A DNA stretch of 64,000 bases from Candidatus Brocadiaceae bacterium (GTDB taxonomy: Bacteria > Planctomycetota > Brocadiia > SM23-32): NCBI GenBank assembly GCA_012728835.1, contig JAAYEJ010000012.1, positions 1-64,000 of the forward strand. The letters are read 5' to 3'. Shown here in pieces: positions 1-64,000 of this stretch. Under the pieces are notes generated by a model, which made no database searches, was not told the DNA's origin, and saw only the letters and a program-made list of their open reading frames with translations. Position 1 is the stretch's first letter. The number at the start of each line of letters is the position of its first letter. The position numbers and the translations under genes are program-made.

Positions 1-26
1 CAACTGACGGCTCAAGGAGGTCCGAA

Positions 27-245
27 GTGAAGAAGAAGCGGTTGTCGGAGGAGCAGATCGTCGGCATCCTGCAGGAGGCCGACGAGCCGGGCAAGACGAT
101 CGGCGAGGTATGCAGGGCCCACGGCGTCTCGGAGAACACCTTCTACGGTTGGCGCAAGCGCTTCAAGGGGCTCAACGTCCCTGAGGTGCGCACGATGCGC
201 CAGCTCGCCCAGGAGAATGCGCGGCTGAAGAAGCTGCTGGCGTAA
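27..245 (+). pseudogene. IS3-family transposase OrfA, 3' end cut by an IS66 element
   Basis: A 72-residue basic protein with the Transposase_8 helix-turn-helix arrangement (LSEEQIVGILQEA, then TIGEVCRAHGVSENTFYGWR) and a C-terminal leucine-rich helix ending RLKKLLA. This is the DNA-binding OrfA half of an IS3-type transposase. It starts at GTG 27 with AAGGAGG at 14-20. OrfA proteins normally run on past RLKKLLA and shift frame into OrfB. Here the TAA stop (243-245) comes from the GTAA tip of the neighbouring IS66 inverted repeat, so the gene is truncated by insertion. No OrfB catalytic domain is visible on the far side of the IS66 remnant. The family call is confident; the gene is very likely inactive. 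Confidence 0.8.
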
Positions 246-255
246 CCGTTCACGG
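242..255 (+). repeat. left terminal inverted repeat of the IS66 remnant
   Basis: GTAACCGTTCACGG, the perfect inverse of 1080-1093. Its TAA supplies the stop codon of the interrupted IS3 orfA. Confidence 0.85.
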
Positions 256-300
256 ATTTCCTGAGAATCTGCCCTCGGGGTTTGCGTATCCTGCCGGATC

Positions 301-1070
301 ATGGCAGACGCAGCGACATCCGGATGCCCCACCTGCAGGCGGCTCGAAGGCCTTCTGGTCGCTCTGGAAGCACGCGTGACGGAGTTGGAGGCGCACAACG
401 CCTCGCTTGAGTCCGAGATTGCCCGGCTGCGCAAGGACTCCTCCAACTCGCACAAGCCGCCGTCCAGCGATATCGTCAAGCCGCCGGCGCGGCAAGAAGC
501 GGAGGATGGGCGACCAGCCGCGCCATCCGCGACACGAGCGCACGCCCTTTCCGCCCGACCAGATCGACCAGACGCGCGAGTATCGGCTCGAGTGCTGCCC
601 CGACTGCGGAGGGCCGCTCGAAGAGGTACGGCGAGCGGCGCCTGGGTCACCTGCGCGTTCTGTTCGGGATCATCCACCGGCGGGAGAGCATGGCGCCGGA
701 CCGGTTCGCGTGCGCCCTGGAGACCCAACGGAAGCTGATCGTGCATGTGGCCACGCATCCGCCGTGGACGAAGGAGGCGCGCAACATGGCCGAGCGGTTC
801 CGTCGACACGGCGAGGCCCACTTCCGGTTCATCACGACGCCGGGCGTGCAGCCGACCAACAACCTTGCCGAGCAGGCGCTGCGGTTTGTGGTGATCGACC
901 GGCGGATGACGCAGGGCACGCAGGGGGAGGCCGGACGGCAATGGTGCGAGCGGTTCTGGACGGTGCGCGCCACCAGCGCCCAGCAGGGCCGCTCTGTCTT
1001 CCGATTCCTTCACGACGCCCTCACCGCTTCCCTCACGTGCCAGCCCGCGCCGTCGCTTCTGCCGGCTTGA
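301..1070 (+). pseudogene. IS66-family transposase (TnpC) remnant, frameshifted and internally deleted
   Basis: Three IS66 fragments lie in three successive frames. From 301, the N-terminal coiled region runs to SSNSHKPPSSD. From about 485, shifted by one frame, comes the zinc-finger region with RRMGDQPRHPRHER and CCPDCGGPLEEV. From about 633, in the third frame, is the C-terminal catalytic end with TNNLAEQALRFVVIDRRM, containing the DDE glutamate, and the AQQGRSVFRFLHDA tail. The central part of the DDE domain, including both aspartates, is deleted: the join falls near 625-640, where a full gene would carry roughly 250 more residues. It cannot make an active transposase. Confidence 0.85.
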
Positions 1071-1079
1071 CCGGGAGAC

Positions 1080-1093
1080 CCGTGAACGGTTAC
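1080..1093 (-). repeat. right terminal inverted repeat of the IS66 remnant
   Basis: CCGTGAACGGTTAC, the exact reverse complement of 242-255. It marks the right end of the decayed element. Confidence 0.85.
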
Positions 1094-1598
1094 CTCCACG
1101 CCGACCATCGACTTCTTCTTGTCCTCTCCATCCACCTTGACGCGAATGGTAGTGCCGAGGTGTTCCTCGTGCCCGTTGCCCTGTCGTGCCTTGTTGCTGC
1201 CGTTCCTTGGACAGCCTCCAATCATTACCGGGAATCCGGCATGTGTGTATTGTGGCGCTTTCCTTGGAGGGTGTCAAATTATTGCCTGTTCTTTGCCACG
1301 CCTGTGCAGAGCAGTAGACGTCGAACTGTCAACGCCGTTGCTTCTGGATCTCTGACAGTCTGAGCCGTTCTGACTTCCGCGTTGACTGGAGGAGAGCGCC
1401 TGTCCGCTCGACGCCCTGCATGGAGGCGGCGGCCGCGCAGCCGCTCTGCATGGCCCGTGCACAGGCCCTGCACCGGGGCTGTCGGGGGGCACTCAGCCGG
1501 TATAGGCGCGTCCCCGGCCAGACTGCAGTCAGGCGCTTAGCGGGTGTCCGGCGCCCATGCCGGCCGCTGGTCCGCGGGGCGGCCGGCCGATGCAGGGC

Positions 1599-1627
1599 TT
1601 GACGCCGGGTGCGTTGTGAGTTAGCCT
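1599..1627 (+). promoter_or_regulatory. candidate sigma70-type promoter for the metallo-beta-lactamase gene
   Basis: TTGACG (1599-1604), 17-nt spacer, TAGCCT (1622-1627). The -35 is near consensus and the -10 is weak. The expected start, near 1634, falls just before the hairpin at 1636-1659. Confidence 0.4.
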
Positions 1628-1635
1628 GCATCAGG

Positions 1636-1659
1636 CGGGCGGGCGTGGGGGCCCGCCCG
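1636..1659 (+). other. GC-rich hairpin in the leader region
   Basis: CGGGCGGGC (1636-1644) pairs perfectly with GCCCGCCCG (1651-1659) over a 6-nt loop. No T-run follows, so a classical intrinsic terminator is unlikely. It would lie at the 5' end of the transcript from the candidate promoter. Confidence 0.45.
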
Positions 1660-1690
1660 TGAGGCGGCTGGCTCAGGGGGGGACGGCGGA

Positions 1691-2713
1691 ATGGCACGCC
1701 TTCAGATCGACATGCTGCCTGTGGGGGATGCGGATGCGTTCGTGGTCGAAGTCCAGACGGACGGGCCGGCCCAGGTCTGCCTGATCGACGGCGGGAAGGA
1801 CTGGGAAGACGGGGACCGCGTCCTTCGTCAGGTCAACGCCTACTACGGGGGGCGCATCGACCACCTGATTCTGTCCCACCTGGACATCGAGCACGTGGGC
1901 GGGCTTCTGCGCATCGTGGAATCGCTCGGCGCCGATCGGATCGGCCGGGCCTGGGTGCACGACCTTTCGCGACACGGCGTCGATGTCGGCAAGACCGTTC
2001 AACTGGCCCGGGGGCTGGCCGAGCAGGCGCAGTCGACGCCGGTCAAGGCCGTGGCACGGCACGTGGCCGACTCGGTGGACGCCGCCAGGCGATTGACCGA
2101 GATGCTCGGGGAGAAGGGGGTCGCCGTTGCGGAGCCGTTTGCCGACGAGAACTCCCGGATCGGCCCGTTCGAGGTGATCGGACCGACGCGTGCGTTCTTC
2201 GAGGAGTCTGTGCGCACCTACGATGACCGACGGGGGCTGGACCGGATGGTCGAGGCGGGCATATCGATGCGCCGCCGCACCACGGTCGGCGCCGGCCCGG
2301 CCGAGCCCGATGAGGTGCTGGCGCAGGCCGTCGACAGCCCGGAGTCGCACAAGCAGGCCTCGTTGATCCTCCTGCTGGACTACGAGGGCGACAGGTACCT
2401 GTTTGCCGGCGACGCGGGGCGGGAGGCGTTTGCCGCTTGCCCCGACCTGGAGACGGTGCGCGGGCTGCACTGGCTCAAGGTGCCCAACCACGGCAGCAAG
2501 CACAATCTGAGCCCTGACCTGCTGGATCTGATGCGGCCGGCGCTGGCCTACATCTCGAGCGCCGGCACGGGCATCAACCCGCACCCGGCGCTGGTGGCCG
2601 CCCTGCAGAACCGGGGGGCCACCATCTACTCCACGGCGCGGAGCGGCAACATCTGGCACCGGCGCGGCGACGTGCCGGCGCGGGCGGGGTTCGAGACGCG
2701 CCCGCCCATGTGA
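1691..2713 (+). CDS. ComEC-like metallo-beta-lactamase-fold hydrolase
   Basis: A 340-residue soluble protein resembling the C-terminal hydrolase domain of ComEC/Rec2, here stand-alone with no membrane segments. Visible motifs are LSHLDIEHVGGL near residue 60 (the metal-binding HxHxDH block, with the second His replaced), LLLDYEGDRYLFAGDAG near 230, and VPNHGSKHN followed by AYISSAGTGINPHP, the late histidines of the family. ATG 1691 follows a G-rich run. The stop lies 4 nt from the convergent mutarotase gene. ComEC-like stand-alone proteins may be phosphodiesterases or nucleases; the substrate cannot be read here. The altered HxHxDH block leaves the metal site uncertain. Confidence 0.75.
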   Translation: MARLQIDMLPVGDADAFVVEVQTDGPAQVCLIDGGKDWEDGDRVLRQVNAYYGGRIDHLILSHLDIEHVGGLLRIVESLGADRIGRAWVHDLSRHGVDVGKTVQLARGLAEQAQSTPVKAVARHVADSVDAARRLTEMLGEKGVAVAEPFADENSRIGPFEVIGPTRAFFEESVRTYDDRRGLDRMVEAGISMRRRTTVGAGPAEPDEVLAQAVDSPESHKQASLILLLDYEGDRYLFAGDAGREAFAACPDLETVRGLHWLKVPNHGSKHNLSPDLLDLMRPALAYISSAGTGINPHPALVAALQNRGATIYSTARSGNIWHRRGDVPARAGFETRPPM

Positions 2714-2717
2714 CCTG

Positions 2718-3641
2718 TCAGCTTGGGCCGTGCGGCGCGGGCTCGACCGCGATGCGTGCCTCCAGGCAGTGGGCGCCGCCCGGGGGGATGGTCACCGCGT
2801 CCGTTCCGGCGTTCGCCGTCTCGACGCACACCATGCCGGTGTACTCGTCGTCGCCGAAGTCGGGCATGCGGCGGGCCTTGTCGATCCAGGGGTTCCAGAC
2901 GACGGTCGAACGGCTGCCGGCCTTGGCGACGCGGATGCGCCGGGCCAGCACCGGGTCCTCGATGGTGCAGGCGGCGTCGGTGTCCAGGTAGAGCCGGTCG
3001 ACCTCGCGGTCGAAGGTCACGGGGCCCTGCTGGACGCCGCCGTCGGTCCCCGCCTCCCGGTAGCGACAGCCGTTGAGGCCGTGGACGGCGATCCGCGCGA
3101 CCTCGCCCACGCGGAAGTAGGTGTGCAGCGCGCCGGTGCAGGTGAAGGGCTCCGGGCCCGGGTTGCGGGCGGTCAGCGCCACGTGCAGATCCCGGCCGAC
3201 GGTGACGGCCATCTCCAGTTCGAAGGCATGGGGCCACAGACGCCGGGTGGCCTCATCGTCCGTCAGGCCCAGACGAAGGCGCGTGTTGCCGCCGTCCAGC
3301 GCTTCCGTGCCGAGCACGGACCAGTGTGCCAGGCGGGCGAACCCGTGGAACGGCTTCGCGGGATCCTCGGGGTGTGCGGCGAACCAGGGCCAGCACACGG
3401 GGATTCCCCCGCGGATCGGCCGGCCCGATTCGAAGCGGCTGTGCCGGCTCAGCCAGAGGACGGGTTCGGCACCGTGCGGGCGGAAGGACAGCACGTGTCC
3501 GCCGGCCAGGCAGACGGAAGCCGCTGCGTCGGCGTTCTCGATCGTGGCGACGGGCAGCCCCCCGGGGCCGGGCTCAAAGCCGAGATGGCCCGGCAGGCCG
3601 TAACGCTCGTTGAGCCGGTTCGGGTGGACGTCCTGCGTCAC
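2718..3641 (-). CDS. aldose 1-epimerase family protein, D-hexose-6-phosphate mutarotase-like (YeaD type)
   Basis: A 307-residue cytoplasmic protein of the galactose-mutarotase-like beta-sandwich fold. Recognisable stretches are RGGIPVCWPWF near residue 75, HGFARLAHW, ALHTYFRVGEV (with the conserved His) and WNPWIDKARRMPDFGDDEY, all typical of the YeaD branch that interconverts anomers of hexose 6-phosphates. The start is GTG at 3641, overlapping the TGA of the upstream ThuA gene as GTGA, with GGAGG 7 nt before it. It is the last gene of a three-gene operon (M23/PKD protein, ThuA, this gene), so translation is probably coupled. The fold is confident; the exact substrate is not. Confidence 0.85.
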   Translation of the reverse strand: MTQDVHPNRLNERYGLPGHLGFEPGPGGLPVATIENADAAASVCLAGGHVLSFRPHGAEPVLWLSRHSRFESGRPIRGGIPVCWPWFAAHPEDPAKPFHGFARLAHWSVLGTEALDGGNTRLRLGLTDDEATRRLWPHAFELEMAVTVGRDLHVALTARNPGPEPFTCTGALHTYFRVGEVARIAVHGLNGCRYREAGTDGGVQQGPVTFDREVDRLYLDTDAACTIEDPVLARRIRVAKAGSRSTVVWNPWIDKARRMPDFGDDEYTGMVCVETANAGTDAVTIPPGGAHCLEARIAVEPAPHGPS

Positions 3642-4291
3642 GGCTGCGCCTCCGAGGAAGGGCTGCACGCCCGGGCGGCCCAGAGCATGCCGCGCGTCTG
3701 GATGGCGAGCGCCTCCGGCACGTCGAAGTCGGCCGCCACGTGGCCCAGGGAGGAGTAGAAGACGCGTCCCCGGCCCCACATCTTCTTCCATGCGACCGGC
3801 ACCGTGGCGCCGTTGAACTCGAACGTGGTGGTTGCCAGCACGTGATTGGCGGGGTCGACGTGCATGTAGTACTGCTCGCTGTGCATGTCGAAGTGGTGCA
3901 GCCCGGCGGTGATCGGGTCCGCGTGGTCGACGATGTGCACGCGGTAGTCGATGATGCCGTCCGGATGGGCGACCCACTGGCCCCCGACCATGAACTGGTA
4001 GTCCGTGTTCTGGCGGAAGGCGTCGCCCATCCCGCCGTGCTGGCCGGCGATGCCCACGCCGCTACGGACGGCCTCGCTGAGGGCCTTCCACTGCTCGCCG
4101 GAGATCTGGCTCATCGTCCAGTGGGGCACGATCAGGTCCAGGTCCGTCATGACGTCGGCCTCCAGCAGGGCGTCGAGCGTGTCGGTGCGGATGACGTCGA
4201 ATCCGTGGCGTTTCAGTTCGCCTTCGAATATCTCCGAGACGGGTCCGGGTTCATGACCGTTCCATCCGCCGTATGTGATCAGCGCCTTCAC
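3638..4291 (-). CDS. ThuA-like domain protein
   Basis: A 217-residue protein matching the ThuA (trehalose utilisation) fold, a class I glutamine-amidotransferase-like alpha/beta domain that lacks the usual catalytic cysteine. Typical elements are ALITYGGWNGHE at the N-terminus, VPHWTMSQISGEQW, VGIAGQHGGMGDAF, HPITAGLxxFxxxxEQYY-type spacing around residues 125-145 and GRVFYSSLGH near 180. GTG 4291 is preceded by AAGGAGG. There is no signal peptide. ThuA proteins are linked to uptake or oxidation of disaccharides, and the adjacent mutarotase-like gene suggests sugar metabolism. The biochemical role is not established for the family as a whole. Confidence 0.85.
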   Translation of the reverse strand: MKALITYGGWNGHEPGPVSEIFEGELKRHGFDVIRTDTLDALLEADVMTDLDLIVPHWTMSQISGEQWKALSEAVRSGVGIAGQHGGMGDAFRQNTDYQFMVGGQWVAHPDGIIDYRVHIVDHADPITAGLHHFDMHSEQYYMHVDPANHVLATTTFEFNGATVPVAWKKMWGRGRVFYSSLGHVAADFDVPEALAIQTRGMLWAARACSPSSEAQP

Positions 4292-4326
4292 GGATGTGCA
4301 CCTCCTTGGGGTGTGCGGTGTTGGCG

Positions 4327-5751
4327 TCAGTCGGGTTCGATCCGCACGTGCAGGCGGTCGACCGACTCGAAGCCCCGTTCGTTCGTGCGGCGGACGCTCA
4401 CCAGGTAGTCGCCCGGTTCGGCGAAGCTGTGCGCGGTCACGGCGTAGCCGTCGGGGTTGTGGACGTCGGCGTTGCCGTCGGAGCGCACGGCCACCGTGGC
4501 CGAGCCGTCGCCGAAGTCCCAGACCTCCTCACCATGCTGCGTGCGGAAGGACCGGACCTTGAACGTGATCTCCCGACCGGGGTGCAGGGCCAGCGTGGGA
4601 GCGTAGGCGGCGTGGATGCCGCTGGGGCCTTGGGCGGGGTCTTCCCGGTTCGCGACCTGGACGACCGCAAATTCGTATTCGACCCGGCCCACGGCGTCGG
4701 TCACCTTGACGACCTCGGAGTAGACGCCGGGGCGCGGGTAGGTGCGCTTGACCTTCGCCCCCGTCGCCGTGGAGCCGTCGCTGAACGTCCACTCGAAGCG
4801 GAGCGGCAATCCTTCGGCGCTCCACGACATCGAGGCGTCTAGTGTCACGCCGTCGCCGGACCAGATGAAGTGGTGGGGGCGGGCGACGGCGATGAGCTTC
4901 GGGGAATGCTCGGCCCGGTAGGCCTGCCAGATGAACGGATAGCCGTAGGCGGCGCCGTATCGGCCGGACGGCTGCGGGCAGGAGATCCCGTAGTGCAGGT
5001 GCGACCAGCCGCCGCTGTGGCCTTCCTTGCCCAGCAGCCCCACAACCTGGCCCATCGTCACCGTCTCGCCGAGCTTGAGGGCGGGGTCGATGCTTTTCAG
5101 GTGGCTGTGGCGATGGTACCAGCCGCGCCGGTCGAGCAGGTAGACGACGTCGTAGCGGGTCTCTGCGGGCGTGTCCTCATAGCCGGGCAGCATCTGGTCG
5201 CCGCAGGAGACGACCAGGGCATCGCTGGCGGCAACGGACTCGACCAGGCCTTCGGCGCCGCCGAAGTCGAGCCCTTCGTGGTAGTAGATGTCCTTGCGGG
5301 CGGGGTTCTCCGGGCCGTCCACGAACACGGGCTCGTTGCCCATCTGGGTCTGCGAGGCGAACCAGCGCTGGCGGATGGGGTAGACGAACGTGCCCGGCGT
5401 GATCCAGGGCGAGCCGGCCGGCCAGAGGCGCAGCCGCGCGTCGCATTCCATGGCCCAGGCGTTGCGGCGGCTGTTGGGCACGTAGCCGCCCGTGACCGGG
5501 CAGTCGATCTGAATGCCGCCTGCGGTGACGGGCAGCCGGTAGGTGCCCGAGACGAGGTCGACGGGCGTGCCGTTCACCTGGACGGTCACGACGGCGCGCC
5601 GGACGGCATCGTGCAGGTCGTCGCGCGTCTCCACCAGCTTCTGCAGCTTGACGGTGGCCGTGCTGCCGTCGGTCAGCTCGACGGCCTTCTCCTCGCCCAG
5701 CATCAGGTCGACCGCTGCGTGCAGCGCCTTCTCGTCTGTCTGCCAGTCCAT
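4327..5751 (-). CDS. M23-family metallopeptidase with two PKD domains
   Basis: A 474-residue protein. The M23 (LytM-like) zinc site is complete: HEGLDFGG (H158, D162), HRHSHLKS near 205 and GWSHLHYGI near 250, with the HLH pair. Two PKD-type beta-sandwiches follow, one around residues 305-355 (FEWTFSDGSTATG) and one around 405-470 (VWDFGDGSATV, HSFAEPGDYLV). M23 enzymes usually cleave peptidoglycan cross-links and PKD modules bind surface polymers, so an extracytoplasmic role would be expected. No signal peptide is visible from ATG 5751, which has GGAGAG 6 nt upstream. An upstream in-frame ATG at 5796 adds only 15 basic, non-hydrophobic residues and lacks a ribosome site. First gene of the operon with ThuA and mutarotase. 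Confidence 0.8.
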   Translation of the reverse strand: MDWQTDEKALHAAVDLMLGEEKAVELTDGSTATVKLQKLVETRDDLHDAVRRAVVTVQVNGTPVDLVSGTYRLPVTAGGIQIDCPVTGGYVPNSRRNAWAMECDARLRLWPAGSPWITPGTFVYPIRQRWFASQTQMGNEPVFVDGPENPARKDIYYHEGLDFGGAEGLVESVAASDALVVSCGDQMLPGYEDTPAETRYDVVYLLDRRGWYHRHSHLKSIDPALKLGETVTMGQVVGLLGKEGHSGGWSHLHYGISCPQPSGRYGAAYGYPFIWQAYRAEHSPKLIAVARPHHFIWSGDGVTLDASMSWSAEGLPLRFEWTFSDGSTATGAKVKRTYPRPGVYSEVVKVTDAVGRVEYEFAVVQVANREDPAQGPSGIHAAYAPTLALHPGREITFKVRSFRTQHGEEVWDFGDGSATVAVRSDGNADVHNPDGYAVTAHSFAEPGDYLVSVRRTNERGFESVDRLHVRIEPD

Positions 5752-5795
5752 GACGTGCTCTCCGTGCTTCCCGGGGCCCCGGCGCCCGTGCGCCA

Positions 5796-5824
5796 TTGCC
5801 AGGATGATCGTGCCGTCATATCAT
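5796..5824 (+). promoter_or_regulatory. strong sigma70-type promoter for the RidA operon
   Basis: TTGCCA (5796-5801), 17-nt spacer, TATCAT (5819-5824); each hexamer matches five of six consensus positions. The expected start near 5831 gives a short leader of about 26 nt to ATG 5857. Confidence 0.65.
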
Positions 5825-5843
5825 GTCCGGCGCTCACCTGCAA
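5815..5843 (-). promoter_or_regulatory. candidate minus-strand promoter for the M23/ThuA/mutarotase operon
   Basis: Read on the minus strand: TTGCAG (5843-5838), 17-nt spacer, TATGAC (5820-5815). The -10 overlaps the -10 of the divergent RidA promoter by two bases, so polymerase binding to one should exclude the other. Confidence 0.45.
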
Positions 5844-5856
5844 GGGAGACGAACGA

Positions 5857-6327
5857 ATGGGACGGATACGACGCCTGTTTGCCGACGGGCGGCTGATCGG
5901 GGCGGGCCTCTACAGCGACGCGATTGTCGTGGACCTGGGCCCGGTCTACCGCATCACCTTTGCCGGCAAGGCGGCCGACGATCCCGCCAGCGGCGCCGTC
6001 ATCGGTTACGAAGACCACAACGGCCGCTTCGCCCCGGACGCCCTGGAGCGGCAGGTGGCCGATGTGTTCCGCCAGCTCGAGCGCCTGATGGAGGACGTCG
6101 CGCGCGAGATCGGCACGCCGGTGACCGTGGCCGACCTGACGGCGGCGCTGGTGTTCCTCCGGGAGGACTACCCGCGTGCCTTCGCCCGCTTCGACGACGC
6201 CTACGCCGCCGAGTTCGAGAAGCGCGGCGTGGCCGACTACCCGATCCGCACGACGGTCATGCGCACGACGTTGCCGCAGCCGGCGGCCCTGGTCGAGATC
6301 CAGTTCGAAGCCATGGTGGAGAAATGA
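5857..6327 (+). CDS. RidA/YjgF family protein
   Basis: A 156-residue protein whose second half matches the RidA fold: DAYAAEFEKRGVADYPIRTTV and LPQPAALVEIQFEAMVEK. R131 in the YPIRTTV motif corresponds to the catalytic arginine that hydrolyses reactive enamine/imine intermediates such as 2-aminoacrylate. It is about 25 residues longer than classic RidA, mainly in the N-terminal strand region. ATG 5857 has AGGGAG at 5843-5848. The stop overlaps the start of the next gene, a D-serine-dehydratase-like enzyme, as ATGA. A PLP dehydratase that releases 2-aminoacrylate next to RidA makes sense as a detoxification pair. The family is confident; the subfamily is not assigned. Confidence 0.8.
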   Translation: MGRIRRLFADGRLIGAGLYSDAIVVDLGPVYRITFAGKAADDPASGAVIGYEDHNGRFAPDALERQVADVFRQLERLMEDVAREIGTPVTVADLTAALVFLREDYPRAFARFDDAYAAEFEKRGVADYPIRTTVMRTTLPQPAALVEIQFEAMVEK

Positions 6328-7490
6328 ACCGCGAATTCTGCGTTGCCGGGCCCGAACGATACGCCGTGCGCGATCTGGACCAGGTGGAGACCCCGCGCCT
6401 GCTGCTGTTCGACTGGGCGCTCCGGGCCAACCGCGAGCGGCTGAAGGCCGCCTCGGACGGCTTCCGCCGCGTACGCCTGATGGCCAAGACGATCAAGGCC
6501 TCGGCGGTCTTCGAGGAGTACCGACGCGACGGGCTGAGGGCCATGAAGGCCTCGTGCGTCAGCGAGGCGCGCGCCGTGGCCCGGGGCACGGGGATCGCCG
6601 ACATCCTGGTGGCCTTCCCGCTGCACGGGCCGGCCGTGCGCAGCTTCCTGGCCCTGCGCGCCGAACACCCGGACCGGCGCATCGCGGCCATGGTCTCGAA
6701 CCGGATCGGCGCCGAAGAACTCTCGCGCGAGGCTGCCGACGACGTGGACGTGTTCCTGGACGTGGACGCCGGCATGCTGCGCACCGGCGTGGCCATCGGG
6801 GCCGGCCTGCTGGAGCTGGCGGACCTCGTCGGCCGCCTGCCGCGCCTGCGAGCGGTGGGCCTGCACGTCTACGACGGCCAGGTGCACCACCCGAACGCCG
6901 TCGCCGTGCGGCGCTACTCCGAGGCCCTGATGGCGCGCATCGACGAGATGGTCACGGCACTCGGCGGCCCGGACGCCGTCGGCGAGGTCGTCACGTCGTC
7001 GTCGGTGACCGCGTTGTCCAACCTGGGCGCACACGCCGCCGGCGGCTACGCCTGGCACCACACCGTCTCGCCGGGCACGACGGTGCTCTGGGACTCGAAC
7101 TACAACGACCTGATGCCCGGGGAGTTCGACTACGCGGCGGCCGTGGCCGCGCGCGTTGTGGACGCGCGTCCGTATCGGGACGGCTGGATCCTGACCACGG
7201 ACTGCGGCCACAAGATGGGCGCCAGCACCGACAGCGGCCCGGTGCACGTCCTGAACGTGCGCGGATACCGCGTTTTCGGGGTCAACGAACGGTTCGGCCG
7301 CCTGCTCTGGCTCGGGCATGACCGGGCGACCGATGCCGAACTGGACGCCGACCCGAGCGAGCTGCTCGGGCACGTGGTGCTGGTCTTCCCCAATCACGTC
7401 TGTCCGACCGTCAACCAGTATGCGTTTGCCCTGCGCGTGCGGGACGGCGCCATCGTCGAGCGGGTGGACATCGATGCACGGGACGGATAG
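6324..7490 (+). CDS. PLP- and metal-dependent D-amino-acid enzyme, D-serine dehydratase-like (DSD1/D-threonine aldolase family)
   Basis: A 388-residue protein of the fold-type III PLP family (alanine-racemase-like barrel plus C-terminal domain). The PLP lysine is in MAKTIKAS (K55 or K58). The barrel ends with DTPxx-like HTVSPGTTVLWDSNYND, and the metal site near the end is NHVCP with H358 and C360. In characterised relatives His-x-Cys binds zinc in eukaryotic-type D-serine dehydratase, while D-threonine aldolases have His-x-Asp, so I favour dehydratase chemistry (D-serine to pyruvate and ammonia). It is translationally coupled to RidA upstream. The true substrate could be another D-3-hydroxyamino acid. 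Confidence 0.75.
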   Translation: MNREFCVAGPERYAVRDLDQVETPRLLLFDWALRANRERLKAASDGFRRVRLMAKTIKASAVFEEYRRDGLRAMKASCVSEARAVARGTGIADILVAFPLHGPAVRSFLALRAEHPDRRIAAMVSNRIGAEELSREAADDVDVFLDVDAGMLRTGVAIGAGLLELADLVGRLPRLRAVGLHVYDGQVHHPNAVAVRRYSEALMARIDEMVTALGGPDAVGEVVTSSSVTALSNLGAHAAGGYAWHHTVSPGTTVLWDSNYNDLMPGEFDYAAAVAARVVDARPYRDGWILTTDCGHKMGASTDSGPVHVLNVRGYRVFGVNERFGRLLWLGHDRATDAELDADPSELLGHVVLVFPNHVCPTVNQYAFALRVRDGAIVERVDIDARDG

Positions 7491-7512
7491 CCCCGCGCGA
7501 CAGGAGCGAGCT

Positions 7513-9723
7513 GTGCTGTGCATGCGATCCAAGGCGATGAAGGCCCTTGTGCCGTGGCCGGCGTTCGCCGAACGCCACTGGCGTGACATCCCGAACGCCC
7601 CGGGCCTGGGCTGCTTCGGCACGGGGTTTGACGGCTGGGGGGTGCAGACGAATCAGAAGTACCTCGGAGCCTGCGCCGCCCTGGCTGCGGACCCGGACTT
7701 CGATGCGGGCGCGTGCGGCATGGACCGCGAGCGGCTGTTCGAACGCGCCCTGAGCGCGCTGCGCTACTCGCTGGCCACGCACAAGAGCGGCAGCCGGCCG
7801 CGCACCGACGGGTCGCAGTGGGGATGCACCTGGATCTCCGGGCTCGGCATCGAGCGCATGATGCACGGCATCGAGGCGCTGGAGCCGCGCCTGACCGAGC
7901 GCGACCGGGAGGGCCTCCGTCGGGTACTGGTCTCGGAGGCCGAGACCCAGCTCCGGGCCGAGGTCGTCGCCGGCCTCTGGGGGGATTCGGGACGCAACAA
8001 GCCCGAGTCCAACATCTGGAACGGCGCCATCCTCGCGCGGGCGGCGCTCATGTACCCTGACCACCCCCATGCGGGGGAGTGGCGCCGGAAGGCGGACGTG
8101 TTCCTGCTCAACGGCATCTCGGTGCCCGCCGACGCCGCTGACCCGGCGCTGGGCGACCGGCACGTCGGGGCGAACTTCTTCCCGCACTACGCACTGGACC
8201 ATCACGCCTACCTCAACGTGGGCTACATGGTCATCTGCCTGAGCAACGTCGCGATGCTCCACTACGGTTTTCGGGCGCGGGGCACGGACGCCCCGGCGTC
8301 GCTCTACCACCACGCGGCGGACCTGTGGGCGCTGGTGAGGCGGCTCGTCTTCGCCAACGGACGCCTGCTGCGCATCGGCGGCGACACGCGCCAGCGCTAC
8401 TGCTACTGCCAGGACTACCTGCTGCCCGCACTCGTCTGGGCGGCCGACCACCTGCGCGATCCGCACGCCCTGATGCTGGCCGAGGGCGCCCTGGACACCA
8501 TTGCGGTCGAGCAGGGGCACAACGGCGACGGCAGCTTCGTCGGGCGGCGCCTGGGGCACATCGCGCGGACGAACCCCTACTACTACACGCGGCTGGAGTC
8601 GGACAAGGCCGTCGTGCTCAGCATGACGGCGCAGTGGGTCCGGCGGTTCGGCATCCGCGCCCCGGCGCCGGACGTGTCTTTCGAGGAGTCGGTCCGGGGC
8701 GGCTGGGAGGAGCGCGAGCACGGCGCGGCCTTTCATCGGTGCCCGACGCGCATCGTGAGCTGGAGCTGGCGCGCTGCCGAGCGGCCGCAGGGGCTCTGCC
8801 TGCCCCCGGACGGCGCGCACATGGCCGAATGGGAGGAGAACCTGGCCGGCAGGGTGGCCCCGGCCGGCGTTTCGGGGCGGCGCAGGGTGCTCTGGCAATG
8901 GGTCCGCTCCTTCGACGGCGGGTTCCTGACGATGGGGAGGGTCAACGAGGGCGCCGATGTCTACCTGGCGGAAGGCTACCGGGCCTCCGATCTGATCGAC
9001 CACCGCATTGCCTTCGCCGCCCTGCCGGACGGCCACACGGCGGTGCGGCTCGAGCGGGCGGCCATCGGCGGCGTGCGCGTCTACCTGCGCCGCGTCGAGG
9101 GCGTCTCGCTGCGGATCGCCAACGACCTGTTCAACGGTATGAGTCGCACCTACTACCATGCGGGAGGCGAGCACGTGTCCGCCCCGCCGCGGGGCGACGA
9201 CCGTGTGGATTTCCGCTCCGCGTGGGTGAACGTCGAGGACCGACTGGGCCTTGTCGGCGTCTACGGGGCCCCAGGCTGGTCGCTCGTGCGTGAAGCCGAG
9301 CGCAGCGGCGGGCACGCCGGCAGCATCTTCAGCGACCGGCTCTGCTATCCGGCGCGGGCCGAGATGCACGACGTCTTCGGGCCGGCCGACGTGCTCGACA
9401 CCGGCTGCCTGATCGTCGCCTCGGTGGACCGCGCGGCCACGGAGGCGCTCTCCGGGCGGGCGGCCGGGCGCCTGGCCTGCGCCGAGGATCACGGCCGCGC
9501 CGTGCTGGTCGAGGGCCGCGACGGTTGCCGCTACCTGCTGGCCGTCAACTTCTCGTCGTCGCTGATGGGGGTGACCCCCGACCTGTCCGGCCCGGCCGAA
9601 CTCGTCGATCTCTGCACCGGGAGCAGGGTCTCGGCCGACGGCGAGGGCGGGTCGCGTCTGCCCGTGGCGCCGCAGGCGGCGGCTCTGTATCGTGTGGCGG
9701 TCTACGGAAAGGACGGACGGTGA
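7513..9723 (+). CDS. large lyase/glycosidase-like protein, family not recognised
   Basis: A 736-residue protein. I do not recognise a named family. The first ~400 residues are helix-rich with repeated aromatic and His/Asn patches (DGSQWGCTWISGLGIERM, SNIWNGAI, NFFPHYALDHHAYLNVGYM, GDTRQRYCYCQDY), suggesting an alpha/alpha toroid. The rest is strand-rich, like the beta-sandwich of heparinase or alginate-lyase proteins. Paired aromatic motifs such as NPYYYTRLESDKAV and SRTYYHAGGEHV are typical of polysaccharide lyases. No signal peptide is seen, so it would act inside the cell. GTG 7513 is chosen because AGGAG lies 6 nt upstream; ATG 7522 is the alternative. It sits between the DSD1-like and GNAT genes in one operon. 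Confidence 0.55.
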   Translation: MLCMRSKAMKALVPWPAFAERHWRDIPNAPGLGCFGTGFDGWGVQTNQKYLGACAALAADPDFDAGACGMDRERLFERALSALRYSLATHKSGSRPRTDGSQWGCTWISGLGIERMMHGIEALEPRLTERDREGLRRVLVSEAETQLRAEVVAGLWGDSGRNKPESNIWNGAILARAALMYPDHPHAGEWRRKADVFLLNGISVPADAADPALGDRHVGANFFPHYALDHHAYLNVGYMVICLSNVAMLHYGFRARGTDAPASLYHHAADLWALVRRLVFANGRLLRIGGDTRQRYCYCQDYLLPALVWAADHLRDPHALMLAEGALDTIAVEQGHNGDGSFVGRRLGHIARTNPYYYTRLESDKAVVLSMTAQWVRRFGIRAPAPDVSFEESVRGGWEEREHGAAFHRCPTRIVSWSWRAAERPQGLCLPPDGAHMAEWEENLAGRVAPAGVSGRRRVLWQWVRSFDGGFLTMGRVNEGADVYLAEGYRASDLIDHRIAFAALPDGHTAVRLERAAIGGVRVYLRRVEGVSLRIANDLFNGMSRTYYHAGGEHVSAPPRGDDRVDFRSAWVNVEDRLGLVGVYGAPGWSLVREAERSGGHAGSIFSDRLCYPARAEMHDVFGPADVLDTGCLIVASVDRAATEALSGRAAGRLACAEDHGRAVLVEGRDGCRYLLAVNFSSSLMGVTPDLSGPAELVDLCTGSRVSADGEGGSRLPVAPQAAALYRVAVYGKDGR

Positions 9724-10256
9724 TGATCATACGCGCTGCGAGATTGGAGGATCTGGACCGGCTCATGGCCCTGCATGAGCGCCTCCAGGTGCATCACGAG
9801 TCCGTCGAGCCCCGGATATGGCGGCCCGAGTTCTACGCGATGGCCCAGCGCCGGTCCATTCACGACGAGAACATCCGCTCCGCCAACGGGGCGGTCTACG
9901 TGGCCGAGGAGGGGGACGAGATCGTCGGGTTCCTCTCGGGCCGGGTGGAGGAGCGCGAAGGCACGACGCCGGGCGTCGTGGGCTACGTCCAGACGGCGTA
10001 CATCGGCGAGGAGTGGCGGGGGCGCGGGGTCGGCACGGCGCTGGTCGCGCGGCTGTTCGAGTTCTTCGAGTCGAAGGGCGTCGAGGAGGCGTCGGTCCGT
10101 TACGTCCTCGCCAACCGGGGGGCGGCGCAGTTCTGGGAGGGTTTCGGGTTCCTCCCCATGGTCTGCACCGCCAACGCGCGGCTGTCCGAACTGCGCCTGC
10201 GGCTGGCAGAGCGAAGCGAACGGGCCGAGCGGCGCCGGAAGGAAGACAAGGGCTGA
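9723..10256 (+). CDS. GNAT-family N-acetyltransferase
   Basis: A 177-residue protein with the GNAT order: N-terminal IIRAARLEDLDRLMALH, a central AVYVAEEGDEIVGFLSGRV strand pair, the acetyl-CoA pyrophosphate loop EEWRGRGVGTALVARL (near residues 97-112) and a late ANRGAAQFWEGFGF helix-strand. The C-terminal tail is a charged helix. ATG 9723 overlaps the stop of the previous gene as TGATG, so it is the last gene of the RidA/DSD1-like operon. The substrate is unknown; the operon context suggests an amino acid or amino sugar. Confidence 0.8.
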   Translation: MIIRAARLEDLDRLMALHERLQVHHESVEPRIWRPEFYAMAQRRSIHDENIRSANGAVYVAEEGDEIVGFLSGRVEEREGTTPGVVGYVQTAYIGEEWRGRGVGTALVARLFEFFESKGVEEASVRYVLANRGAAQFWEGFGFLPMVCTANARLSELRLRLAERSERAERRRKEDKG

Positions 10257-10270
10257 GGCCGCGCCTCCTC

Positions 10271-10288
10271 GCCCGGCGGCTCCCGGGC
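10271..10288. terminator. possible bidirectional terminator hairpin
   Basis: GCCCGG (10271-10276) pairs with CCGGGC (10283-10288) across a 6-nt loop in the 39-nt space between the convergent GNAT and ABC exporter genes. Outer bases CTGAG and CTCAG can extend it. No T-run is present. Confidence 0.4.
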
Positions 10289-10295
10289 AGGCCGC

Positions 10296-12032
10296 TCAGA
10301 GCACCCCGTGGGCGTAGAGTTCGCTGTAGTAGCCGTGGCGCTCGAGCAGCTCCTCGTGGCGGCCCTCCTCCACAACTCGGCCGCGCCGCAGGACGTAGGT
10401 ATAGTCCGCCTGCCGGACGGTCGAGAGGCGGTGCGCGATCACCAGCGTCGTGCGGCCGCGGCAGAGTTCCTCCATGGCCGCCCGGATGAGCGTCTCCGAC
10501 TCGGTGTCCAGCGAGGACGTGGCCTCATCGAAGATCAGGATGGGCGGGTTCTTCAGGAAGACGCGGGCGATCGAGATGCGCTGCTTCTGTCCGCCCGAGA
10601 GCCGAACGCCGCGTTCGCCGGTCAGGGTGTCGAACCCGTCGGGCAGCGACACGATGAAGTCGTAGATGTTGGCCGACTTCGCCGCCCGGATCACTTCCTG
10701 TTCGGTCGCCTCCGGCCGGCCGAACAGGATGTTCTCGCGGATGGTCGTGTCGAACAGGAAGACGTCCTGCTGGACGAGCCCGATGCTCTCTCGCAGCGAT
10801 CGCTGCTGCAGGTCCAGCACGTCGATCCCGTCGATGGTGATCCGCCCGCGCGTGCACTCGTAGAAGCGCGGAATGAGTGAGGCCAGGGTGGACTTGCCGG
10901 CGCCCGATTCGCCCACCAGGGCGACCGTCCGCCCCTGCGGCAGGCGGATCGAAACGTCCTCGAGGATCCACTCGTCCGAATCGTCGTACCGGAAGCAGAC
11001 GTCTTCGAACCGCACGTCGCCGCGGATCGCGCTCGGCCGGACCGCCGCCGGCCGATCCACGATGTCCGGCTCGACGTCCATGACCTCCGTGAAGCGTTCG
11101 AACGATGCGAGCCCCTGCTGGAACTGCTCGATGAAGTTCACGAACCGGCGCATGGGGTTCATGATGTAGGGCACGTACAGCAGGAACCCGATCAGGTCCG
11201 CCAGGTCGATCGTGCCCCCGTGCACGAGGAACACGCCCCCGCCGATGATCACCACCGTGTAGCACTCAATGAAGAACATCATCCCGCTGTGGAAGGCGGC
11301 CATCGTGGCGTACATGCCCTCCTTGGCGCAGCGGAACTCGCTGTTGACGCCGCCGAACTTCTCGACTTCGAAGTCCTCGTTCGTGAACGATTTGACCTCG
11401 CGGATGCCCTGGATCGAGTTCTCGACGCTGCTGTTGATGTCGGCGATGCGCTCGCGCACCCGGCGAAACGCATTGCGCATCCGCATGCCATAGATATACC
11501 CCCAGACGGCCATGAAGGGCAGGGGGATCAGCGCGATCAGCGCCAGCGACCACGAGAACCACCACATCACGACGAAGGCGCCCACAAGGCTCAGCCCGGA
11601 GACAATGACGTCCTCCGGGCAGTGATGGGCCATCTCGGCGACGTTGAACAGGTCGTTGGCGATGCGCGAGATCAGGTGGCCCGTCTTCGTGTTGTCGTAG
11701 TACTTGAACGACAGCTTCTGGAGGTGGCGGAACAGGTCGGCGCGCATGTCGGCCTCCATGCGCGTGCCCAGCACGTGGCCCCACTTCGTGTTGACGTACG
11801 CGGCGATGCTCAGCAGGCCGGTCAGCACGGCTACCGTGCCCAGCACCGTCCAGACTCGGCCCATGCTGCCGGCCGGCAGGTCGTACTTGAGCATGTTGCG
11901 GATCAGGAGCGGTATGCACAGCGCCAGCCCCGAGCGGACGAGGGCCGTCCCCATGTCCAGCGCGAAGAGCGCACGGTAGGGCCGGTAGTAGCGGACGAAC
12001 CGGCGCATCAGATCGGTGTTCCCGGATGCCAC
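10296..12032 (-). CDS. ABC exporter, fused membrane and ATPase domains (MsbA/lipid A-export type)
   Basis: A 578-residue half-transporter: six membrane helices in roughly residues 15-300, with the type I exporter loop EGIR-like SIQGIREVKSFTNE near 215, followed by a complete nucleotide-binding domain. Walker A is GESGAGKST (near 373), the signature LSGGQKQRISIAR, Walker B ILIFDEATSSLD (near 497) and the H-loop VIAHRLSTV. It should work as a homodimer exporting a lipid, glycolipid or drug from the inner membrane. GTG 12032 has GGGAGG 8 nt upstream. It is a single gene with its own promoter. The exported substrate cannot be told from sequence. Confidence 0.92.
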   Translation of the reverse strand: MASGNTDLMRRFVRYYRPYRALFALDMGTALVRSGLALCIPLLIRNMLKYDLPAGSMGRVWTVLGTVAVLTGLLSIAAYVNTKWGHVLGTRMEADMRADLFRHLQKLSFKYYDNTKTGHLISRIANDLFNVAEMAHHCPEDVIVSGLSLVGAFVVMWWFSWSLALIALIPLPFMAVWGYIYGMRMRNAFRRVRERIADINSSVENSIQGIREVKSFTNEDFEVEKFGGVNSEFRCAKEGMYATMAAFHSGMMFFIECYTVVIIGGGVFLVHGGTIDLADLIGFLLYVPYIMNPMRRFVNFIEQFQQGLASFERFTEVMDVEPDIVDRPAAVRPSAIRGDVRFEDVCFRYDDSDEWILEDVSIRLPQGRTVALVGESGAGKSTLASLIPRFYECTRGRITIDGIDVLDLQQRSLRESIGLVQQDVFLFDTTIRENILFGRPEATEQEVIRAAKSANIYDFIVSLPDGFDTLTGERGVRLSGGQKQRISIARVFLKNPPILIFDEATSSLDTESETLIRAAMEELCRGRTTLVIAHRLSTVRQADYTYVLRRGRVVEEGRHEELLERHGYYSELYAHGVL

Positions 12033-12122
12033 GTGGCCAACCTCCCGACGATCCCGGCCGGCGGCGGCCTCTGTCGGACCGTCCCCGCGGTGGTGTCCAG
12101 ATCGGAGCCCCCTGCACCACCC

Positions 12123-12151
12123 ATTCTATGCAGCGCCCACAGGCCGCGCAA
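12123..12151 (-). promoter_or_regulatory. sigma70-type promoter for the ABC exporter
   Basis: On the minus strand: TTGCGC (12151-12146), 17-nt spacer, TAGAAT (12128-12123). The predicted start near 12116 gives a leader of about 84 nt. Confidence 0.55.
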
Positions 12152-12201
12152 CATTCGATGCGACGCCGCACGGGCGGGTGGGCACACGGTGGCTGTCCCC
12201 G

Positions 12202-12230
12202 TTGACGTTCCCCCCAACCGTATGTACGCT
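12202..12230 (+). promoter_or_regulatory. weak candidate promoter for the SGNH gene
   Basis: TTGACG (12202-12207), 17-nt spacer, TACGCT (12225-12230). Good -35, poor -10, and more than 200 nt from the start codon. Confidence 0.3.
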
Positions 12231-12452
12231 GGAGGCGTGCGTTTTCGCGGTGTCGGGAATGCACGATGTTGGGAAGACTGTCCCGGAGTCAACCGGAGCC
12301 GCACGGCGCCGGTGCCGCTCGAGGCGTGATATGTTGCCGAAGAGGGTACTCCCCATACCACTCCGGGGTGTGGTGTGGAACTCGGCGGCCTTCTCTGCCG
12401 GCGGCCCCGCGTTCGTCCACCATGCGCCATGACGCAACCCGAGGATCGAGCA

Positions 12453-13571
12453 ATGGCCGTACTGACCGCTGATGAGGCCGAAGCCTCTGCCCGAGCGCAC
12501 GAGCGGGAGACGCCCTCCTGGCCTCGTCTTTGTCTGTCGGCCCGCCAGTGGCTGGTGGCGGCGGCGCTGCTGCTGTCAGTGTTTGCGGTCACGCCGGCGG
12601 TCTGGTCCCGGTTCGAGCCGCTCGATCAGGATCCGGACCACCGGATCGCCCGTGCACTGAACACCGATTACTGGCAGATCGGCCGCTACTGCCGGCAGGC
12701 CGCCGTGCAGGGCCGGGTCATGCTGCTGGGCGATTCGCTCGTGTGGGGGCAGTACGTCGGCCGGAAGGAGACGCTCGGCCACTATCTGAACCGGATGGCC
12801 GGCGAGGCACGGTTCGCCAATCTGGGCCTGGACGGCGGTCACCCGGCTGCCCTGGCCGGGCTGATCGAGTACCACGGCGACGCCATCGCCGGCTGCCGCG
12901 TCATCGTCCACTGCAACCCCCTCTGGATGCGTTCCGCACGGCACGACCTCAGCGGGGTCCCGGGCACGAGCGTCCACCATGACCGCCTGGTGCCCCAGTT
13001 CGTGCAGCCGCCCCCGGCCTACAGGGCGTCCTGGGCGCACCGGGCCGGCACGGTTCTTGAGCGCGAGGTGCCGTTCTTCGGCTGGGCCCATCACCTGCGC
13101 GCGACCCGGCTCGGCCAGGCCGCGCTGCCGATGTGGACGCTCGAAAGCCCCTATCGGCTCCCGCCGGCCGATCCGGGGCAGGGGCCCGGGCACGACGCCG
13201 CGTCCCGGCCCGGAGGCGGGCCGGCCCCTCTGGCGATCGCCTGGGTGGACCCGGACGAGTCGTACCAGTGGCGTTCGTTCCGCCGGGCCATCCGGCGGCT
13301 GCGTGAGCGCGGCAACGAGGTCTTCGTTGTGCTGGGGCCGATCAACGAGCACGCTCTGGCACCCGAGTGCCGCCGGCGATACGAGGGCCTGCGGGCGGCC
13401 ATGGCGCTCTGGCTCACCGAGCATTGGGTCCCGCACGCCGTGCCGGCCGCCCTGCCGGCGGAGCTGTATGCCGACGCCGGCCACCCGCTGGCGGAGGGCT
13501 ACGCGCTGCTGGCGGCGCGACTGTACGACGACGCGGGGTTCAGACGGTTCGTGGGAGCCGACGGGCCGTGA
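12453..13571 (+). CDS. membrane-anchored SGNH/GDSL-like hydrolase
   Basis: A 372-residue protein with one N-terminal membrane segment (about residues 30-48, rich in Ala/Leu/Val) and a periplasmic SGNH-type domain. The nucleophile block is MLLGDSLVWGQ (D94, S95), an Asn/Gly block follows in FANLGLDGGHP, and the catalytic Asp/His pair is YADAGHPLAEGY (D341, H344). Such proteins are often carbohydrate or lipid O-acyl esterases. ATG 12453 is preceded by GAGG with an 8-nt gap; ATG 12429 is in frame but has no ribosome site. It precedes the GH9/GH2-like cluster on the same strand, so it may deacylate the same polymers. Confidence 0.65.
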   Translation: MAVLTADEAEASARAHERETPSWPRLCLSARQWLVAAALLLSVFAVTPAVWSRFEPLDQDPDHRIARALNTDYWQIGRYCRQAAVQGRVMLLGDSLVWGQYVGRKETLGHYLNRMAGEARFANLGLDGGHPAALAGLIEYHGDAIAGCRVIVHCNPLWMRSARHDLSGVPGTSVHHDRLVPQFVQPPPAYRASWAHRAGTVLEREVPFFGWAHHLRATRLGQAALPMWTLESPYRLPPADPGQGPGHDAASRPGGGPAPLAIAWVDPDESYQWRSFRRAIRRLRERGNEVFVVLGPINEHALAPECRRRYEGLRAAMALWLTEHWVPHAVPAALPAELYADAGHPLAEGYALLAARLYDDAGFRRFVGADGP

Positions 13572-13666
13572 GCGCGGGGCCGTGGTCGGGAGGCCTGCGG
13601 CGCGTGCCTGCCGAGGAGCCCGGGCGTGGCCCCCTCGAAGCCCCGAACCCCCGCCTCCCGGACGGG

Positions 13667-13695
13667 TTGGCTGGTTCGTCGCGATCAAGTAGTGT
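13667..13695 (+). promoter_or_regulatory. candidate promoter for the GH9 gene cluster
   Basis: TTGGCT (13667-13672), 17-nt spacer, TAGTGT (13690-13695). Spacing is ideal and the hexamers moderate. It lies in the 200-nt gap before the GH9 gene. Confidence 0.35.
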
Positions 13696-13773
13696 ACCAT
13701 GCGATGACTGAGCGGCCGGCGCGGGCGCGTGGGCAGGGCGCCGGATGCTGCCTCGCGAGGGAGGGAGTCGGAC

Positions 13774-16227
13774 ATGCGGAGTCGCGGAGGTTACGGTTGG
13801 GCGGCGCTTGTGTTCTGCCTCTGCCTGGTGCCGCCCGCCCGGGGCGCGCAGAGCGAGTGGACGCCGGAGAAGGTCGCCGAGGCCACGCGCCTGGGCGAGA
13901 TCACGTTCTTCAGGGAGAAAACGACGCGGGAGACCACCCGGGGGCCCCAGAGGTGGTTCCTGTGGGCGGCAGTGGAGTCCGGTCGGGTGGAGGGGCTGGG
14001 GTCCGCGGCCACCGCCCTGCCGACCGCCGAAGCGGCGAGGGATGGCGAACTGGGCCTGCACCTGGACCTGAACATCGCCGGGGAGAACCCGGTCTGGAGC
14101 ATCCAGATCGCGGCCGAGATCACCCCGCCGATCGCCCACATCGCCCGCACCAAGAACCTGTTCGACGTCTACGCGTACCGGTCGCAGGGGACGCTGGAGT
14201 TCGACCTGCGCGGGGAGGCCCGCGGCAAGGGGCTCGCCGTGGCCTTCTACGCACCGAACGAAGGCAGCGTCATGCCGCAGTGGACGCCGCTGGACGCCTA
14301 CCTGGCCGACACCACCGACTGGCAGCGCGTGGCCGTGCCGGTGCGCGACATGGACCTGAGCGATTCGAGGAACGACCTGCACGTCGCCAGCCGGGTGCTC
14401 ATCGGCGGGCGCGGCTACGCCGGCCGGCTGCAGATCGATCTGGACAACATCGTGCTGCGTTCGGACGGCCCGGAACCCGAGCGAGGCCCCGTGCGCCTGA
14501 ACCACGTCGGCTATCTGCCGGCGGCCCCGAAGGTGGCGCTGGTGGCCGGCAGCCGGCTGTTCGACATCGCCGGGCGGCCCTTCACGGTGCGCGCCGTGGG
14601 TCAGGACGGCGAGCCCGCCGGCGAGCCCGTGCTGCGCGGCGAGCTGGCCTTCCGCGCGGCATTCGAGCCGCGGACCTACGGCGAGTGGGTCTATGAGGCC
14701 GACTTCAGCGCCCTGCGGCGTCCCGGGCGCTACGTCCTCGAGGTGCCCGGGGTGGGGCGTTCGGTGGCCTTCTACGTGCATGAGGCGGTCTACGACTACC
14801 TGTACTACCACATGGCGCGCATGTTCATGTACCAGCGCAGCGGCGACTGCGCCCTGCCGGAGACCGTGGCCTTCGAATGGGCACGCGGGCCGTGCTACAC
14901 GGCCCCGACGCCATTCCAGAGCGACCCGACGAAGACGCGCCGCATCCTGCACGGGTGGATCGACGCCGGCGACGCCCGCGTCTACCCGCACGGGTTCGAC
15001 GTGGGGTTCCTCATGCAGGGCTGGGAGTTCACGCAGGAGAAGCACTTTGACGGCCAGCTCAACCTGCCTGAGAGCGGCAACGGCATCCCCGACTTCCTGG
15101 ACGAACTGCGCTGGAAGGTGACCTACTTCCGCGAGATGCAGCTCGACAACGGGGCCGTGCTCGGATACGTTCTGCCGTCGACCCGCAGCGGCAGCAATCC
15201 CGATCTGGGCCGCAACAAGGGCTGGGACAACGACCCCGACCCGCGCGTCATCGTGGACCGCATCGACTACGAGCGCAGTGCGCGGCTCGGCGCCGGCATG
15301 GCCGGCATGGCGCGGCTGATCCGGCCCTATGATCCGGACGATGCGGCGGCCTTCGGCGCGGCCGCCCGGCGCGCCTGGGACTACGCGCGGCAGAACGAGC
15401 CGGCGGAGCGGCCGGGTCGCGCGGCCGGCTGGCACGACGACGTGCTCTGGCTGGCTGTCGAACTCTGGCGGCTTACCGGCGAGGCGGAATACCACGACGT
15501 CGTGCGCGAACTCGCCGACACGGCGGGACGGTGGGACAGCAACGCCTGGAAGGACGACTCGGCCCCGCTGGCATGGGTCTCGTATGCGCAGGACGAACGG
15601 GCAGACCCGGCCCTGCGGGAGGCCTTCGTGCGGCGCTTCGTCGGCCAGCTCGACGTGCTGTTCGATCTCTCGGCCGGCGACCCCTACCGCATCGCCGTCT
15701 GCCCCCACGGGTGGTTCCACTCGCCGCCCCGGCTCGGCCACACGGCCGCGCTGCTGACGATGGCATGGAAGCTCACCGGGCAGGACCGCTACCGCGACCT
15801 GGCGCAGGAGTTCGTCGATTACGTCTGCGGGCGGAATATCTACCGCCTGTGCGACGTGACGAACGTGGCCGAGGAGACGTTCAGCACGCCGTTCAACATG
15901 TACGAATGGACGCCCGGCCGCACCGCCTGGATGCCGGGCTACGTCTGCTACATGAGCGTCGATCAGGGCGGCAACCTGTCCCGCTTCGCCGCCCGGCGCA
16001 TGCGCGTGACGCGCTGGAACTGGTACTTCGGCGAGCCGGCGATCGGGATGAACCAGGGGATGGTCATCGCGTGCATGATGCTGATGGAGGGCAGGCGCTA
16101 CGACGACCTGATTGAGCTGGGGGCGTTCCCGGGCGTCCGGCCCTTCCGGCCGGGCCTGCCGTTCGCGCCCACGCCGGTGGGCGGCTCCTGGGGCGCCGAG
16201 CCCGTGGTGCCCGCCCGGATCGAGTGA
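13774..16227 (+). CDS. secreted glycoside hydrolase family 9 protein with N-terminal Ig-like domain
   Basis: An 817-residue protein. A signal peptide covers residues 1-25 (MRSR, a hydrophobic core, then ARGA). A beta-sandwich region (to about 245) resembles a sugar-binding module. The cellulase N-terminal Ig-like domain opens with VRLNHVGYLPAAPKVALV. The (alpha/alpha)6 barrel follows, with WIDAGDARVYPHGFDV holding the catalytic-base aspartates (D397, D400), LPESGNGIPDFLDEL, and WYFGEPAIGMNQGM holding the proton-donor glutamate (E754). The active site looks intact, so it should cleave beta-1,4 glucans or related beta-glycans outside the cytoplasm. ATG 13774 has GAGGGAG upstream. The GH2-like gene starts 75 nt downstream. 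Confidence 0.85.
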   Translation: MRSRGGYGWAALVFCLCLVPPARGAQSEWTPEKVAEATRLGEITFFREKTTRETTRGPQRWFLWAAVESGRVEGLGSAATALPTAEAARDGELGLHLDLNIAGENPVWSIQIAAEITPPIAHIARTKNLFDVYAYRSQGTLEFDLRGEARGKGLAVAFYAPNEGSVMPQWTPLDAYLADTTDWQRVAVPVRDMDLSDSRNDLHVASRVLIGGRGYAGRLQIDLDNIVLRSDGPEPERGPVRLNHVGYLPAAPKVALVAGSRLFDIAGRPFTVRAVGQDGEPAGEPVLRGELAFRAAFEPRTYGEWVYEADFSALRRPGRYVLEVPGVGRSVAFYVHEAVYDYLYYHMARMFMYQRSGDCALPETVAFEWARGPCYTAPTPFQSDPTKTRRILHGWIDAGDARVYPHGFDVGFLMQGWEFTQEKHFDGQLNLPESGNGIPDFLDELRWKVTYFREMQLDNGAVLGYVLPSTRSGSNPDLGRNKGWDNDPDPRVIVDRIDYERSARLGAGMAGMARLIRPYDPDDAAAFGAAARRAWDYARQNEPAERPGRAAGWHDDVLWLAVELWRLTGEAEYHDVVRELADTAGRWDSNAWKDDSAPLAWVSYAQDERADPALREAFVRRFVGQLDVLFDLSAGDPYRIAVCPHGWFHSPPRLGHTAALLTMAWKLTGQDRYRDLAQEFVDYVCGRNIYRLCDVTNVAEETFSTPFNMYEWTPGRTAWMPGYVCYMSVDQGGNLSRFAARRMRVTRWNWYFGEPAIGMNQGMVIACMMLMEGRRYDDLIELGAFPGVRPFRPGLPFAPTPVGGSWGAEPVVPARIE

Positions 16228-16302
16228 TCGGGCGCGATGGCGGCATCGGCCCCTCGTCCGCTCGCCGATGAACAGGGAAACAGACAAACGGAGAGACGAC
16301 GG

Positions 16303-19300
16303 ATGAGACGTGTTGATTTGGGGGCGATCGGCGTGTGCGTTGCCGCGATGGGCCTTCTATTCGTGGCCGCCCGGACGGCGGCGCAGGACGCGGGCGACGT
16401 GGTGCTGCCGGGCGGGGTGGAGGCAGTCTGGGATATGGAGGCGGCCGATCGTGAAGCCACCGCCACGCGGGAACGGATCTGCATCAACGGCCTGTGGCGT
16501 TTCCAGCCGGCCGGGGCCGAGGAGGAGCCCGTGCCGGTGCCCGACTCCGGCTGGGGCTACCTGAAGGTGCCGGGCCCCTGGCCGTCCGGCTCCGATGACT
16601 GCCAGGCCGTCTTCCCCGCGCCCCGGTGGGCCCACCTGCTGCCGAATCTGGACGTCGTCTGGCACGAGCGGGACGTGACCGTCCCGGCGGACTGGCAGGG
16701 ACGCCGCATCGCGCTTCACCTCCAGTGGATCAACTCCTACGCGCGCATCTTCGTCGACGGCCACGAGGCCGGGAGCGTGGTGTTCCCGGGCGGCGAGGCC
16801 GACCTGACGGAGTTCGTCACCCCGGGGCGGACGCACCGGCTGGCCCTGCAGGTCACCGCGCGGCGGCTCACGTCGGACCACTCCCGGCCGCTGCCGTCCG
16901 AACGCGGCCCGAACCAGGCCGGCGGCGGCCGCAACCGCGGCCTGATCGGCGACGTCTTCCTCGCCGGCACGCCGGCCGGAGCCCGCATTGACGACGTGCG
17001 GATCGACACCTCCGTTCGCGAGTGGCGCCTGACGGTCACCGCGCGGCTGGCCGGCCTGCAGGAAGGCGGGCGGTACGCCCTGCGCGCCCGCGTGCTGGAC
17101 GGCGACCAGGAGGTCCTGGCCGCTCAGAGCGAGCCGTTCACCGCCGGCGACGTGCAGGACGGGCGGTTTGCCTTCAGCGCGCCGTGGCAGGCCCCGAAGC
17201 TCTGGGATACCGAGACTCCCGAGAACATCTATCGCATCGGCGTCGAGCTGTGGGATGGTGGGCGGCTGGCGGACGCCTGCCTGCCGGTGCGGTTCGGGTT
17301 CCGCGAGTTCTGGGTGGACGGCCGTGACTTCTACCTGAACGGCGTGCGCACGGGCCTGCGGGCTCTGCCCATCGCAGCGGCCCAGACCAGTCCCGCCTAC
17401 GCCTGCTACGAGGGCGCGCGCGAGATCATCGAGCGCTACCAGTGGCTCGGGTTCAACGCCGCCTACACGCATAACTACGGGTGCACCCCGGGGGCGCACC
17501 TGAGCTTCGACGGGTTGCTGAACGCAGCGGACGACACGGGGCTGCTGCTCGCCTTCTCGCTGCCGCACATGAACGCCTACAACTGGTCGGACGACGCGGC
17601 GGCCCGCGCCTATGAGCGGCACCTGGAGCACTACGTGCGCCAGGCGCAGAACCACCCCAGCGTCGTCCTCTACAGCCAGAACCACAACTCGATTGCCTCC
17701 TCCGCCGACCAGAACCCCCTGGCGCTGCCGCACGGAGAGGCGCTGGAGTCGCATCCGAGGGTCCCGGTCGTCTACGAACGGGAGCATATCCTCCGTCGGT
17801 TCGACGGTACCCGGCCCGTCTACAATCACTCCGGCCCCTCCCGCCAAATCACCACGGTCAACTGCTATCTGAACTGGGTGCCGATGCAGGAGCGGGCCGA
17901 GTGGTTCCTGCCCTGGTCGGAGGAGGGGGACCGGGCGCTGTTCCTGGTCGAGTACGGCGAGCCGCTTATCTTCAGCTACTCTTCGGTGCGCGCCTCGTGG
18001 GCCGACTTCCGGAATCCCAGCCTGCACCAGCACTACTACACCGAATGGGGCGCCCAGCAGTGGGGTGACCGGTCCTTCGACCTGAGCGAGTATGAGAAGG
18101 CATGGCTGCGCTGGGAGGCCGGCCGCTGGCGCAGCGGGCAGCCCTTCCTGCGCTGGGACTACCCCATGCGCTATCCCTCGCGGGGAGAGGTCGGCGGGCT
18201 CTATGCGAACACCCTGAACCTGCGCGAGGTGCAGGCGGAGTACATCGCCCGGGCGTGGCCGGCATTCCGCACGCTGGGACTGTCCGGCTTCAACATCTGG
18301 CACGTCAGCGAGTCGGCCATGCTGACCGGAGACCCCCAGCCCGTCCTTCTGGAGACCGACTGGCGGTCCCTCCAGCGTCCCGGCCTGAGCGTGGACCGCA
18401 TCCCCGTGTCCGGCGGCCTGACCACCATGCTCGCGGCGGACCGCGGCGACTTCGAACTGAACGTCCGCGGCGAAGCCCTCCTGCGCTACAACCGGCCGCT
18501 GCTGGCCTATATCGGCGGCGCCCCGCAGCGCTTCACCGAACGCGGACACAACTTCCTGGCCGGCCAGACAGTGGAGAAGCAGGCCATCGTCGTCAACGAC
18601 GCGCGCCGGCCCGTGGAGTGTGCCTGTGAGTGGACGGTTGACCTGCCGCAGCCCGTCCGCGGAGCGGCCACCCTGCGCGTCCAGCCGGGCGAGAACGCAC
18701 GTGCGCCCATCCGGTTCGCGATTCCAGCCGGCGTGGCTCCGGGGTCCTACGAGATCACCATGACCGCCCGCTTCGACACGGGCGAGGTCCAGGACCATGC
18801 CTTCACAATCGACGTGATGCCGGCCCCGCAGCCGCCGGTGGTGAGAAGCCGCACCGCCCTGTTCGACCCGCACGGCCGGACGGCGCAGTTGCTCACCGAT
18901 CTGGGCGTGTCCTTCGACCTCGTGGAGGCCGATGCGGACCTGGCCGGCTACGAGGTGCTCATCCTCGGCAGGCAGGCGCTCAGGGTCGAAGACCCGGCTC
19001 CGGACCTCTCCGGCGTGCGGGACGGCCTGCGCGTGGTGGTGTTCGAACAGGAGTTCGCCGCGCTCGAGCGGCGGCTCGGGTTCCGCGTGCAGGAATACGG
19101 CCTCAGGCAGGCGTTCGCGCGTGTGGCGGACCATCCCATCCTGGCTGGCCTGCGCAACGAGAACCTGCACGACTGGCACGGCGAAGCCACGCTCGTGCCG
19201 CCGTACGTCGAGTCCGAGAGCCCGCGCCGGGACCCCCACATATTGTGGTGCGGCCTGGAGGTGCGGCGGCCCTTCCGTGCCGGCTGTTACGGCAACGTCT

Positions 19301-20700
19301 CGTCGGTCATGATCCACAAGCCGGCGCGCGGCGACTTCCTGCCGCTCGTCGACGGCGGCTTCGGTCTGCAGTACAGCCCCCTGATGCTCTACCGCGAAGG
19401 GCGGGGCGTCGTCGTGTTCTGTCAGATGGACGTGACGGGTCGCAGCCAGGCCGACCCGGCGGCCCGGAGGCTGGCCGCCAATATCCTGTCCTACGTGGAC
19501 TCCTACGAGCCGCGGCCCGAGCGCCGCGCGCTCTACGCGGGCAACGCAGATGGCCTGCGCTACCTGCAGGCCGCCGGCGCCGACGTCGCTCCTTACGACG
19601 GGCAGCCGCCCGACGCCGAACGGGACGTCCTCGTGGTTGCCGGCACCGAACCGGTGCCGCAGGCCGACCGGCTGCGCGCCTGGGTGCAGGCGGGCGGGCG
19701 GCTGCTGGCGCTCGGTGCGGACCAGGCGGTGGCCGAATCCGTCCTGCCGTTCCCCATTCGCATCGAGAACGGGGAGCATATCTCCTCCTACTTCGAGCCC
19801 GAGCCGGCCGGCTCATTGCTTGCGGGCATCGGGGGCGGCGATCTGCTGAACCGGGACCCGCGCGCCCTGCCCCTGGTGGTCGATGGCGTGCGGCGGATCG
19901 GCAACGGCGTGCTGGCCGAGGCGGGGGACGCCCCCGTGGCCTTCTGCCAGATGCTGCCCTGGCAGTTCGACTACGAGGCGCTTCCGAACACGAAGAGGAT
20001 GTTCCGGCAGTCCGGCTTCGTTCTCAGCCGGCTGCTGGGCAACATGGGCGTGCGGCTGGAGACGCCGCTGCTGGATCGGTTCGGCAGCCCGCTGGTGCTT
20101 CCGCCTCAGCCACCGGCCGAGTATACGGAGACCGTGCGGATCGAGCGCGAGGACCGGGCGATCCGCCTGCCCCGTCGCTGGCGGGGGTTGCCGCTTTCGT
20201 CGGGAGAGGCGCCCCAGGGCTGGACCGACCCGGGCTTCGATGACACGGCCTGGCGCGACATCGCCGTGCCCGGCACCTGGGAGGACCAGTCCGGGGACCT
20301 TGCCGAGTTCGACGGCACCTTCCTCTACCGGGTGCGAGTCAACGTGCCGACGGAGATCGCCGCCGGAGACGCGCTCCTCGTGCTCGGTGCGATCGACGAC
20401 GAGGACCTCACCTACGTGAACGGCCGCCTGGTCGGCTCCACCACTCAGGAGACGAACCCGCGCGACTACTGGCAGGCAGCGCGACGCTATCGCCTGCCGG
20501 CGGGCACGCTCGTGGCCGGCGACAACGTGATCGCCGTCCGGGTCGTGGACCTGCGTCAGTCCGGCGGGATCATGGGGTTCCGGAGCATACCCGACGTGCC
20601 GCCCCTGCAGTCGCTCCGGGAGAACCGGCGCTGGCTGGACGGCCTGTACCTGGACGAACCGGATCCGGAGGACGATCCCTACCGTTACTTCCGCTGGTGA
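16303..20700 (+). CDS. giant secreted GH2-like glycoside hydrolase, paralogue 1
   Basis: A 1465-residue exported protein. After a signal peptide (about 1-28) come a GH2 sugar-binding jelly roll (INGLWRFQP, KVPGPWP, INSYARIFVDGHEAG), a sandwich domain and a TIM barrel. The nucleophile region is LFLVEYGEP with E550. At the acid/base site, where GH2 enzymes have GNE, the motif is NHPSVVLYSQNHNS, putting N462 where Glu is expected. Two ThuA/amidotransferase-like domains follow (from about 845), then a second jelly roll (about 1290-1440) and a terminal motif ending DDPYRYFRW. ATG 16303 has GGAGAGA upstream. It is clearly paralogous to the protein at 27558. Fold is confident; whether it is a hydrolase or a binding protein is not. 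Confidence 0.8.
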   Translation: MRRVDLGAIGVCVAAMGLLFVAARTAAQDAGDVVLPGGVEAVWDMEAADREATATRERICINGLWRFQPAGAEEEPVPVPDSGWGYLKVPGPWPSGSDDCQAVFPAPRWAHLLPNLDVVWHERDVTVPADWQGRRIALHLQWINSYARIFVDGHEAGSVVFPGGEADLTEFVTPGRTHRLALQVTARRLTSDHSRPLPSERGPNQAGGGRNRGLIGDVFLAGTPAGARIDDVRIDTSVREWRLTVTARLAGLQEGGRYALRARVLDGDQEVLAAQSEPFTAGDVQDGRFAFSAPWQAPKLWDTETPENIYRIGVELWDGGRLADACLPVRFGFREFWVDGRDFYLNGVRTGLRALPIAAAQTSPAYACYEGAREIIERYQWLGFNAAYTHNYGCTPGAHLSFDGLLNAADDTGLLLAFSLPHMNAYNWSDDAAARAYERHLEHYVRQAQNHPSVVLYSQNHNSIASSADQNPLALPHGEALESHPRVPVVYEREHILRRFDGTRPVYNHSGPSRQITTVNCYLNWVPMQERAEWFLPWSEEGDRALFLVEYGEPLIFSYSSVRASWADFRNPSLHQHYYTEWGAQQWGDRSFDLSEYEKAWLRWEAGRWRSGQPFLRWDYPMRYPSRGEVGGLYANTLNLREVQAEYIARAWPAFRTLGLSGFNIWHVSESAMLTGDPQPVLLETDWRSLQRPGLSVDRIPVSGGLTTMLAADRGDFELNVRGEALLRYNRPLLAYIGGAPQRFTERGHNFLAGQTVEKQAIVVNDARRPVECACEWTVDLPQPVRGAATLRVQPGENARAPIRFAIPAGVAPGSYEITMTARFDTGEVQDHAFTIDVMPAPQPPVVRSRTALFDPHGRTAQLLTDLGVSFDLVEADADLAGYEVLILGRQALRVEDPAPDLSGVRDGLRVVVFEQEFAALERRLGFRVQEYGLRQAFARVADHPILAGLRNENLHDWHGEATLVPPYVESESPRRDPHILWCGLEVRRPFRAGCYGNVSSVMIHKPARGDFLPLVDGGFGLQYSPLMLYREGRGVVVFCQMDVTGRSQADPAARRLAANILSYVDSYEPRPERRALYAGNADGLRYLQAAGADVAPYDGQPPDAERDVLVVAGTEPVPQADRLRAWVQAGGRLLALGADQAVAESVLPFPIRIENGEHISSYFEPEPAGSLLAGIGGGDLLNRDPRALPLVVDGVRRIGNGVLAEAGDAPVAFCQMLPWQFDYEALPNTKRMFRQSGFVLSRLLGNMGVRLETPLLDRFGSPLVLPPQPPAEYTETVRIEREDRAIRLPRRWRGLPLSSGEAPQGWTDPGFDDTAWRDIAVPGTWEDQSGDLAEFDGTFLYRVRVNVPTEIAAGDALLVLGAIDDEDLTYVNGRLVGSTTQETNPRDYWQAARRYRLPAGTLVAGDNVIAVRVVDLRQSGGIMGFRSIPDVPPLQSLRENRRWLDGLYLDEPDPEDDPYRYFRW

Positions 20701-20741
20701 CGTGCCGACGTGAGACATCTGGGATTGAAGGAGGACGCTGC

Positions 20742-21908
20742 ATGGCGCTCAACGTGGGATTCGGGACGTACGGCATCACCCCGCCGCTCGGCGTCAGGAT
20801 GGCGGGCTACTTCCAGCGTGTCGGCGTGGCCGAGGACGTGCATGACGAACTGACCGCGCGGTCGATCGCGTTCGAATCGGGGCGGGCGCCGGCGATCCTG
20901 TGCGTCGCCGACGTGTGCATGATGCCGCAGTCGTGTGTGGACGGCGTGTGCGGCCATCTGGGCGAGCGCATCGGCGTGCCGCCGGACCGCATCGTCGTGG
21001 CCTCGACTCACACCCACTCCGGTCCGGCCCTGCATGGTCCGGGCAGCGCCTACGGGGAGCTGCTCCCGAAGCTGGTCGCCGGCGCCGGCGAACTCGCATG
21101 GAAGCGCCGGGCGCCCGCCCGCCTCTCCTACGGCACGACAAAGGCCGAAGGCCTCTGCATCAACCGCCGTTCCCTGCGCGGACCGGTGGACGAGGAGGTC
21201 ATCTTCCTGACGGTCGAGGACGAGGGCGGGCGGATCGCCGGCGTTCTGTTCGCCTTCAGCCTGCACGGCGTCATCATGGGGCACGTGAACCTCAGCATCT
21301 CGGCCGACTACATCGGCGTCGCACGCCGCGTCGTCGAGGCGGCCCTGCCCGGTGCCGCCGTCGTGTTCGGCACCGCGCCGTCGGGCGACGCCAATCCCCT
21401 GACGCCCTCCGTGCGCAAGCTCCTGGACGAGCACGGCGAGGCCTGGTACACGGACGATCCGCTGACCGGCATCTACGACCGGAGCAGCGGCACGTTCGAA
21501 GAGGTCGAGCTGCTCGGCACGAAGCTGGGGCAAGCGGTCGTGGACGCCCTCGGATCCCGCGAACCCGTGGAGAACGCCGCGGTGCGGACGCGGCGCTGGA
21601 CTGTGGACGTCGGCGCCGAGGGGGGGATGGAGGTTCCCCTGACGGCGTTCGAACTGGGGGACGTGACGATCGTCTCGTTCCCGGGCGAGCAGTTCGTCGA
21701 GACGGGAGCGACCGTCAAGCAGATGCTCCGCAAGGCCGGGCGGCGTCCCATGGTGCTGAGCCACGCGGGCCCGCTGGTCTACGTGCCGCCGAAGTCCGAA
21801 TGGGCGAAGGGCGGCTACGAGATCGTCCTGGCGCGCCGCCGCAAGCTGGCCCCGGACGCCCAGGAGCGGCTCGTCGACAGCATCCGCCGCGAACTCTCGC
21901 TGCCGTGA
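20742..21908 (+). CDS. neutral/alkaline ceramidase N-terminal-domain-like protein
   Basis: A 388-residue protein resembling the N-terminal half of neutral non-lysosomal ceramidases. It opens with FGTYGITPPLGVRMAGY, has the zinc-site motif STHTHSGPAL (near residue 88) and a serine motif APSGDANPLTP (S214). The C-terminal ceramidase domain is missing, as is common for bacterial relatives of unknown substrate. No signal peptide is evident. ATG 20742 follows AAGGAGG by 7 nt, and the gene starts 41 nt after the GH2-like gene, so it is probably the last gene of that cluster. The likely chemistry is amide hydrolysis of an N-acyl lipid or sugar; this is inferred. Confidence 0.75.
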   Translation: MALNVGFGTYGITPPLGVRMAGYFQRVGVAEDVHDELTARSIAFESGRAPAILCVADVCMMPQSCVDGVCGHLGERIGVPPDRIVVASTHTHSGPALHGPGSAYGELLPKLVAGAGELAWKRRAPARLSYGTTKAEGLCINRRSLRGPVDEEVIFLTVEDEGGRIAGVLFAFSLHGVIMGHVNLSISADYIGVARRVVEAALPGAAVVFGTAPSGDANPLTPSVRKLLDEHGEAWYTDDPLTGIYDRSSGTFEEVELLGTKLGQAVVDALGSREPVENAAVRTRRWTVDVGAEGGMEVPLTAFELGDVTIVSFPGEQFVETGATVKQMLRKAGRRPMVLSHAGPLVYVPPKSEWAKGGYEIVLARRRKLAPDAQERLVDSIRRELSLP

Positions 21909-22036
21909 CCGCCGGTCCGGAGGAACGGGCATCGACGAGTCCGGCCGGATCACGGCGAATCTGATCTCGGGGCGCTTCGGCGTTCCCTGTGAGCGCCCGG
22001 CGCCGCACGCCTGCACTCAGCGACGCATGGCCGTGT

Positions 22037-23620
22037 CTACGGAACCTGACGCGCGCGCTCGACCAGGTCTACGGCGCCGGCGCGGAGTTCGTCCGGCGCC
22101 GGCATGGCGCCGGCGCGCATGAGCTCGGCGATGGCGCCCATCTCGGCGTCGCGGTAGACGGCACAGGCCGCACGCACCTGGCCGTCGCGAACGTAGTGCA
22201 CCAGGAAGCCGCTGCCGGAGGCGACGTCGCCGTCCACGATGGTCTCGTCCCATTCCGGCGCGTGGCCCACCCAGGCCAGGTTCACGCCGCCCTGGGCCGT
22301 CCAGAAGAAGGGCGTGTCGTCGTAGCGGGCCCGGCGGCCCGCCATGTTCAGGCCCGCCACGCGCCCGAGCTGCATCGCCAGGCGCCAGTGCTCTATACGG
22401 ACCGGCTCGCCCGTGCGGGGGGCCGGGAAGCGGGCGATGTCGCCGGCCGCCCAGAGGCCGTCCGCAACCTGCATGGCGGCATCGACGGTGACGCTCCCGT
22501 CGGCGTTCAACTGCACGCCCCGCAGGTAGTCGGTCACAGGCTCCGCACCGATCCCGACGACGACGAGGTCGGCGGGCAGGCGCTCCCCGCCCCGCAGGAC
22601 GACCGCCTCCACGTGCCCGTCGCCCTCGAAGCGCTCCGGGGCGCTCCCGAGCCGGAATCGGATGCCGTTCTTCTCCTGAAGCCCCTGCAGCGCCGCCCCC
22701 ACCTGCCGGCCCAGAACGCGTTCCATGGGCACGGATTCCGGTGCGACGACCGTGACGGTCTTCCCCTCCTCTATCAGGCCGGCTGCGACCTCCATGCCGA
22801 TGAACCCGCCGCCGACCACGACGATGTCGTTCGCACCGCCGGCCGCCGCGCGGAGCGCCTCGGCGTCGGCCAGGCTGCGCAGCGTCCGGACGCCCGGCAG
22901 GTCCATCCCTTCGACGGGCAGACGCCGCGGCCGTGAACCGGTGGCCAGGAGGCACGCGTCGTACCGGATCGACTCGCGCCCGTCCATGGTGACGCGCTGC
23001 GCCTGGGGCTCGACGGCGGTGACTTCGCGTTCCGTGAGCAGCTCGACGCCGTGCCGGCGGTAGAAGTCGTCCGGACGGAGGGCCACCGCGGACGGGTCGT
23101 CCTTGGACAGGACCCCCTTGCTCAGTTCCGTGCGATCGTAGGGGCCCCGGTCCTCGCGGGTGACCATGACGATGCGCCCCTGGTAGCCGGCCTGCCGGAG
23201 CGCCTCGAGGGCCGCGCCGGCGGCCGCGCCGCCGCCGACGATGACGAACGTGCGCCCGTCCGCCTGCGGATCGAACGGTACCGTCTCGGGCAGGCGGTGG
23301 GGCGCGGCGTCTTCCGGGATGTCGACGATGACGTCTTCGTCATGGACGCGGACGTCGAACTGCTGGAGGGAATCCATGGCCGGCGGCTGCAGCACGTCCC
23401 CCGTGCGGGCGCAGAAGCACGCCTGATGCCACGGGCAGCGCACGTGCCCGCCGTGCAGGACGCCCTCCTCCAGGGGCGCGCCGTGGTGCGTGCACTCCGC
23501 GCTCACCGCAGAGAGCCGGCCGCCCTGGTTGACGATCAGGAGTCTCCGCCCGTCCACCTCCACCGCCGCCATCCGTCCGTCCGCGAACTCGTTGCGTCTG
23601 CCCACTATGTGTTCGGCCAT
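22037..23620 (-). CDS. Rieske-domain FAD-dependent NAD(P)H oxidoreductase (AIFM3-like)
   Basis: A 527-residue fusion. Residues 1-105 form a Rieske [2Fe-2S] domain with the ligand pairs CTHHG (C43, H45) and CPWHQ (C62, H65). A pyridine-nucleotide-disulfide oxidoreductase follows: the FAD-binding VIVGGGAAAGAALEAL (near 127), the GPYDRTELSK segment, the NAD(P)-binding VVGGGFIGMEVAAGL (near 270), and LWAAGDIARFP near 395 contacting FAD. It would pass electrons from NAD(P)H through FAD to the Rieske centre or an external acceptor. The start lies 28 nt after folE on the same strand, so it is probably cotranscribed with the folate genes. The physiological acceptor is unknown. Confidence 0.88.
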   Translation of the reverse strand: MAEHIVGRRNEFADGRMAAVEVDGRRLLIVNQGGRLSAVSAECTHHGAPLEEGVLHGGHVRCPWHQACFCARTGDVLQPPAMDSLQQFDVRVHDEDVIVDIPEDAAPHRLPETVPFDPQADGRTFVIVGGGAAAGAALEALRQAGYQGRIVMVTREDRGPYDRTELSKGVLSKDDPSAVALRPDDFYRRHGVELLTEREVTAVEPQAQRVTMDGRESIRYDACLLATGSRPRRLPVEGMDLPGVRTLRSLADAEALRAAAGGANDIVVVGGGFIGMEVAAGLIEEGKTVTVVAPESVPMERVLGRQVGAALQGLQEKNGIRFRLGSAPERFEGDGHVEAVVLRGGERLPADLVVVGIGAEPVTDYLRGVQLNADGSVTVDAAMQVADGLWAAGDIARFPAPRTGEPVRIEHWRLAMQLGRVAGLNMAGRRARYDDTPFFWTAQGGVNLAWVGHAPEWDETIVDGDVASGSGFLVHYVRDGQVRAACAVYRDAEMGAIAELMRAGAMPAPDELRAGAVDLVERARQVP

Positions 23621-23648
23621 GAGGCCCCCCCCTGTCCGTTCGCCTCGG

Positions 23649-24218
23649 TTACCAGTCGACCCGGCGGTTGATGATATTCAGGAACTCGGCCCTGGTGGCC
23701 GGGTCCTCGTGGAAGCTGCCCAGCACGGTCGACGTCTGCATCACGCTGCTCTGCTTCTCGACACCGCGCATCATCATGCACAGGTGGCGGCATTCCATGA
23801 CGACGCCCACCCCCTCGGCCCCGACCGCTTCGCTGATCTCCTGCGCGATGCTCTGTGTGAGCCGCTCCTGGATCTGGAGCCGGCGCGCGTGCACGTCGAC
23901 CAGCCGCGCCAGCTTGCTGACCCCCAGCACCTGGTCGTGGGCGATGTAGCCGATGTGGCACCGCCCGAAGAACGGCAGCATGTGATGCTCGCACAGGCTG
24001 TAGACCTCGATGTCGCGGGCGATGATCATGTTGTTGGTCGTCGAGGCGAACAGCGCGTGGTTGATGACCTCCTTGGGGTCGGCGCGGTATCCGCTCGACA
24101 GGAACTCATAGGCTCGGGCCACGCGCATCGGTGTCTTGAGCAGGCCCTCGCGGTCGGGGTCCTCCCCGATCTCGATCAGCAGCTCCCTGACCAGCTCGGC
24201 CACTCTCTCTACGTTCAC
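23649..24218 (-). CDS. folE: GTP cyclohydrolase I
   Basis: A 189-residue enzyme that converts GTP to 7,8-dihydroneopterin triphosphate, the first step of the pterin branch of folate synthesis. Family motifs are present: GLLKTPMRVARAYEFL near residue 25, SLCEHHMLPFFGRCHIGY (a zinc cysteine and catalytic His), GVSKLARLVDVHARRLQIQERLT and ECRHLCMMMRG with the second zinc cysteine. GTG 24218 overlaps the folK stop as GTGA, with GGAGG 8 nt before it. The gene is complete and of normal length for a bacterial FolE. Confidence 0.95.
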   Translation of the reverse strand: MNVERVAELVRELLIEIGEDPDREGLLKTPMRVARAYEFLSSGYRADPKEVINHALFASTTNNMIIARDIEVYSLCEHHMLPFFGRCHIGYIAHDQVLGVSKLARLVDVHARRLQIQERLTQSIAQEISEAVGAEGVGVVMECRHLCMMMRGVEKQSSVMQTSTVLGSFHEDPATRAEFLNIINRRVDW

Positions 24219-24745
24219 CGCGCGATCCTCCGTCTGAGTTGGTCGGTCAAATGCGGCAGCGGTTCCAGTCCCTGCGTGTCCCGGCAGACGGGCAGATCCG
24301 CAAGGCGTCCGTCCGTGCCGGGCAGCGGCAGGTCGGGGGCCAGTTCGGCCAGCGGCACGGCCAGAAACGGCCGGCGTCGGATGTCCGGGTCCGGGCAGAC
24401 AAGGTCCGGCTCTTCGATGACGGCGTTGCCGAACAGGGCGATGTCCAGGTCGATCGGCCGGGCGGCGCACGCGTCGTCCGTGCGCACCCGCCCCAGGCGC
24501 CGTTCGATCTCCCGCAGGACGGCGTACTTCAGGTCCCGGGCCGTCCGGTCCGTCTCGATCCGCCAGACGCCGTTGACGAACGGCGGTTGCCCGGGCCGAT
24601 CGACCGGCGCGGCGCGATACATGGTCGAGACGGCCTTCACGCGCACCTCCTGCAGCAACAGGTCCAGGGCGGCCGGGACGTTCCGCGCGGGCTCGATGTT
24701 CGAGCCGACGGCGACGAAGGCATCCACCCGGCGGCCGTTCGGCAT
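24215..24745 (-). CDS. folK: 2-amino-4-hydroxy-6-hydroxymethyldihydropteridine pyrophosphokinase
   Basis: A 176-residue HPPK. It transfers pyrophosphate from ATP to 6-hydroxymethyldihydropterin. The N-terminal VAVGSNIEPARNVPAAL matches the family GSN start, and ARPIDLDIALFG contains the magnesium-binding Asp pair. RRRPFLAVPLAELAPD corresponds to the late conserved R-x-F/H-x-L-x-P-L block. ATG 24745 lies 3 nt after folB, with GGGAG upstream. Its end overlaps the folE start. Slightly longer than E. coli FolK because of a C-terminal helix. Confidence 0.93.
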   Translation of the reverse strand: MPNGRRVDAFVAVGSNIEPARNVPAALDLLLQEVRVKAVSTMYRAAPVDRPGQPPFVNGVWRIETDRTARDLKYAVLREIERRLGRVRTDDACAARPIDLDIALFGNAVIEEPDLVCPDPDIRRRPFLAVPLAELAPDLPLPGTDGRLADLPVCRDTQGLEPLPHLTDQLRRRIAR

Positions 24746-24748
24746 TCC

Positions 24749-25114
24749 TCAGCGCTCCCGTGAGATCTCCACCGCCACGCTGCGGGCGAAACGGAGCGCC
24801 CCCGGCTTCTCCAGCGTGACGTCGACCCGCCGCACGCGCGGGTCCTCCAGGCAGGCGTCCGCCACGGCCTGGGCCAGCGTCTCCAGGAGCCCGTATGCCG
24901 AGGCCTCGACCAATTCGATCACCCGTTTCTTGATGGCCACGTAGTCCACCGTATCTTCCAGGGCATCGCCGGCGCAAGCGGCCCGGAGGTCGGCATGCAG
25001 GGTGATGTTCAGCAGGACGTTCTGGAGCGCCTCGCGTTCCCATTCGCGCACGCCGATCACGCAGCGCAGCAGCAGGTCCCGGATGTGGATGCGGTCGAGC
25101 CGTTCAGCCTCCAT
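24749..25114 (-). CDS. folB: dihydroneopterin aldolase
   Basis: A 121-residue FolB that cleaves dihydroneopterin to 6-hydroxymethyldihydropterin and glycolaldehyde. The family pattern is clear: IHIRDLLLRCVIGVREWEREALQ, LNITLHADLRAA, DALEDTVDYVAI and LLETLAQAVADACL (pterin-anchoring Glu), then VTLEKPGALRFARSVAVEI with the catalytic Lys. The ATG at 25114 overlaps the 3' end of the upstream SDR gene by 11 nt, so translation is probably coupled. Normal length for the family. Confidence 0.93.
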   Translation of the reverse strand: MEAERLDRIHIRDLLLRCVIGVREWEREALQNVLLNITLHADLRAACAGDALEDTVDYVAIKKRVIELVEASAYGLLETLAQAVADACLEDPRVRRVDVTLEKPGALRFARSVAVEISRER

Positions 25115-25859
25115 ACGTCCTCCCCGTCATGTGGTGGCCTCCGTCGACGTAGATGACCTGTCCCGTGACGAAGCCGCTCTGCATCAGGAAGAGGGCGGCG
25201 CGGACGACGTCGCCGGCGCCGCCGTGGCGCTGCAGCGGGTTCGTGCGGGCCAGCGCCTGCAGGTAGGCCTCGTCGCGGCCGGGCGGCGGCAGGATCAGGC
25301 CGGGGGCCACGGCGTTCACGCGCAGTCGCGGGGCCAGCTCCAGGGCCAGCATGCGCGTGAGCGAGAAGAGCATTCGCTTGCTCAGGTGATAGGCCGCGTG
25401 CTCGGCATCGTAGGACAGGATGCGGCAGTCGAGCAGGTTGAGCACCTGCCCGCTGCGGCCCTGGGCGGCCAGGGCGCGGGAGAGCTGCAAGGGGGCCAGG
25501 GCGTTCACCTGCACGTTCGCCGCCAGTTCCTGCCCTGAGAACTCCAGGAGGTGGCTCTCGGCAAAGATGCTCGCGCTGTTGACCAGGACGTCGACGGGGG
25601 CGCCGGCCCGGTCGGCCGCCCTCGCGACCAGAGCCTCCGCCGCCGAGCCGTCGGCCAGGTCCGCCTGCAGGGGCCAGGCATCGGTTCCCAGGTCCCTGAC
25701 GAGGCGGACCGTCTCCTCGGCCTCGGCCGCGGACGTGCCGTAGTGCACCACGACGCGGAGGCCTTCGGCGGCCAGCGCCTCCGCGAGCGCGCGGCCCAGG
25801 CGCCGCGCGGCGCCCGTTACGAGCGCCACCTGCCCGGCCCTCAGAGTTCTTCCCTCCAT
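25104..25859 (-). CDS. FolM/PTR1-like short-chain dehydrogenase, probable pteridine or dihydrofolate reductase
   Basis: A 251-residue SDR. The NADPH-binding site reads TGAARRLGRAL (residues 15-25) with HYGTS near 39-43, as in pteridine reductases. The catalytic set is D144, Y157 and K161 (LLDCRILSY, then YHLSK): Asp instead of the usual Ser, with the same 13- and 4-residue spacing seen in protozoan PTR1 (D181, Y194, K198). With the folB-folK-folE operon downstream this points to reduction of dihydropterin or dihydrofolate, perhaps replacing FolA. ATG 25859 has a GGGGGG ribosome site. First gene of the operon. A related SDR reaction cannot be excluded. Confidence 0.8.
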   Translation of the reverse strand: MEGRTLRAGQVALVTGAARRLGRALAEALAAEGLRVVVHYGTSAAEAEETVRLVRDLGTDAWPLQADLADGSAAEALVARAADRAGAPVDVLVNSASIFAESHLLEFSGQELAANVQVNALAPLQLSRALAAQGRSGQVLNLLDCRILSYDAEHAAYHLSKRMLFSLTRMLALELAPRLRVNAVAPGLILPPPGRDEAYLQALARTNPLQRHGGAGDVVRAALFLMQSGFVTGQVIYVDGGHHMTGRTYGG

Positions 25860-25913
25860 CCCGTTCCCCCCCCGGCGGACGCCGTGTGCCGACGTGCGTG
25901 GCTGCCAGCCGGT

Positions 25914-25942
25914 ATTATCCACGCCCGTCGGCGGGGGGGCAA
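25914..25942 (-). promoter_or_regulatory. sigma70-type promoter for the folate operon
   Basis: Minus strand: TTGCCC (25942-25937), 17-nt spacer, GATAAT (25919-25914). It is placed 55 nt before the first start codon. Confidence 0.55.
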
Positions 25943-25956
25943 GGTCGAGCGGGCGG

Positions 25957-25986
25957 TTGACAGCGGAAGACCGGACGGGGTATAAG
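25957..25986 (+). promoter_or_regulatory. strong sigma70-type promoter for the Glu/Leu-type dehydrogenase
   Basis: TTGACA (25957-25962, perfect), 18-nt spacer, TATAAG (25981-25986, five of six). The leader to ATG 26110 is about 117 nt and includes a small GCCGCG/CGCGGC hairpin. Confidence 0.65.
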
Positions 25987-26109
25987 TCGGGCGAGTATGT
26001 ACGGACTCTGTGCCGACAGCGGAGGCCGCGCGCGAGGCGCGGCACCGCCCGCTGCCTGCAGCGGCCCCGGATGAGGGGTTTCCTCCTTGCGCATGCGTGG
26101 TGGTCAAAG

Positions 26110-27318
26110 ATGAGCAGCGTAGTCGACTTTGATGCCCTGCGGACGTTCATGGATGTCCCCGAGGCGGCTCGGTGTCTGCTGAGCAAGCCGGAGAAGGAGA
26201 TCTGCTTCAACCTGAACCTCAAGAGCAGCAGCGGCGCGCTCATCGAGGGCGACTGCTTCGTGGTCTACCACTGCACCGTGCGCGGGCCGGCCAAGGGCGG
26301 CATCCGCATGAGCGCCCACGGCACCCTGGAGGAAGTCCGGCGGCTGGCCGAACTGATGAGCCTGAAGACGGCGCTTGCCGGCATCCCGTTCGGCGGCGGC
26401 AAGTCCTGCATCGCCATCGATCCGGCCAGTCTGAACCGGTTCGAGAAGACGGCGATGCTCAAGGAGTTCGTGCACATGCTCCGCCTGGAGCTGGAGCACG
26501 GTGCCTACATCCCCGCCCCCGACATGGGCACCGGCCCGACCGACATGGCCGTGATCTTCGGCGAGACGCACATGCTCGAGTCGGTCACCGGCAAGCCGCC
26601 GCGCGTGGGCGGGCTGCCGGGCCGGCTGGAGGCCACCGGCCGGGGCGTCAGCCATGCCGCTCTGCTCGCCCTGGACAAGATACTGAAGAAGCCGGTCCGG
26701 GGCGCCACCGCCGCCCTGCAGGGCTTCGGAAACGTCGGCAGCCACACCGCCGCCTTCCTGGCCGACGCCGGGGTGAAGCTGAAGGCCGTCGGCGACATCA
26801 CCGGAGCCGTGCACAACGAGGGCGGGCTGGACGTGGCCGCCCTGAGGGAGCACGTGGCCCGGACGGGCGGCGTGGCCGGCTTCTCCGAGTCCGAGCCCAT
26901 CTCCGACGCCGAGTTGCTGGCGATGGACGTCGACCTGCTGCTCCCGTGCGCTCTGGAGGACGTGCTGCACAAGGGCAACGCGGGGGACGTGCGCGCAGCG
27001 GCCGTGGTCGAGGGGGCCAACGGGCCCACTACGCCCGAGGCGGCCGCCATCCTTGCCGCGCGGAGTGTGCCGGTCGTGCCCGACATCCTGGCCAACGGCG
27101 GCGGCGTCATCGCCTCCTACGTCGAATGGCGCAAGGCCAAGAGCGGTGCGCTGACGACCAGGGAGGAGACGTTCGCGCTCGTCGATGAGCGCACGGAGTG
27201 GGCCTTCGCACAGATGCTGGACATGGCCGCGGCCAAGGGCTGCTCGCTGCGGGAGGCCTGCTTCGCCATCGCGGTCAAGGAGCTTACGGACTCCATGATC
27301 GACCGCGGCTGGGTGTAG
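26110..27318 (+). CDS. Glu/Leu/Phe/Val-type amino acid dehydrogenase
   Basis: A 402-residue NAD(P)-dependent dehydrogenase that would deaminate an amino acid to its 2-oxo acid. The substrate domain has RGPAKGGIRMS, LMSLKTALAGIPFGGGKS (catalytic lysine region) and PAPDMGTGPTDMAVI. The Rossmann domain has LQGFGNVGSHTAAFLADAG near residue 205 and LLLPCALEDVLHK, with VEGANGPTTPEA and PDILANGGGVIASYVEW near the end. Length and architecture fit bacterial glutamate dehydrogenase. PFGGGKS replaces the commoner PYGGAKG, so substrate choice is uncertain. The ribosome site before ATG 26110 is weak; ATG 26071 is an upstream in-frame option. A single gene with its own promoter. Confidence 0.88.
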   Translation: MSSVVDFDALRTFMDVPEAARCLLSKPEKEICFNLNLKSSSGALIEGDCFVVYHCTVRGPAKGGIRMSAHGTLEEVRRLAELMSLKTALAGIPFGGGKSCIAIDPASLNRFEKTAMLKEFVHMLRLELEHGAYIPAPDMGTGPTDMAVIFGETHMLESVTGKPPRVGGLPGRLEATGRGVSHAALLALDKILKKPVRGATAALQGFGNVGSHTAAFLADAGVKLKAVGDITGAVHNEGGLDVAALREHVARTGGVAGFSESEPISDAELLAMDVDLLLPCALEDVLHKGNAGDVRAAAVVEGANGPTTPEAAAILAARSVPVVPDILANGGGVIASYVEWRKAKSGALTTREETFALVDERTEWAFAQMLDMAAAKGCSLREACFAIAVKELTDSMIDRGWV

Positions 27319-27414
27319 GCGCCCCCGCCGCATCTCCGCGCAGGAGGGACGCGCCGCGGCGCAGAAGCCGCGCGCTGCGGTTTCCCTGTGGGCGCCCTCT
27401 GCGGATGCGGAGCA

Positions 27415-27443
27415 TTGACGGGCTCCGGGGATTGCCCTAAACT
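27415..27443 (+). promoter_or_regulatory. sigma70-type promoter for giant GH2-like paralogue 2
   Basis: TTGACG (27415-27420), 17-nt spacer, TAAACT (27438-27443). Predicted start near 27450, leader about 108 nt. Confidence 0.55.
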
Positions 27444-27557
27444 CGGCCTGACGGACGGAACGTTGTCCGCTTTCTGGGAGGCCGCCGGCCCGGCGGCCTT
27501 CAGAGCCCATCCGCCGGCGCGAGGCGGCGGATCATCCCGTTCGAGGGGTTTCCCGCT

Positions 27558-30500
27558 ATGCGTTGCAGGCACCACGTGAAGGTCGCGTTGTGTGTGTTGG
27601 CCGGGTTGGCGTGTGTGTGCCTGCGGTCGGCGGCGGCGCAGACGGACGTCGCCGTGGCGCTGCCGGCCGGTGTGCGCGCCGTGTGGGACCTGGGCAAGGC
27701 GCACCGCGAGGCCACCCCCACGCGCGAGCGGGTGTGCATCAACGGCCTCTGGCGGTGGCAGCCGGCCGCAACCGACGGGCAGGAGGTGCCCGGAGGGCGC
27801 TGGGGCTACTACCGGGTGCCCGGCCCCTGGCCCGGCATCACCAACTACATCCAGAAGGACAACCAGACGCTGTTCGCGCATCCGTCCTGGGCGGACGTGC
27901 GCCTCCGGGATGTCGCCGCCGCCTGGTATCAGCGCGAGATCACCGTCCCCCGCGAATGGGCCGGCCGGCGCATCGCCCTGACCGCCGACTACGTCAACTC
28001 GTTCGCGGCCGTCTACGTGGACGGCCGGGCGGCCGGTCAGATCTCCTTTCCCGCCGGGGAAGCGGACCTCACGTCCGTCTGCCGGCCGGGACAGACGCAC
28101 GTCCTGACCCTGCGGGTGGCGGCCGTCCCTCTGAAGGACGTCATGATCGCCTACAACGACACCATCGGCCCGCGGGAGGTCAGAGGCAGCGTGGCCCGAC
28201 GGGGTCTGTGCGGCGACGTGTACCTGACGGCCACGCCGGCCGGGCCGCGCATCTGCAACGTCAAGGTGGACACGTCCGTGCGCGAGACGCGCATCACCCT
28301 GCACGCCGACCTTGAGGGCGTCGCCGGGGGCACCGAATACCGCCTCCGCGCCCGCGTGAAGGACGGGGAGCGGACGGCCGCGGAGTTCACCAGCCCGGGC
28401 TTTCAGGCCGGCGACCTGCAGGACGGCCGCTTCACGTTCGCCGAGCCCTGGATGCCGGAGAACCTGTGGGACATCCACACGCCGCAGAACATGTATGACC
28501 TGGAGATCGCGCTGGAGGACGCCAACGGCAGGCTGTGCGACGCGGCCCTGCCCGTGCGGTTCGGTTTCCGCGAGTTCTGGATCGACGGGCGCGACTTCTA
28601 CCTGAACGGCACGCGCATCTTCCTCTCCTCGGTGCCCCTGGACAACGCCCAGCTCGGCGTCGGCTCGGCCAACTACGCGGCCGCCCGCGAGAGCATGCTG
28701 CGGCTGCGCGGGATCGGCATCAACTACGTCTACACGCACAACTACGGGTGCGAGCCCGGCACGCACGTGAGCTTCGAGGAGGCCCTGCGGGCCGCCGACG
28801 ACGTCGGCATGCTCGTCGGGCTTTCGCAGCCGCACTTCGGCCAGTACGACTGGAGCAGCCCGGACGCCGAGAAGACCAACGGCTACGCGGAGCACGCAGC
28901 CTTCTACGTGCGCGTCGCGCAGAATCACCCGTCGGTCGTCTTCTATCCGACGAGCCACAACAGCGCGGGCTACGCGGAGGACATGAACCCGTCGATTCTG
29001 GACGATCGCGACCCTCCGCGCAGCGGCGGCTCCCTGGGCCGCATCCGGCAGATCCTGCGTGCCGAGAGCATCATCCGCGCGCTGGACCCGACGCGCATCG
29101 TCTATCACCACTCATCCGGCGACCTGGGCTCGATGTTCACGGTCAACTTCTACACGAACTGGGCGCCGATCCAGGAGATGTCCGACTGGTTCGGCTACTG
29201 GGCCACACACGGCGTCAAGCCCATCTTCACCTGCGAGTACTGCGTGCCCATGTCCTGGGACTGGACGATGTACCGCGGCTGGTATCGCGGGGCCCGCAAC
29301 TACGGAGGCGCGACGGTTCCATGGGAGTTCTGCCTGGCGGAATGGAACGCTCAGTTCCTCGGCGACGAGGCGTTCCGCATCAGCGAGCCGGAGAAGCGCA
29401 ACCTGCGCTGGGAGGGCGAGCAGTTCCGCAACGGCCGGCTCTGGCATCGCTGGGACTACCCGACGAATGTCGGCTCGAGCGCGTTCGTCGAACGCGATCC
29501 CGTCTACGCTGCCTACTTCAAGGACAACTGGCGAGCGTTCCGCACCTGGGGCATGTCGGCCAACTCCCCCTGGGACCACGGCCACTTCTGGCGCCTGCGC
29601 GAGGGCGTCGACCGGGGGCGCCAGGACCTTCAGGTGGACTGGGACAGCCTGCAGCGTCCGGGCATGAGTCCGGACTTCATCGAGGACCGCTACGAGAGGA
29701 TCGACCTGGCCTACGAGCGTGAAGACTGGATTCCCGGCGTGGCCGCGCAGGCCCTGGTCGAGAACAACGGCCCGTTGCTCGCCTACATCGGCGGCAAGCC
29801 GGACGCCTTCACGAGCAAGGACCACAACTTCCATCCCGGCGAGACGTTCCAGAAGCAGTTGATCGTCATCAATAACTCGCGGGAGACCGTCTCGTGCGCG
29901 TGCGAGTGGTCCCTCGCGCTTCCGCGCGCGCTGGGCGGCAAGGAGTCCGTCGTGCTGGCGACGGGGCAGATTGAGCGTCTGCCCCTGACGTTCGGCCTGC
30001 CTGCCGGCCTGGCGCCCGGGCGCTACATGCTCACGGCGACCTTCAGGTTCGGGAACGGGGAGACGCAGCAGGATTCCTTTGCGGTGGACGTGCTGCCCGT
30101 GCGGGAGCCCGTGCGGGCGGCGGGGCGTCTGGCGCTGTTCGACCCCCGGGGGGAGACGGCCCAGTTGCTCGATCGATTGGGCGTCGCCTTCGAGCGCGTC
30201 GATGCCGACGTGGATGCGTCGGCATACGACCTGTTGATCGTCGGCAAGGGCGCGCTGACGGTCGGTGGGCCCGGCCCGGACCTGGCGTCGGTCCGCGAGG
30301 GCGCCCGCGTCGTGGTCTTCGAGCAGACGCCGGAGGTGCTCGAGCAGCGTCTCGGCTTCCGCGTCACGGCCTACGGACTGCGCAACGTCTTCCAGCGCGT
30401 GCCCGACCATCCGGTTCTGAGCGGCCTGCGTCCCGAGCATCTCGAGAACTGGCGCGGCGATGCGACGATTCTGCCGCCGGAGCTCGAATACCGGATCAGC

Positions 30501-32408
30501 TCTCAGTTCGGTGCCCCGACCGTGTCGTGGTGCGGCATTCCCGTCACCCGCGTATGGCGGGCGGGCAACCGCGGCAATGTTGCCTCCTCGCTGATCGAGA
30601 AGCCGGCGGCCGGCGACTTCCTCCCCATCATCGACGGCGGCTATAGCCTGCAGTACAGCCCCCTGATGGAGCACCGCGACGGCAACGGCCTCGTCCTCTT
30701 CTGCCAGATGGACGTGACCGGCCGGACCGAGACCGACCCCGCCGCCGAAGCCCTGGCCGCCAACGTCCTGGAATACGCGGCCGCCTGGCAGCCGTCTCCC
30801 CGGCACGCCGTGGTCTACGCCGGCGATGACGTCGGGCGGGCCCACCTGGAGCGCGCCGGCTTCGCCGTCACTCCGTACGTCGGCGGCAGTCTCTCGTCCG
30901 ATCACGTGCTGGTTGTGACCTCCGAAGGGGCGGCGGCTCTGAAGCCTCAGAAGCCGGCGCTGGATGCCTGGCTGCGGGCCGGCGGGCGCCTGCTCGCCCT
31001 GGGGCTCACCGAAGCGGAGGCGGACGCCTTCCTGCCGTTCCACGTGGACACCGAGGACCGCGAACACATCGCGACCGTCTTCGAGCGGCCGGCCGCGCGT
31101 TCTCCGCTGGCGGGCGTCGCGCCGGCCGACGTGCACAACCGCAGCCCGCGCGAGTTCCCGCTCGTCACCGGCGGCGCACGGGTCGTCGGCGACGGCGTCC
31201 TGGCCGTGGCCGAGGACGCGAATGCCGTCTTCTGCCAGTTGGTTCCCTACGAGATCAACCCGGCCCAGGACGCCGTGACGGCGCTGTCCTTCACCGATCT
31301 GGACTCTGTGGACGGCGAGAAGAGCGCCCTGGTGACGCTCGGGCCGGTCACGGCGGTCGGGGCGTCGCTGAGCCAGAACGTGAAAGACATCAAAGAGGGC
31401 GCCACCTATACCTTCGCGGCCTTCGTCCGGGCGCTCGACGGCACGGCGAAGGTCAGGCTGGAAGTGGAGCGGGCGGGAAGCCCGTGGGACCGCGCGCTCA
31501 GGGCGGACGCCGTGGCCGTCGGGACCGAATGGACCGAGCTGCACGCGACCTTCCGGACCGACAAGCCGTATCCCCAGGGCTGGCGCGCCTATCTGCTCGG
31601 AATGCAGCCGGGCGCGCGGTTCCTGGTCGATGCCGTCCGGCTGTACGAGGGGCCGTACACCCCCCGTGCCGACCAGCAGGCCCCTAACATGTTCGCCGAT
31701 CCGAGCTTCGAAGAGGACACCGCGTCCTGGACGCTGACGTGCAACGTTCACCAGTATAACATCAAGCGGACGTACAGGCGGACCTCGTGCCTCGTGAGCC
31801 GGCTGCTGGCCAACATGGGCGCGGCCTCGGCGACGCCGCTTCTGGAGCGTTTCGCCGAGCCGGCCGGAGTCAGCGGTGCCACCTCCCTTCTCCAGGGAGG
31901 CGACTTCGCCTCGGACGAGAACGCCGACGGCGCTGCCGACGGATGGACCGTGTCGGGCGGGGCCCGTCGGGAGAAGGTGGGCGAGGAGTGGTGCCAGGTG
32001 ATCGGGACCGCCGAGGGCGGCGACGGCAGCCGCATGATCAGCCAGACGGGCCTGCGGATCGAGCGCGGCCAGTGGTATCGCGTGTCGTTCAAGGCCCGTG
32101 CCGAAGGGATCCAGCCGCCCGAGATCACACTGGCGGTTAATGACACGGAGAAATGGGCCGCCGTGCTCCCCTATACGACCTTCGCGCCCGGCCCGGAATG
32201 GAAGGAGTTCTCGTTCGACCTGCAGGGCCGGGACACGAAGGAGGGCCGCACGCGCTTCCAGGTCTGGTGGCGCGGCGGCGGCCGGCTCCTGCTCTCGGAC
32301 GTCCGGCTCCAGCCCATCGGCGACCCGACGGTCGGGCGCTGGCTCGAAGGGCTCTACATGGACACGCCGGAGGAATGGGACGACCCCTACCGCTTCTTCC
32401 GCTGGTAG
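27558..32408 (+). CDS. giant secreted GH2-like glycoside hydrolase with inserted and C-terminal CBM-like modules, paralogue 2
   Basis: A 1616-residue exported protein with a signal peptide (about 1-27). It aligns end to end with the protein at 16303: jelly roll (INGLWRWQP, RVPGPWPG, VNSFAAVYVDGRAAG), barrel with FTCEYCVP (E560 as nucleophile) and NHPSVVFYPTSHNS, where N468 takes the place of the GH2 acid/base Glu. ThuA/amidotransferase-like domains follow from about 855. Unlike paralogue 1, a CBM4_9-like beta-sandwich (about 1233-1398) is inserted inside the late domain, and another forms the C-terminus (about 1440-1590) in place of the second jelly roll. The end, LYMDTPEEWDDPYRFFRW, matches paralogue 1. 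ATG 27558 has GAGGGG upstream. Confidence 0.8.
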   Translation: MRCRHHVKVALCVLAGLACVCLRSAAAQTDVAVALPAGVRAVWDLGKAHREATPTRERVCINGLWRWQPAATDGQEVPGGRWGYYRVPGPWPGITNYIQKDNQTLFAHPSWADVRLRDVAAAWYQREITVPREWAGRRIALTADYVNSFAAVYVDGRAAGQISFPAGEADLTSVCRPGQTHVLTLRVAAVPLKDVMIAYNDTIGPREVRGSVARRGLCGDVYLTATPAGPRICNVKVDTSVRETRITLHADLEGVAGGTEYRLRARVKDGERTAAEFTSPGFQAGDLQDGRFTFAEPWMPENLWDIHTPQNMYDLEIALEDANGRLCDAALPVRFGFREFWIDGRDFYLNGTRIFLSSVPLDNAQLGVGSANYAAARESMLRLRGIGINYVYTHNYGCEPGTHVSFEEALRAADDVGMLVGLSQPHFGQYDWSSPDAEKTNGYAEHAAFYVRVAQNHPSVVFYPTSHNSAGYAEDMNPSILDDRDPPRSGGSLGRIRQILRAESIIRALDPTRIVYHHSSGDLGSMFTVNFYTNWAPIQEMSDWFGYWATHGVKPIFTCEYCVPMSWDWTMYRGWYRGARNYGGATVPWEFCLAEWNAQFLGDEAFRISEPEKRNLRWEGEQFRNGRLWHRWDYPTNVGSSAFVERDPVYAAYFKDNWRAFRTWGMSANSPWDHGHFWRLREGVDRGRQDLQVDWDSLQRPGMSPDFIEDRYERIDLAYEREDWIPGVAAQALVENNGPLLAYIGGKPDAFTSKDHNFHPGETFQKQLIVINNSRETVSCACEWSLALPRALGGKESVVLATGQIERLPLTFGLPAGLAPGRYMLTATFRFGNGETQQDSFAVDVLPVREPVRAAGRLALFDPRGETAQLLDRLGVAFERVDADVDASAYDLLIVGKGALTVGGPGPDLASVREGARVVVFEQTPEVLEQRLGFRVTAYGLRNVFQRVPDHPVLSGLRPEHLENWRGDATILPPELEYRISSQFGAPTVSWCGIPVTRVWRAGNRGNVASSLIEKPAAGDFLPIIDGGYSLQYSPLMEHRDGNGLVLFCQMDVTGRTETDPAAEALAANVLEYAAAWQPSPRHAVVYAGDDVGRAHLERAGFAVTPYVGGSLSSDHVLVVTSEGAAALKPQKPALDAWLRAGGRLLALGLTEAEADAFLPFHVDTEDREHIATVFERPAARSPLAGVAPADVHNRSPREFPLVTGGARVVGDGVLAVAEDANAVFCQLVPYEINPAQDAVTALSFTDLDSVDGEKSALVTLGPVTAVGASLSQNVKDIKEGATYTFAAFVRALDGTAKVRLEVERAGSPWDRALRADAVAVGTEWTELHATFRTDKPYPQGWRAYLLGMQPGARFLVDAVRLYEGPYTPRADQQAPNMFADPSFEEDTASWTLTCNVHQYNIKRTYRRTSCLVSRLLANMGAASATPLLERFAEPAGVSGATSLLQGGDFASDENADGAADGWTVSGGARREKVGEEWCQVIGTAEGGDGSRMISQTGLRIERGQWYRVSFKARAEGIQPPEITLAVNDTEKWAAVLPYTTFAPGPEWKEFSFDLQGRDTKEGRTRFQVWWRGGGRLLLSDVRLQPIGDPTVGRWLEGLYMDTPEEWDDPYRFFRW

Positions 32409-32419
32409 GGCGTCGGGCG

Positions 32420-32458
32420 CCGGGCCGCACATCGGTTGAGACCGACGGAGCGGCCCGG
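32420..32458 (+). terminator. bipartite hairpin after the GH2-like gene, possible terminator
   Basis: CCGGGCCGC (32420-32428) pairs with GCGGCCCGG (32450-32458); inside it TCGGT (32432-32436) pairs with ACCGA (32441-32445). It starts 12 nt after the stop codon. A weak CTTC-type tract rather than a T-run follows. Confidence 0.45.
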
Positions 32459-32492
32459 GGGCGCGTCTTCATGCGCCGCCCGGCGGCTATCC

Positions 32493-32523
32493 TTGGCGCC
32501 GGCGGGGCGCCGTGTGCTACAAT
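32493..32523 (+). promoter_or_regulatory. candidate promoter for the phosphodiesterase gene
   Basis: TTGGCG (32493-32498), 19-nt spacer, TACAAT (32518-32523). The -10 is good; the spacing is long. Confidence 0.35.
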
Positions 32524-32574
32524 CGCGGGATGGTGTCTGTCTCACGTCGCGCGACCCTTCGGAGCGACCCCGCG

Positions 32575-33954
32575 ATGACCGATCAGCAGAGCGAACGTTC
32601 GGTGCCTCTGGAGCCCGCCTGGGAGCGCGAAGGCACGGTCTATGTCGTCGGCCTGGACGGGATGACCCTGGACCTCATCGAGCCGATGGTCGAGGCGGGC
32701 GACCTGCCCACCTTCGCCCGGCTGGCCCGTGAGGGGAGCTTCGGGCGCCTGGAGACCATCCGTCCCACGAACTCATCGCTTCTGTGGACGACCATCGCGA
32801 CCGGACGCCACCATGCGGATCACGGCATCGACGGCTTCCAGTACTATACGATCCTGGGCCGGAAAGTTACCCGCACAACCATCCGCAAGTACCGCCGTCG
32901 CGGCATCCGCCTGGTCGAAGCGGTCGCCAAGGCGCTCCATCTGCGCAAGAGGTTCCACTTCGACGGGCGGCACATCCTCGCGAAGACCTTCTGGGATCTG
33001 GTCAGCGAGTCCGGCCGAAACGCCGTCCTGGTGAACTGGTGGCATTCGTGGCCGGCCGCTCCGATCAACGGATGCGTGGTGAGCGACCGCGTCCACTACT
33101 GGCGGTCGGCCGCGCGCGGCAAGGAGCCGAAACAGAGCCACCTGACCTACCCGCCTGAGCTTCTGGACGAGGCGCGCGACCTCCTGATGGCTCCGGACGA
33201 GGTGACCGCCGAGGAGTTGCAGCGCTGGGTGAACCTGCCCGTGGAGCGCATACAGGCGCTGATCGAGCAGCCCCACCGGAAGCGGAGCCCGGTTCACGAA
33301 CTCCGCTTCCTCGTCAGTGCCGACCTCACCTACAGCCGCCTCTTCGAGCACTGTGTGGACCGCTTCGACGATCTGTGCCTGGCCTGTGTGTACCTGCGCG
33401 GGCCGGACATCAGCCAGCACAGCGCGTTCGGCTACATGCCCTCGTCCGTCAACTCCGACGCCACCCCCGAGGAACGGGAGGCGTTCGGCCGCGTGGTGCC
33501 CGAGACCTACCGCTTCGCCGACGAACAGCTCGGCCGGGTCGTCGACCGCATGGGGCCGGAGGACACGCTCTTCGTCGTCTCCGATCATGGCTATGCCGTG
33601 CAGGCCGACAGGCCGGGCGGGCGCCACGGCCCCTACGGCCACGCCCTCTGCAAGCCGCCCGGCATCCTGTATGCATGCGGCAGCGGCATCGAACCCGGCG
33701 CGCGCATCCCGGAGGCCGATGTGTATGACGTGGCGCCGACGGTGCTTCGCGCCCTGGGGTTCCCGCTCTCGGCCGAACTCAAGGGGCGCCCTCTGGAGGA
33801 TGTCTTCACGGCCGATTGGCGGCGGGAGCACCCGGCCCCGCCGTCCGTGCCCACCTACGGCCCACGCCTGGCCCGCCACGATGCCGTGCGCACGTCTGCA
33901 CGCACGGACGAGGCCGTCACCGAGCACCTGCGCGCCCTGGGCTACCTCGAGTAA
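32575..33954 (+). CDS. alkaline-phosphatase-superfamily phosphodiesterase/nucleotide pyrophosphatase-like protein
   Basis: A 459-residue protein of the type I phosphodiesterase (PF01663-like) group. Metal and nucleophile elements are visible: VVGLDGMTLD (first Asp), RPTNSSLLWTTIATG with the nucleophile Thr/Ser around residues 65-68, RGPDISQHSAFGY (Asp and His), VVSDHGYAV and GRHGPYGHA. These support a two-metal phosphate-ester hydrolase. No signal peptide is evident, so a cytoplasmic target is likely. ATG 32575 has GGAG 10 nt upstream; ATG 32530 is in frame but poorly placed for ribosomes. The substrate (nucleotide, phospholipid headgroup or sulfate ester) cannot be settled. Confidence 0.8.
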   Translation: MTDQQSERSVPLEPAWEREGTVYVVGLDGMTLDLIEPMVEAGDLPTFARLAREGSFGRLETIRPTNSSLLWTTIATGRHHADHGIDGFQYYTILGRKVTRTTIRKYRRRGIRLVEAVAKALHLRKRFHFDGRHILAKTFWDLVSESGRNAVLVNWWHSWPAAPINGCVVSDRVHYWRSAARGKEPKQSHLTYPPELLDEARDLLMAPDEVTAEELQRWVNLPVERIQALIEQPHRKRSPVHELRFLVSADLTYSRLFEHCVDRFDDLCLACVYLRGPDISQHSAFGYMPSSVNSDATPEEREAFGRVVPETYRFADEQLGRVVDRMGPEDTLFVVSDHGYAVQADRPGGRHGPYGHALCKPPGILYACGSGIEPGARIPEADVYDVAPTVLRALGFPLSAELKGRPLEDVFTADWRREHPAPPSVPTYGPRLARHDAVRTSARTDEAVTEHLRALGYLE

Positions 33955-33974
33955 TCCGTTTCCGGGGCAGGTGC

Positions 33975-34004
33975 TTGCATCCGGACAGGGGCAGGCGCTA
34001 TACT
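33975..34004 (+). promoter_or_regulatory. sigma70-type promoter driving the glycine riboswitch transcript
   Basis: TTGCAT (33975-33980), 18-nt spacer, TATACT (33999-34004). The predicted start near 34011 coincides with the first base of aptamer P1, which strongly supports the assignment. Confidence 0.7.
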
Positions 34005-34011
34005 CCGTGGC

Positions 34012-34168
34012 GTCGGCGGAGAGGGCCCGAACGGGCCGCCGAAGGGGCAAGTCCCGCGCGGACGAAACTCTCAGGCCAAAGGACGCCGACAGCCGACCTC
34101 TGGAGAGTCTGCCGCCACCGAAGGGGCAAGGCTAAAAGGCCGATCTCTCAGGTTCCAGGACAGGGGTC
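34012..34168 (+). ncRNA. tandem glycine riboswitch
   Basis: Two consecutive glycine aptamers. The first (34012-34090) has P1 GTCGGCG/CGCCGAC and the conserved core GCCGAAGGGGCAA plus AAACTCTCAGGCCAAAGGAC. The second (34095-34168) has P1 GACCTCTG pairing with CAGGGGTC (one G-U) and the core CACCGAAGGGGCAA plus ATCTCTCAGGTTCCAGGAC. A 4-nt linker separates them, as in cooperative tandem riboswitches. Glycine binding should alter expression of the downstream D-2-hydroxyacid dehydrogenase and aminotransferase; the direction (on or off) is not obvious from the expression platform. Confidence 0.92.
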
Positions 34169-34369
34169 AAGGGGAGCGTTGCTCCACTTGCGTCCGGACC
34201 GGAGAGCCCAGGATGTCCCCGTGTCTGCAGATTCGCCCGCCCGTTCTGTCGACCCGGCTGCCGCTGTACCCGTGCGAGGACCTCGCTGCCGCTCCCTGCC
34301 GGACTCCCGGGCCCCCGTTCCCCGGCGCCCGCCCGCCGTTCCACCCCTCACCACCGGAGAAGACACACC

Positions 34370-35326
34370 ATGCGTATCGTCGTGCTGGACGGACATGCCC
34401 TGAACCCCGGCGACAATCCATGGACCGACCTGGAGGCGTTCGGCGATCTGACGGTCCATGACCGGGTGGCCGAGGACGAGATCGTGGACCGGGCGGCCGG
34501 CGCGGCGATCGTCCTGACCAACAAGACGCCCCTGACCGGGCCGACCCTGGCCCGGCTGCCCGAGCTGCGCTTCGTCTCCGTGCTGGCCACCGGCTACAAC
34601 GTGGTCGACGTCCAGGCGGCGCGCGCACGGGGCATCCCGGTCTCGAACGTCCCCGTCTACGGGACCGACTCGGTGGCGCAGTTCGTCTTCGCGCTCCTGC
34701 TGGAGCACTGCCACCACGTGGCCCTCCATGACCAGCAGGTGCATGCCGGCCGATGGGCGGCATGCAAGGACTTCTGCTTCTGGAGCACCCCGTTGGTGGA
34801 GCTGGCCGGCAAGACGATGGGGGTGGTCGGATTCGGCCGCATCGGCCGGCGCGTGGGCGAGCTGGCGCATGCCTTCGGCATGGCCGTCTGGGCCCACGAC
34901 GCCGCGCCCGGCGAGGCGCCCCCGTACGGGCCGTTTGCCTGGAAGGGGCTGGACGAGCTGTTCGCCGGGGCCGACGTGGTCTCGCTGCACTGCCCGCAGA
35001 CCCCGGACAACGCGGGGATGGTCGATGCGCGTCTGCTGGGTCTGATGAAGCCGGGGGCGTTCTTGATCAACACCGCCCGCGGCGGCCTGGTCAACGAGGC
35101 CGATCTGGCGGCGGCGCTGAACGACGGGCGCATCGCGGGGGCCGCCGTCGACGTCGTCTCCACCGAACCGATCCGGCCGGACAACCCGCTTCTGGGCGCG
35201 CGCAACTGCCTGGTCACGCCGCACATCGCCTGGGCGTCGCTGGCGGCTCGCCGCCGCCTGATGCGCACCACGGTCGAGAACGTCAGGGCGTTCATCACCG
35301 GCCGTCCGATCAACGTCGTGAACTGA
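34370..35326 (+). CDS. D-2-hydroxyacid dehydrogenase, probable glyoxylate/hydroxypyruvate reductase
   Basis: A 318-residue NAD(P)H-dependent dehydrogenase. Motifs include VLATGYNVVDVQAARARGIPV, the nucleotide-binding GVVGFGRIGRRVGELA (near residue 150), NTARGGLVNEADLAAAL with the catalytic Arg, and TPHIAWAS with the catalytic His near 283. Sequence style is that of glycerate dehydrogenase (HprA). It lies directly behind a glycine riboswitch, which supports a role in the glycine-glyoxylate-serine-hydroxypyruvate network. ATG 34370 has GGAGAAG with a 7-nt gap. The aminotransferase gene follows after 26 nt. Lactate or other 2-oxo acids remain possible substrates. Confidence 0.85.
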   Translation: MRIVVLDGHALNPGDNPWTDLEAFGDLTVHDRVAEDEIVDRAAGAAIVLTNKTPLTGPTLARLPELRFVSVLATGYNVVDVQAARARGIPVSNVPVYGTDSVAQFVFALLLEHCHHVALHDQQVHAGRWAACKDFCFWSTPLVELAGKTMGVVGFGRIGRRVGELAHAFGMAVWAHDAAPGEAPPYGPFAWKGLDELFAGADVVSLHCPQTPDNAGMVDARLLGLMKPGAFLINTARGGLVNEADLAAALNDGRIAGAAVDVVSTEPIRPDNPLLGARNCLVTPHIAWASLAARRRLMRTTVENVRAFITGRPINVVN

Positions 35327-35352
35327 GGGGCCTTCACGGGGAGGTAGGCGCC

Positions 35353-36546
35353 ATGCATCTGTCGGAACGAGTCGCCCGGCTGGGGACCGAAACGGCTTTC
35401 GCCGTCTCTGCCGAGGCGGCGGCCTATGCCGCACAGGGGAACCGTGTCTATCCGTTTCACCTTGGGGACCTGAACCTGCCCACGCCGCCGAACATCGTCG
35501 AGGCCGCCGTTCGCGCGATGAGGGACGGCAAGACGGGCTACTGCTCCAACTACGGCCTGCCCGCGTTGAGGGAGGCGGTCGCCGACGACGTAAACCGCTC
35601 GCACGGAACCGCCTACACGATGGCGAACGTTGTGGTCGAGCCGGGCGGCAAGCCGACGATCGGCAAGCTCATCCAGGCCGTGATGGACCCTGGCGATGAG
35701 GTGCTCTACCCGAATCCGGGCTACCCGATCTACGAGTCGCAGGTGGAGTTCCACGGCGGGCGGGCCGTTCCGTATGCGTACCGGGAGGGGCCGGACGGGT
35801 TCGTGATCGACCTGGACGGGCTGGAGGCGGCCGTCACGCCCCGCACCCGGCTGCTGATCCTGAACGACCTGCAGAATCCCACCGGCGCCGAGGCGCGCCC
35901 GGACGAACTGCAGCGTCTGGCCGATCTGGCGGAGCGGCATGACCTGCTGTTGCTCTGCGACGAGGCCTACTTCGACATCCGCTACGCCGGCCGGTCCGCC
36001 TCGCCGGCCTCGCTGCCCGGGATGCAGGAGCGCTGCCTGCTGCTCTACACGTTCTCGAAGCGTTACGCCATGACGGGCTGGCGGCTCGGAGCGGCCGTCG
36101 GCCCGGCTCCGCTGGTCGACGTCATCGCCAAGCTGAACGTCAACGACGAGTCCTGCACCAATCACTTCGTGCAGTACGGCGGACTGGAGGCCCTGACGGG
36201 CGATCAGTCGGGACATCGCGGGATCCTTCGCGAACTCCAGTGCCGGCGCGACACGGCGGTCTCCCTGCTCGGTGCGATCGACGGCGTCCGGTGCCACCGG
36301 CCGGAAGTGACGTTCTACCTGTTCCCGAACGTCACGGAGCTGATGGCGCGGAAGGGTATGACGGACTACTCGCAGTTCCGGGTGGCCTGCCTGGAGCAGA
36401 CCGGGGTTTCCTTCTGCACGCGGCTGCACTTCGGCCGGCCGGGGGAGGGCGAGGGGGAGCGCTACATCCGCCTGGCGTATTCCGGCATCGGCGTTGAAGG
36501 CATCGAGGAGGGGCTGGAGCGGTTCCGGCGCTTCGCCGAAGCATGA
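35353..36546 (+). CDS. class I/II PLP-dependent aminotransferase
   Basis: A 397-residue fold-type I aminotransferase. The N-terminus has HLGDLNLPTPPNIVEAA, the cofactor-phosphate region GGKPTIGKLIQAV, the NDLQNPTGA motif near residue 178, DEAYFDIRY and the PLP lysine in YTFSKRYAMTGWRLG. A late arginine in ERYIRLAYSGIG would bind the substrate carboxylate. ATG 35353 has GGAGGT upstream. It shares the glycine-riboswitch transcript with the hydroxyacid dehydrogenase, so I infer a reaction such as glycine/glyoxylate or serine/hydroxypyruvate transamination; sequence alone also allows alanine or aspartate. Confidence 0.85.
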   Translation: MHLSERVARLGTETAFAVSAEAAAYAAQGNRVYPFHLGDLNLPTPPNIVEAAVRAMRDGKTGYCSNYGLPALREAVADDVNRSHGTAYTMANVVVEPGGKPTIGKLIQAVMDPGDEVLYPNPGYPIYESQVEFHGGRAVPYAYREGPDGFVIDLDGLEAAVTPRTRLLILNDLQNPTGAEARPDELQRLADLAERHDLLLLCDEAYFDIRYAGRSASPASLPGMQERCLLLYTFSKRYAMTGWRLGAAVGPAPLVDVIAKLNVNDESCTNHFVQYGGLEALTGDQSGHRGILRELQCRRDTAVSLLGAIDGVRCHRPEVTFYLFPNVTELMARKGMTDYSQFRVACLEQTGVSFCTRLHFGRPGEGEGERYIRLAYSGIGVEGIEEGLERFRRFAEA

Positions 36547-36562
36547 GCCCGGAGGGCCGCGA

Positions 36563-38470
36563 TCAGAAGCCCGGGACGGCGCCGCGGGTGAAGGACCCGA
36601 GGACGGTGCTGACGCCCGACACGGCGGCTTCGGACATGATCACGCCGATGAAGAAGAGGCGGCCCTGCCGCAGCATGCGGCCGCCGGCGAACCTCGAGAC
36701 GGCGACCTTGATGAACCAGCCGATCAGGAAGGGCAGCCAGATGCGGTCCGGGTTCCAGCCCTGGCAGGTCAGAAGCCCGATGGGATGCAGCGGCCACCAG
36801 TAGAAGCGGGCCCGCATGAACATCACGAAAGACGTCAACAGGATGCCGGCGACAAACGGGCCGGTGTAGAACAGGCGGCCCGTGCCCCGTCCGACGATCT
36901 TCGTGTGGGCCAGGTCGAACGCGGTCCGCACGTTCCCGATGCCCGACCACGCGGCGTCGTTGAAGTTCACCACCCCGACCTTGTAGGCCTGATCCAGGTA
37001 GGTCCAGCTCGATATGGTCAGGGAGACGATCAGCACGAGCACGATGATGGGGAGCAGCAGGGCGCGCTTCTTCGGAAACACCTCGCTGATCCGCACCGAG
37101 TGCATCATCGCCGGGCCGTGAGGGATGCTGTACATCATGCGGCGCTGCATGTGGGCCAGGACGGCCCCGGGCGGGCCGAAGGCGGTGCCGCCCGTGATGC
37201 CGTAAACCAGGTCGGTCGGGTCCCATGCCAGCCAGGGGTCGGGCACGCCGCTCTGGGCCACCAGGCGCGCATGGACGAACTGGATGCACATGAGCACCGC
37301 GAACCACGCGATGGCCGTGGGCAGGCGCATCTGGAACACGCGGAGCCAGGCGACCACCAGCGCGGAGCACAGCAGGAGGCCCCAGAAGGCCCAGCCCAGG
37401 GGCAGGACCTCGCGCGAGTCGTCCGTCTCCCGCCCCCGGCCGAACGCCCTGCGCAGGACGTCCGCGAAGTGCCGCCGGCACATGAAGAGCGCCCCGATGG
37501 TCAACGCCACGTAGGCGCCTCCCATCTGCCAGCTCAACAGGTTCGAGGGGCTGATCGTGCTGCCGACCTGTGCAGAGACGACCAACTCCGCGCGTGTGAA
37601 CAGGTAGATGAACCAGATGCTCATCGAGACGTCGACCGGCACCAGGAAGGCGAAGCCGAGGGCGATCCAGCTCATCGGCACGTCGACGAACCGGGCGGCC
37701 TCCAGGGCCGTGCCTGCGAAGGTGGTCTGCAGGGGAAGCTTCGGCGACCATACGGTGCCGCCGACCAGCAGCGGGACCGCACGGATCAACCGGAACACGG
37801 TGGCTCCGGCGAACCCCAGCACGAATGCCTGGTTGCCGAAGATGATCGGCAGCCAGCCCTCGCCGTCGGCCCCCTCGCTGAACTCGAGGGGGACGCGGGC
37901 CAGGGGGAACTGCAGTCTCTCCTGATCCACCCACTGCTTCCGCAGCAGTATGCACATGAACAGCACGGCGGTGAAGAAGATCAGCCAGAAGACCCCCCAG
38001 CTCAGCAGAGGCGTGCGCCACGCGTGCCAGGGCACGCGGGCCTCGCTGCCGCCGCCCTCGTAGAACCGCCGGGCGGCGACCGACAGCGGGTCCTTGCTCA
38101 CCACCAGGTCGTCGGCGACGGCGTTCAGCGCCGTCTCGCGCCAGATGATGTCGGAGCGCCCCGCCAGATAGGGAGGCCCCGCAAGCATGGGCAGCCAGAA
38201 GCGCTGCAGGCCGGTCGTCGGAATGCTGGAGGCCACCAGGAGCATGATCCAGACGAGCATCAGCTCGGCCTGGCGGAAGGCCCATCCCCTGCGCACGAAC
38301 TTGATGACCACGTTGACGACCAGCGTCAGGACGACCAGCGCGAAGACGCAGGAGACGGGGAAGTTGCTCTCGGTCATCCGCCCCCAGATATGGGCCCAGC
38401 CGCAGTAGACGTCGGACCAGTTCAGCAGCCCGGCCAGGAAGAGGCCCAGGAAGAACGCGCGCCAGGTCAT
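36563..38470 (-). CDS. DUF6785/OPT-like polytopic membrane protein, copy 1
   Basis: A 635-residue inner-membrane protein with about a dozen hydrophobic segments, starting at residue 5 (FFLGLFLAGLLNW). Recognisable blocks include NWSDVYCGWAHIWGRMTESNFP, QWVDQERLQFPLARVPLEF, and QSGVPDPWLAWDPTDLVYG, typical of the large membrane proteins annotated DUF6784/DUF6785 or OPT-like in PVC-type bacteria. The transport substrate is not known for the family. It begins 92 nt after the stop of the DUF4091-like secreted protein on the same strand, so the two may be cotranscribed. It is related in fold and motifs (ERLxFP) to the protein at 55505. Confidence 0.7.
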   Translation of the reverse strand: MTWRAFFLGLFLAGLLNWSDVYCGWAHIWGRMTESNFPVSCVFALVVLTLVVNVVIKFVRRGWAFRQAELMLVWIMLLVASSIPTTGLQRFWLPMLAGPPYLAGRSDIIWRETALNAVADDLVVSKDPLSVAARRFYEGGGSEARVPWHAWRTPLLSWGVFWLIFFTAVLFMCILLRKQWVDQERLQFPLARVPLEFSEGADGEGWLPIIFGNQAFVLGFAGATVFRLIRAVPLLVGGTVWSPKLPLQTTFAGTALEAARFVDVPMSWIALGFAFLVPVDVSMSIWFIYLFTRAELVVSAQVGSTISPSNLLSWQMGGAYVALTIGALFMCRRHFADVLRRAFGRGRETDDSREVLPLGWAFWGLLLCSALVVAWLRVFQMRLPTAIAWFAVLMCIQFVHARLVAQSGVPDPWLAWDPTDLVYGITGGTAFGPPGAVLAHMQRRMMYSIPHGPAMMHSVRISEVFPKKRALLLPIIVLVLIVSLTISSWTYLDQAYKVGVVNFNDAAWSGIGNVRTAFDLAHTKIVGRGTGRLFYTGPFVAGILLTSFVMFMRARFYWWPLHPIGLLTCQGWNPDRIWLPFLIGWFIKVAVSRFAGGRMLRQGRLFFIGVIMSEAAVSGVSTVLGSFTRGAVPGF

Positions 38471-38562
38471 GGGGGCTCCGTGCCGACTTGCGGATGGGGC
38501 GGAATCGCCTTCAACCCGTCCGGAAAGCTATCAGACGCGCGCTTCCTGCGCAAGTACCCGCT

Positions 38563-41241
38563 TCAGGGCGGCGTCGAGCCGGTGGCCCGTTCCACCTCGC
38601 CCGCCAGGGTGAACAGCGCCCTGGTCCGCGCCTGCCAGCCCGAACTCATGAACCAGGCGAAGCCCATCTCCGTGCCGGCGCTCAGGCAGTGGGGGACCGC
38701 CTGGCCGGTCCAGCCACGCAGGCGCTGCTGGGCCCGGAAGTGCTCCTCCAGGGCCTCCTCGCAGCGCGCGGCCAGGTCCTCGCCCAGCTTTGCGCGAAGC
38801 TCCGCGTCCTTCACGGCCCGTTCGACGACGACCCGGGCCTCGCCCTCCTGGATGCCCTCCCGCAGGTGCTCGTAGCGGGTGGTGACGGCGGGCCCCTCCG
38901 GCGTCGGTGCCAGCAGGGCGATGTAGACGTCCAGGTTGCGCCAGTTGCTCTGCGGGTAGCGCTCGGGGACGCGGGCGGCGCGCTCCCCCTTCTTGTTGCG
39001 GATCACCTTCCAGAAGTCGCCCCCGACACGGCCCACGCCGCGCCAGCTGCCGGCGATGGCGAACGTCGGCAGGGTCCGCCACGTGGCCTGATCGATCCTC
39101 TCCAGGTTGTTCCCCCGGTGGAAGTAGGCGATCAGTTCCGGCCGGCTCCAGCCTGCCAGGCTCTCTTCGTGCCCCGTTTTCGAATAGACGATGGCGCGGT
39201 AGCCGAAGTCGGCCTTGGTGTACGTGCCGTGGGCGGCGACGACCCACGGGACTCCCGGCGCGACCTCGGCGAAGAAGGCGATGTCCTGTTTGCTCGGGCA
39301 GGCGTCGTTCATCATCCCGAGCATCATCCGATCCTCCAGCCCCCGCTGCGCGAGGTGGCTGCGGACCTGCTCCATCAGCGGCTGCCACAACTCCCGGCTT
39401 CCCGGGTCCTGCAGGCCCGGCAGCACCACGGTCTCGATCGTTCCCGCCACCTCGTCGACCACGGTCACCTTCGGTCCGGTGTTGCCCTCGAAACGGTTGT
39501 TCTTCTCCATGAACTCCTTGTGGTAGCCGCGGCCCTGGAAGTCCTCCTGCCGGGCCATGTACGCCTCCCACACGGGGACGATGACGATCTTCAGGGGACC
39601 CAGGTTCTCCTCGGCGGTGGTCAAGTAGCGGTCCATGATGGAGAGGTCATACCCGTAGGTGCCGTCGGGCTTCCGGACCCAGCGGACCATGCTCTCGGCG
39701 TTGCCGAAGTTGCTCTCCGCGATCAGCGGCACGTAGGCGACCCGGGTGCCCGAGTCCCTCACGAGCCGGAAGGAACGGGCGATCATCTCCCAGTGCCGCT
39801 CGGACCACAGGGGGGTGTCGTACTCCAGTGCCAGGGTGTCCGGCGACTGGAGGATCTCCGCCCAGACGTGGTAGTCCTGCGGGGCCGACAGGGTCCAGTC
39901 GGCGACTTCCAGTTCCACCGGGGCCGTCAGGGGCGCCTCGCCCTGCGCCGCGATGCGGACCGTGCCCGCGTAGGTCCCTGCGGCCGCGTCCTCGGGCACC
40001 CGCACGGTGAGCCACAGCGTGGTGACGGCCGCCTCGGCCAGGTTGCGGGAGAGCACGCTCGGTGCCGGGGCAATCTCGGCGGGAGGGGTCTCGACCAGGC
40101 AGCCCAGCTCGGGATCGGCGATACTCCGGCTGTTGCGGGAGGTGTGGGTGTAGTTGCTGCCCCAGGGGAGGGCATAGCGCACCTGCACGGCGGAGGCCGG
40201 CACGACGCCCTGCGGCCCTTCCAGGTCCGATGCGCTCACGTCCAGGCCCCGGATCGGGCGTGTCGAGCCCAGCATCAGCTTGCCCGAGAACGCGCCGTTG
40301 CGGGCGCCGACGATCCGGACGGGGCGCAGCGGCTCGGCCTGGTCGGCCCGGTCGGTGATGAAGTCGCTGGCCAGCAGGTCCTGATTCCACACCTGCAGAC
40401 CCTCGGGCCGGCGGGCGTTCGGCACCAGGCCGTCGGCCCGTTCGGCCGTCAGGCATGCGTCCAGCGCCACGCAGAGCGGCCAGCGGAAGCGGGTGTCGTT
40501 GCCGTTCTTGAGCTGATAATCGCGGACGTCCCGCGAGTAGGGCCCCCGGACGATCTCAACGGCGAGGACGTTCACGCCCGTCCGGAGCGCGTCGGGCGGG
40601 ATATCGACGTCTTCGAGCACGCGGCGGCGCGCCTGGCCTACAGAATCCCTCGGGTCGTTCCTCCGGACGCTTCCCGGGCCGATGCGGGGGGCCAGGGTGC
40701 CGTCCTTCAGAAATGCCTCCGGGGGATAGGGTTCCGCCAGGTCGGCGCCGGGCGCGATGTGTGCGCGCGCGATCTCCCGGCCGTTGACGTACATGATCGC
40801 TCCGCCGTAGAAGGCGACGGACGCCTTCAGGCCGTCGACCATCGACGGATCGGTGACGGTGAACTTACCCCGCAGGCAGAGGCGCTCCAGCTTGATGTCG
40901 AACGGCGTGACGTGGATCAGGCTGCGCGCCCAGCCGCGGTCGTCGAAGTCGGGGGTCGTCCAGTCGGCCGGCGGGCTGTACTTCTCCCACTCCGGCCAGG
41001 GGTCGTCCAGCGGCACGATCAGGCCGTCGACCTCGGCGACCGGGGGCCTGGCCGTGTGGTAGCAGCGCCAGAAGCTCAGCGAGTCCAGCACGACGGTCGG
41101 TTCGGGGCCGGCGGCTTCGACGGCGGCGCCGTACGCGATGCCGTTCAGCACGGCTCCCACAGCCAGGACCAGGGCCGTTGCGCGCAGCGCACGGGCCCGG
41201 ACGCTCCTCCGCCTCGACTTCATCGTCTGATTGCCGTCCAT
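38563..41241 (-). CDS. large secreted glycoside-hydrolase-like protein (DUF4091/GH123-like)
   Basis: An 892-residue protein with an N-terminal signal segment (basic KSRRRSVRARAL, then a hydrophobic core, to about residue 40). The first half is strand-rich: a jelly-roll-like region with WTTPDFDDRGWARS and AIMYVNGREIARA, then a sandwich with LWLTVRVPEDAAAGTYAGTV, a common linker motif in GH123/DUF4091 proteins. The second half looks like a TIM barrel (AEILQSPDTLALEYD, VPLIAESNFG, LGMMNDACPSKQD). GH123 enzymes use an adjacent Asp-Glu; the candidate site here reads Asn-Asp, so catalysis is uncertain. ATG 41241 follows AGAGGT. The target polysaccharide is unknown. Confidence 0.6.
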   Translation of the reverse strand: MDGNQTMKSRRRSVRARALRATALVLAVGAVLNGIAYGAAVEAAGPEPTVVLDSLSFWRCYHTARPPVAEVDGLIVPLDDPWPEWEKYSPPADWTTPDFDDRGWARSLIHVTPFDIKLERLCLRGKFTVTDPSMVDGLKASVAFYGGAIMYVNGREIARAHIAPGADLAEPYPPEAFLKDGTLAPRIGPGSVRRNDPRDSVGQARRRVLEDVDIPPDALRTGVNVLAVEIVRGPYSRDVRDYQLKNGNDTRFRWPLCVALDACLTAERADGLVPNARRPEGLQVWNQDLLASDFITDRADQAEPLRPVRIVGARNGAFSGKLMLGSTRPIRGLDVSASDLEGPQGVVPASAVQVRYALPWGSNYTHTSRNSRSIADPELGCLVETPPAEIAPAPSVLSRNLAEAAVTTLWLTVRVPEDAAAGTYAGTVRIAAQGEAPLTAPVELEVADWTLSAPQDYHVWAEILQSPDTLALEYDTPLWSERHWEMIARSFRLVRDSGTRVAYVPLIAESNFGNAESMVRWVRKPDGTYGYDLSIMDRYLTTAEENLGPLKIVIVPVWEAYMARQEDFQGRGYHKEFMEKNNRFEGNTGPKVTVVDEVAGTIETVVLPGLQDPGSRELWQPLMEQVRSHLAQRGLEDRMMLGMMNDACPSKQDIAFFAEVAPGVPWVVAAHGTYTKADFGYRAIVYSKTGHEESLAGWSRPELIAYFHRGNNLERIDQATWRTLPTFAIAGSWRGVGRVGGDFWKVIRNKKGERAARVPERYPQSNWRNLDVYIALLAPTPEGPAVTTRYEHLREGIQEGEARVVVERAVKDAELRAKLGEDLAARCEEALEEHFRAQQRLRGWTGQAVPHCLSAGTEMGFAWFMSSGWQARTRALFTLAGEVERATGSTPP

Positions 41242-41260
41242 GTTTGTTTGACCTCTCAGG

Positions 41261-41299
41261 CCCGGCCGAGGAGAGCGGCCTTTCGGCAGGGCGGCCGGG
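41261..41299 (-). terminator. possible terminator or attenuator hairpin
   Basis: CCCGGCCG (41261-41268) and CGGCCGGG (41292-41299) are perfect inverse repeats in the 141-nt gap between the GHL10 stop and the DUF4091-like start. No T-run is seen. Confidence 0.35.
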
Positions 41300-41382
41300 G
41301 CCGGCACGGGGCTCCGTGGTTCTCAGGAACACCGTGCAGGATATCATGAACCGCCGCCGCCCGCCAGCGGCGCGGGGGCCGG

Positions 41383-43128
41383 TCAGCGGCGACGGCTTCC
41401 CCCGGTGGGCGCCGGCGGCGCGGCCGGGCCCGGGAAGGCCGTCGGTCCCAACAGGGCGGCCAGTTCGTCGTCGAGCGCGTTCAATGAGAACAGCACGACG
41501 CCGCGCGCGCCCTGCCGGCGGCAGGCGGCGATCTGGCGTTCGATCTCCCGGGCCCGGGCGGCCCGGGGGGTGTCGGGGGCGATGTCCCAGGCGCCTACGC
41601 CGGGGAGGATGCGCGTGAGCGCGGGGTCGATGCGCTTCCACCAGGCGAAGGCCGCCTCAAGGGCGTCCGGGGTCCGCACATACGACATGGGGATGACGTA
41701 GTCGCAGAGGCCCTCGCGGTGCCAACGCGGCCAGTCCTGCAGGACGCTGTCCGCGCCGCTTTCGGTATGGTAGACGGCGGCGGTCACGACGGCGTCGGGC
41801 CGCACCTGTTTCGCACGGCGGCAGACGGACTCTACGAGCCGCGTGATCTGCTCCTTGCGCCAGGAGTCCCAGAGGGCGAGCTTCGCCCGCTCTGCGGCGA
41901 TCGCGAACGGCCGGGCGGAGATGGGGACGAGGTCTGGTCGGGCGCCGGTCGGACGCACAGTCCGTTCGCCGCGGAAGTACTTCGCCGTCGATCGGAAGCC
42001 GAGCAGTTCCCGGGCCGATGCGTGCGACATGGCGAACACCGGCCCGTCCAGAAAGAGCGCGCAGCCGCCCGCGCGCACATGCGTGAGCAGCGTGCGCGCG
42101 ATGTCCTCGTTCATCATGTAGAAGCCCGGCAGCACGACCGCCGTCCCGGGCGGGAGCTGCGCGAGGCCCGCGTCCGTGGTCCTCTCGACTCGGTAGCCGA
42201 ATGCCTCCAGCCAGGGCCGGTCGCGCCAGTAGGTGCGCCGGTAGCGGGTCGCATTCAGGTCCGAGTCGAGCAGGAACACCCGGTCCCGGGGCGCGACGCC
42301 GGCCGCAGTTAGCGTGTTCTGCACCGCGGCGACGACGAAGCGCGGGCACCAGGACGTCACCTGCCAGTTCAGCAGCAGCACCGAGCCCCTGCCGACCTGG
42401 TTGAGCGCGACGGCGGGCACGCCGTCATCGAACGTCGCCAGGACCTGTGCCGTCGTCGGGGCAGCCAGCGGATTGGCGCTGAGGGCGCCGCAGGCCGGCA
42501 GCTCGGGGTAGGCCAGGGACCCGATGTCGATCCCGAGGTCCGCCCGGGCATTCTCGCGGCAGGCCGGGCAGGTGCAGACGGCCTTGTTGTCGAACCGGAC
42601 GTAGTCCAGATGCACGCCGTCGACGTCGTAGCGCTCCAGCACTTCGGCCATCAGGTTCGTCTGCCACTCGCGCACCTCGGGGCGGCACAGGTCGTACCAG
42701 TCGACGCGGACCCCGCGCAGGTCCATTGTGCGCCAGGACGGCCGTTCGTCGAGGATGCCGGGTTCGGGGCCCCAGCCATAGGAGCCGTTGACGAACCACG
42801 CGTGGACCTGGAGCCCGCGCCGATGGCCCTCGGTCACGACGTAGGCCAGCGGGTCGAACCCGGCCGGGATGCCGGCCATCGGCGGCACGATGCCGCTGCG
42901 GTAGAGGGCGTGGCCGCGTTTGTGGAAGACCTGCACGTAGAGGCTGTTCAAGTTGAGCGTCTGCGCCCGGTTCAGGAGGGCGTCCATGGCGGCCGGCTCC
43001 ATGCAGGCGTCTGCGGAGACCCAGGCGCCCCTGAGTTCGGCCGGGGGCGGCGCCGCGCACGCGGGCATCAGGGCGATGGCCAGCAGGCAGGCGGCGAGGA
43101 GTGGCCGCACGGCGGGCTCCTTCGTCAT
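41383..43128 (-). CDS. GHL10-type (YngK-like) glycosyl hydrolase-related secreted protein
   Basis: A 581-residue protein with a signal peptide at residues 1-25 (LLAACLLAIALMPACAA; the MPAC tetrapeptide is only a weak lipobox). The GHL10 barrel is recognisable from ELRGAWVSADACMEPAAM, NLNSLYVQVFHKRGHALY, HAWFVNGSYGWGPEPG, YDVDGVHLDYVRF and LCDYVIPMSYVR. A segment in the middle (about 265-400) is an inserted alpha/beta domain resembling a ThuA/amidotransferase-like unit (VGRGSVLLLNWQVTSW, GTAVVLPGFYMM). ATG 43128 overlaps the creatininase stop as ATGA and lacks a strong ribosome site, so coupling is likely. The target glycan is unknown. Confidence 0.75.
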   Translation of the reverse strand: MTKEPAVRPLLAACLLAIALMPACAAPPPAELRGAWVSADACMEPAAMDALLNRAQTLNLNSLYVQVFHKRGHALYRSGIVPPMAGIPAGFDPLAYVVTEGHRRGLQVHAWFVNGSYGWGPEPGILDERPSWRTMDLRGVRVDWYDLCRPEVREWQTNLMAEVLERYDVDGVHLDYVRFDNKAVCTCPACRENARADLGIDIGSLAYPELPACGALSANPLAAPTTAQVLATFDDGVPAVALNQVGRGSVLLLNWQVTSWCPRFVVAAVQNTLTAAGVAPRDRVFLLDSDLNATRYRRTYWRDRPWLEAFGYRVERTTDAGLAQLPPGTAVVLPGFYMMNEDIARTLLTHVRAGGCALFLDGPVFAMSHASARELLGFRSTAKYFRGERTVRPTGARPDLVPISARPFAIAAERAKLALWDSWRKEQITRLVESVCRRAKQVRPDAVVTAAVYHTESGADSVLQDWPRWHREGLCDYVIPMSYVRTPDALEAAFAWWKRIDPALTRILPGVGAWDIAPDTPRAARAREIERQIAACRRQGARGVVLFSLNALDDELAALLGPTAFPGPAAPPAPTGGSRRR

Positions 43129-43934
43129 GGGTGTTCGATGGCCGCGTCGCCCGGCGGGTAGGGGAACCGGGGGTGCCACGGGAGCGCGCAGAGTTCGACC
43201 AGGAACTCCGCCAGGCCGCGGCACGACGCCTCGATGTCGAGTCGGCCCTTCTCGGCACTGGAGCGGCGGGTCTCGCCCCCGCCGCCCAGCGGGACGTGCA
43301 GGTGCCAGGGGCGCACGTAGTAGACGGGGCGGTTGGCCCGGAACTCGACCAGTGGACGGCCGAACGGCAGATCCTGCAGGTGCTCGGCGTGGACGAGGTC
43401 GGGATGCAGGTGCATGATCCGGGACGTCTCGCGCTCGCCGCCGTGGTCCGAGGGGTGCTCGATCACCTCCCGGGCTTCCGGCCAGAAGGCCGAACCGCCG
43501 GTCAGGCAGACGAACGCGCGGCGGTCGGGGTCGGTGACGCCGAAGTGCTCGCGCAGCGTTGCTCGCAGCGTGTCGGTGTTGCCGCCGTGGCCGTTCACGA
43601 GCACGACCTTGCGGATGCCATCCTCTTCCAGGGCGGCGATGATGTCCAGCAGCACGCGCATCAGCGTGCGCACGCCGATGCGGCAGGCGAACGGCCATGC
43701 CTTGAAGTTCACGTTGTTGCCGATGGGCAGCGTGGGGTACATCAGCACGCGGCCGCCCTGTTCGTTGGCCCGCACGACGGCGCGCCGGCAGAGTTCGTCG
43801 CAGTAGAAGAAGTCGGTGCCGTAGGGCAGGACCGGCCCGTGCGGCTCGGTCGACCCCACGCCCAGAACCACGGCCTCGGGGGCGAATGCACGTACCTCAT
43901 CCAGCGTCATATCGGCCAGAATGCCCGATGCCAT
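43125..43934 (-). CDS. creatininase-family metalloamidohydrolase, copy A
   Basis: A 269-residue enzyme. The two-metal centre of the creatininase family is complete: GVGSTEPHGPVLPYGTD supplies Glu, His and Asp, LVNGHGGNTDTL supplies His, and HPSDHGGERETSRIM supplies the bridging Glu. The family hydrolyses cyclic amides or formamides (creatinine, formylaminopyrimidine, mycofactocin precursor peptides); the substrate here is unknown. ATG 43934 has AGGAG with a 6-nt gap. It lies 8 nt after copy B and overlaps the GHL10 gene downstream. Confidence 0.85.
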   Translation of the reverse strand: MASGILADMTLDEVRAFAPEAVVLGVGSTEPHGPVLPYGTDFFYCDELCRRAVVRANEQGGRVLMYPTLPIGNNVNFKAWPFACRIGVRTLMRVLLDIIAALEEDGIRKVVLVNGHGGNTDTLRATLREHFGVTDPDRRAFVCLTGGSAFWPEAREVIEHPSDHGGERETSRIMHLHPDLVHAEHLQDLPFGRPLVEFRANRPVYYVRPWHLHVPLGGGGETRRSSAEKGRLDIEASCRGLAEFLVELCALPWHPRFPYPPGDAAIEHP

Positions 43935-43942
43935 GCGTTCTC

Positions 43943-44710
43943 CTACCGTTCCGGGGTCTCGTGTGCGCCGTACGGCCGGTTCTCGGCCAGCCATTCCAGG
44001 CGTTCGGTGACGTGTGCCCGCAGGTTGGCCTTGATGGAATCCAGGATGCGCTCGCCCTTCTCCCGCGAGGCGGCCGACGGCCGGCCGTAGACGCCCCGCG
44101 GGACCGCCCAGCCCATGCCGAAGGTGTTCAGGTCGGACTGCCGCCACCCCGGCTTGTCCGGCACCATGTCCTGGACGTCCGACCCGACCAGGTCCGGCCG
44201 CAGCGCCATCAGAAGGGACGTCTCGCCCTCTCCGGCGTGGACGTCGAGGCCCGGCCGGTCGTGCGTCTCCAGGATGTCGGGGTCGGGGTGGTCCCAGACG
44301 TGGACCAGGAGGATCCTCAGCGGCCGGTCCGCGCGGTTGATATCCCGGATGACCGGCGCCAGGGCGAAATTCCCCCCGTGGCCGTTGACGACGATCAGCG
44401 TCCTGAAGCCCTGTTCCTGCACGGCGTCGGCAATGTCGCGGACGATCTGCATCAGGGTCTCCGGCCGGAGCGTCACCGTGCCGGCGAAGCCCGTCTGTTC
44501 CAGGCTGGTGCCGTATGCGAGCGGAGGCAACAGGGCGGCGTTCAGTTCCTCGGCCAGGAAGCGGGCGAAGTAGTCCGCCACGATCGTGTCGCAGAGCAGC
44601 GGCAGGTGGCCGGAATGCTGCTCAAAGGACCCGATCGGCAGTATGCAGGCCGTCGGGGCGGCGTCGCGCCACTCAGGGGACGTCTTCAGGCCGTCGAGCA
44701 CGCGGTTCAC
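43943..44710 (-). CDS. creatininase-family metalloamidohydrolase, copy B
   Basis: A 255-residue paralogue of the next gene. Its metal site is also intact: ILPIGSFEQHSGHLPLLCDT, VVNGHGGNFALAP and LDVHAGEGETSLLMAL. The last matches the classic HAGExETS motif more closely than copy A. GTG 44710 is chosen because AGGAG lies 8 nt upstream; the frame stays open further upstream without a ribosome site. First gene of the operon copy B, copy A, GHL10. The two copies may form a hetero-oligomer or act in sequence; the sequence does not decide this. Confidence 0.83.
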   Translation of the reverse strand: MNRVLDGLKTSPEWRDAAPTACILPIGSFEQHSGHLPLLCDTIVADYFARFLAEELNAALLPPLAYGTSLEQTGFAGTVTLRPETLMQIVRDIADAVQEQGFRTLIVVNGHGGNFALAPVIRDINRADRPLRILLVHVWDHPDPDILETHDRPGLDVHAGEGETSLLMALRPDLVGSDVQDMVPDKPGWRQSDLNTFGMGWAVPRGVYGRPSAASREKGERILDSIKANLRAHVTERLEWLAENRPYGAHETPER

Positions 44711-44752
44711 GGGCAGGTCTCCTGCGAAGGGCGGCGGCTGCTCCGGCAGCAA

Positions 44753-44781
44753 GGTGTATGCGCTCCGGCTGCGGCTGTCAA
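44753..44781 (-). promoter_or_regulatory. candidate promoter for the creatininase operon
   Basis: Minus strand: TTGACA (44781-44776, perfect), 17-nt spacer, TACACC (44758-44753). Strong -35, weak -10. Confidence 0.45.
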
Positions 44782-44955
44782 GTGAACCGGCGGGCCGGCC
44801 TGAGGGGTTCGGCGCGCGCTTGACTCTGCCGGCGGACTGTGGGAGAGTGTGCGGGAACCGACGCGCGGACCCGCGCCCGTCCCCCCGCCGGGCGTGAGCG
44901 AACGGCGTCATCCCCTTCGTCCCATCGGGCGGAGCCTCCAGCGAGGTCATCCCTG

Positions 44956-46392
44956 GTGCACCAGCCGCAGTGGGCCATGCCGCCGGTCAGCAGTTTTGCC
45001 GAGGCCGTTGTCTTCCTCGAGAAGGGCATCGATTACGAGCGCACCCGGCGGTGGCTGCACAATGCGCGCTGGATGAACCTGCCCCGCGTGGCGGCGTTGC
45101 TGGACGCGATGGGAGACCCGCACCGGGCCTACAAGGTCCTGCACGTGGCCGGCACGAAGGGCAAGGGCAGCACCGCCGGGGCGGCCGCGCACTGCCTGCA
45201 CCGGGCCGGGCTGCGCACCGGGCTTCTGACCTCGCCGCACCTGGTCACGCACCGCGAGCGCATCCGCGTGGACGGCCGTATGATCTCGCAGGACGAGTTC
45301 TGGCCGATCGTGCGCAGGATGCAGCCGCACGTGGAGGCCCGGCGGGCTGCCGAGGGGCTGGACAGCCACCGTGCGCCGACCTACTTCGAGATGCTGACCG
45401 TGCTGGCGCTGGAGCACTTCGCCCGGCGGGGCGCCGAGTGGGCGGTCGTCGAGGTGGGCCTGGGCGGCCGGCTCGATTCCACCAACGTCGTCTCCCCGGC
45501 CGTCTGCGTCATCACCCCGATCGGCTACGACCACATGGACAAGCTGGGCGAGACGCCGGGCGAGATCGCCGCCGAGAAGGGCGGCATCCTCAAGGAGGGC
45601 GTGCCGTTCGTGCTGGGGCGGCAGCGCTACCCCGATGCGCGGGAGACCCTCCGGCGCATGGCGACCGAGCGGCACTGCCCGTGCTGGGAGGTGGGCCGCG
45701 ACGTGGTGCTGATCCGGAACGAGGTGCTGGCGGCGCCGGCCTCGGCCCCGACCGCGCCGGTGGGTCGGCGATTCGGGCTTCGCACGCCCTGCGGCGAGCA
45801 CCACGACCTGTTCACGCCGCTGCTGGGCGCCCACCAGCTCGACAACCTGGCGGCGGCCGTCGCCGCCCTGGAGATGGCGGTCGAGCACGGAGACCTGGCG
45901 TTCCCGGCCGCCGCCCTGCCGGCGGCCCTGGCCGACTTCCGGATACCGGGCCGCGTGGAGCTGCTCCAGCGGCAGCCGGCGTTCGTGCTCGACGTGGCCC
46001 ACACGATCGAGTCCACCGAGGCGCTGATCGACGCGCTGTCGGTGCATTTCCCGGGCCGTCGCGTGCACGTCGTCTTCGGGTGCAGCGCCGACAAGAACGC
46101 CGAGGGCATGCTGGGTGCCATGCGCGGCCACTGCGCGACGCTGACGGCCACGCAGTCGCGGATGCGGCGGGCGCGGCCGGCCGTCGAGGTGGCCCAGGCG
46201 GCCGTCGGCTGCGGGCTGGCGGACGCCGGCTGCCGGATCGACACCATTCCGGACGCCTGGGAGGCGGTTCGAGTCGCTCTGGAGCGGGCGGAGCCGGCGG
46301 ACGTCGTCTGCGTCACCGGGTCCTTCTACGTGGCCGGGGAGGTGCGGGCCGAGTGGGCGAAGCGGCATCCGGAGGCGGCCGAAGAGACGTGA
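44956..46392 (+). CDS. folC: bifunctional folylpolyglutamate/dihydrofolate synthase
   Basis: A 478-residue Mur-ligase-fold enzyme that ligates glutamate to (dihydro)pteroate or folate using ATP. Motifs in order: YERTRRWLHNARWMNLPRV, the P-loop VLHVAGTKGKGSTAG (near residue 58), LLTSPHLVTHRERIRVDG, EVGLGGRLDSTNVV, ITPIGYDHMDKLGETPGEIAAEKGGI, GAHQLDNLAAAVAAL, FVLDVAHTIESTEAL and VCVTGSFYVAGEV. GTG 44956 has GAGGT 8 nt upstream; ATG 44977 is the alternative without a ribosome site. It is separate from the folate cluster at 23649-25859 but would complete that pathway. Confidence 0.9.
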   Translation: MHQPQWAMPPVSSFAEAVVFLEKGIDYERTRRWLHNARWMNLPRVAALLDAMGDPHRAYKVLHVAGTKGKGSTAGAAAHCLHRAGLRTGLLTSPHLVTHRERIRVDGRMISQDEFWPIVRRMQPHVEARRAAEGLDSHRAPTYFEMLTVLALEHFARRGAEWAVVEVGLGGRLDSTNVVSPAVCVITPIGYDHMDKLGETPGEIAAEKGGILKEGVPFVLGRQRYPDARETLRRMATERHCPCWEVGRDVVLIRNEVLAAPASAPTAPVGRRFGLRTPCGEHHDLFTPLLGAHQLDNLAAAVAALEMAVEHGDLAFPAAALPAALADFRIPGRVELLQRQPAFVLDVAHTIESTEALIDALSVHFPGRRVHVVFGCSADKNAEGMLGAMRGHCATLTATQSRMRRARPAVEVAQAAVGCGLADAGCRIDTIPDAWEAVRVALERAEPADVVCVTGSFYVAGEVRAEWAKRHPEAAEET

Positions 46393-46403
46393 CCGCCGGG
46401 GGG

Positions 46404-46706
46404 CTACGAGGTGCGGGGGCCGTCGGGCGCGTCTGCGTCCGGCGCGGTTTCGGCGCTTCGGCGGGCCTGCTCGATGAGGTCGAGCAGCGAGGCGACCTTC
46501 GGCCGGAAGCCGCGTCGGGCGAGCGTGCCGAACGCCTCCGGCTCCAGGTGCTCGCGCAGGAACCCGGCGACGTCGAAGACCTCCCACCAGCAGTCCAGGA
46601 CCAGCGGGCAGACGGTGTCGCCTTCCTGTGTGCGGCAGTATCGGAAGGCGACCTCGTGGCCCAGTCGGCGGCATCGCAGCCGCCGCGCGTCGTGCTCGTC
46701 GATCAT
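46404..46706 (-). CDS. small conserved four-cysteine protein, function unknown
   Basis: A 100-residue protein. The first 45 residues are conserved-looking and carry four cysteines (C12, C24, C33, C39) in RCRRLGHEVAFRYCR and TVCPLVLDCWWEVFDVAGFL, suggesting a metal or iron-sulfur site or a structural zinc ribbon. The rest is a charged helix. I recall similar short proteins in other bacteria but know no function. It is the last gene of the TrpB2/DegT/M14 operon, 19 nt after the M14 gene. Confidence 0.6.
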   Translation of the reverse strand: MIDEHDARRLRCRRLGHEVAFRYCRTQEGDTVCPLVLDCWWEVFDVAGFLREHLEPEAFGTLARRGFRPKVASLLDLIEQARRSAETAPDADAPDGPRTS

Positions 46707-46725
46707 AGGGGCCCCGTCTCTTCGC

Positions 46726-48234
46726 TCAGCGGCCGGCGATGCGGCGGAGGCATTCCTGCACGGCGGCCAGGGCGATCTCGACGACCGTCTCGGTGTTCAT
46801 CAGGATGGCGTGCATGCCGTCGCGGTTGCCGGACATCTCGATCACAAACGCGGCCGGAGTGCCGCCCTCGGCGGCGTAGCCGATCAGGTAGGGCATCTGT
46901 CTCGACGGCTTCGTGATGTCGTCCATGTTGACCTGCTGGAACGGTCCGAAGTCCGGCCTCTGGCAGAGGAAACGGTCCTTGAGCCGGGCGCGGATGTTGG
47001 CATGGATGTCGTCGACGAACGCGTGGTCGCCCTTGTGGGCGCGGATCAGGCCGTAGTCGGCCGTGTGGAAGTCGATGGCGCAGAGGGGGCGGCACCGGTC
47101 CAGGATCCGCTGCAGGACGAGCGTCTCGCGTTCAGAGGCCGGCCGGGGGCCCTTGTAGTTGTAGTCCCAGGGCGTCGCGACGTCCTGGACCTCGGGCAGG
47201 GCGTCCCAGGCGCAGTCGAAGTTGCGGTTCAGGTCCACGCCGCGCGAGTTCTGGCGGGTGAAGTGCTCGTGGCCCCAGGGGTTCTGGATGGGCACGAACT
47301 GGAAGTGCAGGCGAGACGTGTCGAGCCCTTCGAGGTCAGGGCGTTCGGCCAGCAGCTCGGCCAGCCGCAGGACGCCGTAGGCGTTCTCCCACTCCCAGCC
47401 GTGGATGGAGGCGCCGACGTAGAGCGTGGGGTTGTCCTGCCGGCCCAGGCTGAGGCTCCACATGGGCCGGCCGTCGCTGGAGGGCCCCTCGTTCCGGAGC
47501 GTCAACGCGGGGTGCGCACGCGCAACGTCCGCCATGGCGTCGGCGAACTCCTCGTAGCTCCAGCGCTTCGGGTAGTTCCGGCCGTAGCGCACGCCGCTGC
47601 CCAGCATGTTGGCCAGGAACAGGTACTTGTTGGTCGAGCCGTGGCTGTTGAACGTCGGGCGGCCGGGCGAGAGCATGTCGAGGGCCACGATCCGGCCCTT
47701 TCCGACCTTCTCCTCGACCATGACGGCGCCCTGGTTCACGGTTGAGGTGGCCAGGATGCGCACGGTCTCGGACTCGCGCACGCCGAAGAGCTGGCGCTGG
47801 AACGTCTGGTTCTCGTAGCGCAGGTCGGCGGTGCGCTCCACGCAGCCGAACCAGCCGATCCGGTCGCCGACCGCAAAGCCGCTGGTCACGTCGCATTCGA
47901 CCTCGATCCGCAGAGCCGGGGGTTCTGCATCGAGCAGGTGCGTCTTGCTCAGCCGCAGGCCGCGGTTCTCGGAATACTCCAGCAGGCAGGACAGGACCTG
48001 CCCGCCCTGGCGGGCATAGGCCGTCAGGGCCCGGTAGTTGAGCTTGGGCAGCAGGACGCCGTGGGCGACCTGCGTGATGACGCAGGCGTAGGGCGCCAGC
48101 GAGGCCGAGGTGATGCGTTCCTTCGTGTAGTCGAGCCGGTCCAGCCGGCCGGGGTAGAGGATATCGAGGTCCTCCCCGATGCGGCTGCGGGACGGATCGG
48201 CCAGAAGCAGGATGTCCTTGCGCCTGCGGGCCAT
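46726..48234 (-). CDS. M14-family zinc carboxypeptidase with an N-terminal amidotransferase-like domain
   Basis: A 502-residue protein. Residues 1-230 look like an alpha/beta ThuA-type or amidotransferase-like domain (DILLLADPSRSRIG, YARQGGQVLSCLLEY, VGKGRIVALDMLSPG). Residues from about 240 form an M14 carboxypeptidase: ASIHGWEWENAYG (His and Glu zinc ligands near 275), SRGVDLNRNFD, AIDFHTADYG (third ligand) and FVIEMSGNRDG with the catalytic Glu. No signal peptide is seen, so it probably acts on a cytoplasmic amide or isopeptide. It follows the DegT-like gene by 27 nt. The substrate is unknown. Confidence 0.82.
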   Translation of the reverse strand: MARRRKDILLLADPSRSRIGEDLDILYPGRLDRLDYTKERITSASLAPYACVITQVAHGVLLPKLNYRALTAYARQGGQVLSCLLEYSENRGLRLSKTHLLDAEPPALRIEVECDVTSGFAVGDRIGWFGCVERTADLRYENQTFQRQLFGVRESETVRILATSTVNQGAVMVEEKVGKGRIVALDMLSPGRPTFNSHGSTNKYLFLANMLGSGVRYGRNYPKRWSYEEFADAMADVARAHPALTLRNEGPSSDGRPMWSLSLGRQDNPTLYVGASIHGWEWENAYGVLRLAELLAERPDLEGLDTSRLHFQFVPIQNPWGHEHFTRQNSRGVDLNRNFDCAWDALPEVQDVATPWDYNYKGPRPASERETLVLQRILDRCRPLCAIDFHTADYGLIRAHKGDHAFVDDIHANIRARLKDRFLCQRPDFGPFQQVNMDDITKPSRQMPYLIGYAAEGGTPAAFVIEMSGNRDGMHAILMNTETVVEIALAAVQECLRRIAGR

Positions 48235-48261
48235 GGCAACTCCGGAGCTGTGGCGTCGCCG

Positions 48262-49584
48262 CTATGCCTGTTCGTCGCGCGGGATTCGGTCGGCGTTTTC
48301 CGCCACCTTGCGGTAGGCGGCGGCGTACTGCGCGATCAGTTCGGGATAGTCCTTCTTGAACCACGGGATGCCGCAGGCGATCTCGTTGATGGATTCGGAG
48401 ACGGGCAGCGCGCCGCGTCCCTGGCGCAGGTCCCGCTGGCCGAAGGAGACCATCGTCGGCTTGCCCATGCGGAACAGGTCGGCCTCGTGGAAGACGGGAT
48501 GCAGGTGCAGCGCGAAGTTGGCGCCGGCATTGCACGCGCCGACGCCTTCGGCGCGGACGGCCTCGGTGAACTTCGCGCAGGAGAGTCCGTCGAGTTCCGC
48601 GGCCCGGTAGCAGCCCCGGGCGTAGTACCAGCCGCCCATCGTCGAGCCGGAGTCCTTCGGCGGCCGGTGCTCGTGGATGCCGGGCACGCCGTCCAGGAGG
48701 TCCCAGAAGCGGTTCAGTGCGGCCTGGACCTCGGCGATGCGGGCGGGGTAGTACTTCAGTTGGACGCGTCCCATGGCGGAGCACCATTGGTTCATGCGGT
48801 GCTTGAAGCCGCCGAGCGGGATTCCGGCGAACTTCTTCAGTTCGGGGTCGGTGACCTGCGGATCGACCGGGTTCCAGCGCGAGTAGCCGCCGGTCCGTTC
48901 GTAGTGGCCGTAGGCGATGCAGTGCTCGTAGATGGCGCGGTCGCTGGTGACGAGCATGCCGGCCTCGCCGATGGCGAAGCTCTTGCCGGCCATCATGCTC
49001 ATGGCGCCCACGTCGCCGATGGTGCCGAGCATCCGGCCCTTGTAGAGCCCGCCCTGGGCGTGCGAGACGTCCTCGATGACCTTCACGCCGTGCTTGCGCG
49101 CGATGGCCATGATCCGGTCCATCTCGCAGGGATAGCCGCAGTAGTGGACGACCACGATGGCCCGCGTGCGGGGGCCGATACGGTGTTCGATGTCGTCGGG
49201 GTCGATGCAGAGCGTGTCCGGCAGGATGTCGCAGAAGTGGACGGCCGCGCCGAGCGACAGGGCGGGCACGGCGCTGGCCCAGTAGGTCATGCTGGGGCAG
49301 ATGATCTCATCGCCGGCTCCCACGCCGCAGGCCCACATGGCGGCGCGGAGCGACTCGGTGCCGTTGGGATAGGCCAGGGCGAACGGCGCCCCGATCCACT
49401 GCGCGAACTCCTGCTCGAACTGCTTCGTGATCGCCGTGCCGCTCATCGCGCGGTCGCGCAGGACACCCAGCACGGCCTGCTCGTCTTCTTCGGTCACGAT
49501 GGGCCAGACGAAGGCGTCGCCCGCGTCGAGGGTCACCGTTTTGGGTCCGCCCAGAAGGGCCAGTGTGTCTTTCCCGTCGGCCAT
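48262..49584 (-). CDS. DegT/DnrJ/EryC1/StrS-family PLP aminotransferase
   Basis: A 440-residue aminotransferase-like protein. Typical motifs: LALLGGPKTV at the start, FALAYPNGTESLRAAMWACGV, EIICPSMTYWASAVPAL, VVHYCGYPCEMDRI, VKVIEDVSHAQGGLYKGRM and the PLP lysine in MSMMAGKSFAIGEAGM. Such enzymes aminate nucleotide-linked keto sugars or, in the AHBA-like branch, keto-cyclitols. No sugar-nucleotide genes are adjacent; the operon instead holds TrpB2 and an M14 peptidase. ATG 49584 has CAGGAG with a 7-nt gap. The exact substrate is open. Confidence 0.85.
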   Translation of the reverse strand: MADGKDTLALLGGPKTVTLDAGDAFVWPIVTEEDEQAVLGVLRDRAMSGTAITKQFEQEFAQWIGAPFALAYPNGTESLRAAMWACGVGAGDEIICPSMTYWASAVPALSLGAAVHFCDILPDTLCIDPDDIEHRIGPRTRAIVVVHYCGYPCEMDRIMAIARKHGVKVIEDVSHAQGGLYKGRMLGTIGDVGAMSMMAGKSFAIGEAGMLVTSDRAIYEHCIAYGHYERTGGYSRWNPVDPQVTDPELKKFAGIPLGGFKHRMNQWCSAMGRVQLKYYPARIAEVQAALNRFWDLLDGVPGIHEHRPPKDSGSTMGGWYYARGCYRAAELDGLSCAKFTEAVRAEGVGACNAGANFALHLHPVFHEADLFRMGKPTMVSFGQRDLRQGRGALPVSESINEIACGIPWFKKDYPELIAQYAAAYRKVAENADRIPRDEQA

Positions 49585-49622
49585 GACTCTACTCCTGAAA
49601 GAACGCGCGCCGTCTCGTTGGG

Positions 49623-50990
49623 TCAGCGGGGTTTCGGCAGGCCTTCGAGGCCGCTGAGCGACTCCTTGAGGATCTCCTCGGGAAGCGCCATGTCCTGCAG
49701 CTTGCCCTGGAAGAAGGCATCGTATGCGGCCATGTCCATCATGCCGTGTCCCGACCAGTTGAAGAGGATCACCTTCTCCTTGCCCTCTTCCTTGGCTTTC
49801 TTCGCCTCCTGGATGGCGGCCGCGATGGCATGGGACGTCTCCGGGGCGGGCAGGAAGCCCTCGGTGCGCGCGAACAGGACGGACGCCTCGTAGCACTCCA
49901 ACTGGTGCAGGGCGCGCGCCTCGATCAGTCCGTCGCGGACCAGTTGGCTCACCAGCGGCGCCATGCCGTGGTAGCGCAGCCCCCCGGCATGGATGGGGGG
50001 CGGCACGAAGTCGTGCCCCAGCGAGTACATCGGCAGCAGGGGCGTCATCTTCGCCGTGTCGCCGAAGTCATAGACGAACGGGGCGCGCGTGAGCGTGGGG
50101 CAGGCCGCCGGTTCGGTGGCCAGGATGTGGACCTCCTTGCCGGCGATCTTCTCCCGGATGAAGGGGAAGGACAGCCCGGCGAAGTTGGAGCCGCCGCCGG
50201 CGCAGCCGATGACCACGTCCGGCCAGTCGCCGGCCAGGGCCATCTGCTTCAGGGCCTCTTCGCCGATGATCGTCTGGTGCAGGAGCACGTGATTGAGCAC
50301 GCTGCCGAGCGAGTAGCGGGTGTCTTCCGACATCACCGCCTGCTCGACCGCCTCGCTGATAGCGATGCCGAGGCTGCCCGGCGTGTCCGGCATCCTGGCC
50401 AGGATGGCCCGGCCCGCTTTGGTCTCCGTGCTGGGGCTGGCCACGCACTCGGCGCCCCACGCGGCCATCAGCAGCTTGCGGAAGGGTTTCTGGTCGAAGC
50501 TGATGCGGACCATGAACACCTTGCACTCGAGTCCGAACAGGGCGCACGCCATGGCCAGGGCGCTCCCCCATTGGCCGGCGCCGGTCTCGGTGGTGATGCG
50601 CTTGATGCCGTAGACCTTGTTGTAGTAGGCCTGGGCGACGGCGGTGTTCGGCTTGTGGCTGCCCGGGGGGCTGACGCCCTCGTTCTTGTAGTAGATGCGG
50701 GCCGGCGTGCCGAGGGCCTCTTCCAGGGCCTTTGCGCGGTGCAGGGGGCTGGGCCGCCAGAGCGCGAGCTTCTCCAGGACGGGCTCGGGGATGTCGATCC
50801 AGCGCTCCTGGCTTACCTCCTGCTCTATCAGGTTCATCGGGAAGATGGGGGCCAGGTCCTCGGGGGACACCGGCTTGCCCGTCGCCGGGTTCAGCGGCGG
50901 CTGCAGCGGGTTGGGCATGTCCGCCTGAATGTTGTACCACTGGCGAGGGATCTCGTCTTCCCTCAGGATGATCCGCATTGGCGTACTCAC
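49623..50990 (-). CDS. tryptophan synthase beta-like protein, TrpB2 type
   Basis: A 455-residue PLP enzyme of the TrpB2 branch, longer than classic TrpB and usually without TrpA. Motifs: [33 protein letters not shown] with the PLP lysine, [31 protein letters not shown] and [13 protein letters not shown]. It would condense indole with L-serine or O-phosphoserine to tryptophan. GTG 50990 is chosen because AGGAGGG lies about 10 nt upstream; ATG 50978 is possible. First gene of a four-gene operon. Without trpA nearby, indole salvage or a different PLP-catalysed reaction is possible. Confidence 0.87.
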
Positions 50991-51047
50991 GGGCAGTTGT
51001 CCCTCCTGCCGGGCAATCGGCTGCAGGTGTAGTGACAAGGAGTCAGC

Positions 51048-51076
51048 ATACTATCGCGTCCCGACGCCGGGTGCAA
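51048..51076 (-). promoter_or_regulatory. sigma70-type promoter for the TrpB2 operon
   Basis: Minus strand: TTGCAC (51076-51071), 17-nt spacer, TAGTAT (51053-51048). The predicted start near 51041 gives a leader of about 50 nt. Confidence 0.6.
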
Positions 51077-51128
51077 GGCACACGTCCGACGGCGCATGCG
51101 TCGAGAGGCCATCTTCCGCCGCCGTGCT

Positions 51129-52520
51129 TCAGGCGGAGTATGTCTCCTGCTCCGTGGGCAGCACGACCTCCCGGGCGCCCATCTTCTGCAGGTCGGCAGC
51201 CAGCGTCGATGCGGCCTCGTCCTCACCGTGGACGACGAACGCCTTGTCTACCTCTGGGCCCATCTCCGCGAAGTAGTCGCCCATCTCCTTTCGGTCGGCG
51301 TGGGCGCTCAGGGCGTTGATGGTGTGCACCTGCGCCAGCAGGTCGTAGCTTTCGCCGAATATCCTGACGGGGCTCTGCCGCTCGACCAGCCGCCGGCCCA
51401 GCGTGTGCCGGGCCTGGTACCCGACGATCAGGATGACGTTGCGCTCATCGCCGACGGAGTGCTTCAGATGGTGCAGGATTCGGCCGCCCTCGCACATGCC
51501 CGAGGCGGAGACGATGATGACGGGGCCGGACATGTCGTTGAGCTTCTTGGACTCTTCGGCGTCTTCCGTGTACGTGAGGGTGGGGAAGCGGAAGGGGTCC
51601 TCTCCCTTCTGCAGAAGGGCGGCGGCTTCCTCATCATAGCATTCGGGATGGCGCCGGTGTACGGCAGTGGCCTTGGTCGACAGGGGGCTGTCGACAAACA
51701 CGGGGATCTCGCCCATGCCGCCTTCCCGGCACAGCTCGCTGAGGAAGTAGACGATCTGCTGGGTGCGACCGACGCTGAAGGCGGGGATGATCAGCCGCGC
51801 GCGGTCGTGCCGCACCTGTTCGCACAGCGCGCCCAGCGTGGCCTTGACGTCCTGGCGGGCCGGATGCAGGCGGTTGCCGTAGGTGCTTTCGGTGATCAGG
51901 ACGTCGACGTCGTGCAGCACGTGCGGGTCGCGGATGATGGGCATGGCGCGTCGCCCGATGTCGCCGGTGAAGAAGAGCCGGCGCGTCGTGCCGTTCTCGC
52001 GCACGTCGAGCTGCACGAACGCCGAGCCCAGGATGTGCCCCGCGTCGTGGAACGTGAGCGTCACCCGCGAGGTCAGTTCCTGCGGCTTTCCGTAGGGGAC
52101 CGTCCGGAACGCTTCGAGGACCGCCGGTATGTCCTCGGGTGTGTAGAGCGGCTCGAACGGGTTCTTGCCCTGGCGCCGGCGTTTGCGGTTGACGTACGCG
52201 ACGTCCTGAACCTGCAGGTAAGCCGAGTCCGCCAGCATGATCTCGCACAGGCCCCGCGTGGGGGGCGTGGCGAAGATCGGGCCCCGGTAGCCCCGCCGGA
52301 GCAGGGAGGGGAGGTTGCCGCTGTGGTCGATGTGTGCATGGGAGAGCACGCATGCGTCGATGGACGAGCAGTCCAGCGGGATCTCACGGTTGCGCTCGAA
52401 GGCCTCCTTGCGCTTGCCTTGGTAGAGCCCGCACTCGAGCAGTATGCGTTTGCCGTCGACGGTGAGAAGGTGCATCGAGCCCGTCGTCGTGCCGACGGCG
52501 CCGAAGAACTGAAGGTCCAT
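51129..52520 (-). CDS. beta-CASP metallo-beta-lactamase ribonuclease (CPSF-like)
   Basis: A 463-residue RNA-processing nuclease of the MBL/beta-CASP/KMT type. Motifs: LSHAHIDHSGNLP (HxHxDH, zinc ligands), TFHDAGHILGSAF, FTGDIGRRAMPI, the beta-CASP start ITESTYGNRLH, FVDSPLS, VSASGMCEGGRILHHL, VGYQARHTLGRRL and INALSAHADRKEM with the late catalytic His. It is predicted to be a cytoplasmic endo- or exoribonuclease acting on single-stranded RNA. ATG 52520 has GGAGGCGGA immediately upstream. Single gene, divergent from the MATE exporter. Confidence 0.9.
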   Translation of the reverse strand: MDLQFFGAVGTTTGSMHLLTVDGKRILLECGLYQGKRKEAFERNREIPLDCSSIDACVLSHAHIDHSGNLPSLLRRGYRGPIFATPPTRGLCEIMLADSAYLQVQDVAYVNRKRRRQGKNPFEPLYTPEDIPAVLEAFRTVPYGKPQELTSRVTLTFHDAGHILGSAFVQLDVRENGTTRRLFFTGDIGRRAMPIIRDPHVLHDVDVLITESTYGNRLHPARQDVKATLGALCEQVRHDRARLIIPAFSVGRTQQIVYFLSELCREGGMGEIPVFVDSPLSTKATAVHRRHPECYDEEAAALLQKGEDPFRFPTLTYTEDAEESKKLNDMSGPVIIVSASGMCEGGRILHHLKHSVGDERNVILIVGYQARHTLGRRLVERQSPVRIFGESYDLLAQVHTINALSAHADRKEMGDYFAEMGPEVDKAFVVHGEDEAASTLAADLQKMGAREVVLPTEQETYSA

Positions 52521-52563
52521 TCCGCCTCCCGGACAGTCTACACAGGAATGTGGGGAACGCTCC

Positions 52564-52592
52564 ACGATACCCGGGAAGCCCCGTCGGGTCAA
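52564..52592 (-). promoter_or_regulatory. sigma70-type promoter for the beta-CASP nuclease
   Basis: Minus strand: TTGACC (52592-52587), 17-nt spacer, TATCGT (52569-52564). The predicted start lies about 37 nt before the ATG. Confidence 0.55.
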
Positions 52593-52659
52593 ACAGCGGC
52601 ACGGTCCGGTCCGTCAACTGGAATCTCGCCTGCCGAGGCCCCATACTGGCGACTTCGCC

Positions 52660-54099
52660 ATGGCTGCGGGACAGACCGGACGGACCGAGAAGATCGACCT
52701 GACATCAGGCCCCCTGATGGGGCACCTGGTGCGCATGGCCTGGCCGACGGTGCTGGGCATCGTGCTGCAGTCGCTCTACAGCATGGCCGATACGTTCTGG
52801 CTGGGCCGGCTGGGCGAGGGCAAGGGCGTGGTGGCCGTCGCGTCGCCCGGCGTCGTGCGGCCGGTTCTGTTCATTGCCGTCTCGCTCGGGTTCGGGCTGA
52901 GCATGGGCGGCACGGCGCTTGTGGCGCAGTTTACCGGGGCGGGAGAGCACCGCCGGGCCGACCGCGCGGCCGGCCAGACGCTGCTTCTGCTCAGCGCGAT
53001 GGGAGTGCTGGCTGCCTTGCCCATCGTCCTGCTGGCGCCGGGGATTCTGCGGCTCATGCGGGTGCCCCCGGGTGTGGTGGCGTCCGCCTCCGCCTACCTG
53101 CGCATCTTCATTGCCGGCCTGCCGTTCATGGCTTTCTCGATGGCGTATGCGTCGGTCCTCAGGGCGCTGGGCGACACGATCACGGCCGTGGTGATCGTGG
53201 GCGCGACGAACCTGCTGAACTTCGCCCTGGATCCGGTGTTGATCTTCGGCTGGGGCGGGCTGCCGGCTCTGGGGGTGCGGGGGGCCGCTCTGGCCAGTGC
53301 GATCGGGCAGGTTCTGAGTGCGTTCGGGTGCTACGTCTGCATGCGCCGGGGCCGGGCGGGGCTGCACGTTGGACTGGCCGAGTTCGTGCCCGACTGGACG
53401 CTGATCGGCCGGATCATCGCCGTGGGCGTGCCCGCCGGCGTCGGGTCCGCAATGAACTCCGTGGGCCTGGCCATCTTCCAGACGATCATCAACAGCTTCG
53501 GGACGGCCGTGGTGGGGGCCTTCACCATCGGCTTTCAGGTGCTGCATTTCTTCGACGCCCCCATGCACGGTGTGGCGCACGCGGCCGCACCGATCGTGGG
53601 GCAGGCCCTGGGGGCCGGCAAGGTGGCGCTGGCGCGCCGCGCCGTGCGGATGAGCGTCATCACGATGGCCCTGATCCTGCTGGCGCCCACGGCCTTCCTG
53701 ATGCTCCGGGGGCAGTGGGTGGCGCGCATCTTCATCCAGGACGCGGACGTCATCGCCGAGAGCGGCCGGTTCTTCCGGATCGTGCCGGCGTCGACCTACT
53801 TCTTCGGGGTGGTGATGGTGCTGATGGCGGCGTTCTACGGGTCCGGCCACACGCGTCCGGTGATGGCCATCTCGTTCGTGCGGGTGTTCGGCGTGCGGAT
53901 TCCGGCGGGGGCGATGCTGGCCTTCTGGCTGCACCTGGGCAGCGTAGGGGCCTACCTCGGGATGGTCGCCGGCAACGTCGCCGGCGCGCTGCTGTCGGTC
54001 TTCCTGTTCCTCAAAGGAGGGTGGGAGACGGGCGTGGTCGGCGGGCTTGCACAGGGGAGCGACGAAGACGAAGGGGAGCCGCCGCCGCCCGCCTCGTAG
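52660..54099 (+). CDS. MATE-family multidrug/metabolite exporter
   Basis: A 479-residue inner-membrane protein with about 12 hydrophobic segments. The family start KIDLTSGPLMGHLVRMAWPTVLG is present, followed by MADTFWLGRLG, FGLSMGGTALVAQFTGAGEHRRADRA, the repeat-half FAVG-type AAAPIVGQALGAGKVALARRAVR and MAAFYGSGHTRPVM. It should exchange sodium or protons for an organic cation or metabolite. A clear ribosome site is not visible before ATG 52660, but the conserved N-terminus supports this start. The C-terminal tail is acidic (DEDEGEP). The exported compound is unknown. Confidence 0.9.
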   Translation: MAAGQTGRTEKIDLTSGPLMGHLVRMAWPTVLGIVLQSLYSMADTFWLGRLGEGKGVVAVASPGVVRPVLFIAVSLGFGLSMGGTALVAQFTGAGEHRRADRAAGQTLLLLSAMGVLAALPIVLLAPGILRLMRVPPGVVASASAYLRIFIAGLPFMAFSMAYASVLRALGDTITAVVIVGATNLLNFALDPVLIFGWGGLPALGVRGAALASAIGQVLSAFGCYVCMRRGRAGLHVGLAEFVPDWTLIGRIIAVGVPAGVGSAMNSVGLAIFQTIINSFGTAVVGAFTIGFQVLHFFDAPMHGVAHAAAPIVGQALGAGKVALARRAVRMSVITMALILLAPTAFLMLRGQWVARIFIQDADVIAESGRFFRIVPASTYFFGVVMVLMAAFYGSGHTRPVMAISFVRVFGVRIPAGAMLAFWLHLGSVGAYLGMVAGNVAGALLSVFLFLKGGWETGVVGGLAQGSDEDEGEPPPPAS

Positions 54100-54102
54100 G
54101 CG

Positions 54103-55488
54103 CTACCTGTCCAGGATCGGGCCGTAGAGGGGGCCGTCGGAGCGCGCTGCATCGGCCGCACGCAGGGCGGAGAGCGCTTCGGCGACGACGTCGGCGATGG
54201 ATTCCTCTTCGCTCACCTCCGTCAGCGCACTGGCGATCTGCCGGTGCACGAACTCGGTGGGATTCGGGACGGACAGGTCGTACTCGCCCTCCCGGGCTGC
54301 GTAGTCCGCTCCGATTCGGCCGAGCAGGTCCACAGCCAGCCGCATGCGGCGCACGTTGGCGCGGCGCATCTCCCGTTCGTTCTCCTCGCGGGTGAGGCGC
54401 AGGGTCTCGACGGCCATGAAGGGGTTGATCGTGGTCTTGGTGGCGAAGTAGGAGAGGAAGCGGATCGTGAACTGGTTGTGCCGGAGCAGCCAGGCGCCCT
54501 CGGCCGTCAACTCCCGCACCCTGTCGAATCGGTGGCTCAGCAGGCTCAGGTACTGGTAGATGTGCGGATGGTCCAGGCGCTTGCCCTCGGCCATGAGGCG
54601 GGTGATGTCGTCGACGACCAGGCGGCCGGCCTGTGCCAGTCTCGTCATGCCGTCCTTATACGCCGCCTCCATGCGATCGGCCTCGGCGGTGCAGTAGGAT
54701 GCCTCCTCGTCGGAGAGGCTGGCGGGGCGGTCGGCCAGCATGTCCACGAACTTCCCGACGGCCTGGCGGCGAACGGGTTCGGAGGCCGCGGAGGATTCCT
54801 CGATGAGCGCCCGGAGGGCCGACGCCTCGGCGCCCACGAACACCCTCTTGCGCAGTTGCTCCTGGAGTGCCGTCAGGCGGCGGCGTTCGGTTCCGGCCGC
54901 CCGGCCCGGGCGTCCTTCGGCGACCCAGACGAGCACTTCGGTGATCTGGTTCTCGACGTACGTCATCTCGGCGTCGGCCCGGCGTTCCGCGATCATGTCG
55001 TCCAGCACCTGGCGATCCTCGTCGCTCAGTGCGAACTCAGGGGGCAGCGTGCCGTCGGCGGACATGCTGGCCAGGAGGGTTCCTACGAGGCTGCGGCGGG
55101 CGGAGGTGACACGCCACTCGACGGCCTTGCGGAGGGCCAGAGCACGGGCCATCCGGGGGTCGTCCTCCTCGTTCTGCAGGAGTTCCTGGTTCACATAGAG
55201 GAAGGAGAGCATCGGCCGGCGCTGCAGCACCTCCATCGCTCGGCGCCCCGTGTCGCTCTGCAGATCGACCGCCTCGGCGCCCAGGCTGCCGCGCAGGTCG
55301 CGAATCGCCGCCCGCAGTCGGGCCTGCGTCACCACCGAGAACGAGATGTGCAGGACGCTGTAGATGCAGAAGGGCACGAAGATGACGTAGAAGGGGACCG
55401 TGAACCACCGGGGAAGCAGCGGACCGGTGGCCGCCTCCCGCAGCGTGGGGGTCTGCTGTTCCTGCTCGATGCGGCTTGCTTCGCTCAT
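54103..55488 (-). CDS. single-pass membrane protein of unknown family, third gene of the FtsX-fusion operon
   Basis: A 461-residue protein I do not recognise. One membrane helix lies near the N-terminus (about residues 29-52, FTVPFYVIFVPFCIYSVLHI). The remaining ~400 residues are predicted from composition to be mostly helical and charged, without cysteine motifs or repeats, placing a large soluble domain on one side of the membrane. ATG 55488 is 16 nt after the stop of the DUF6785-like gene, so the two are probably coupled. Context with the 1588-residue permease fusion suggests an accessory subunit. No function can be assigned. Confidence 0.6.
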   Translation of the reverse strand: MSEASRIEQEQQTPTLREAATGPLLPRWFTVPFYVIFVPFCIYSVLHISFSVVTQARLRAAIRDLRGSLGAEAVDLQSDTGRRAMEVLQRRPMLSFLYVNQELLQNEEDDPRMARALALRKAVEWRVTSARRSLVGTLLASMSADGTLPPEFALSDEDRQVLDDMIAERRADAEMTYVENQITEVLVWVAEGRPGRAAGTERRRLTALQEQLRKRVFVGAEASALRALIEESSAASEPVRRQAVGKFVDMLADRPASLSDEEASYCTAEADRMEAAYKDGMTRLAQAGRLVVDDITRLMAEGKRLDHPHIYQYLSLLSHRFDRVRELTAEGAWLLRHNQFTIRFLSYFATKTTINPFMAVETLRLTREENEREMRRANVRRMRLAVDLLGRIGADYAAREGEYDLSVPNPTEFVHRQIASALTEVSEEESIADVVAEALSALRAADAARSDGPLYGPILDR

Positions 55489-55504
55489 TGTGGGGACTCG
55501 ACTG

Positions 55505-57466
55505 TCAGAATGGCACCATGGTGATGGCTCTGTGGATCAGGAGGATGGCCACGGCTCCCATCCCCACAAGGCCGGTGCCGCAGGCGAAGCCGGCGGCAAG
55601 TACGGGGGTGAAGTTGCCCCAGCGCTGGCGGCCGAAGACCTTCTGCATGTAGAACCGGCCCAGCAGGGCGGCGGCCAGCATGGGTGCGGCCCAGGCGGGG
55701 TCGCCGACCAGCCCGGTGATCGTTCCGTAGAGGAAGAGCGTGGGGGCTCCGATGAGGCGAAGGAACGTGTACATGGCCACGGCATAGCCGGTGCCGCAGC
55801 CGATGACGCGCCAGTTGAGGGCCTTGAGGAAGAAAGCGTTGCCCGTGGTCGTGGCCGTCATCCAGAAGGCGGTCATGGTGGCGTCGCGCGGCCAGAACCG
55901 CATGGCGTTCGGGTAGTCCTCCGGGATGTCGCTGATCTTGTAGAGGAAGGACCAGAACAGGAGGCCGGCGACGACGGCGATCGGCGCCATCAGAAGTTGC
56001 GCCTTGAAGATGCTCGTGAACCTCGTGCCCGTCAGTTCCACCTCACGGAAGTGCAGGGCGCTGCCGCCCTGGTCGCCCATGGGCACCGGCGCATACCAGA
56101 TGTCCACGCCCTTGTAGCCGCTCAGGACGAAGGCGGCCTCGCGAACGTAGGGGATGCCCACGGCGTGGCCGGTCAGACCGTGCAGGCGCGCGCTGACGTA
56201 GGAGATCATCGGCGTCCAGACAAATCCGAACAGGAGCAGCAGCCAGACGGGGAACTTGGGCACCAGCCAGTGGCAAAGCATGATCATCCAGAGCGTGCCG
56301 GCGATGTAGAACAGCACGGCCACCGGGATGGGCACGTCGCCCCGGCCTTTGGGGGGTGCCAGCGACCCGCCGCTGGTGGCGGACCGTGCGGCCTGGGCCT
56401 TGATGGCCTGGCTGAAGGCGGCGTAGAAGCCCAGCAGGGCGATGGCCACGGCCGTGCCGATCGAGAAGCTCAGCCAGAAGTCGAACTGGTTGGCCAGGCC
56501 CGTCTCGATGTAGTCCATGCCGGGCTGCCACATGTTCAGTATGCCGATGCGGTAGAGGATGGGGTTGAGGATCAGCCGCCCGAGCACGCCGCCGCAGAAG
56601 TTGCCCACGACCATCCAGAAGGGCAGCACGAAGCCGGAGAAGATCAGTGCCAGGTTCGTGCCGATGGCCAGAGGCACGGCGCGGAACCACCCCACATTCT
56701 GGAGCTTGGTGGTGAAGTCGTAGAACGGCACGGGGATCAGGTAGAGCGGCTTGCGCAGGAAGACGTCCGAGAGCGGGGGAATCGCCACGTAGATCAGGCC
56801 GAAGACGATGCCCACCGTGCTGCCGATCGAGAAGCAGCGCCACCGCCACGTCTCCTCGTCGCTCTCGGCAAGGGCCGTCACGCCCTTGGCGGCGATGGGC
56901 GCCATCGGGAAGGGCAGGCGCTCGACGTCGCTGGTCAGGCGGAAGACGGCGTACCCGAGGCTGAAGAAGCTCAGGCGCCCCCAGATCGTAAACAGGGCGA
57001 GCAGCCCCAGTTGCGGCCACCAGTCCCTGTGCAGCAGGGACCGCTGGATGAACGCCTCGCTGCCGGGCGGCGGTGCCTTCCAGAACGGTATCTGGTTGGC
57101 GATCTCGAACTGGACCGCCGCATCGCTGCGGACGAAGTACGTCATCCCCACGAACGTGTTCATCCACAGGTTCGGTATGGCCGCGCCCAGCACGCTGAAG
57201 GTCACGCTGTAGATGACGAACATCTCCTGGCGGCTCAGCGTCGTGCGGCAGCGCTTGGCGATTTCCAGGAAGACGATGAGGGTGACCCAGACGGCCGGCT
57301 GCCCGAGCTGCTGGCCGAGCATGAGGAACATGAACATCGAGCCGGGCATGACGACGAACGCGACGAACAGGCCCGCCAGGATGGCCTTGATGCCGAATCC
57401 GTCGGCGAATGCCGTGGGCTCTTCCTGCTCCTCGCGTATCTTCAGATAGTCTTCGCCGCCAGCCAT
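55505..57466 (-). CDS. DUF6785/OPT-like polytopic membrane protein, copy 2
   Basis: A 653-residue inner-membrane protein with roughly 14 hydrophobic segments and a short charged N-terminal tail (MAGGEDYLKIREEQEEP). Blocks such as SDVERLPFPMAPIAAKGVTAL, PFWMVVGNFCGGVLGRLI and GYKGVDIWYAPVPMGDQGG resemble the OPT-like/DUF6785 membrane proteins of PVC-type bacteria. It is flanked by the M28-FtsX fusion gene (64-nt gap) and the single-pass protein gene (16-nt gap) on the same strand. Peptide or oligosaccharide transport is a reasonable guess from the OPT resemblance, but no substrate is shown. Confidence 0.68.
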   Translation of the reverse strand: MAGGEDYLKIREEQEEPTAFADGFGIKAILAGLFVAFVVMPGSMFMFLMLGQQLGQPAVWVTLIVFLEIAKRCRTTLSRQEMFVIYSVTFSVLGAAIPNLWMNTFVGMTYFVRSDAAVQFEIANQIPFWKAPPPGSEAFIQRSLLHRDWWPQLGLLALFTIWGRLSFFSLGYAVFRLTSDVERLPFPMAPIAAKGVTALAESDEETWRWRCFSIGSTVGIVFGLIYVAIPPLSDVFLRKPLYLIPVPFYDFTTKLQNVGWFRAVPLAIGTNLALIFSGFVLPFWMVVGNFCGGVLGRLILNPILYRIGILNMWQPGMDYIETGLANQFDFWLSFSIGTAVAIALLGFYAAFSQAIKAQAARSATSGGSLAPPKGRGDVPIPVAVLFYIAGTLWMIMLCHWLVPKFPVWLLLLFGFVWTPMISYVSARLHGLTGHAVGIPYVREAAFVLSGYKGVDIWYAPVPMGDQGGSALHFREVELTGTRFTSIFKAQLLMAPIAVVAGLLFWSFLYKISDIPEDYPNAMRFWPRDATMTAFWMTATTTGNAFFLKALNWRVIGCGTGYAVAMYTFLRLIGAPTLFLYGTITGLVGDPAWAAPMLAAALLGRFYMQKVFGRQRWGNFTPVLAAGFACGTGLVGMGAVAILLIHRAITMVPF

Positions 57467-57530
57467 TGGTCGCCTATGCTCCGGTCCGTTTTCATGGCCC
57501 AGCGGCCGCCCCGGCGGGGGCGGCCGGCAT

Positions 57531-60500
57531 TCAGCTCGTCTGAACGGCCTGCCCGCTGAGGCGCGCCCGGCCCTCGGCGGTCAGCCGCTTCTTGGCGTCG
57601 GTCGTGACCAGGCGCCAGATCAGCAACTGCTTGCGCAGGTCCTTGAGGAATCCCAGGTTCATCCGGTGCCAGGTCTGGAACTCGCCGCTCTTGCGCGTCA
57701 GAACGAAGTACAGATACGTGATGTCGGGCTGTTCGGCGTCCGGCACGCTGGATATCTTGACGCTCTGGCTCACGCCCATGTCCAGAGGCGCCACCCAGAC
57801 GGTGGCCTCCATGGAGATGCGTCGGGAGCCTTCGACCGTCTCCTCGTAGAACGCCAGGTCGGCCGAGGTGAAACTGCCCACCGCGTCTTCGTCGTTGCTC
57901 TCGAAATACTCGTAGAGGTAGGAGATCACGCCGAGCGCCTCATGGGAGCTGACCGTGAACGGGAACCAGATCTCCCAGACGTCGCTGGTCGGCTTGGCGA
58001 TCGTCATCCGGCGCGTCTCGTCCGGCACGCTCAGCTTGCCGGCCATGCGGGCGGGGTAGGCCGTCGAGAGCAGCACGACGACCACCACCGCCAGGGCCGA
58101 CCACACGGCGCTGACGCTGGAGTAGTTCAGCGAGATGCCCTCCATCAGGGCGGGCACGTGGACGAGCCCCCGGCTGATCACCTGGCCCAGCAGGTATCCC
58201 AGCATGGCGCCCATGACGGCGAACACGCAGCTTTCGGCGAAGAACAGCGCGCCGATGTGCACCGGAGCGAGCCCGACCGAGGCGTAGGTCTTGATCTCGC
58301 CGATCCGCTCGTAGACGGCCCCGAGCATCGTGTTGAACACGATGAGCGCGGCGATCATGATCGGCACGACCAGGCCCTTGAGCCCTCCCATGCTCAGGCG
58401 GGCGCGCGTGGCCACGCGATGCACCTGCGGCGTGCCGCCCGGCGTCTTGCTGTAGCCCGCATACAGCGCCAGGTTCACGCGGCTGAGGAGCTCCTGGAGC
58501 ACCTGCCGGAACGGACGCAGCGAGGTGGCGCCCGTGCGGCCCGGTCCGGCGGCGATGGAGCGGACCGTGCCGCCCAGCTTCAGGTTGAGCTCGTTCGGGA
58601 TGAAGAGCACGCGGTCCGGCTCCATGTGCACGTACTGCTCTTCTTCCTCCTGCTGGGCGGACTTGCGGTGGACGAACGTCTCTACGTCCATCTCCCCGGT
58701 GGCGCTCAGGGCCAGCCCGCCGCTCCCGGCGGCCGTGCCGGTCTGGCCTTCGCGGTACTGCTGGGCGACGAAGTCGACGGGGGTGATCTCCTCGTCATCG
58801 ACGTCTTCGTAGCGGAACAGCTCGTCGCTGTTGATCGAGCCGATCACGCGCAACTGCCGGCCCATGACGCTGATGTAGGCCCGGCCCATGTCGGAGTCCT
58901 CGAGGCGCAGGTTCTCCTTCATGCGCGTCGGCACGATGCAGACGAAGGGCCAGTCGGGAGCCGACCGGTCGAACCACCCGTGGCTGAGGTACTGCGGGGT
59001 GTGGATGCCGGAGAACTGCGCTTCCTCGGGCGTGAGGCCGAGGATGGCGTTGGCCACCGCCTCGCCCTCGCCGCCGACCCGCGAGATCTCGATCTGAAGC
59101 TCCTCGGTCTTCTTCCGGTTGACGAACCAGCTGCGCGGGGCGACGTCCATGCCGCGCACGCGGAAGAAGTTCATCATGTCGTAGGCCACGAACTCCGGCA
59201 GCGGCCCCCAGCCGAGGCCGCGCAGCAGCACGCCTTCATACGGGGCCTCGCGCGGCGAGGCGTACTCCAGCATGCGCGTGGGCATCGTCTCGAAGCTGGT
59301 GAACGACAGGATCGTGAACGTCAGCAGGATCAGCGTGGCCGCCGTCAGCCCGGTGCGCACCTTGCGTTTGCGCATGTTGGAGATGCCGAGGATGAAGGCC
59401 GCCATCGTCGCGCTGGCGCGGGCCACGTCGGCCCGGTGGATCATGTCGACCTTCTGGCGCAGGTGTTCCATCACGATGTTGAACTTCGCCAGCAGGTACC
59501 AGATTACGCCCAGGGCGGCGACCAGCATGAAGAAGCCGTCCAGGATGATGATGGGGGTCTCGGAGAGCTGGAAGGCCGGGTGTACGAGCCGCAGGACGAT
59601 GTAGGAGAGCACGAACAGACAGGCGATGGCCAGCAGCTTCTTGCGGATGTCCACCACGTTCAGCAGCAGGCGTTCGGCGAAGATGACGAACGGCAGCAGC
59701 AGGGCGAAGTAGAAGACCACGCCCTTGACGACGTCCGTGGCCGTGTCGCGCACGTCCGGGTAGACGCGGTTCTCCAGCGCCCAGGCCATGTTCACGTTGT
59801 CGTAGAAGGTGTCGTAGTTCCCGGCGCCCATCTCGCGGCGGGCGTTGTGGATGTGCGCTTCGGCCTGGTCGTACAGCTCCCAGACCCGCGTCTTGTAGAT
59901 GCCGCTCTGCGTGAGCCGGTCCATGCGGTGGGCGTCGAGGCTGTGCATGTCCTGGACGGTCTGAAGCCCGGTCAGGTAGATGAAGTTCTCGGTCTGGTCG
60001 GCACGGTACCCGATGCCCGTCTTCTCCCGCTTGCTGCGCTCCTGCTCGGTCACCTGGTCCTGGTAGTTCAGCAGCAGCCCCTCGTTGCCGACGGCGGTGG
60101 CCGCCATGAGGTACTTCACGTTGCGGTCGCGGCGCGTGAAGTAGACGGCCAGCGGCTTGCTGAAGGGATCGTCGACGGTCTGCTGGCCGACGAACGAGAC
60201 CAGTTCGTCGGGCTGGAACTCGCTGTTGGATTCGCCCCGGACCGCGATCGTGCGGCCGAGCGTGGCCAGGGACAGCGGGTCGATCAGGTCGAAGATGGTG
60301 TTGCAGACGGCCCGGAAGAAGTTCATCCGAACGTCCGTCTCTCGTTCGGTCCAGTCGGCCTCCCGCGCGCGGGCCGAGGCCGCCACCAGCTCGGATTGGG
60401 CCACTTTGCTGACGACGCCGTCCGTGGGCGACAGGGCGAAGCCGTCGACGCGGAACGTCTGGGCGTCGACCAGCCCGAAGACCTCGAAGTGGCCCTGCAC

Positions 60501-62297
60501 GTTGCTGATGCGGAAGTCCAGCGTCGAGACGCCCATCATGCTCTTGGAGCGGCTGGTCAGGGTCGGGGCCAGCATGCTGACGGCCACGGTGGCGTTCGGG
60601 ATGGGCGTCTTCGGCATGTAGGCCAGGAGGGCCAGCTCAATGGTGAAGCCGAAGATGCTCCCGATCTTGCGCTGCTTCCAGATGTCCTTGCGCTGGATGG
60701 GCAGCACGGGGATGTCGGCCGTGCTCTTGATCAGGTGGGCGCAGGCGATGGCCTGCCGGCGGACGTTGTCGAGGTACGGCTCCAACTCCTCGTAGGTGTC
60801 CTGCGGCGTGTTGACGCTGTTGCGGGGGTCGCCGGCCGTCGCCAGCGTGATGCCCGGGTAGCCGCACAGCGAGATGACCTCGCTGTCGAAGGCCATCAGG
60901 TCGGGCACCAGAGACCGCCAGTCACGGCCCTGTTGGGGCACGATGCCGCTCAAGTACTTCAGAGTCCCGACCGGGCCGCCGCGGACGGACAGCCCGTTCA
61001 TCCACTCCGTCAGCAGGCTGCTGTACTCGGCGTAGGCCCGCTGGAGATCAATCTCCTGGTTGCTCCAGCTCAGCGTCAACTGGTCGTAGAAATTGCCCTT
61101 GTAGAAGGACCCCAGGCTGTTGTGCCGGCTGGAGAGGTCCAGTCCGATGAAGAAGTACGGCTCGCCCGTGGCCTGGCCGGCCGAGGCGTTGGGGCCGCTT
61201 CGGCGGGGGTACATGGTGCGGAACGCGTAGTCGCGCACGCCCGAGAGAGCCTGGTAGTGGCCGGGGGCGGCAATGAACTTCACCTTGCGCCGCGGCGGGT
61301 GCTTCGTCAGATACCTGGCGACCTCCAGCATGGTCGCCACGCCGCAGGTGCTCTCCGCTCCCGGGCAGAGGGCGGGGACGACCGAGGTCCCGTCGTAGTA
61401 GGTGAACACCACCAGCGCCTGATCCGCCAGTTGCGGATCGATGCCCGGGATCTCCCCGCTGATGCGGAAGACGTCCATCTCCTCCCACCGCATCTGGGCC
61501 CGTACGGTCGCCCGGACCGACGCGCCTTCCGGCGTTCCCAGCCGGTGCAGCGCCGCCTCAGCCTCGTCGGCCGAGGCCGTCTCGCCCGCGCGCCCCGACA
61601 GGGCCGCGGCCAGGGCCGGCAACTGCGCCTTCTGGATGTAGTAGCGCGGGACCGGAACCGGAAGGTCCATGTACTTTTGTTCGGCGTCGATGCGGAACGC
61701 ATGCGGCGACTGGACGAAGATGATGCCCGCCGCCCCGGCCTTGGCCACGTTCACCCACCGCGTGTCCGAAGCGAAATCCATCAGCACCAGGTTGCCGCGG
61801 ATCTCCTTCTTGTTCATGTCGCTCAAGTGTCCCGGGCCGACCCACACCAGATTCCCGGTGATTCCGTCCGGCCCGGTCATGGGGGTGCGAACATAGTTGG
61901 GAAAGAGGCAGTAGAGGGGAAGCTCGCGGGAGCCGACCGTCAGGGTGGCCCCGTGCGAGGGGCGCTCGCCGCGCTCCGCCTCCGGAATGCGCTTGCCCCA
62001 GCGCTCGTCGTCCGGGACGATGGGCACAACGACCTGGAACGGCTCTTCCGTCACGTTGGCCAGCCCGAGCGCGCGGAACTCGGCGGCGATGTAGCGGCCG
62101 GCCTCGTAGCAGCCGGGGTACCCCGTGAACCGGCTCTGGTAACCGGACAGGTGCCGGATGTGTCTGGCGGGGTCGATGGCCCGCAGGTCGGCTTCCGAGT
62201 CGCTCGCGGCCGCACCGGGCTCTGCGGCCAAGCTCGGTGTTGCGAGCAGAAAGAAAACAAACGCCGTACAGGCCGCGAATCCCCACTTGCGCGCCAT
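57531..62297 (-). CDS. M28-peptidase-like domain fused to FtsX/MacB-like permease, giant membrane protein
   Basis: A 1588-residue protein. A signal peptide (about 1-24) is followed by an M28-type region with an embedded PA-like domain (about 120-260; VAKAGAAGIIFVQSP). The metal-site motifs are altered: YYDGTS where HxDS is expected, PGAESTCG for PGADDNASG, no EE pair in AAPGHYQALSG, and NTPQDT for HTPxDT; IGLDLSS keeps the Asp. Three membrane helices occur near 850-945, then a permease core: helix 1 after MRKRKVRTGLTAATLIL (near 975), a ~300-residue outer loop, and three helices at about 1300-1420 with YERIGEIKTYASVGL. ATG 62297 has GAAGG upstream. An ATPase partner would be needed but none is encoded here. 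Confidence 0.8.
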   Translation of the reverse strand: MARKWGFAACTAFVFFLLATPSLAAEPGAAASDSEADLRAIDPARHIRHLSGYQSRFTGYPGCYEAGRYIAAEFRALGLANVTEEPFQVVVPIVPDDERWGKRIPEAERGERPSHGATLTVGSRELPLYCLFPNYVRTPMTGPDGITGNLVWVGPGHLSDMNKKEIRGNLVLMDFASDTRWVNVAKAGAAGIIFVQSPHAFRIDAEQKYMDLPVPVPRYYIQKAQLPALAAALSGRAGETASADEAEAALHRLGTPEGASVRATVRAQMRWEEMDVFRISGEIPGIDPQLADQALVVFTYYDGTSVVPALCPGAESTCGVATMLEVARYLTKHPPRRKVKFIAAPGHYQALSGVRDYAFRTMYPRRSGPNASAGQATGEPYFFIGLDLSSRHNSLGSFYKGNFYDQLTLSWSNQEIDLQRAYAEYSSLLTEWMNGLSVRGGPVGTLKYLSGIVPQQGRDWRSLVPDLMAFDSEVISLCGYPGITLATAGDPRNSVNTPQDTYEELEPYLDNVRRQAIACAHLIKSTADIPVLPIQRKDIWKQRKIGSIFGFTIELALLAYMPKTPIPNATVAVSMLAPTLTSRSKSMMGVSTLDFRISNVQGHFEVFGLVDAQTFRVDGFALSPTDGVVSKVAQSELVAASARAREADWTERETDVRMNFFRAVCNTIFDLIDPLSLATLGRTIAVRGESNSEFQPDELVSFVGQQTVDDPFSKPLAVYFTRRDRNVKYLMAATAVGNEGLLLNYQDQVTEQERSKREKTGIGYRADQTENFIYLTGLQTVQDMHSLDAHRMDRLTQSGIYKTRVWELYDQAEAHIHNARREMGAGNYDTFYDNVNMAWALENRVYPDVRDTATDVVKGVVFYFALLLPFVIFAERLLLNVVDIRKKLLAIACLFVLSYIVLRLVHPAFQLSETPIIILDGFFMLVAALGVIWYLLAKFNIVMEHLRQKVDMIHRADVARASATMAAFILGISNMRKRKVRTGLTAATLILLTFTILSFTSFETMPTRMLEYASPREAPYEGVLLRGLGWGPLPEFVAYDMMNFFRVRGMDVAPRSWFVNRKKTEELQIEISRVGGEGEAVANAILGLTPEEAQFSGIHTPQYLSHGWFDRSAPDWPFVCIVPTRMKENLRLEDSDMGRAYISVMGRQLRVIGSINSDELFRYEDVDDEEITPVDFVAQQYREGQTGTAAGSGGLALSATGEMDVETFVHRKSAQQEEEEQYVHMEPDRVLFIPNELNLKLGGTVRSIAAGPGRTGATSLRPFRQVLQELLSRVNLALYAGYSKTPGGTPQVHRVATRARLSMGGLKGLVVPIMIAALIVFNTMLGAVYERIGEIKTYASVGLAPVHIGALFFAESCVFAVMGAMLGYLLGQVISRGLVHVPALMEGISLNYSSVSAVWSALAVVVVVLLSTAYPARMAGKLSVPDETRRMTIAKPTSDVWEIWFPFTVSSHEALGVISYLYEYFESNDEDAVGSFTSADLAFYEETVEGSRRISMEATVWVAPLDMGVSQSVKISSVPDAEQPDITYLYFVLTRKSGEFQTWHRMNLGFLKDLRKQLLIWRLVTTDAKKRLTAEGRARLSGQAVQTS

Positions 62298-62338
62298 CTC
62301 TGGACCTTCTCGCATCAGGGCAACCGGTTGTCGCCGCC

Positions 62339-62366
62339 ATTATAGGCGGTCGCCCAATGCTGTCAA
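62339..62366 (-). promoter_or_regulatory. perfect-consensus sigma70-type promoter for the permease-fusion operon
   Basis: Minus strand: TTGACA (62366-62361), 16-nt spacer, TATAAT (62344-62339). Both hexamers match consensus exactly. The leader to ATG 62297 is about 35 nt. Confidence 0.75.
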
Positions 62367-62470
62367 ACGGAAAAGCCGTCCTCCGATGGTCATGTCTGTG
62401 GCACCGACCACGGCGCCGTGGTAGAATGCCGGCAGCACACCCGACCCACCCTCTTCCGGAAGCCCCATCC

Positions 62471-63376
62471 ATGGACGAAGCCATCCGCAAAGCGGACATC
62501 CTGATCGAAGCCCTGCCCTACATCCGGCGGTTCGCCCGCCGGCCCGTCGTGGTCAAGTTCGGCGGCAGCGCCATGGAGAGCGCCGCTGTCCTTGACGACG
62601 TCCTGCACGACATCGTGTTCCTGGCCACGGTCGGCATCCGCACCATCGTCGTGCATGGGGGCGGCCCCCAGATATCCGAGGCGATGAAGCAGGCCGGGCT
62701 GGAGCCGAAGTTCGTCGAGGGCCATCGCGTCACCGATGCCGAAACCCTGCAGGTGGCCGTGCGCGTGCTCTCGGAAGAAATCAGCGCCGACATCGTCCGC
62801 CGCATCCGCGCATGGGGCGGCCGTGCGCGTCCCGGCTACTCGGGCGGACGCAGCCTGCTGCGCGCACGCAGGAAGCTCATGCGCGCCACCGTCGACGGCG
62901 TGCCCCGGAAGATCGACGTCGGGTTCGTGGGCGAGGTCCACGACGTGGACCTCTGGACCATGCTGGACGCGACCGACGACGGCAGCGTGCTGGTCCTTCC
63001 CCCCATCGGTCAGGACGAGGGCGGCCAGCTCTACAACGTCAACGCCGACACCGCCGCCGCCGCCGTGGCCGGCGCCCTCAAGGCAGAGAAGCTGGTCTTC
63101 CTCAGCAACGTTCACGGGATCATGACCGAACCCGGAAACCCCGACTCCTTCATCTCGAGCGTTCCGGAGGAACAGGTGGAGGCGATGATCCGGGACGGCG
63201 TCATCTCGGGCGGCATGCTTCCCAAGGTGGCCGCCTGCGTGCGCGCTATCGATGCGGGGGTCCGCAAGGCGCACATCATCGACGGACGTCTGCCTCACTC
63301 GCTGCTGTTGGAGATCTTCACTGACAAGGGCGTCGGCACGGAGATCCTGAAGTCGGCTCCCCCCGCCGGCGCTTAG
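62471..63376 (+). CDS. argB: acetylglutamate kinase
   Basis: A 301-residue amino acid kinase that phosphorylates N-acetyl-L-glutamate in arginine synthesis. Motifs: VVVKFGGSAMES near residue 26, IVVHGGGPQISEAMKQAGL (phosphate loop), VDLGFV-like KIDVGFVGEVHDVD, LYNVNADTAAAAVAGALKAEKLVFLSNVHGI and ISGGMLPKVAACVRAIDAGV with the catalytic Lys. Where many ArgB proteins read GLSGKDG this one has GYSGGRS near 120, followed by a short basic stretch. ATG 62471 has GGAAG upstream. The first gene of a probable pair with the VWA gene, 8 nt downstream; the pairing has no obvious biochemical logic. Confidence 0.92.
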   Translation: MDEAIRKADILIEALPYIRRFARRPVVVKFGGSAMESAAVLDDVLHDIVFLATVGIRTIVVHGGGPQISEAMKQAGLEPKFVEGHRVTDAETLQVAVRVLSEEISADIVRRIRAWGGRARPGYSGGRSLLRARRKLMRATVDGVPRKIDVGFVGEVHDVDLWTMLDATDDGSVLVLPPIGQDEGGQLYNVNADTAAAAVAGALKAEKLVFLSNVHGIMTEPGNPDSFISSVPEEQVEAMIRDGVISGGMLPKVAACVRAIDAGVRKAHIIDGRLPHSLLLEIFTDKGVGTEILKSAPPAGA

Positions 63377-63384
63377 AGCGGCCC

Positions 63385-64000
63385 ATGCCGAGCGTCTCCT
63401 TCCAGAGCCCGACCGTCCTGCTCGGTCTGGGGCTCGTGCCCCTGCTGTGGCTCGCCTGGGGGCAGGCGGCACGGCAGGCCCGGCGCATCGGTGAGCATTA
63501 CGGCGGGCCGAAGTCCTTGTCAGGCAATCCGTTGCGGGGCGCGGCGCGGCTCCTGGCCCTGGTGCTGCTGATCGCCGGGACGGCCGGGCCCGGCTACCTC
63601 GGCGCGGGCGTCGATGCCCGGGCGGGGACGCCCGTCGTGTTCGTCCTCGACGTCTCCGCCAGCATGGAGGCGCGGGACGCCGTGCCGGATCGCCTGGCGG
63701 CTGGCCGCGCCGCCGTGCGCGACCTCTGCGCGCTCGTGCCGGATGCGTGCGCCGCCCTGGTGGCCGGCGGGGAGGCCGCCGCCGTCGTGTGCCCGCCGAC
63801 GGACGACCGCCGGGCCTTCCTGGCCATCCTCGACCAGGCGGCCGTCGGCTGGATGCCGGCCGGCACCTGCGTGGCCGCCGGGCTGGAGGCGGCGCTCCCG
63901 CTGGTGGAGCGCGAGGGAGGCGCCGTCATCCTGGTGAGCGACGGCGAGGACCACGGGCCGGCGCCCGACGAGGGCCTCGAGGCGCTGCGCCGTGCGGGTG
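63385..64000 (+). CDS. BatA/BatB-like von Willebrand factor A protein, 3' end beyond the window
   Basis: The first 205 codons are visible and run off the window. Two hydrophobic segments (about residues 9-26 and 54-72) flank a short cytoplasmic loop, as in BatA/BatB proteins. The VWA domain follows with a complete MIDAS metal site: DVSASM (near 94), the Thr in MPAGTCVA and the Asp in LVSDGEDHG. Bat proteins sit in MoxR-type ATPase operons and are linked to stress tolerance or complex assembly. No ribosome site is obvious before ATG 63385, 8 nt after argB. The rest of the gene is outside the window. Confidence 0.8.
   Translation, partial: MPSVSFQSPTVLLGLGLVPLLWLAWGQAARQARRIGEHYGGPKSLSGNPLRGAARLLALVLLIAGTAGPGYLGAGVDARAGTPVVFVLDVSASMEARDAVPDRLAAGRAAVRDLCALVPDACAALVAGGEAAAVVCPPTDDRRAFLAILDQAAVGWMPAGTCVAAGLEAALPLVEREGGAVILVSDGEDHGPAPDEGLEALRRAG

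Follow-up and report, generated by a model that had tools for sequence, protein, structure and literature searches.

A pseudo-M28/FtsX-type permease fusion encoded with an OPT-fold protein: candidate parts of a type VII ABC machine in Planctomycetota and other phyla

The window, meaning the whole 64,000-nucleotide stretch of DNA that was analysed, comes from a metagenome-assembled genome of the phylum Planctomycetota. Its list of open reading frames contains three consecutive genes on the minus strand, which encode a large fusion protein, an OPT-like membrane protein and a third protein (Table 1), flanked by a MATE gene in convergent orientation and an amino-acid-kinase (argB-like) gene in divergent orientation. 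Among named relatives, Planctomycetota bacterium CSMAG_1167 and Planctomycetes bacterium SM23_32 come closest, with 83% identity in the OPT-like protein. Counted from the first ATG, the fusion ORF covers 57531-62315 and 1594 amino acids; a better start lies at 62297, with GAGAAGG 7 nt upstream of it. The preliminary description of the locus, three same-strand genes with gaps of 64 nt (fusion to OPT) and 16 nt (OPT to third gene) behind a strong promoter, was borne out: the promoter agrees with the consensus throughout, and the region holds two promoter-like sites where 0.4 would be expected. That description had also recorded the lack of an ATPase at the locus, and indeed no ATPase gene adjoins the three-gene operon.

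Table 1 Features of the three-gene operon, in coordinates of the window
Feature	Position	Strand	Details
Sigma-70 consensus promoter of the operon	62339..62366	-	TTGACA-16 nt-TATAAT; 12/12 matches
Fusion gene	57531..62297	-	pseudo-M28/PA ectodomain, three extra TM helices, MacB/LolC-type FtsX permease, cytoplasmic C-terminal domain
Pseudo-M28 domain with PA insert	60681..62183	-	residues 45-545, counted from ATG 62315; most zinc ligands lost
All-beta middle region	59766..60680	-	residues 546-850
Three additional TM helices	59466..59741	-	residues 859-950
FtsX permease core	58038..59360	-	TM1, MacB-like ectodomain, TM2-4, coupling segment YERxxEI; by profile and fold
Conserved cytoplasmic C-terminal domain	57534..57998	-	residues 1440-1594; model beta-alpha-beta4-alpha, weakly START/PR-10-like
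Fusion-TR gap	57467..57530	-	64 nt; 9-bp G+C hairpin without T run; gap predicted at -33.0 kcal/mol
OPT-fold multi-span membrane protein (TR)	55505..57466	-	653 aa; fold match to barley Yellow Stripe 1
Third protein, lineage-restricted	54103..55488	-	461 aa; single TM; HEAT-related in relatives

From its N terminus, the fusion protein consists of a signal peptide, an M28 domain with a PA insert, a middle region that is all beta, three further transmembrane helices, a complete FtsX unit and a conserved C-terminal domain. The ectodomain has the M28 fold: Pfam M28 was matched by 34 of 36 fusion relatives, and a profile of the 36 relatives retrieved YwaD aminopeptidase (6hc6, E 3.5e-19), transferrin receptor, nicalin and nicastrin from the PDB. 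An active M28 peptidase was ruled out, as the zinc ligands and the catalytic Glu are lost in essentially all of 48 aligned sequences. The first His is kept in one of them (Tyr or Phe in 45) and the bridging Asp likewise in one; the catalytic Glu is kept in none, being replaced by His in 45 and by Arg in three, and neither the second Glu nor the last His is kept in any. The fourth-ligand Asp remains in 31. Because nearly all of these residues are lost, the domain should, judging by its sequence, bind rather than cut. Transferrin receptor, nicastrin and nicalin, which are inactive M28 homologues, resemble the fusion in their PA and M28 folds (by profile) and in the loss of zinc ligands; unlike them, the fusion is bacterial and is joined to an ABC permease. 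The M28-like/FtsX-like fusion with a secreted binding domain that had been described therefore stands as a fusion, with an M28 domain that lacks peptidase residues, and a peptide as its ligand is something that we only infer. The fusion was also found intact, not split, in relatives.

The permease half matched MacB by profile (1.8e-15), as well as LolF and LolC, and a fold search returned MacB, LolCDE and YbbAP. It has the type VII fold of FtsX/MacB-type permeases, with an ectodomain between TM1 and TM2. The coupling segment, YERxxEI...GLAP, is almost invariant among fusion relatives. In FtsX-type permeases this is the part that contacts the ATPase, and its conservation by itself therefore predicts an ATPase partner. 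The fold search also gave weak PR-10/START matches, which probably belong to the modelled C-terminal domain.

The AlphaFold model of the middle protein has a mean pLDDT of 81. A fold search with this model gave only two confident PDB matches, both to barley Yellow Stripe 1 (E 2e-10 and 6e-10; TM 0.63/0.68, probability 1.00), which places the protein in the OPT fold. This assignment was made by fold comparison, since a search of the family profile against PDB sequences returned no match. The middle protein itself matched no Pfam family, including OPT (PF03169) and DUF6785 (PF20581), and Pfam OPT was matched by 4 of 22 of its relatives (best 2e-7). It thus shares the predicted fold of the OPT family, of which Yellow Stripe 1 is a member, but differs from that family in having no Pfam OPT match and in being encoded with an ABC complex; we know of no other OPT proteins that are. 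DUF6785 is distantly homologous to the OPT-like protein (hhalign probability 84, E 8e-6) and is encoded by a separate gene beside the OPT-like gene in many relatives. Identity of the middle protein with DUF6785 was rejected on both counts, and of the earlier label "DUF6785/OPT-like" the second half stands and the first does not. Proteins of the DUF6785/DUF6784 type form a distinct family whose genes are operon members in Desulfobacterota and some other groups.

The third protein has one transmembrane helix near its N terminus and no family match, in agreement with its earlier description as an unknown single-pass protein. Its gene was found in six of the nine genomes of the window's family. 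More distant relatives with HEAT repeats lie downstream of the OPT gene in two loci (L063, L065), and at comparable sensitivity the gene was not found beyond the family and a small number of relatives. The third protein is an accessory of this lineage and not a general part of the system. Of the three genes whose shared order was to be looked for in relatives, the fusion and OPT genes are conserved as a pair; the third gene is lineage-restricted.

A cassette of four genes in the order u313-pqqD-FtsX-ABC was identified in the same genome (G000:C29:42531-46186), unlinked to the window operon. It encodes a protein of about 310 residues (u313), a PqqD-like protein, a second FtsX permease and a LolD/MacB-type ATPase, and its order is that seen in Armatimonadota. 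No significant match to u313 was found among Pfam or PDB profiles. The ATPase has intact Walker A, LSGGQ, Walker B and H-switch motifs, scores best against LolD and MacB models, and has the features of a cognate type VII ATPase. ATPases from the operons of relatives are 66-74% identical to it, against 40-49% for the next ATPases of the window genome. Other FtsX/ABC pairs of this genome were rejected as partners, since those of its ATPases that were compared score far below the C29 ATPase; one such pair, on contig C5, is set among extracellular-binding-protein and permease genes. The partner permease has almost no ectodomain in most relatives, an SLBB domain in one locus (L117) and, in the window genome, an unassigned insert about 250 residues long. 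This variation suggests that ligands may differ between lineages.

Two sister genera in the window's family have cassette, fusion and OPT genes in one operon. The order is u313-pqqD-FtsX-ABC-fusion-OPT-second ABC in one (L204, genome G008) and fusion-OPT-u313-pqqD-FtsX-ABC in the other (L205, G007), whereas a further genome (G001) carries the cassette on a separate contig (L206), as the window genome does. All nine genomes of the family have the OPT gene and seven have the partner FtsX; the two that lack it are only 67-70% complete. Four other loci of the phylum (L192, L193, L194 and L195) agree with this picture, and in the wider phylum the cassette is joined in G195 and G254 and split in G182. 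The preliminary description had proposed a self-contained, ATPase-free operon of three genes for sensing or uptake. The ATPase is indeed unlinked in the window genome, and the third gene is co-directional and close behind the OPT gene. However, the cassette on C29, its place in the same operon in sister genera, the strongly conserved coupling segment and the restricted distribution of the third gene make such an operon very improbable. The machine is split in the window genome, not ATPase-free.

A profile of the OPT-like protein was used to scan 85,000 species genomes, which gave 565 confirmed relatives, and the best 80 by similarity, a non-random selection, were examined. The fusion was found in the same locus as the OPT gene in 60 of these 80. 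Those 60 loci include a close ATPase in 30, a small FtsX in 29, u313 in 26, a PqqD-like gene in 25 and DUF6785 in 31. Fusion, OPT, ABC, small FtsX, u313 and pqqD genes occur all together in 23 of the best 80 loci, from several phyla. In 15 of the 80 the OPT gene is separate from the fusion, and in 13 of 13 tested genomes in which the two are not near each other the fusion is encoded elsewhere. The typical order is fusion-OPT-u313-pqqD-FtsX-ABC in Armatimonadota and FtsX-ABC-fusion-DUF6785-OPT in Desulfobacterota, with u313-pqqD further downstream in the latter. As the order is conserved in many phyla, the arrangement of these genes is not due to chance. Genes for cNMP-binding and SpoIIE proteins and a fused ABC exporter recur as neighbours, mainly in loci of the Desulfobacterota type.

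Co-occurrence was assessed in 246 genomes of the phylum, with a close ATPase defined by E < 1e-80. The OPT gene is present in 34 genomes, all of which have a strong match to the fusion. An FtsE/LolD-type ATPase co-occurring with the fusion, which the preliminary description had proposed to look for, was found: a close relative of the C29 ATPase is present in 30 of these 34 genomes and in one of the 212 without OPT (Fisher p = 4e-33, a value that overstates the evidence, since species are not independent). The distribution across families and phyla carries more weight. The single exception among the 212, G134, has the fusion and the close ATPase with no OPT match. OPT genomes without a close ATPase are G117 (about 90% complete) and G286 (77%), while in G210 (61% complete) and G234 the ATPase is only 51-52% identical. 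The components very probably form one ABC machine. G117, G134, the loci in which OPT stands apart and the varying partner ectodomains were counted against the favoured reading that follows.

The reading that we favour, and consider likely, is a type VII ABC complex of the LolCDE/MacB kind that binds a ligand outside the cytoplasm through its pseudo-peptidase ectodomain and works with one or more OPT-fold partners. LolD drives LolC/LolE, and two ATPase subunits would in the same way drive a heterodimer of the small FtsX permease and the fusion. Cycles of ATP would move the periplasmic arms, and the pseudo-peptidase ectodomain would capture and hand over the ligand, which may be a peptide or a peptide-like chelate. 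Passage through the membrane, or acceptance of the ligand there, would fall to the OPT-fold protein, joined by DUF6785 in some lineages; the PqqD-like protein may handle the cytoplasmic end of the ligand, and the third protein would be a lineage-specific accessory. Support for the components is good; substrate, direction and direct contact we infer. The OPT protein probably works physically with the ABC complex; uptake is slightly favoured over export, and the odds of a peptide-like ligand are somewhat below even. Sensing or uptake of peptides or lipoproteins, as had been suggested, is plausible.

The likeness of the FtsX half to MacB and LolC in profile and fold, and of the ATPase to LolD and MacB models, would also suit a membrane-extraction machine, in which the ABC complex extracts a lipoprotein, lipid or lipopeptide from the inner membrane as LolCDE or YbbAP-TesA do, and the OPT proteins are merely co-regulated. 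A precedent is YbbAP-TesA (PMC12646458), a type VII complex that performs extraction together with a hydrolase-fold partner, and it is the best functional one for such a pairing. Against extraction, the M28 domain lacks catalytic residues, the OPT protein goes with the fusion in 34 of 34 genomes, no LolA-type carrier was recognised among the recurrent neighbours, and no NCBIfam cut-off for LolC, LolE or LolD was reached; this reading is rather unlikely.

By fold, ATPase and coupling segment the system belongs to the type VII ABC superfamily, although LolCDE, FtsEX and MacB proper were not recognised by curated cut-offs. It shares with LolCDE, MacAB and YbbAP-TesA the FtsX-type permease, the ectodomain between TM1 and TM2, the coupling segment and the LolD/MacB-like ATPase. 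As in LolCDE, there are two permease genes per ATPase gene, a second FtsX gene accompanying the fusion in loci of relatives (two permease halves at the gene level only). Unlike these systems, one permease is fused to a secreted pseudo-M28/PA ectodomain and three extra transmembrane helices, there are a constant OPT-fold partner and PqqD-like and u313 proteins, and no MacA, TolC, LolA or TesA was seen.

The nearest catalogued sequences are those of the PADLOC profile CARF_m8--LolE_TM (PDLC01991), which has the permease half in common with the fusion and was matched by all 35 aligned relatives. The alignments cover nearly the full permease half (L138 residues 836-1472 to profile positions 11-596; L125 826-1510 to 18-631). 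Where the profile has CARF, the fusion has the pseudo-M28 ectodomain, and no CARF domain was matched by its N-terminal, middle or C-terminal pieces; a role in defence was not adopted, as only the permease half matches and CARF is missing. CARF is by name a sensor, and its link to the same permease half, together with the pseudo-enzyme ectodomain and the conserved, weakly START-like cytoplasmic domain, speaks for a sensor or mechanotransmission complex like FtsEX or BceAB. The pseudo-peptidase would then bind a ligand or the cell wall, and the permease would pass this signal to the cytoplasm, or the reverse, to gate the OPT transporter. Such a complex is unlikely, as the START-like match is weak and the core neighbourhood contains no two-component or regulator gene that recurs from phylum to phylum.

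No description of DUF6785/DUF6784 or of the fusion/OPT/ABC gene set was found in open PMC full text, and this widely conserved bacterial envelope machine is apparently undescribed so far. Type VII ABC systems are known for lipoprotein sorting, efflux, division and lipid extraction, and a machine of six to seven genes common to Planctomycetota, Armatimonadota, Desulfobacterota, Latescibacterota and others would widen these roles. In a bolder version of the favoured reading, the pseudo-peptidase acts as receptor of a type VII ABC complex that drives an OPT-fold channel or controls its gating. This would be a new kind of envelope transporter, an ATP-coupled OPT system conserved in many diderm phyla, in which ectodomains and cytoplasmic sensor domains can be exchanged. 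We regard it as speculative; if true, it would be the first link of ABC energy to OPT-fold transporters, as we know of no earlier one. The system occurs in the named strains Desulfatibacillum alkenivorans DSM 16219, Halodesulfovibrio spirochaetisodalis and Desulfogranum marinum DSM 2058, and is therefore open to testing.

A second ATPase of the system, paralogous to the first, is encoded in several genomes (loci L204, L188, L191 and L195), sometimes in tandem with it, which suggests that the ATPase is heterodimeric in some lineages. In Latescibacterota loci L073-L076 and L081 the OPT-like gene is solitary; each of these genomes holds three or four fusion matches away from it, and the system is therefore multi-copy there.

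The ectodomain of the partner FtsX in the window genome holds an unassigned insert of approximately 250 residues; at that position relatives carry either nothing or SLBB domains (L117). An F5/8-type C domain was matched (1.5e-19) in one member of fusion alignment A3, and the L068 fusion carries an insert in its ectodomain region in the alignment; this region appears to contain an inserted F5/8-type C (carbohydrate-binding) domain. A secreted protein of approximately 200 amino acids, not assigned to a family, recurs in seven loci of the Desulfobacterota type (L137 and relatives), where it is encoded close to the OPT gene; it is a candidate periplasmic partner.

Within the window, the hairpin between the fusion and OPT genes possibly has a role in tuning expression or mRNA stability. 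The window genome has five DUF6785/6784 copies, and the one in the window adjoins a gene for a large secreted protein. By eye, the N-terminal region of the zinc-carboxypeptidase-like protein recalls glutamine-amidotransferase folds.

Coordinates of features in the window and in other loci (L numbers)
Feature	Position	Strand	Remark
DUF6785/6784 gene	36563-38470	-	outside fusion operon
Zinc-carboxypeptidase-like protein	46726-48234	-	fold resemblance by eye
9-bp perfect G+C hairpin	inside fusion-OPT gap 57467-57530	-	without T run
Partner FtsX, window genome	L179:3893-5308 = G000:C29:43892-45307		
Second, paralogous ATPase	L204:13763-14557		also L188, L191, L195
Fusion with ectodomain insert	L068:4930-9855		
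Secreted protein	L137:11972-12601
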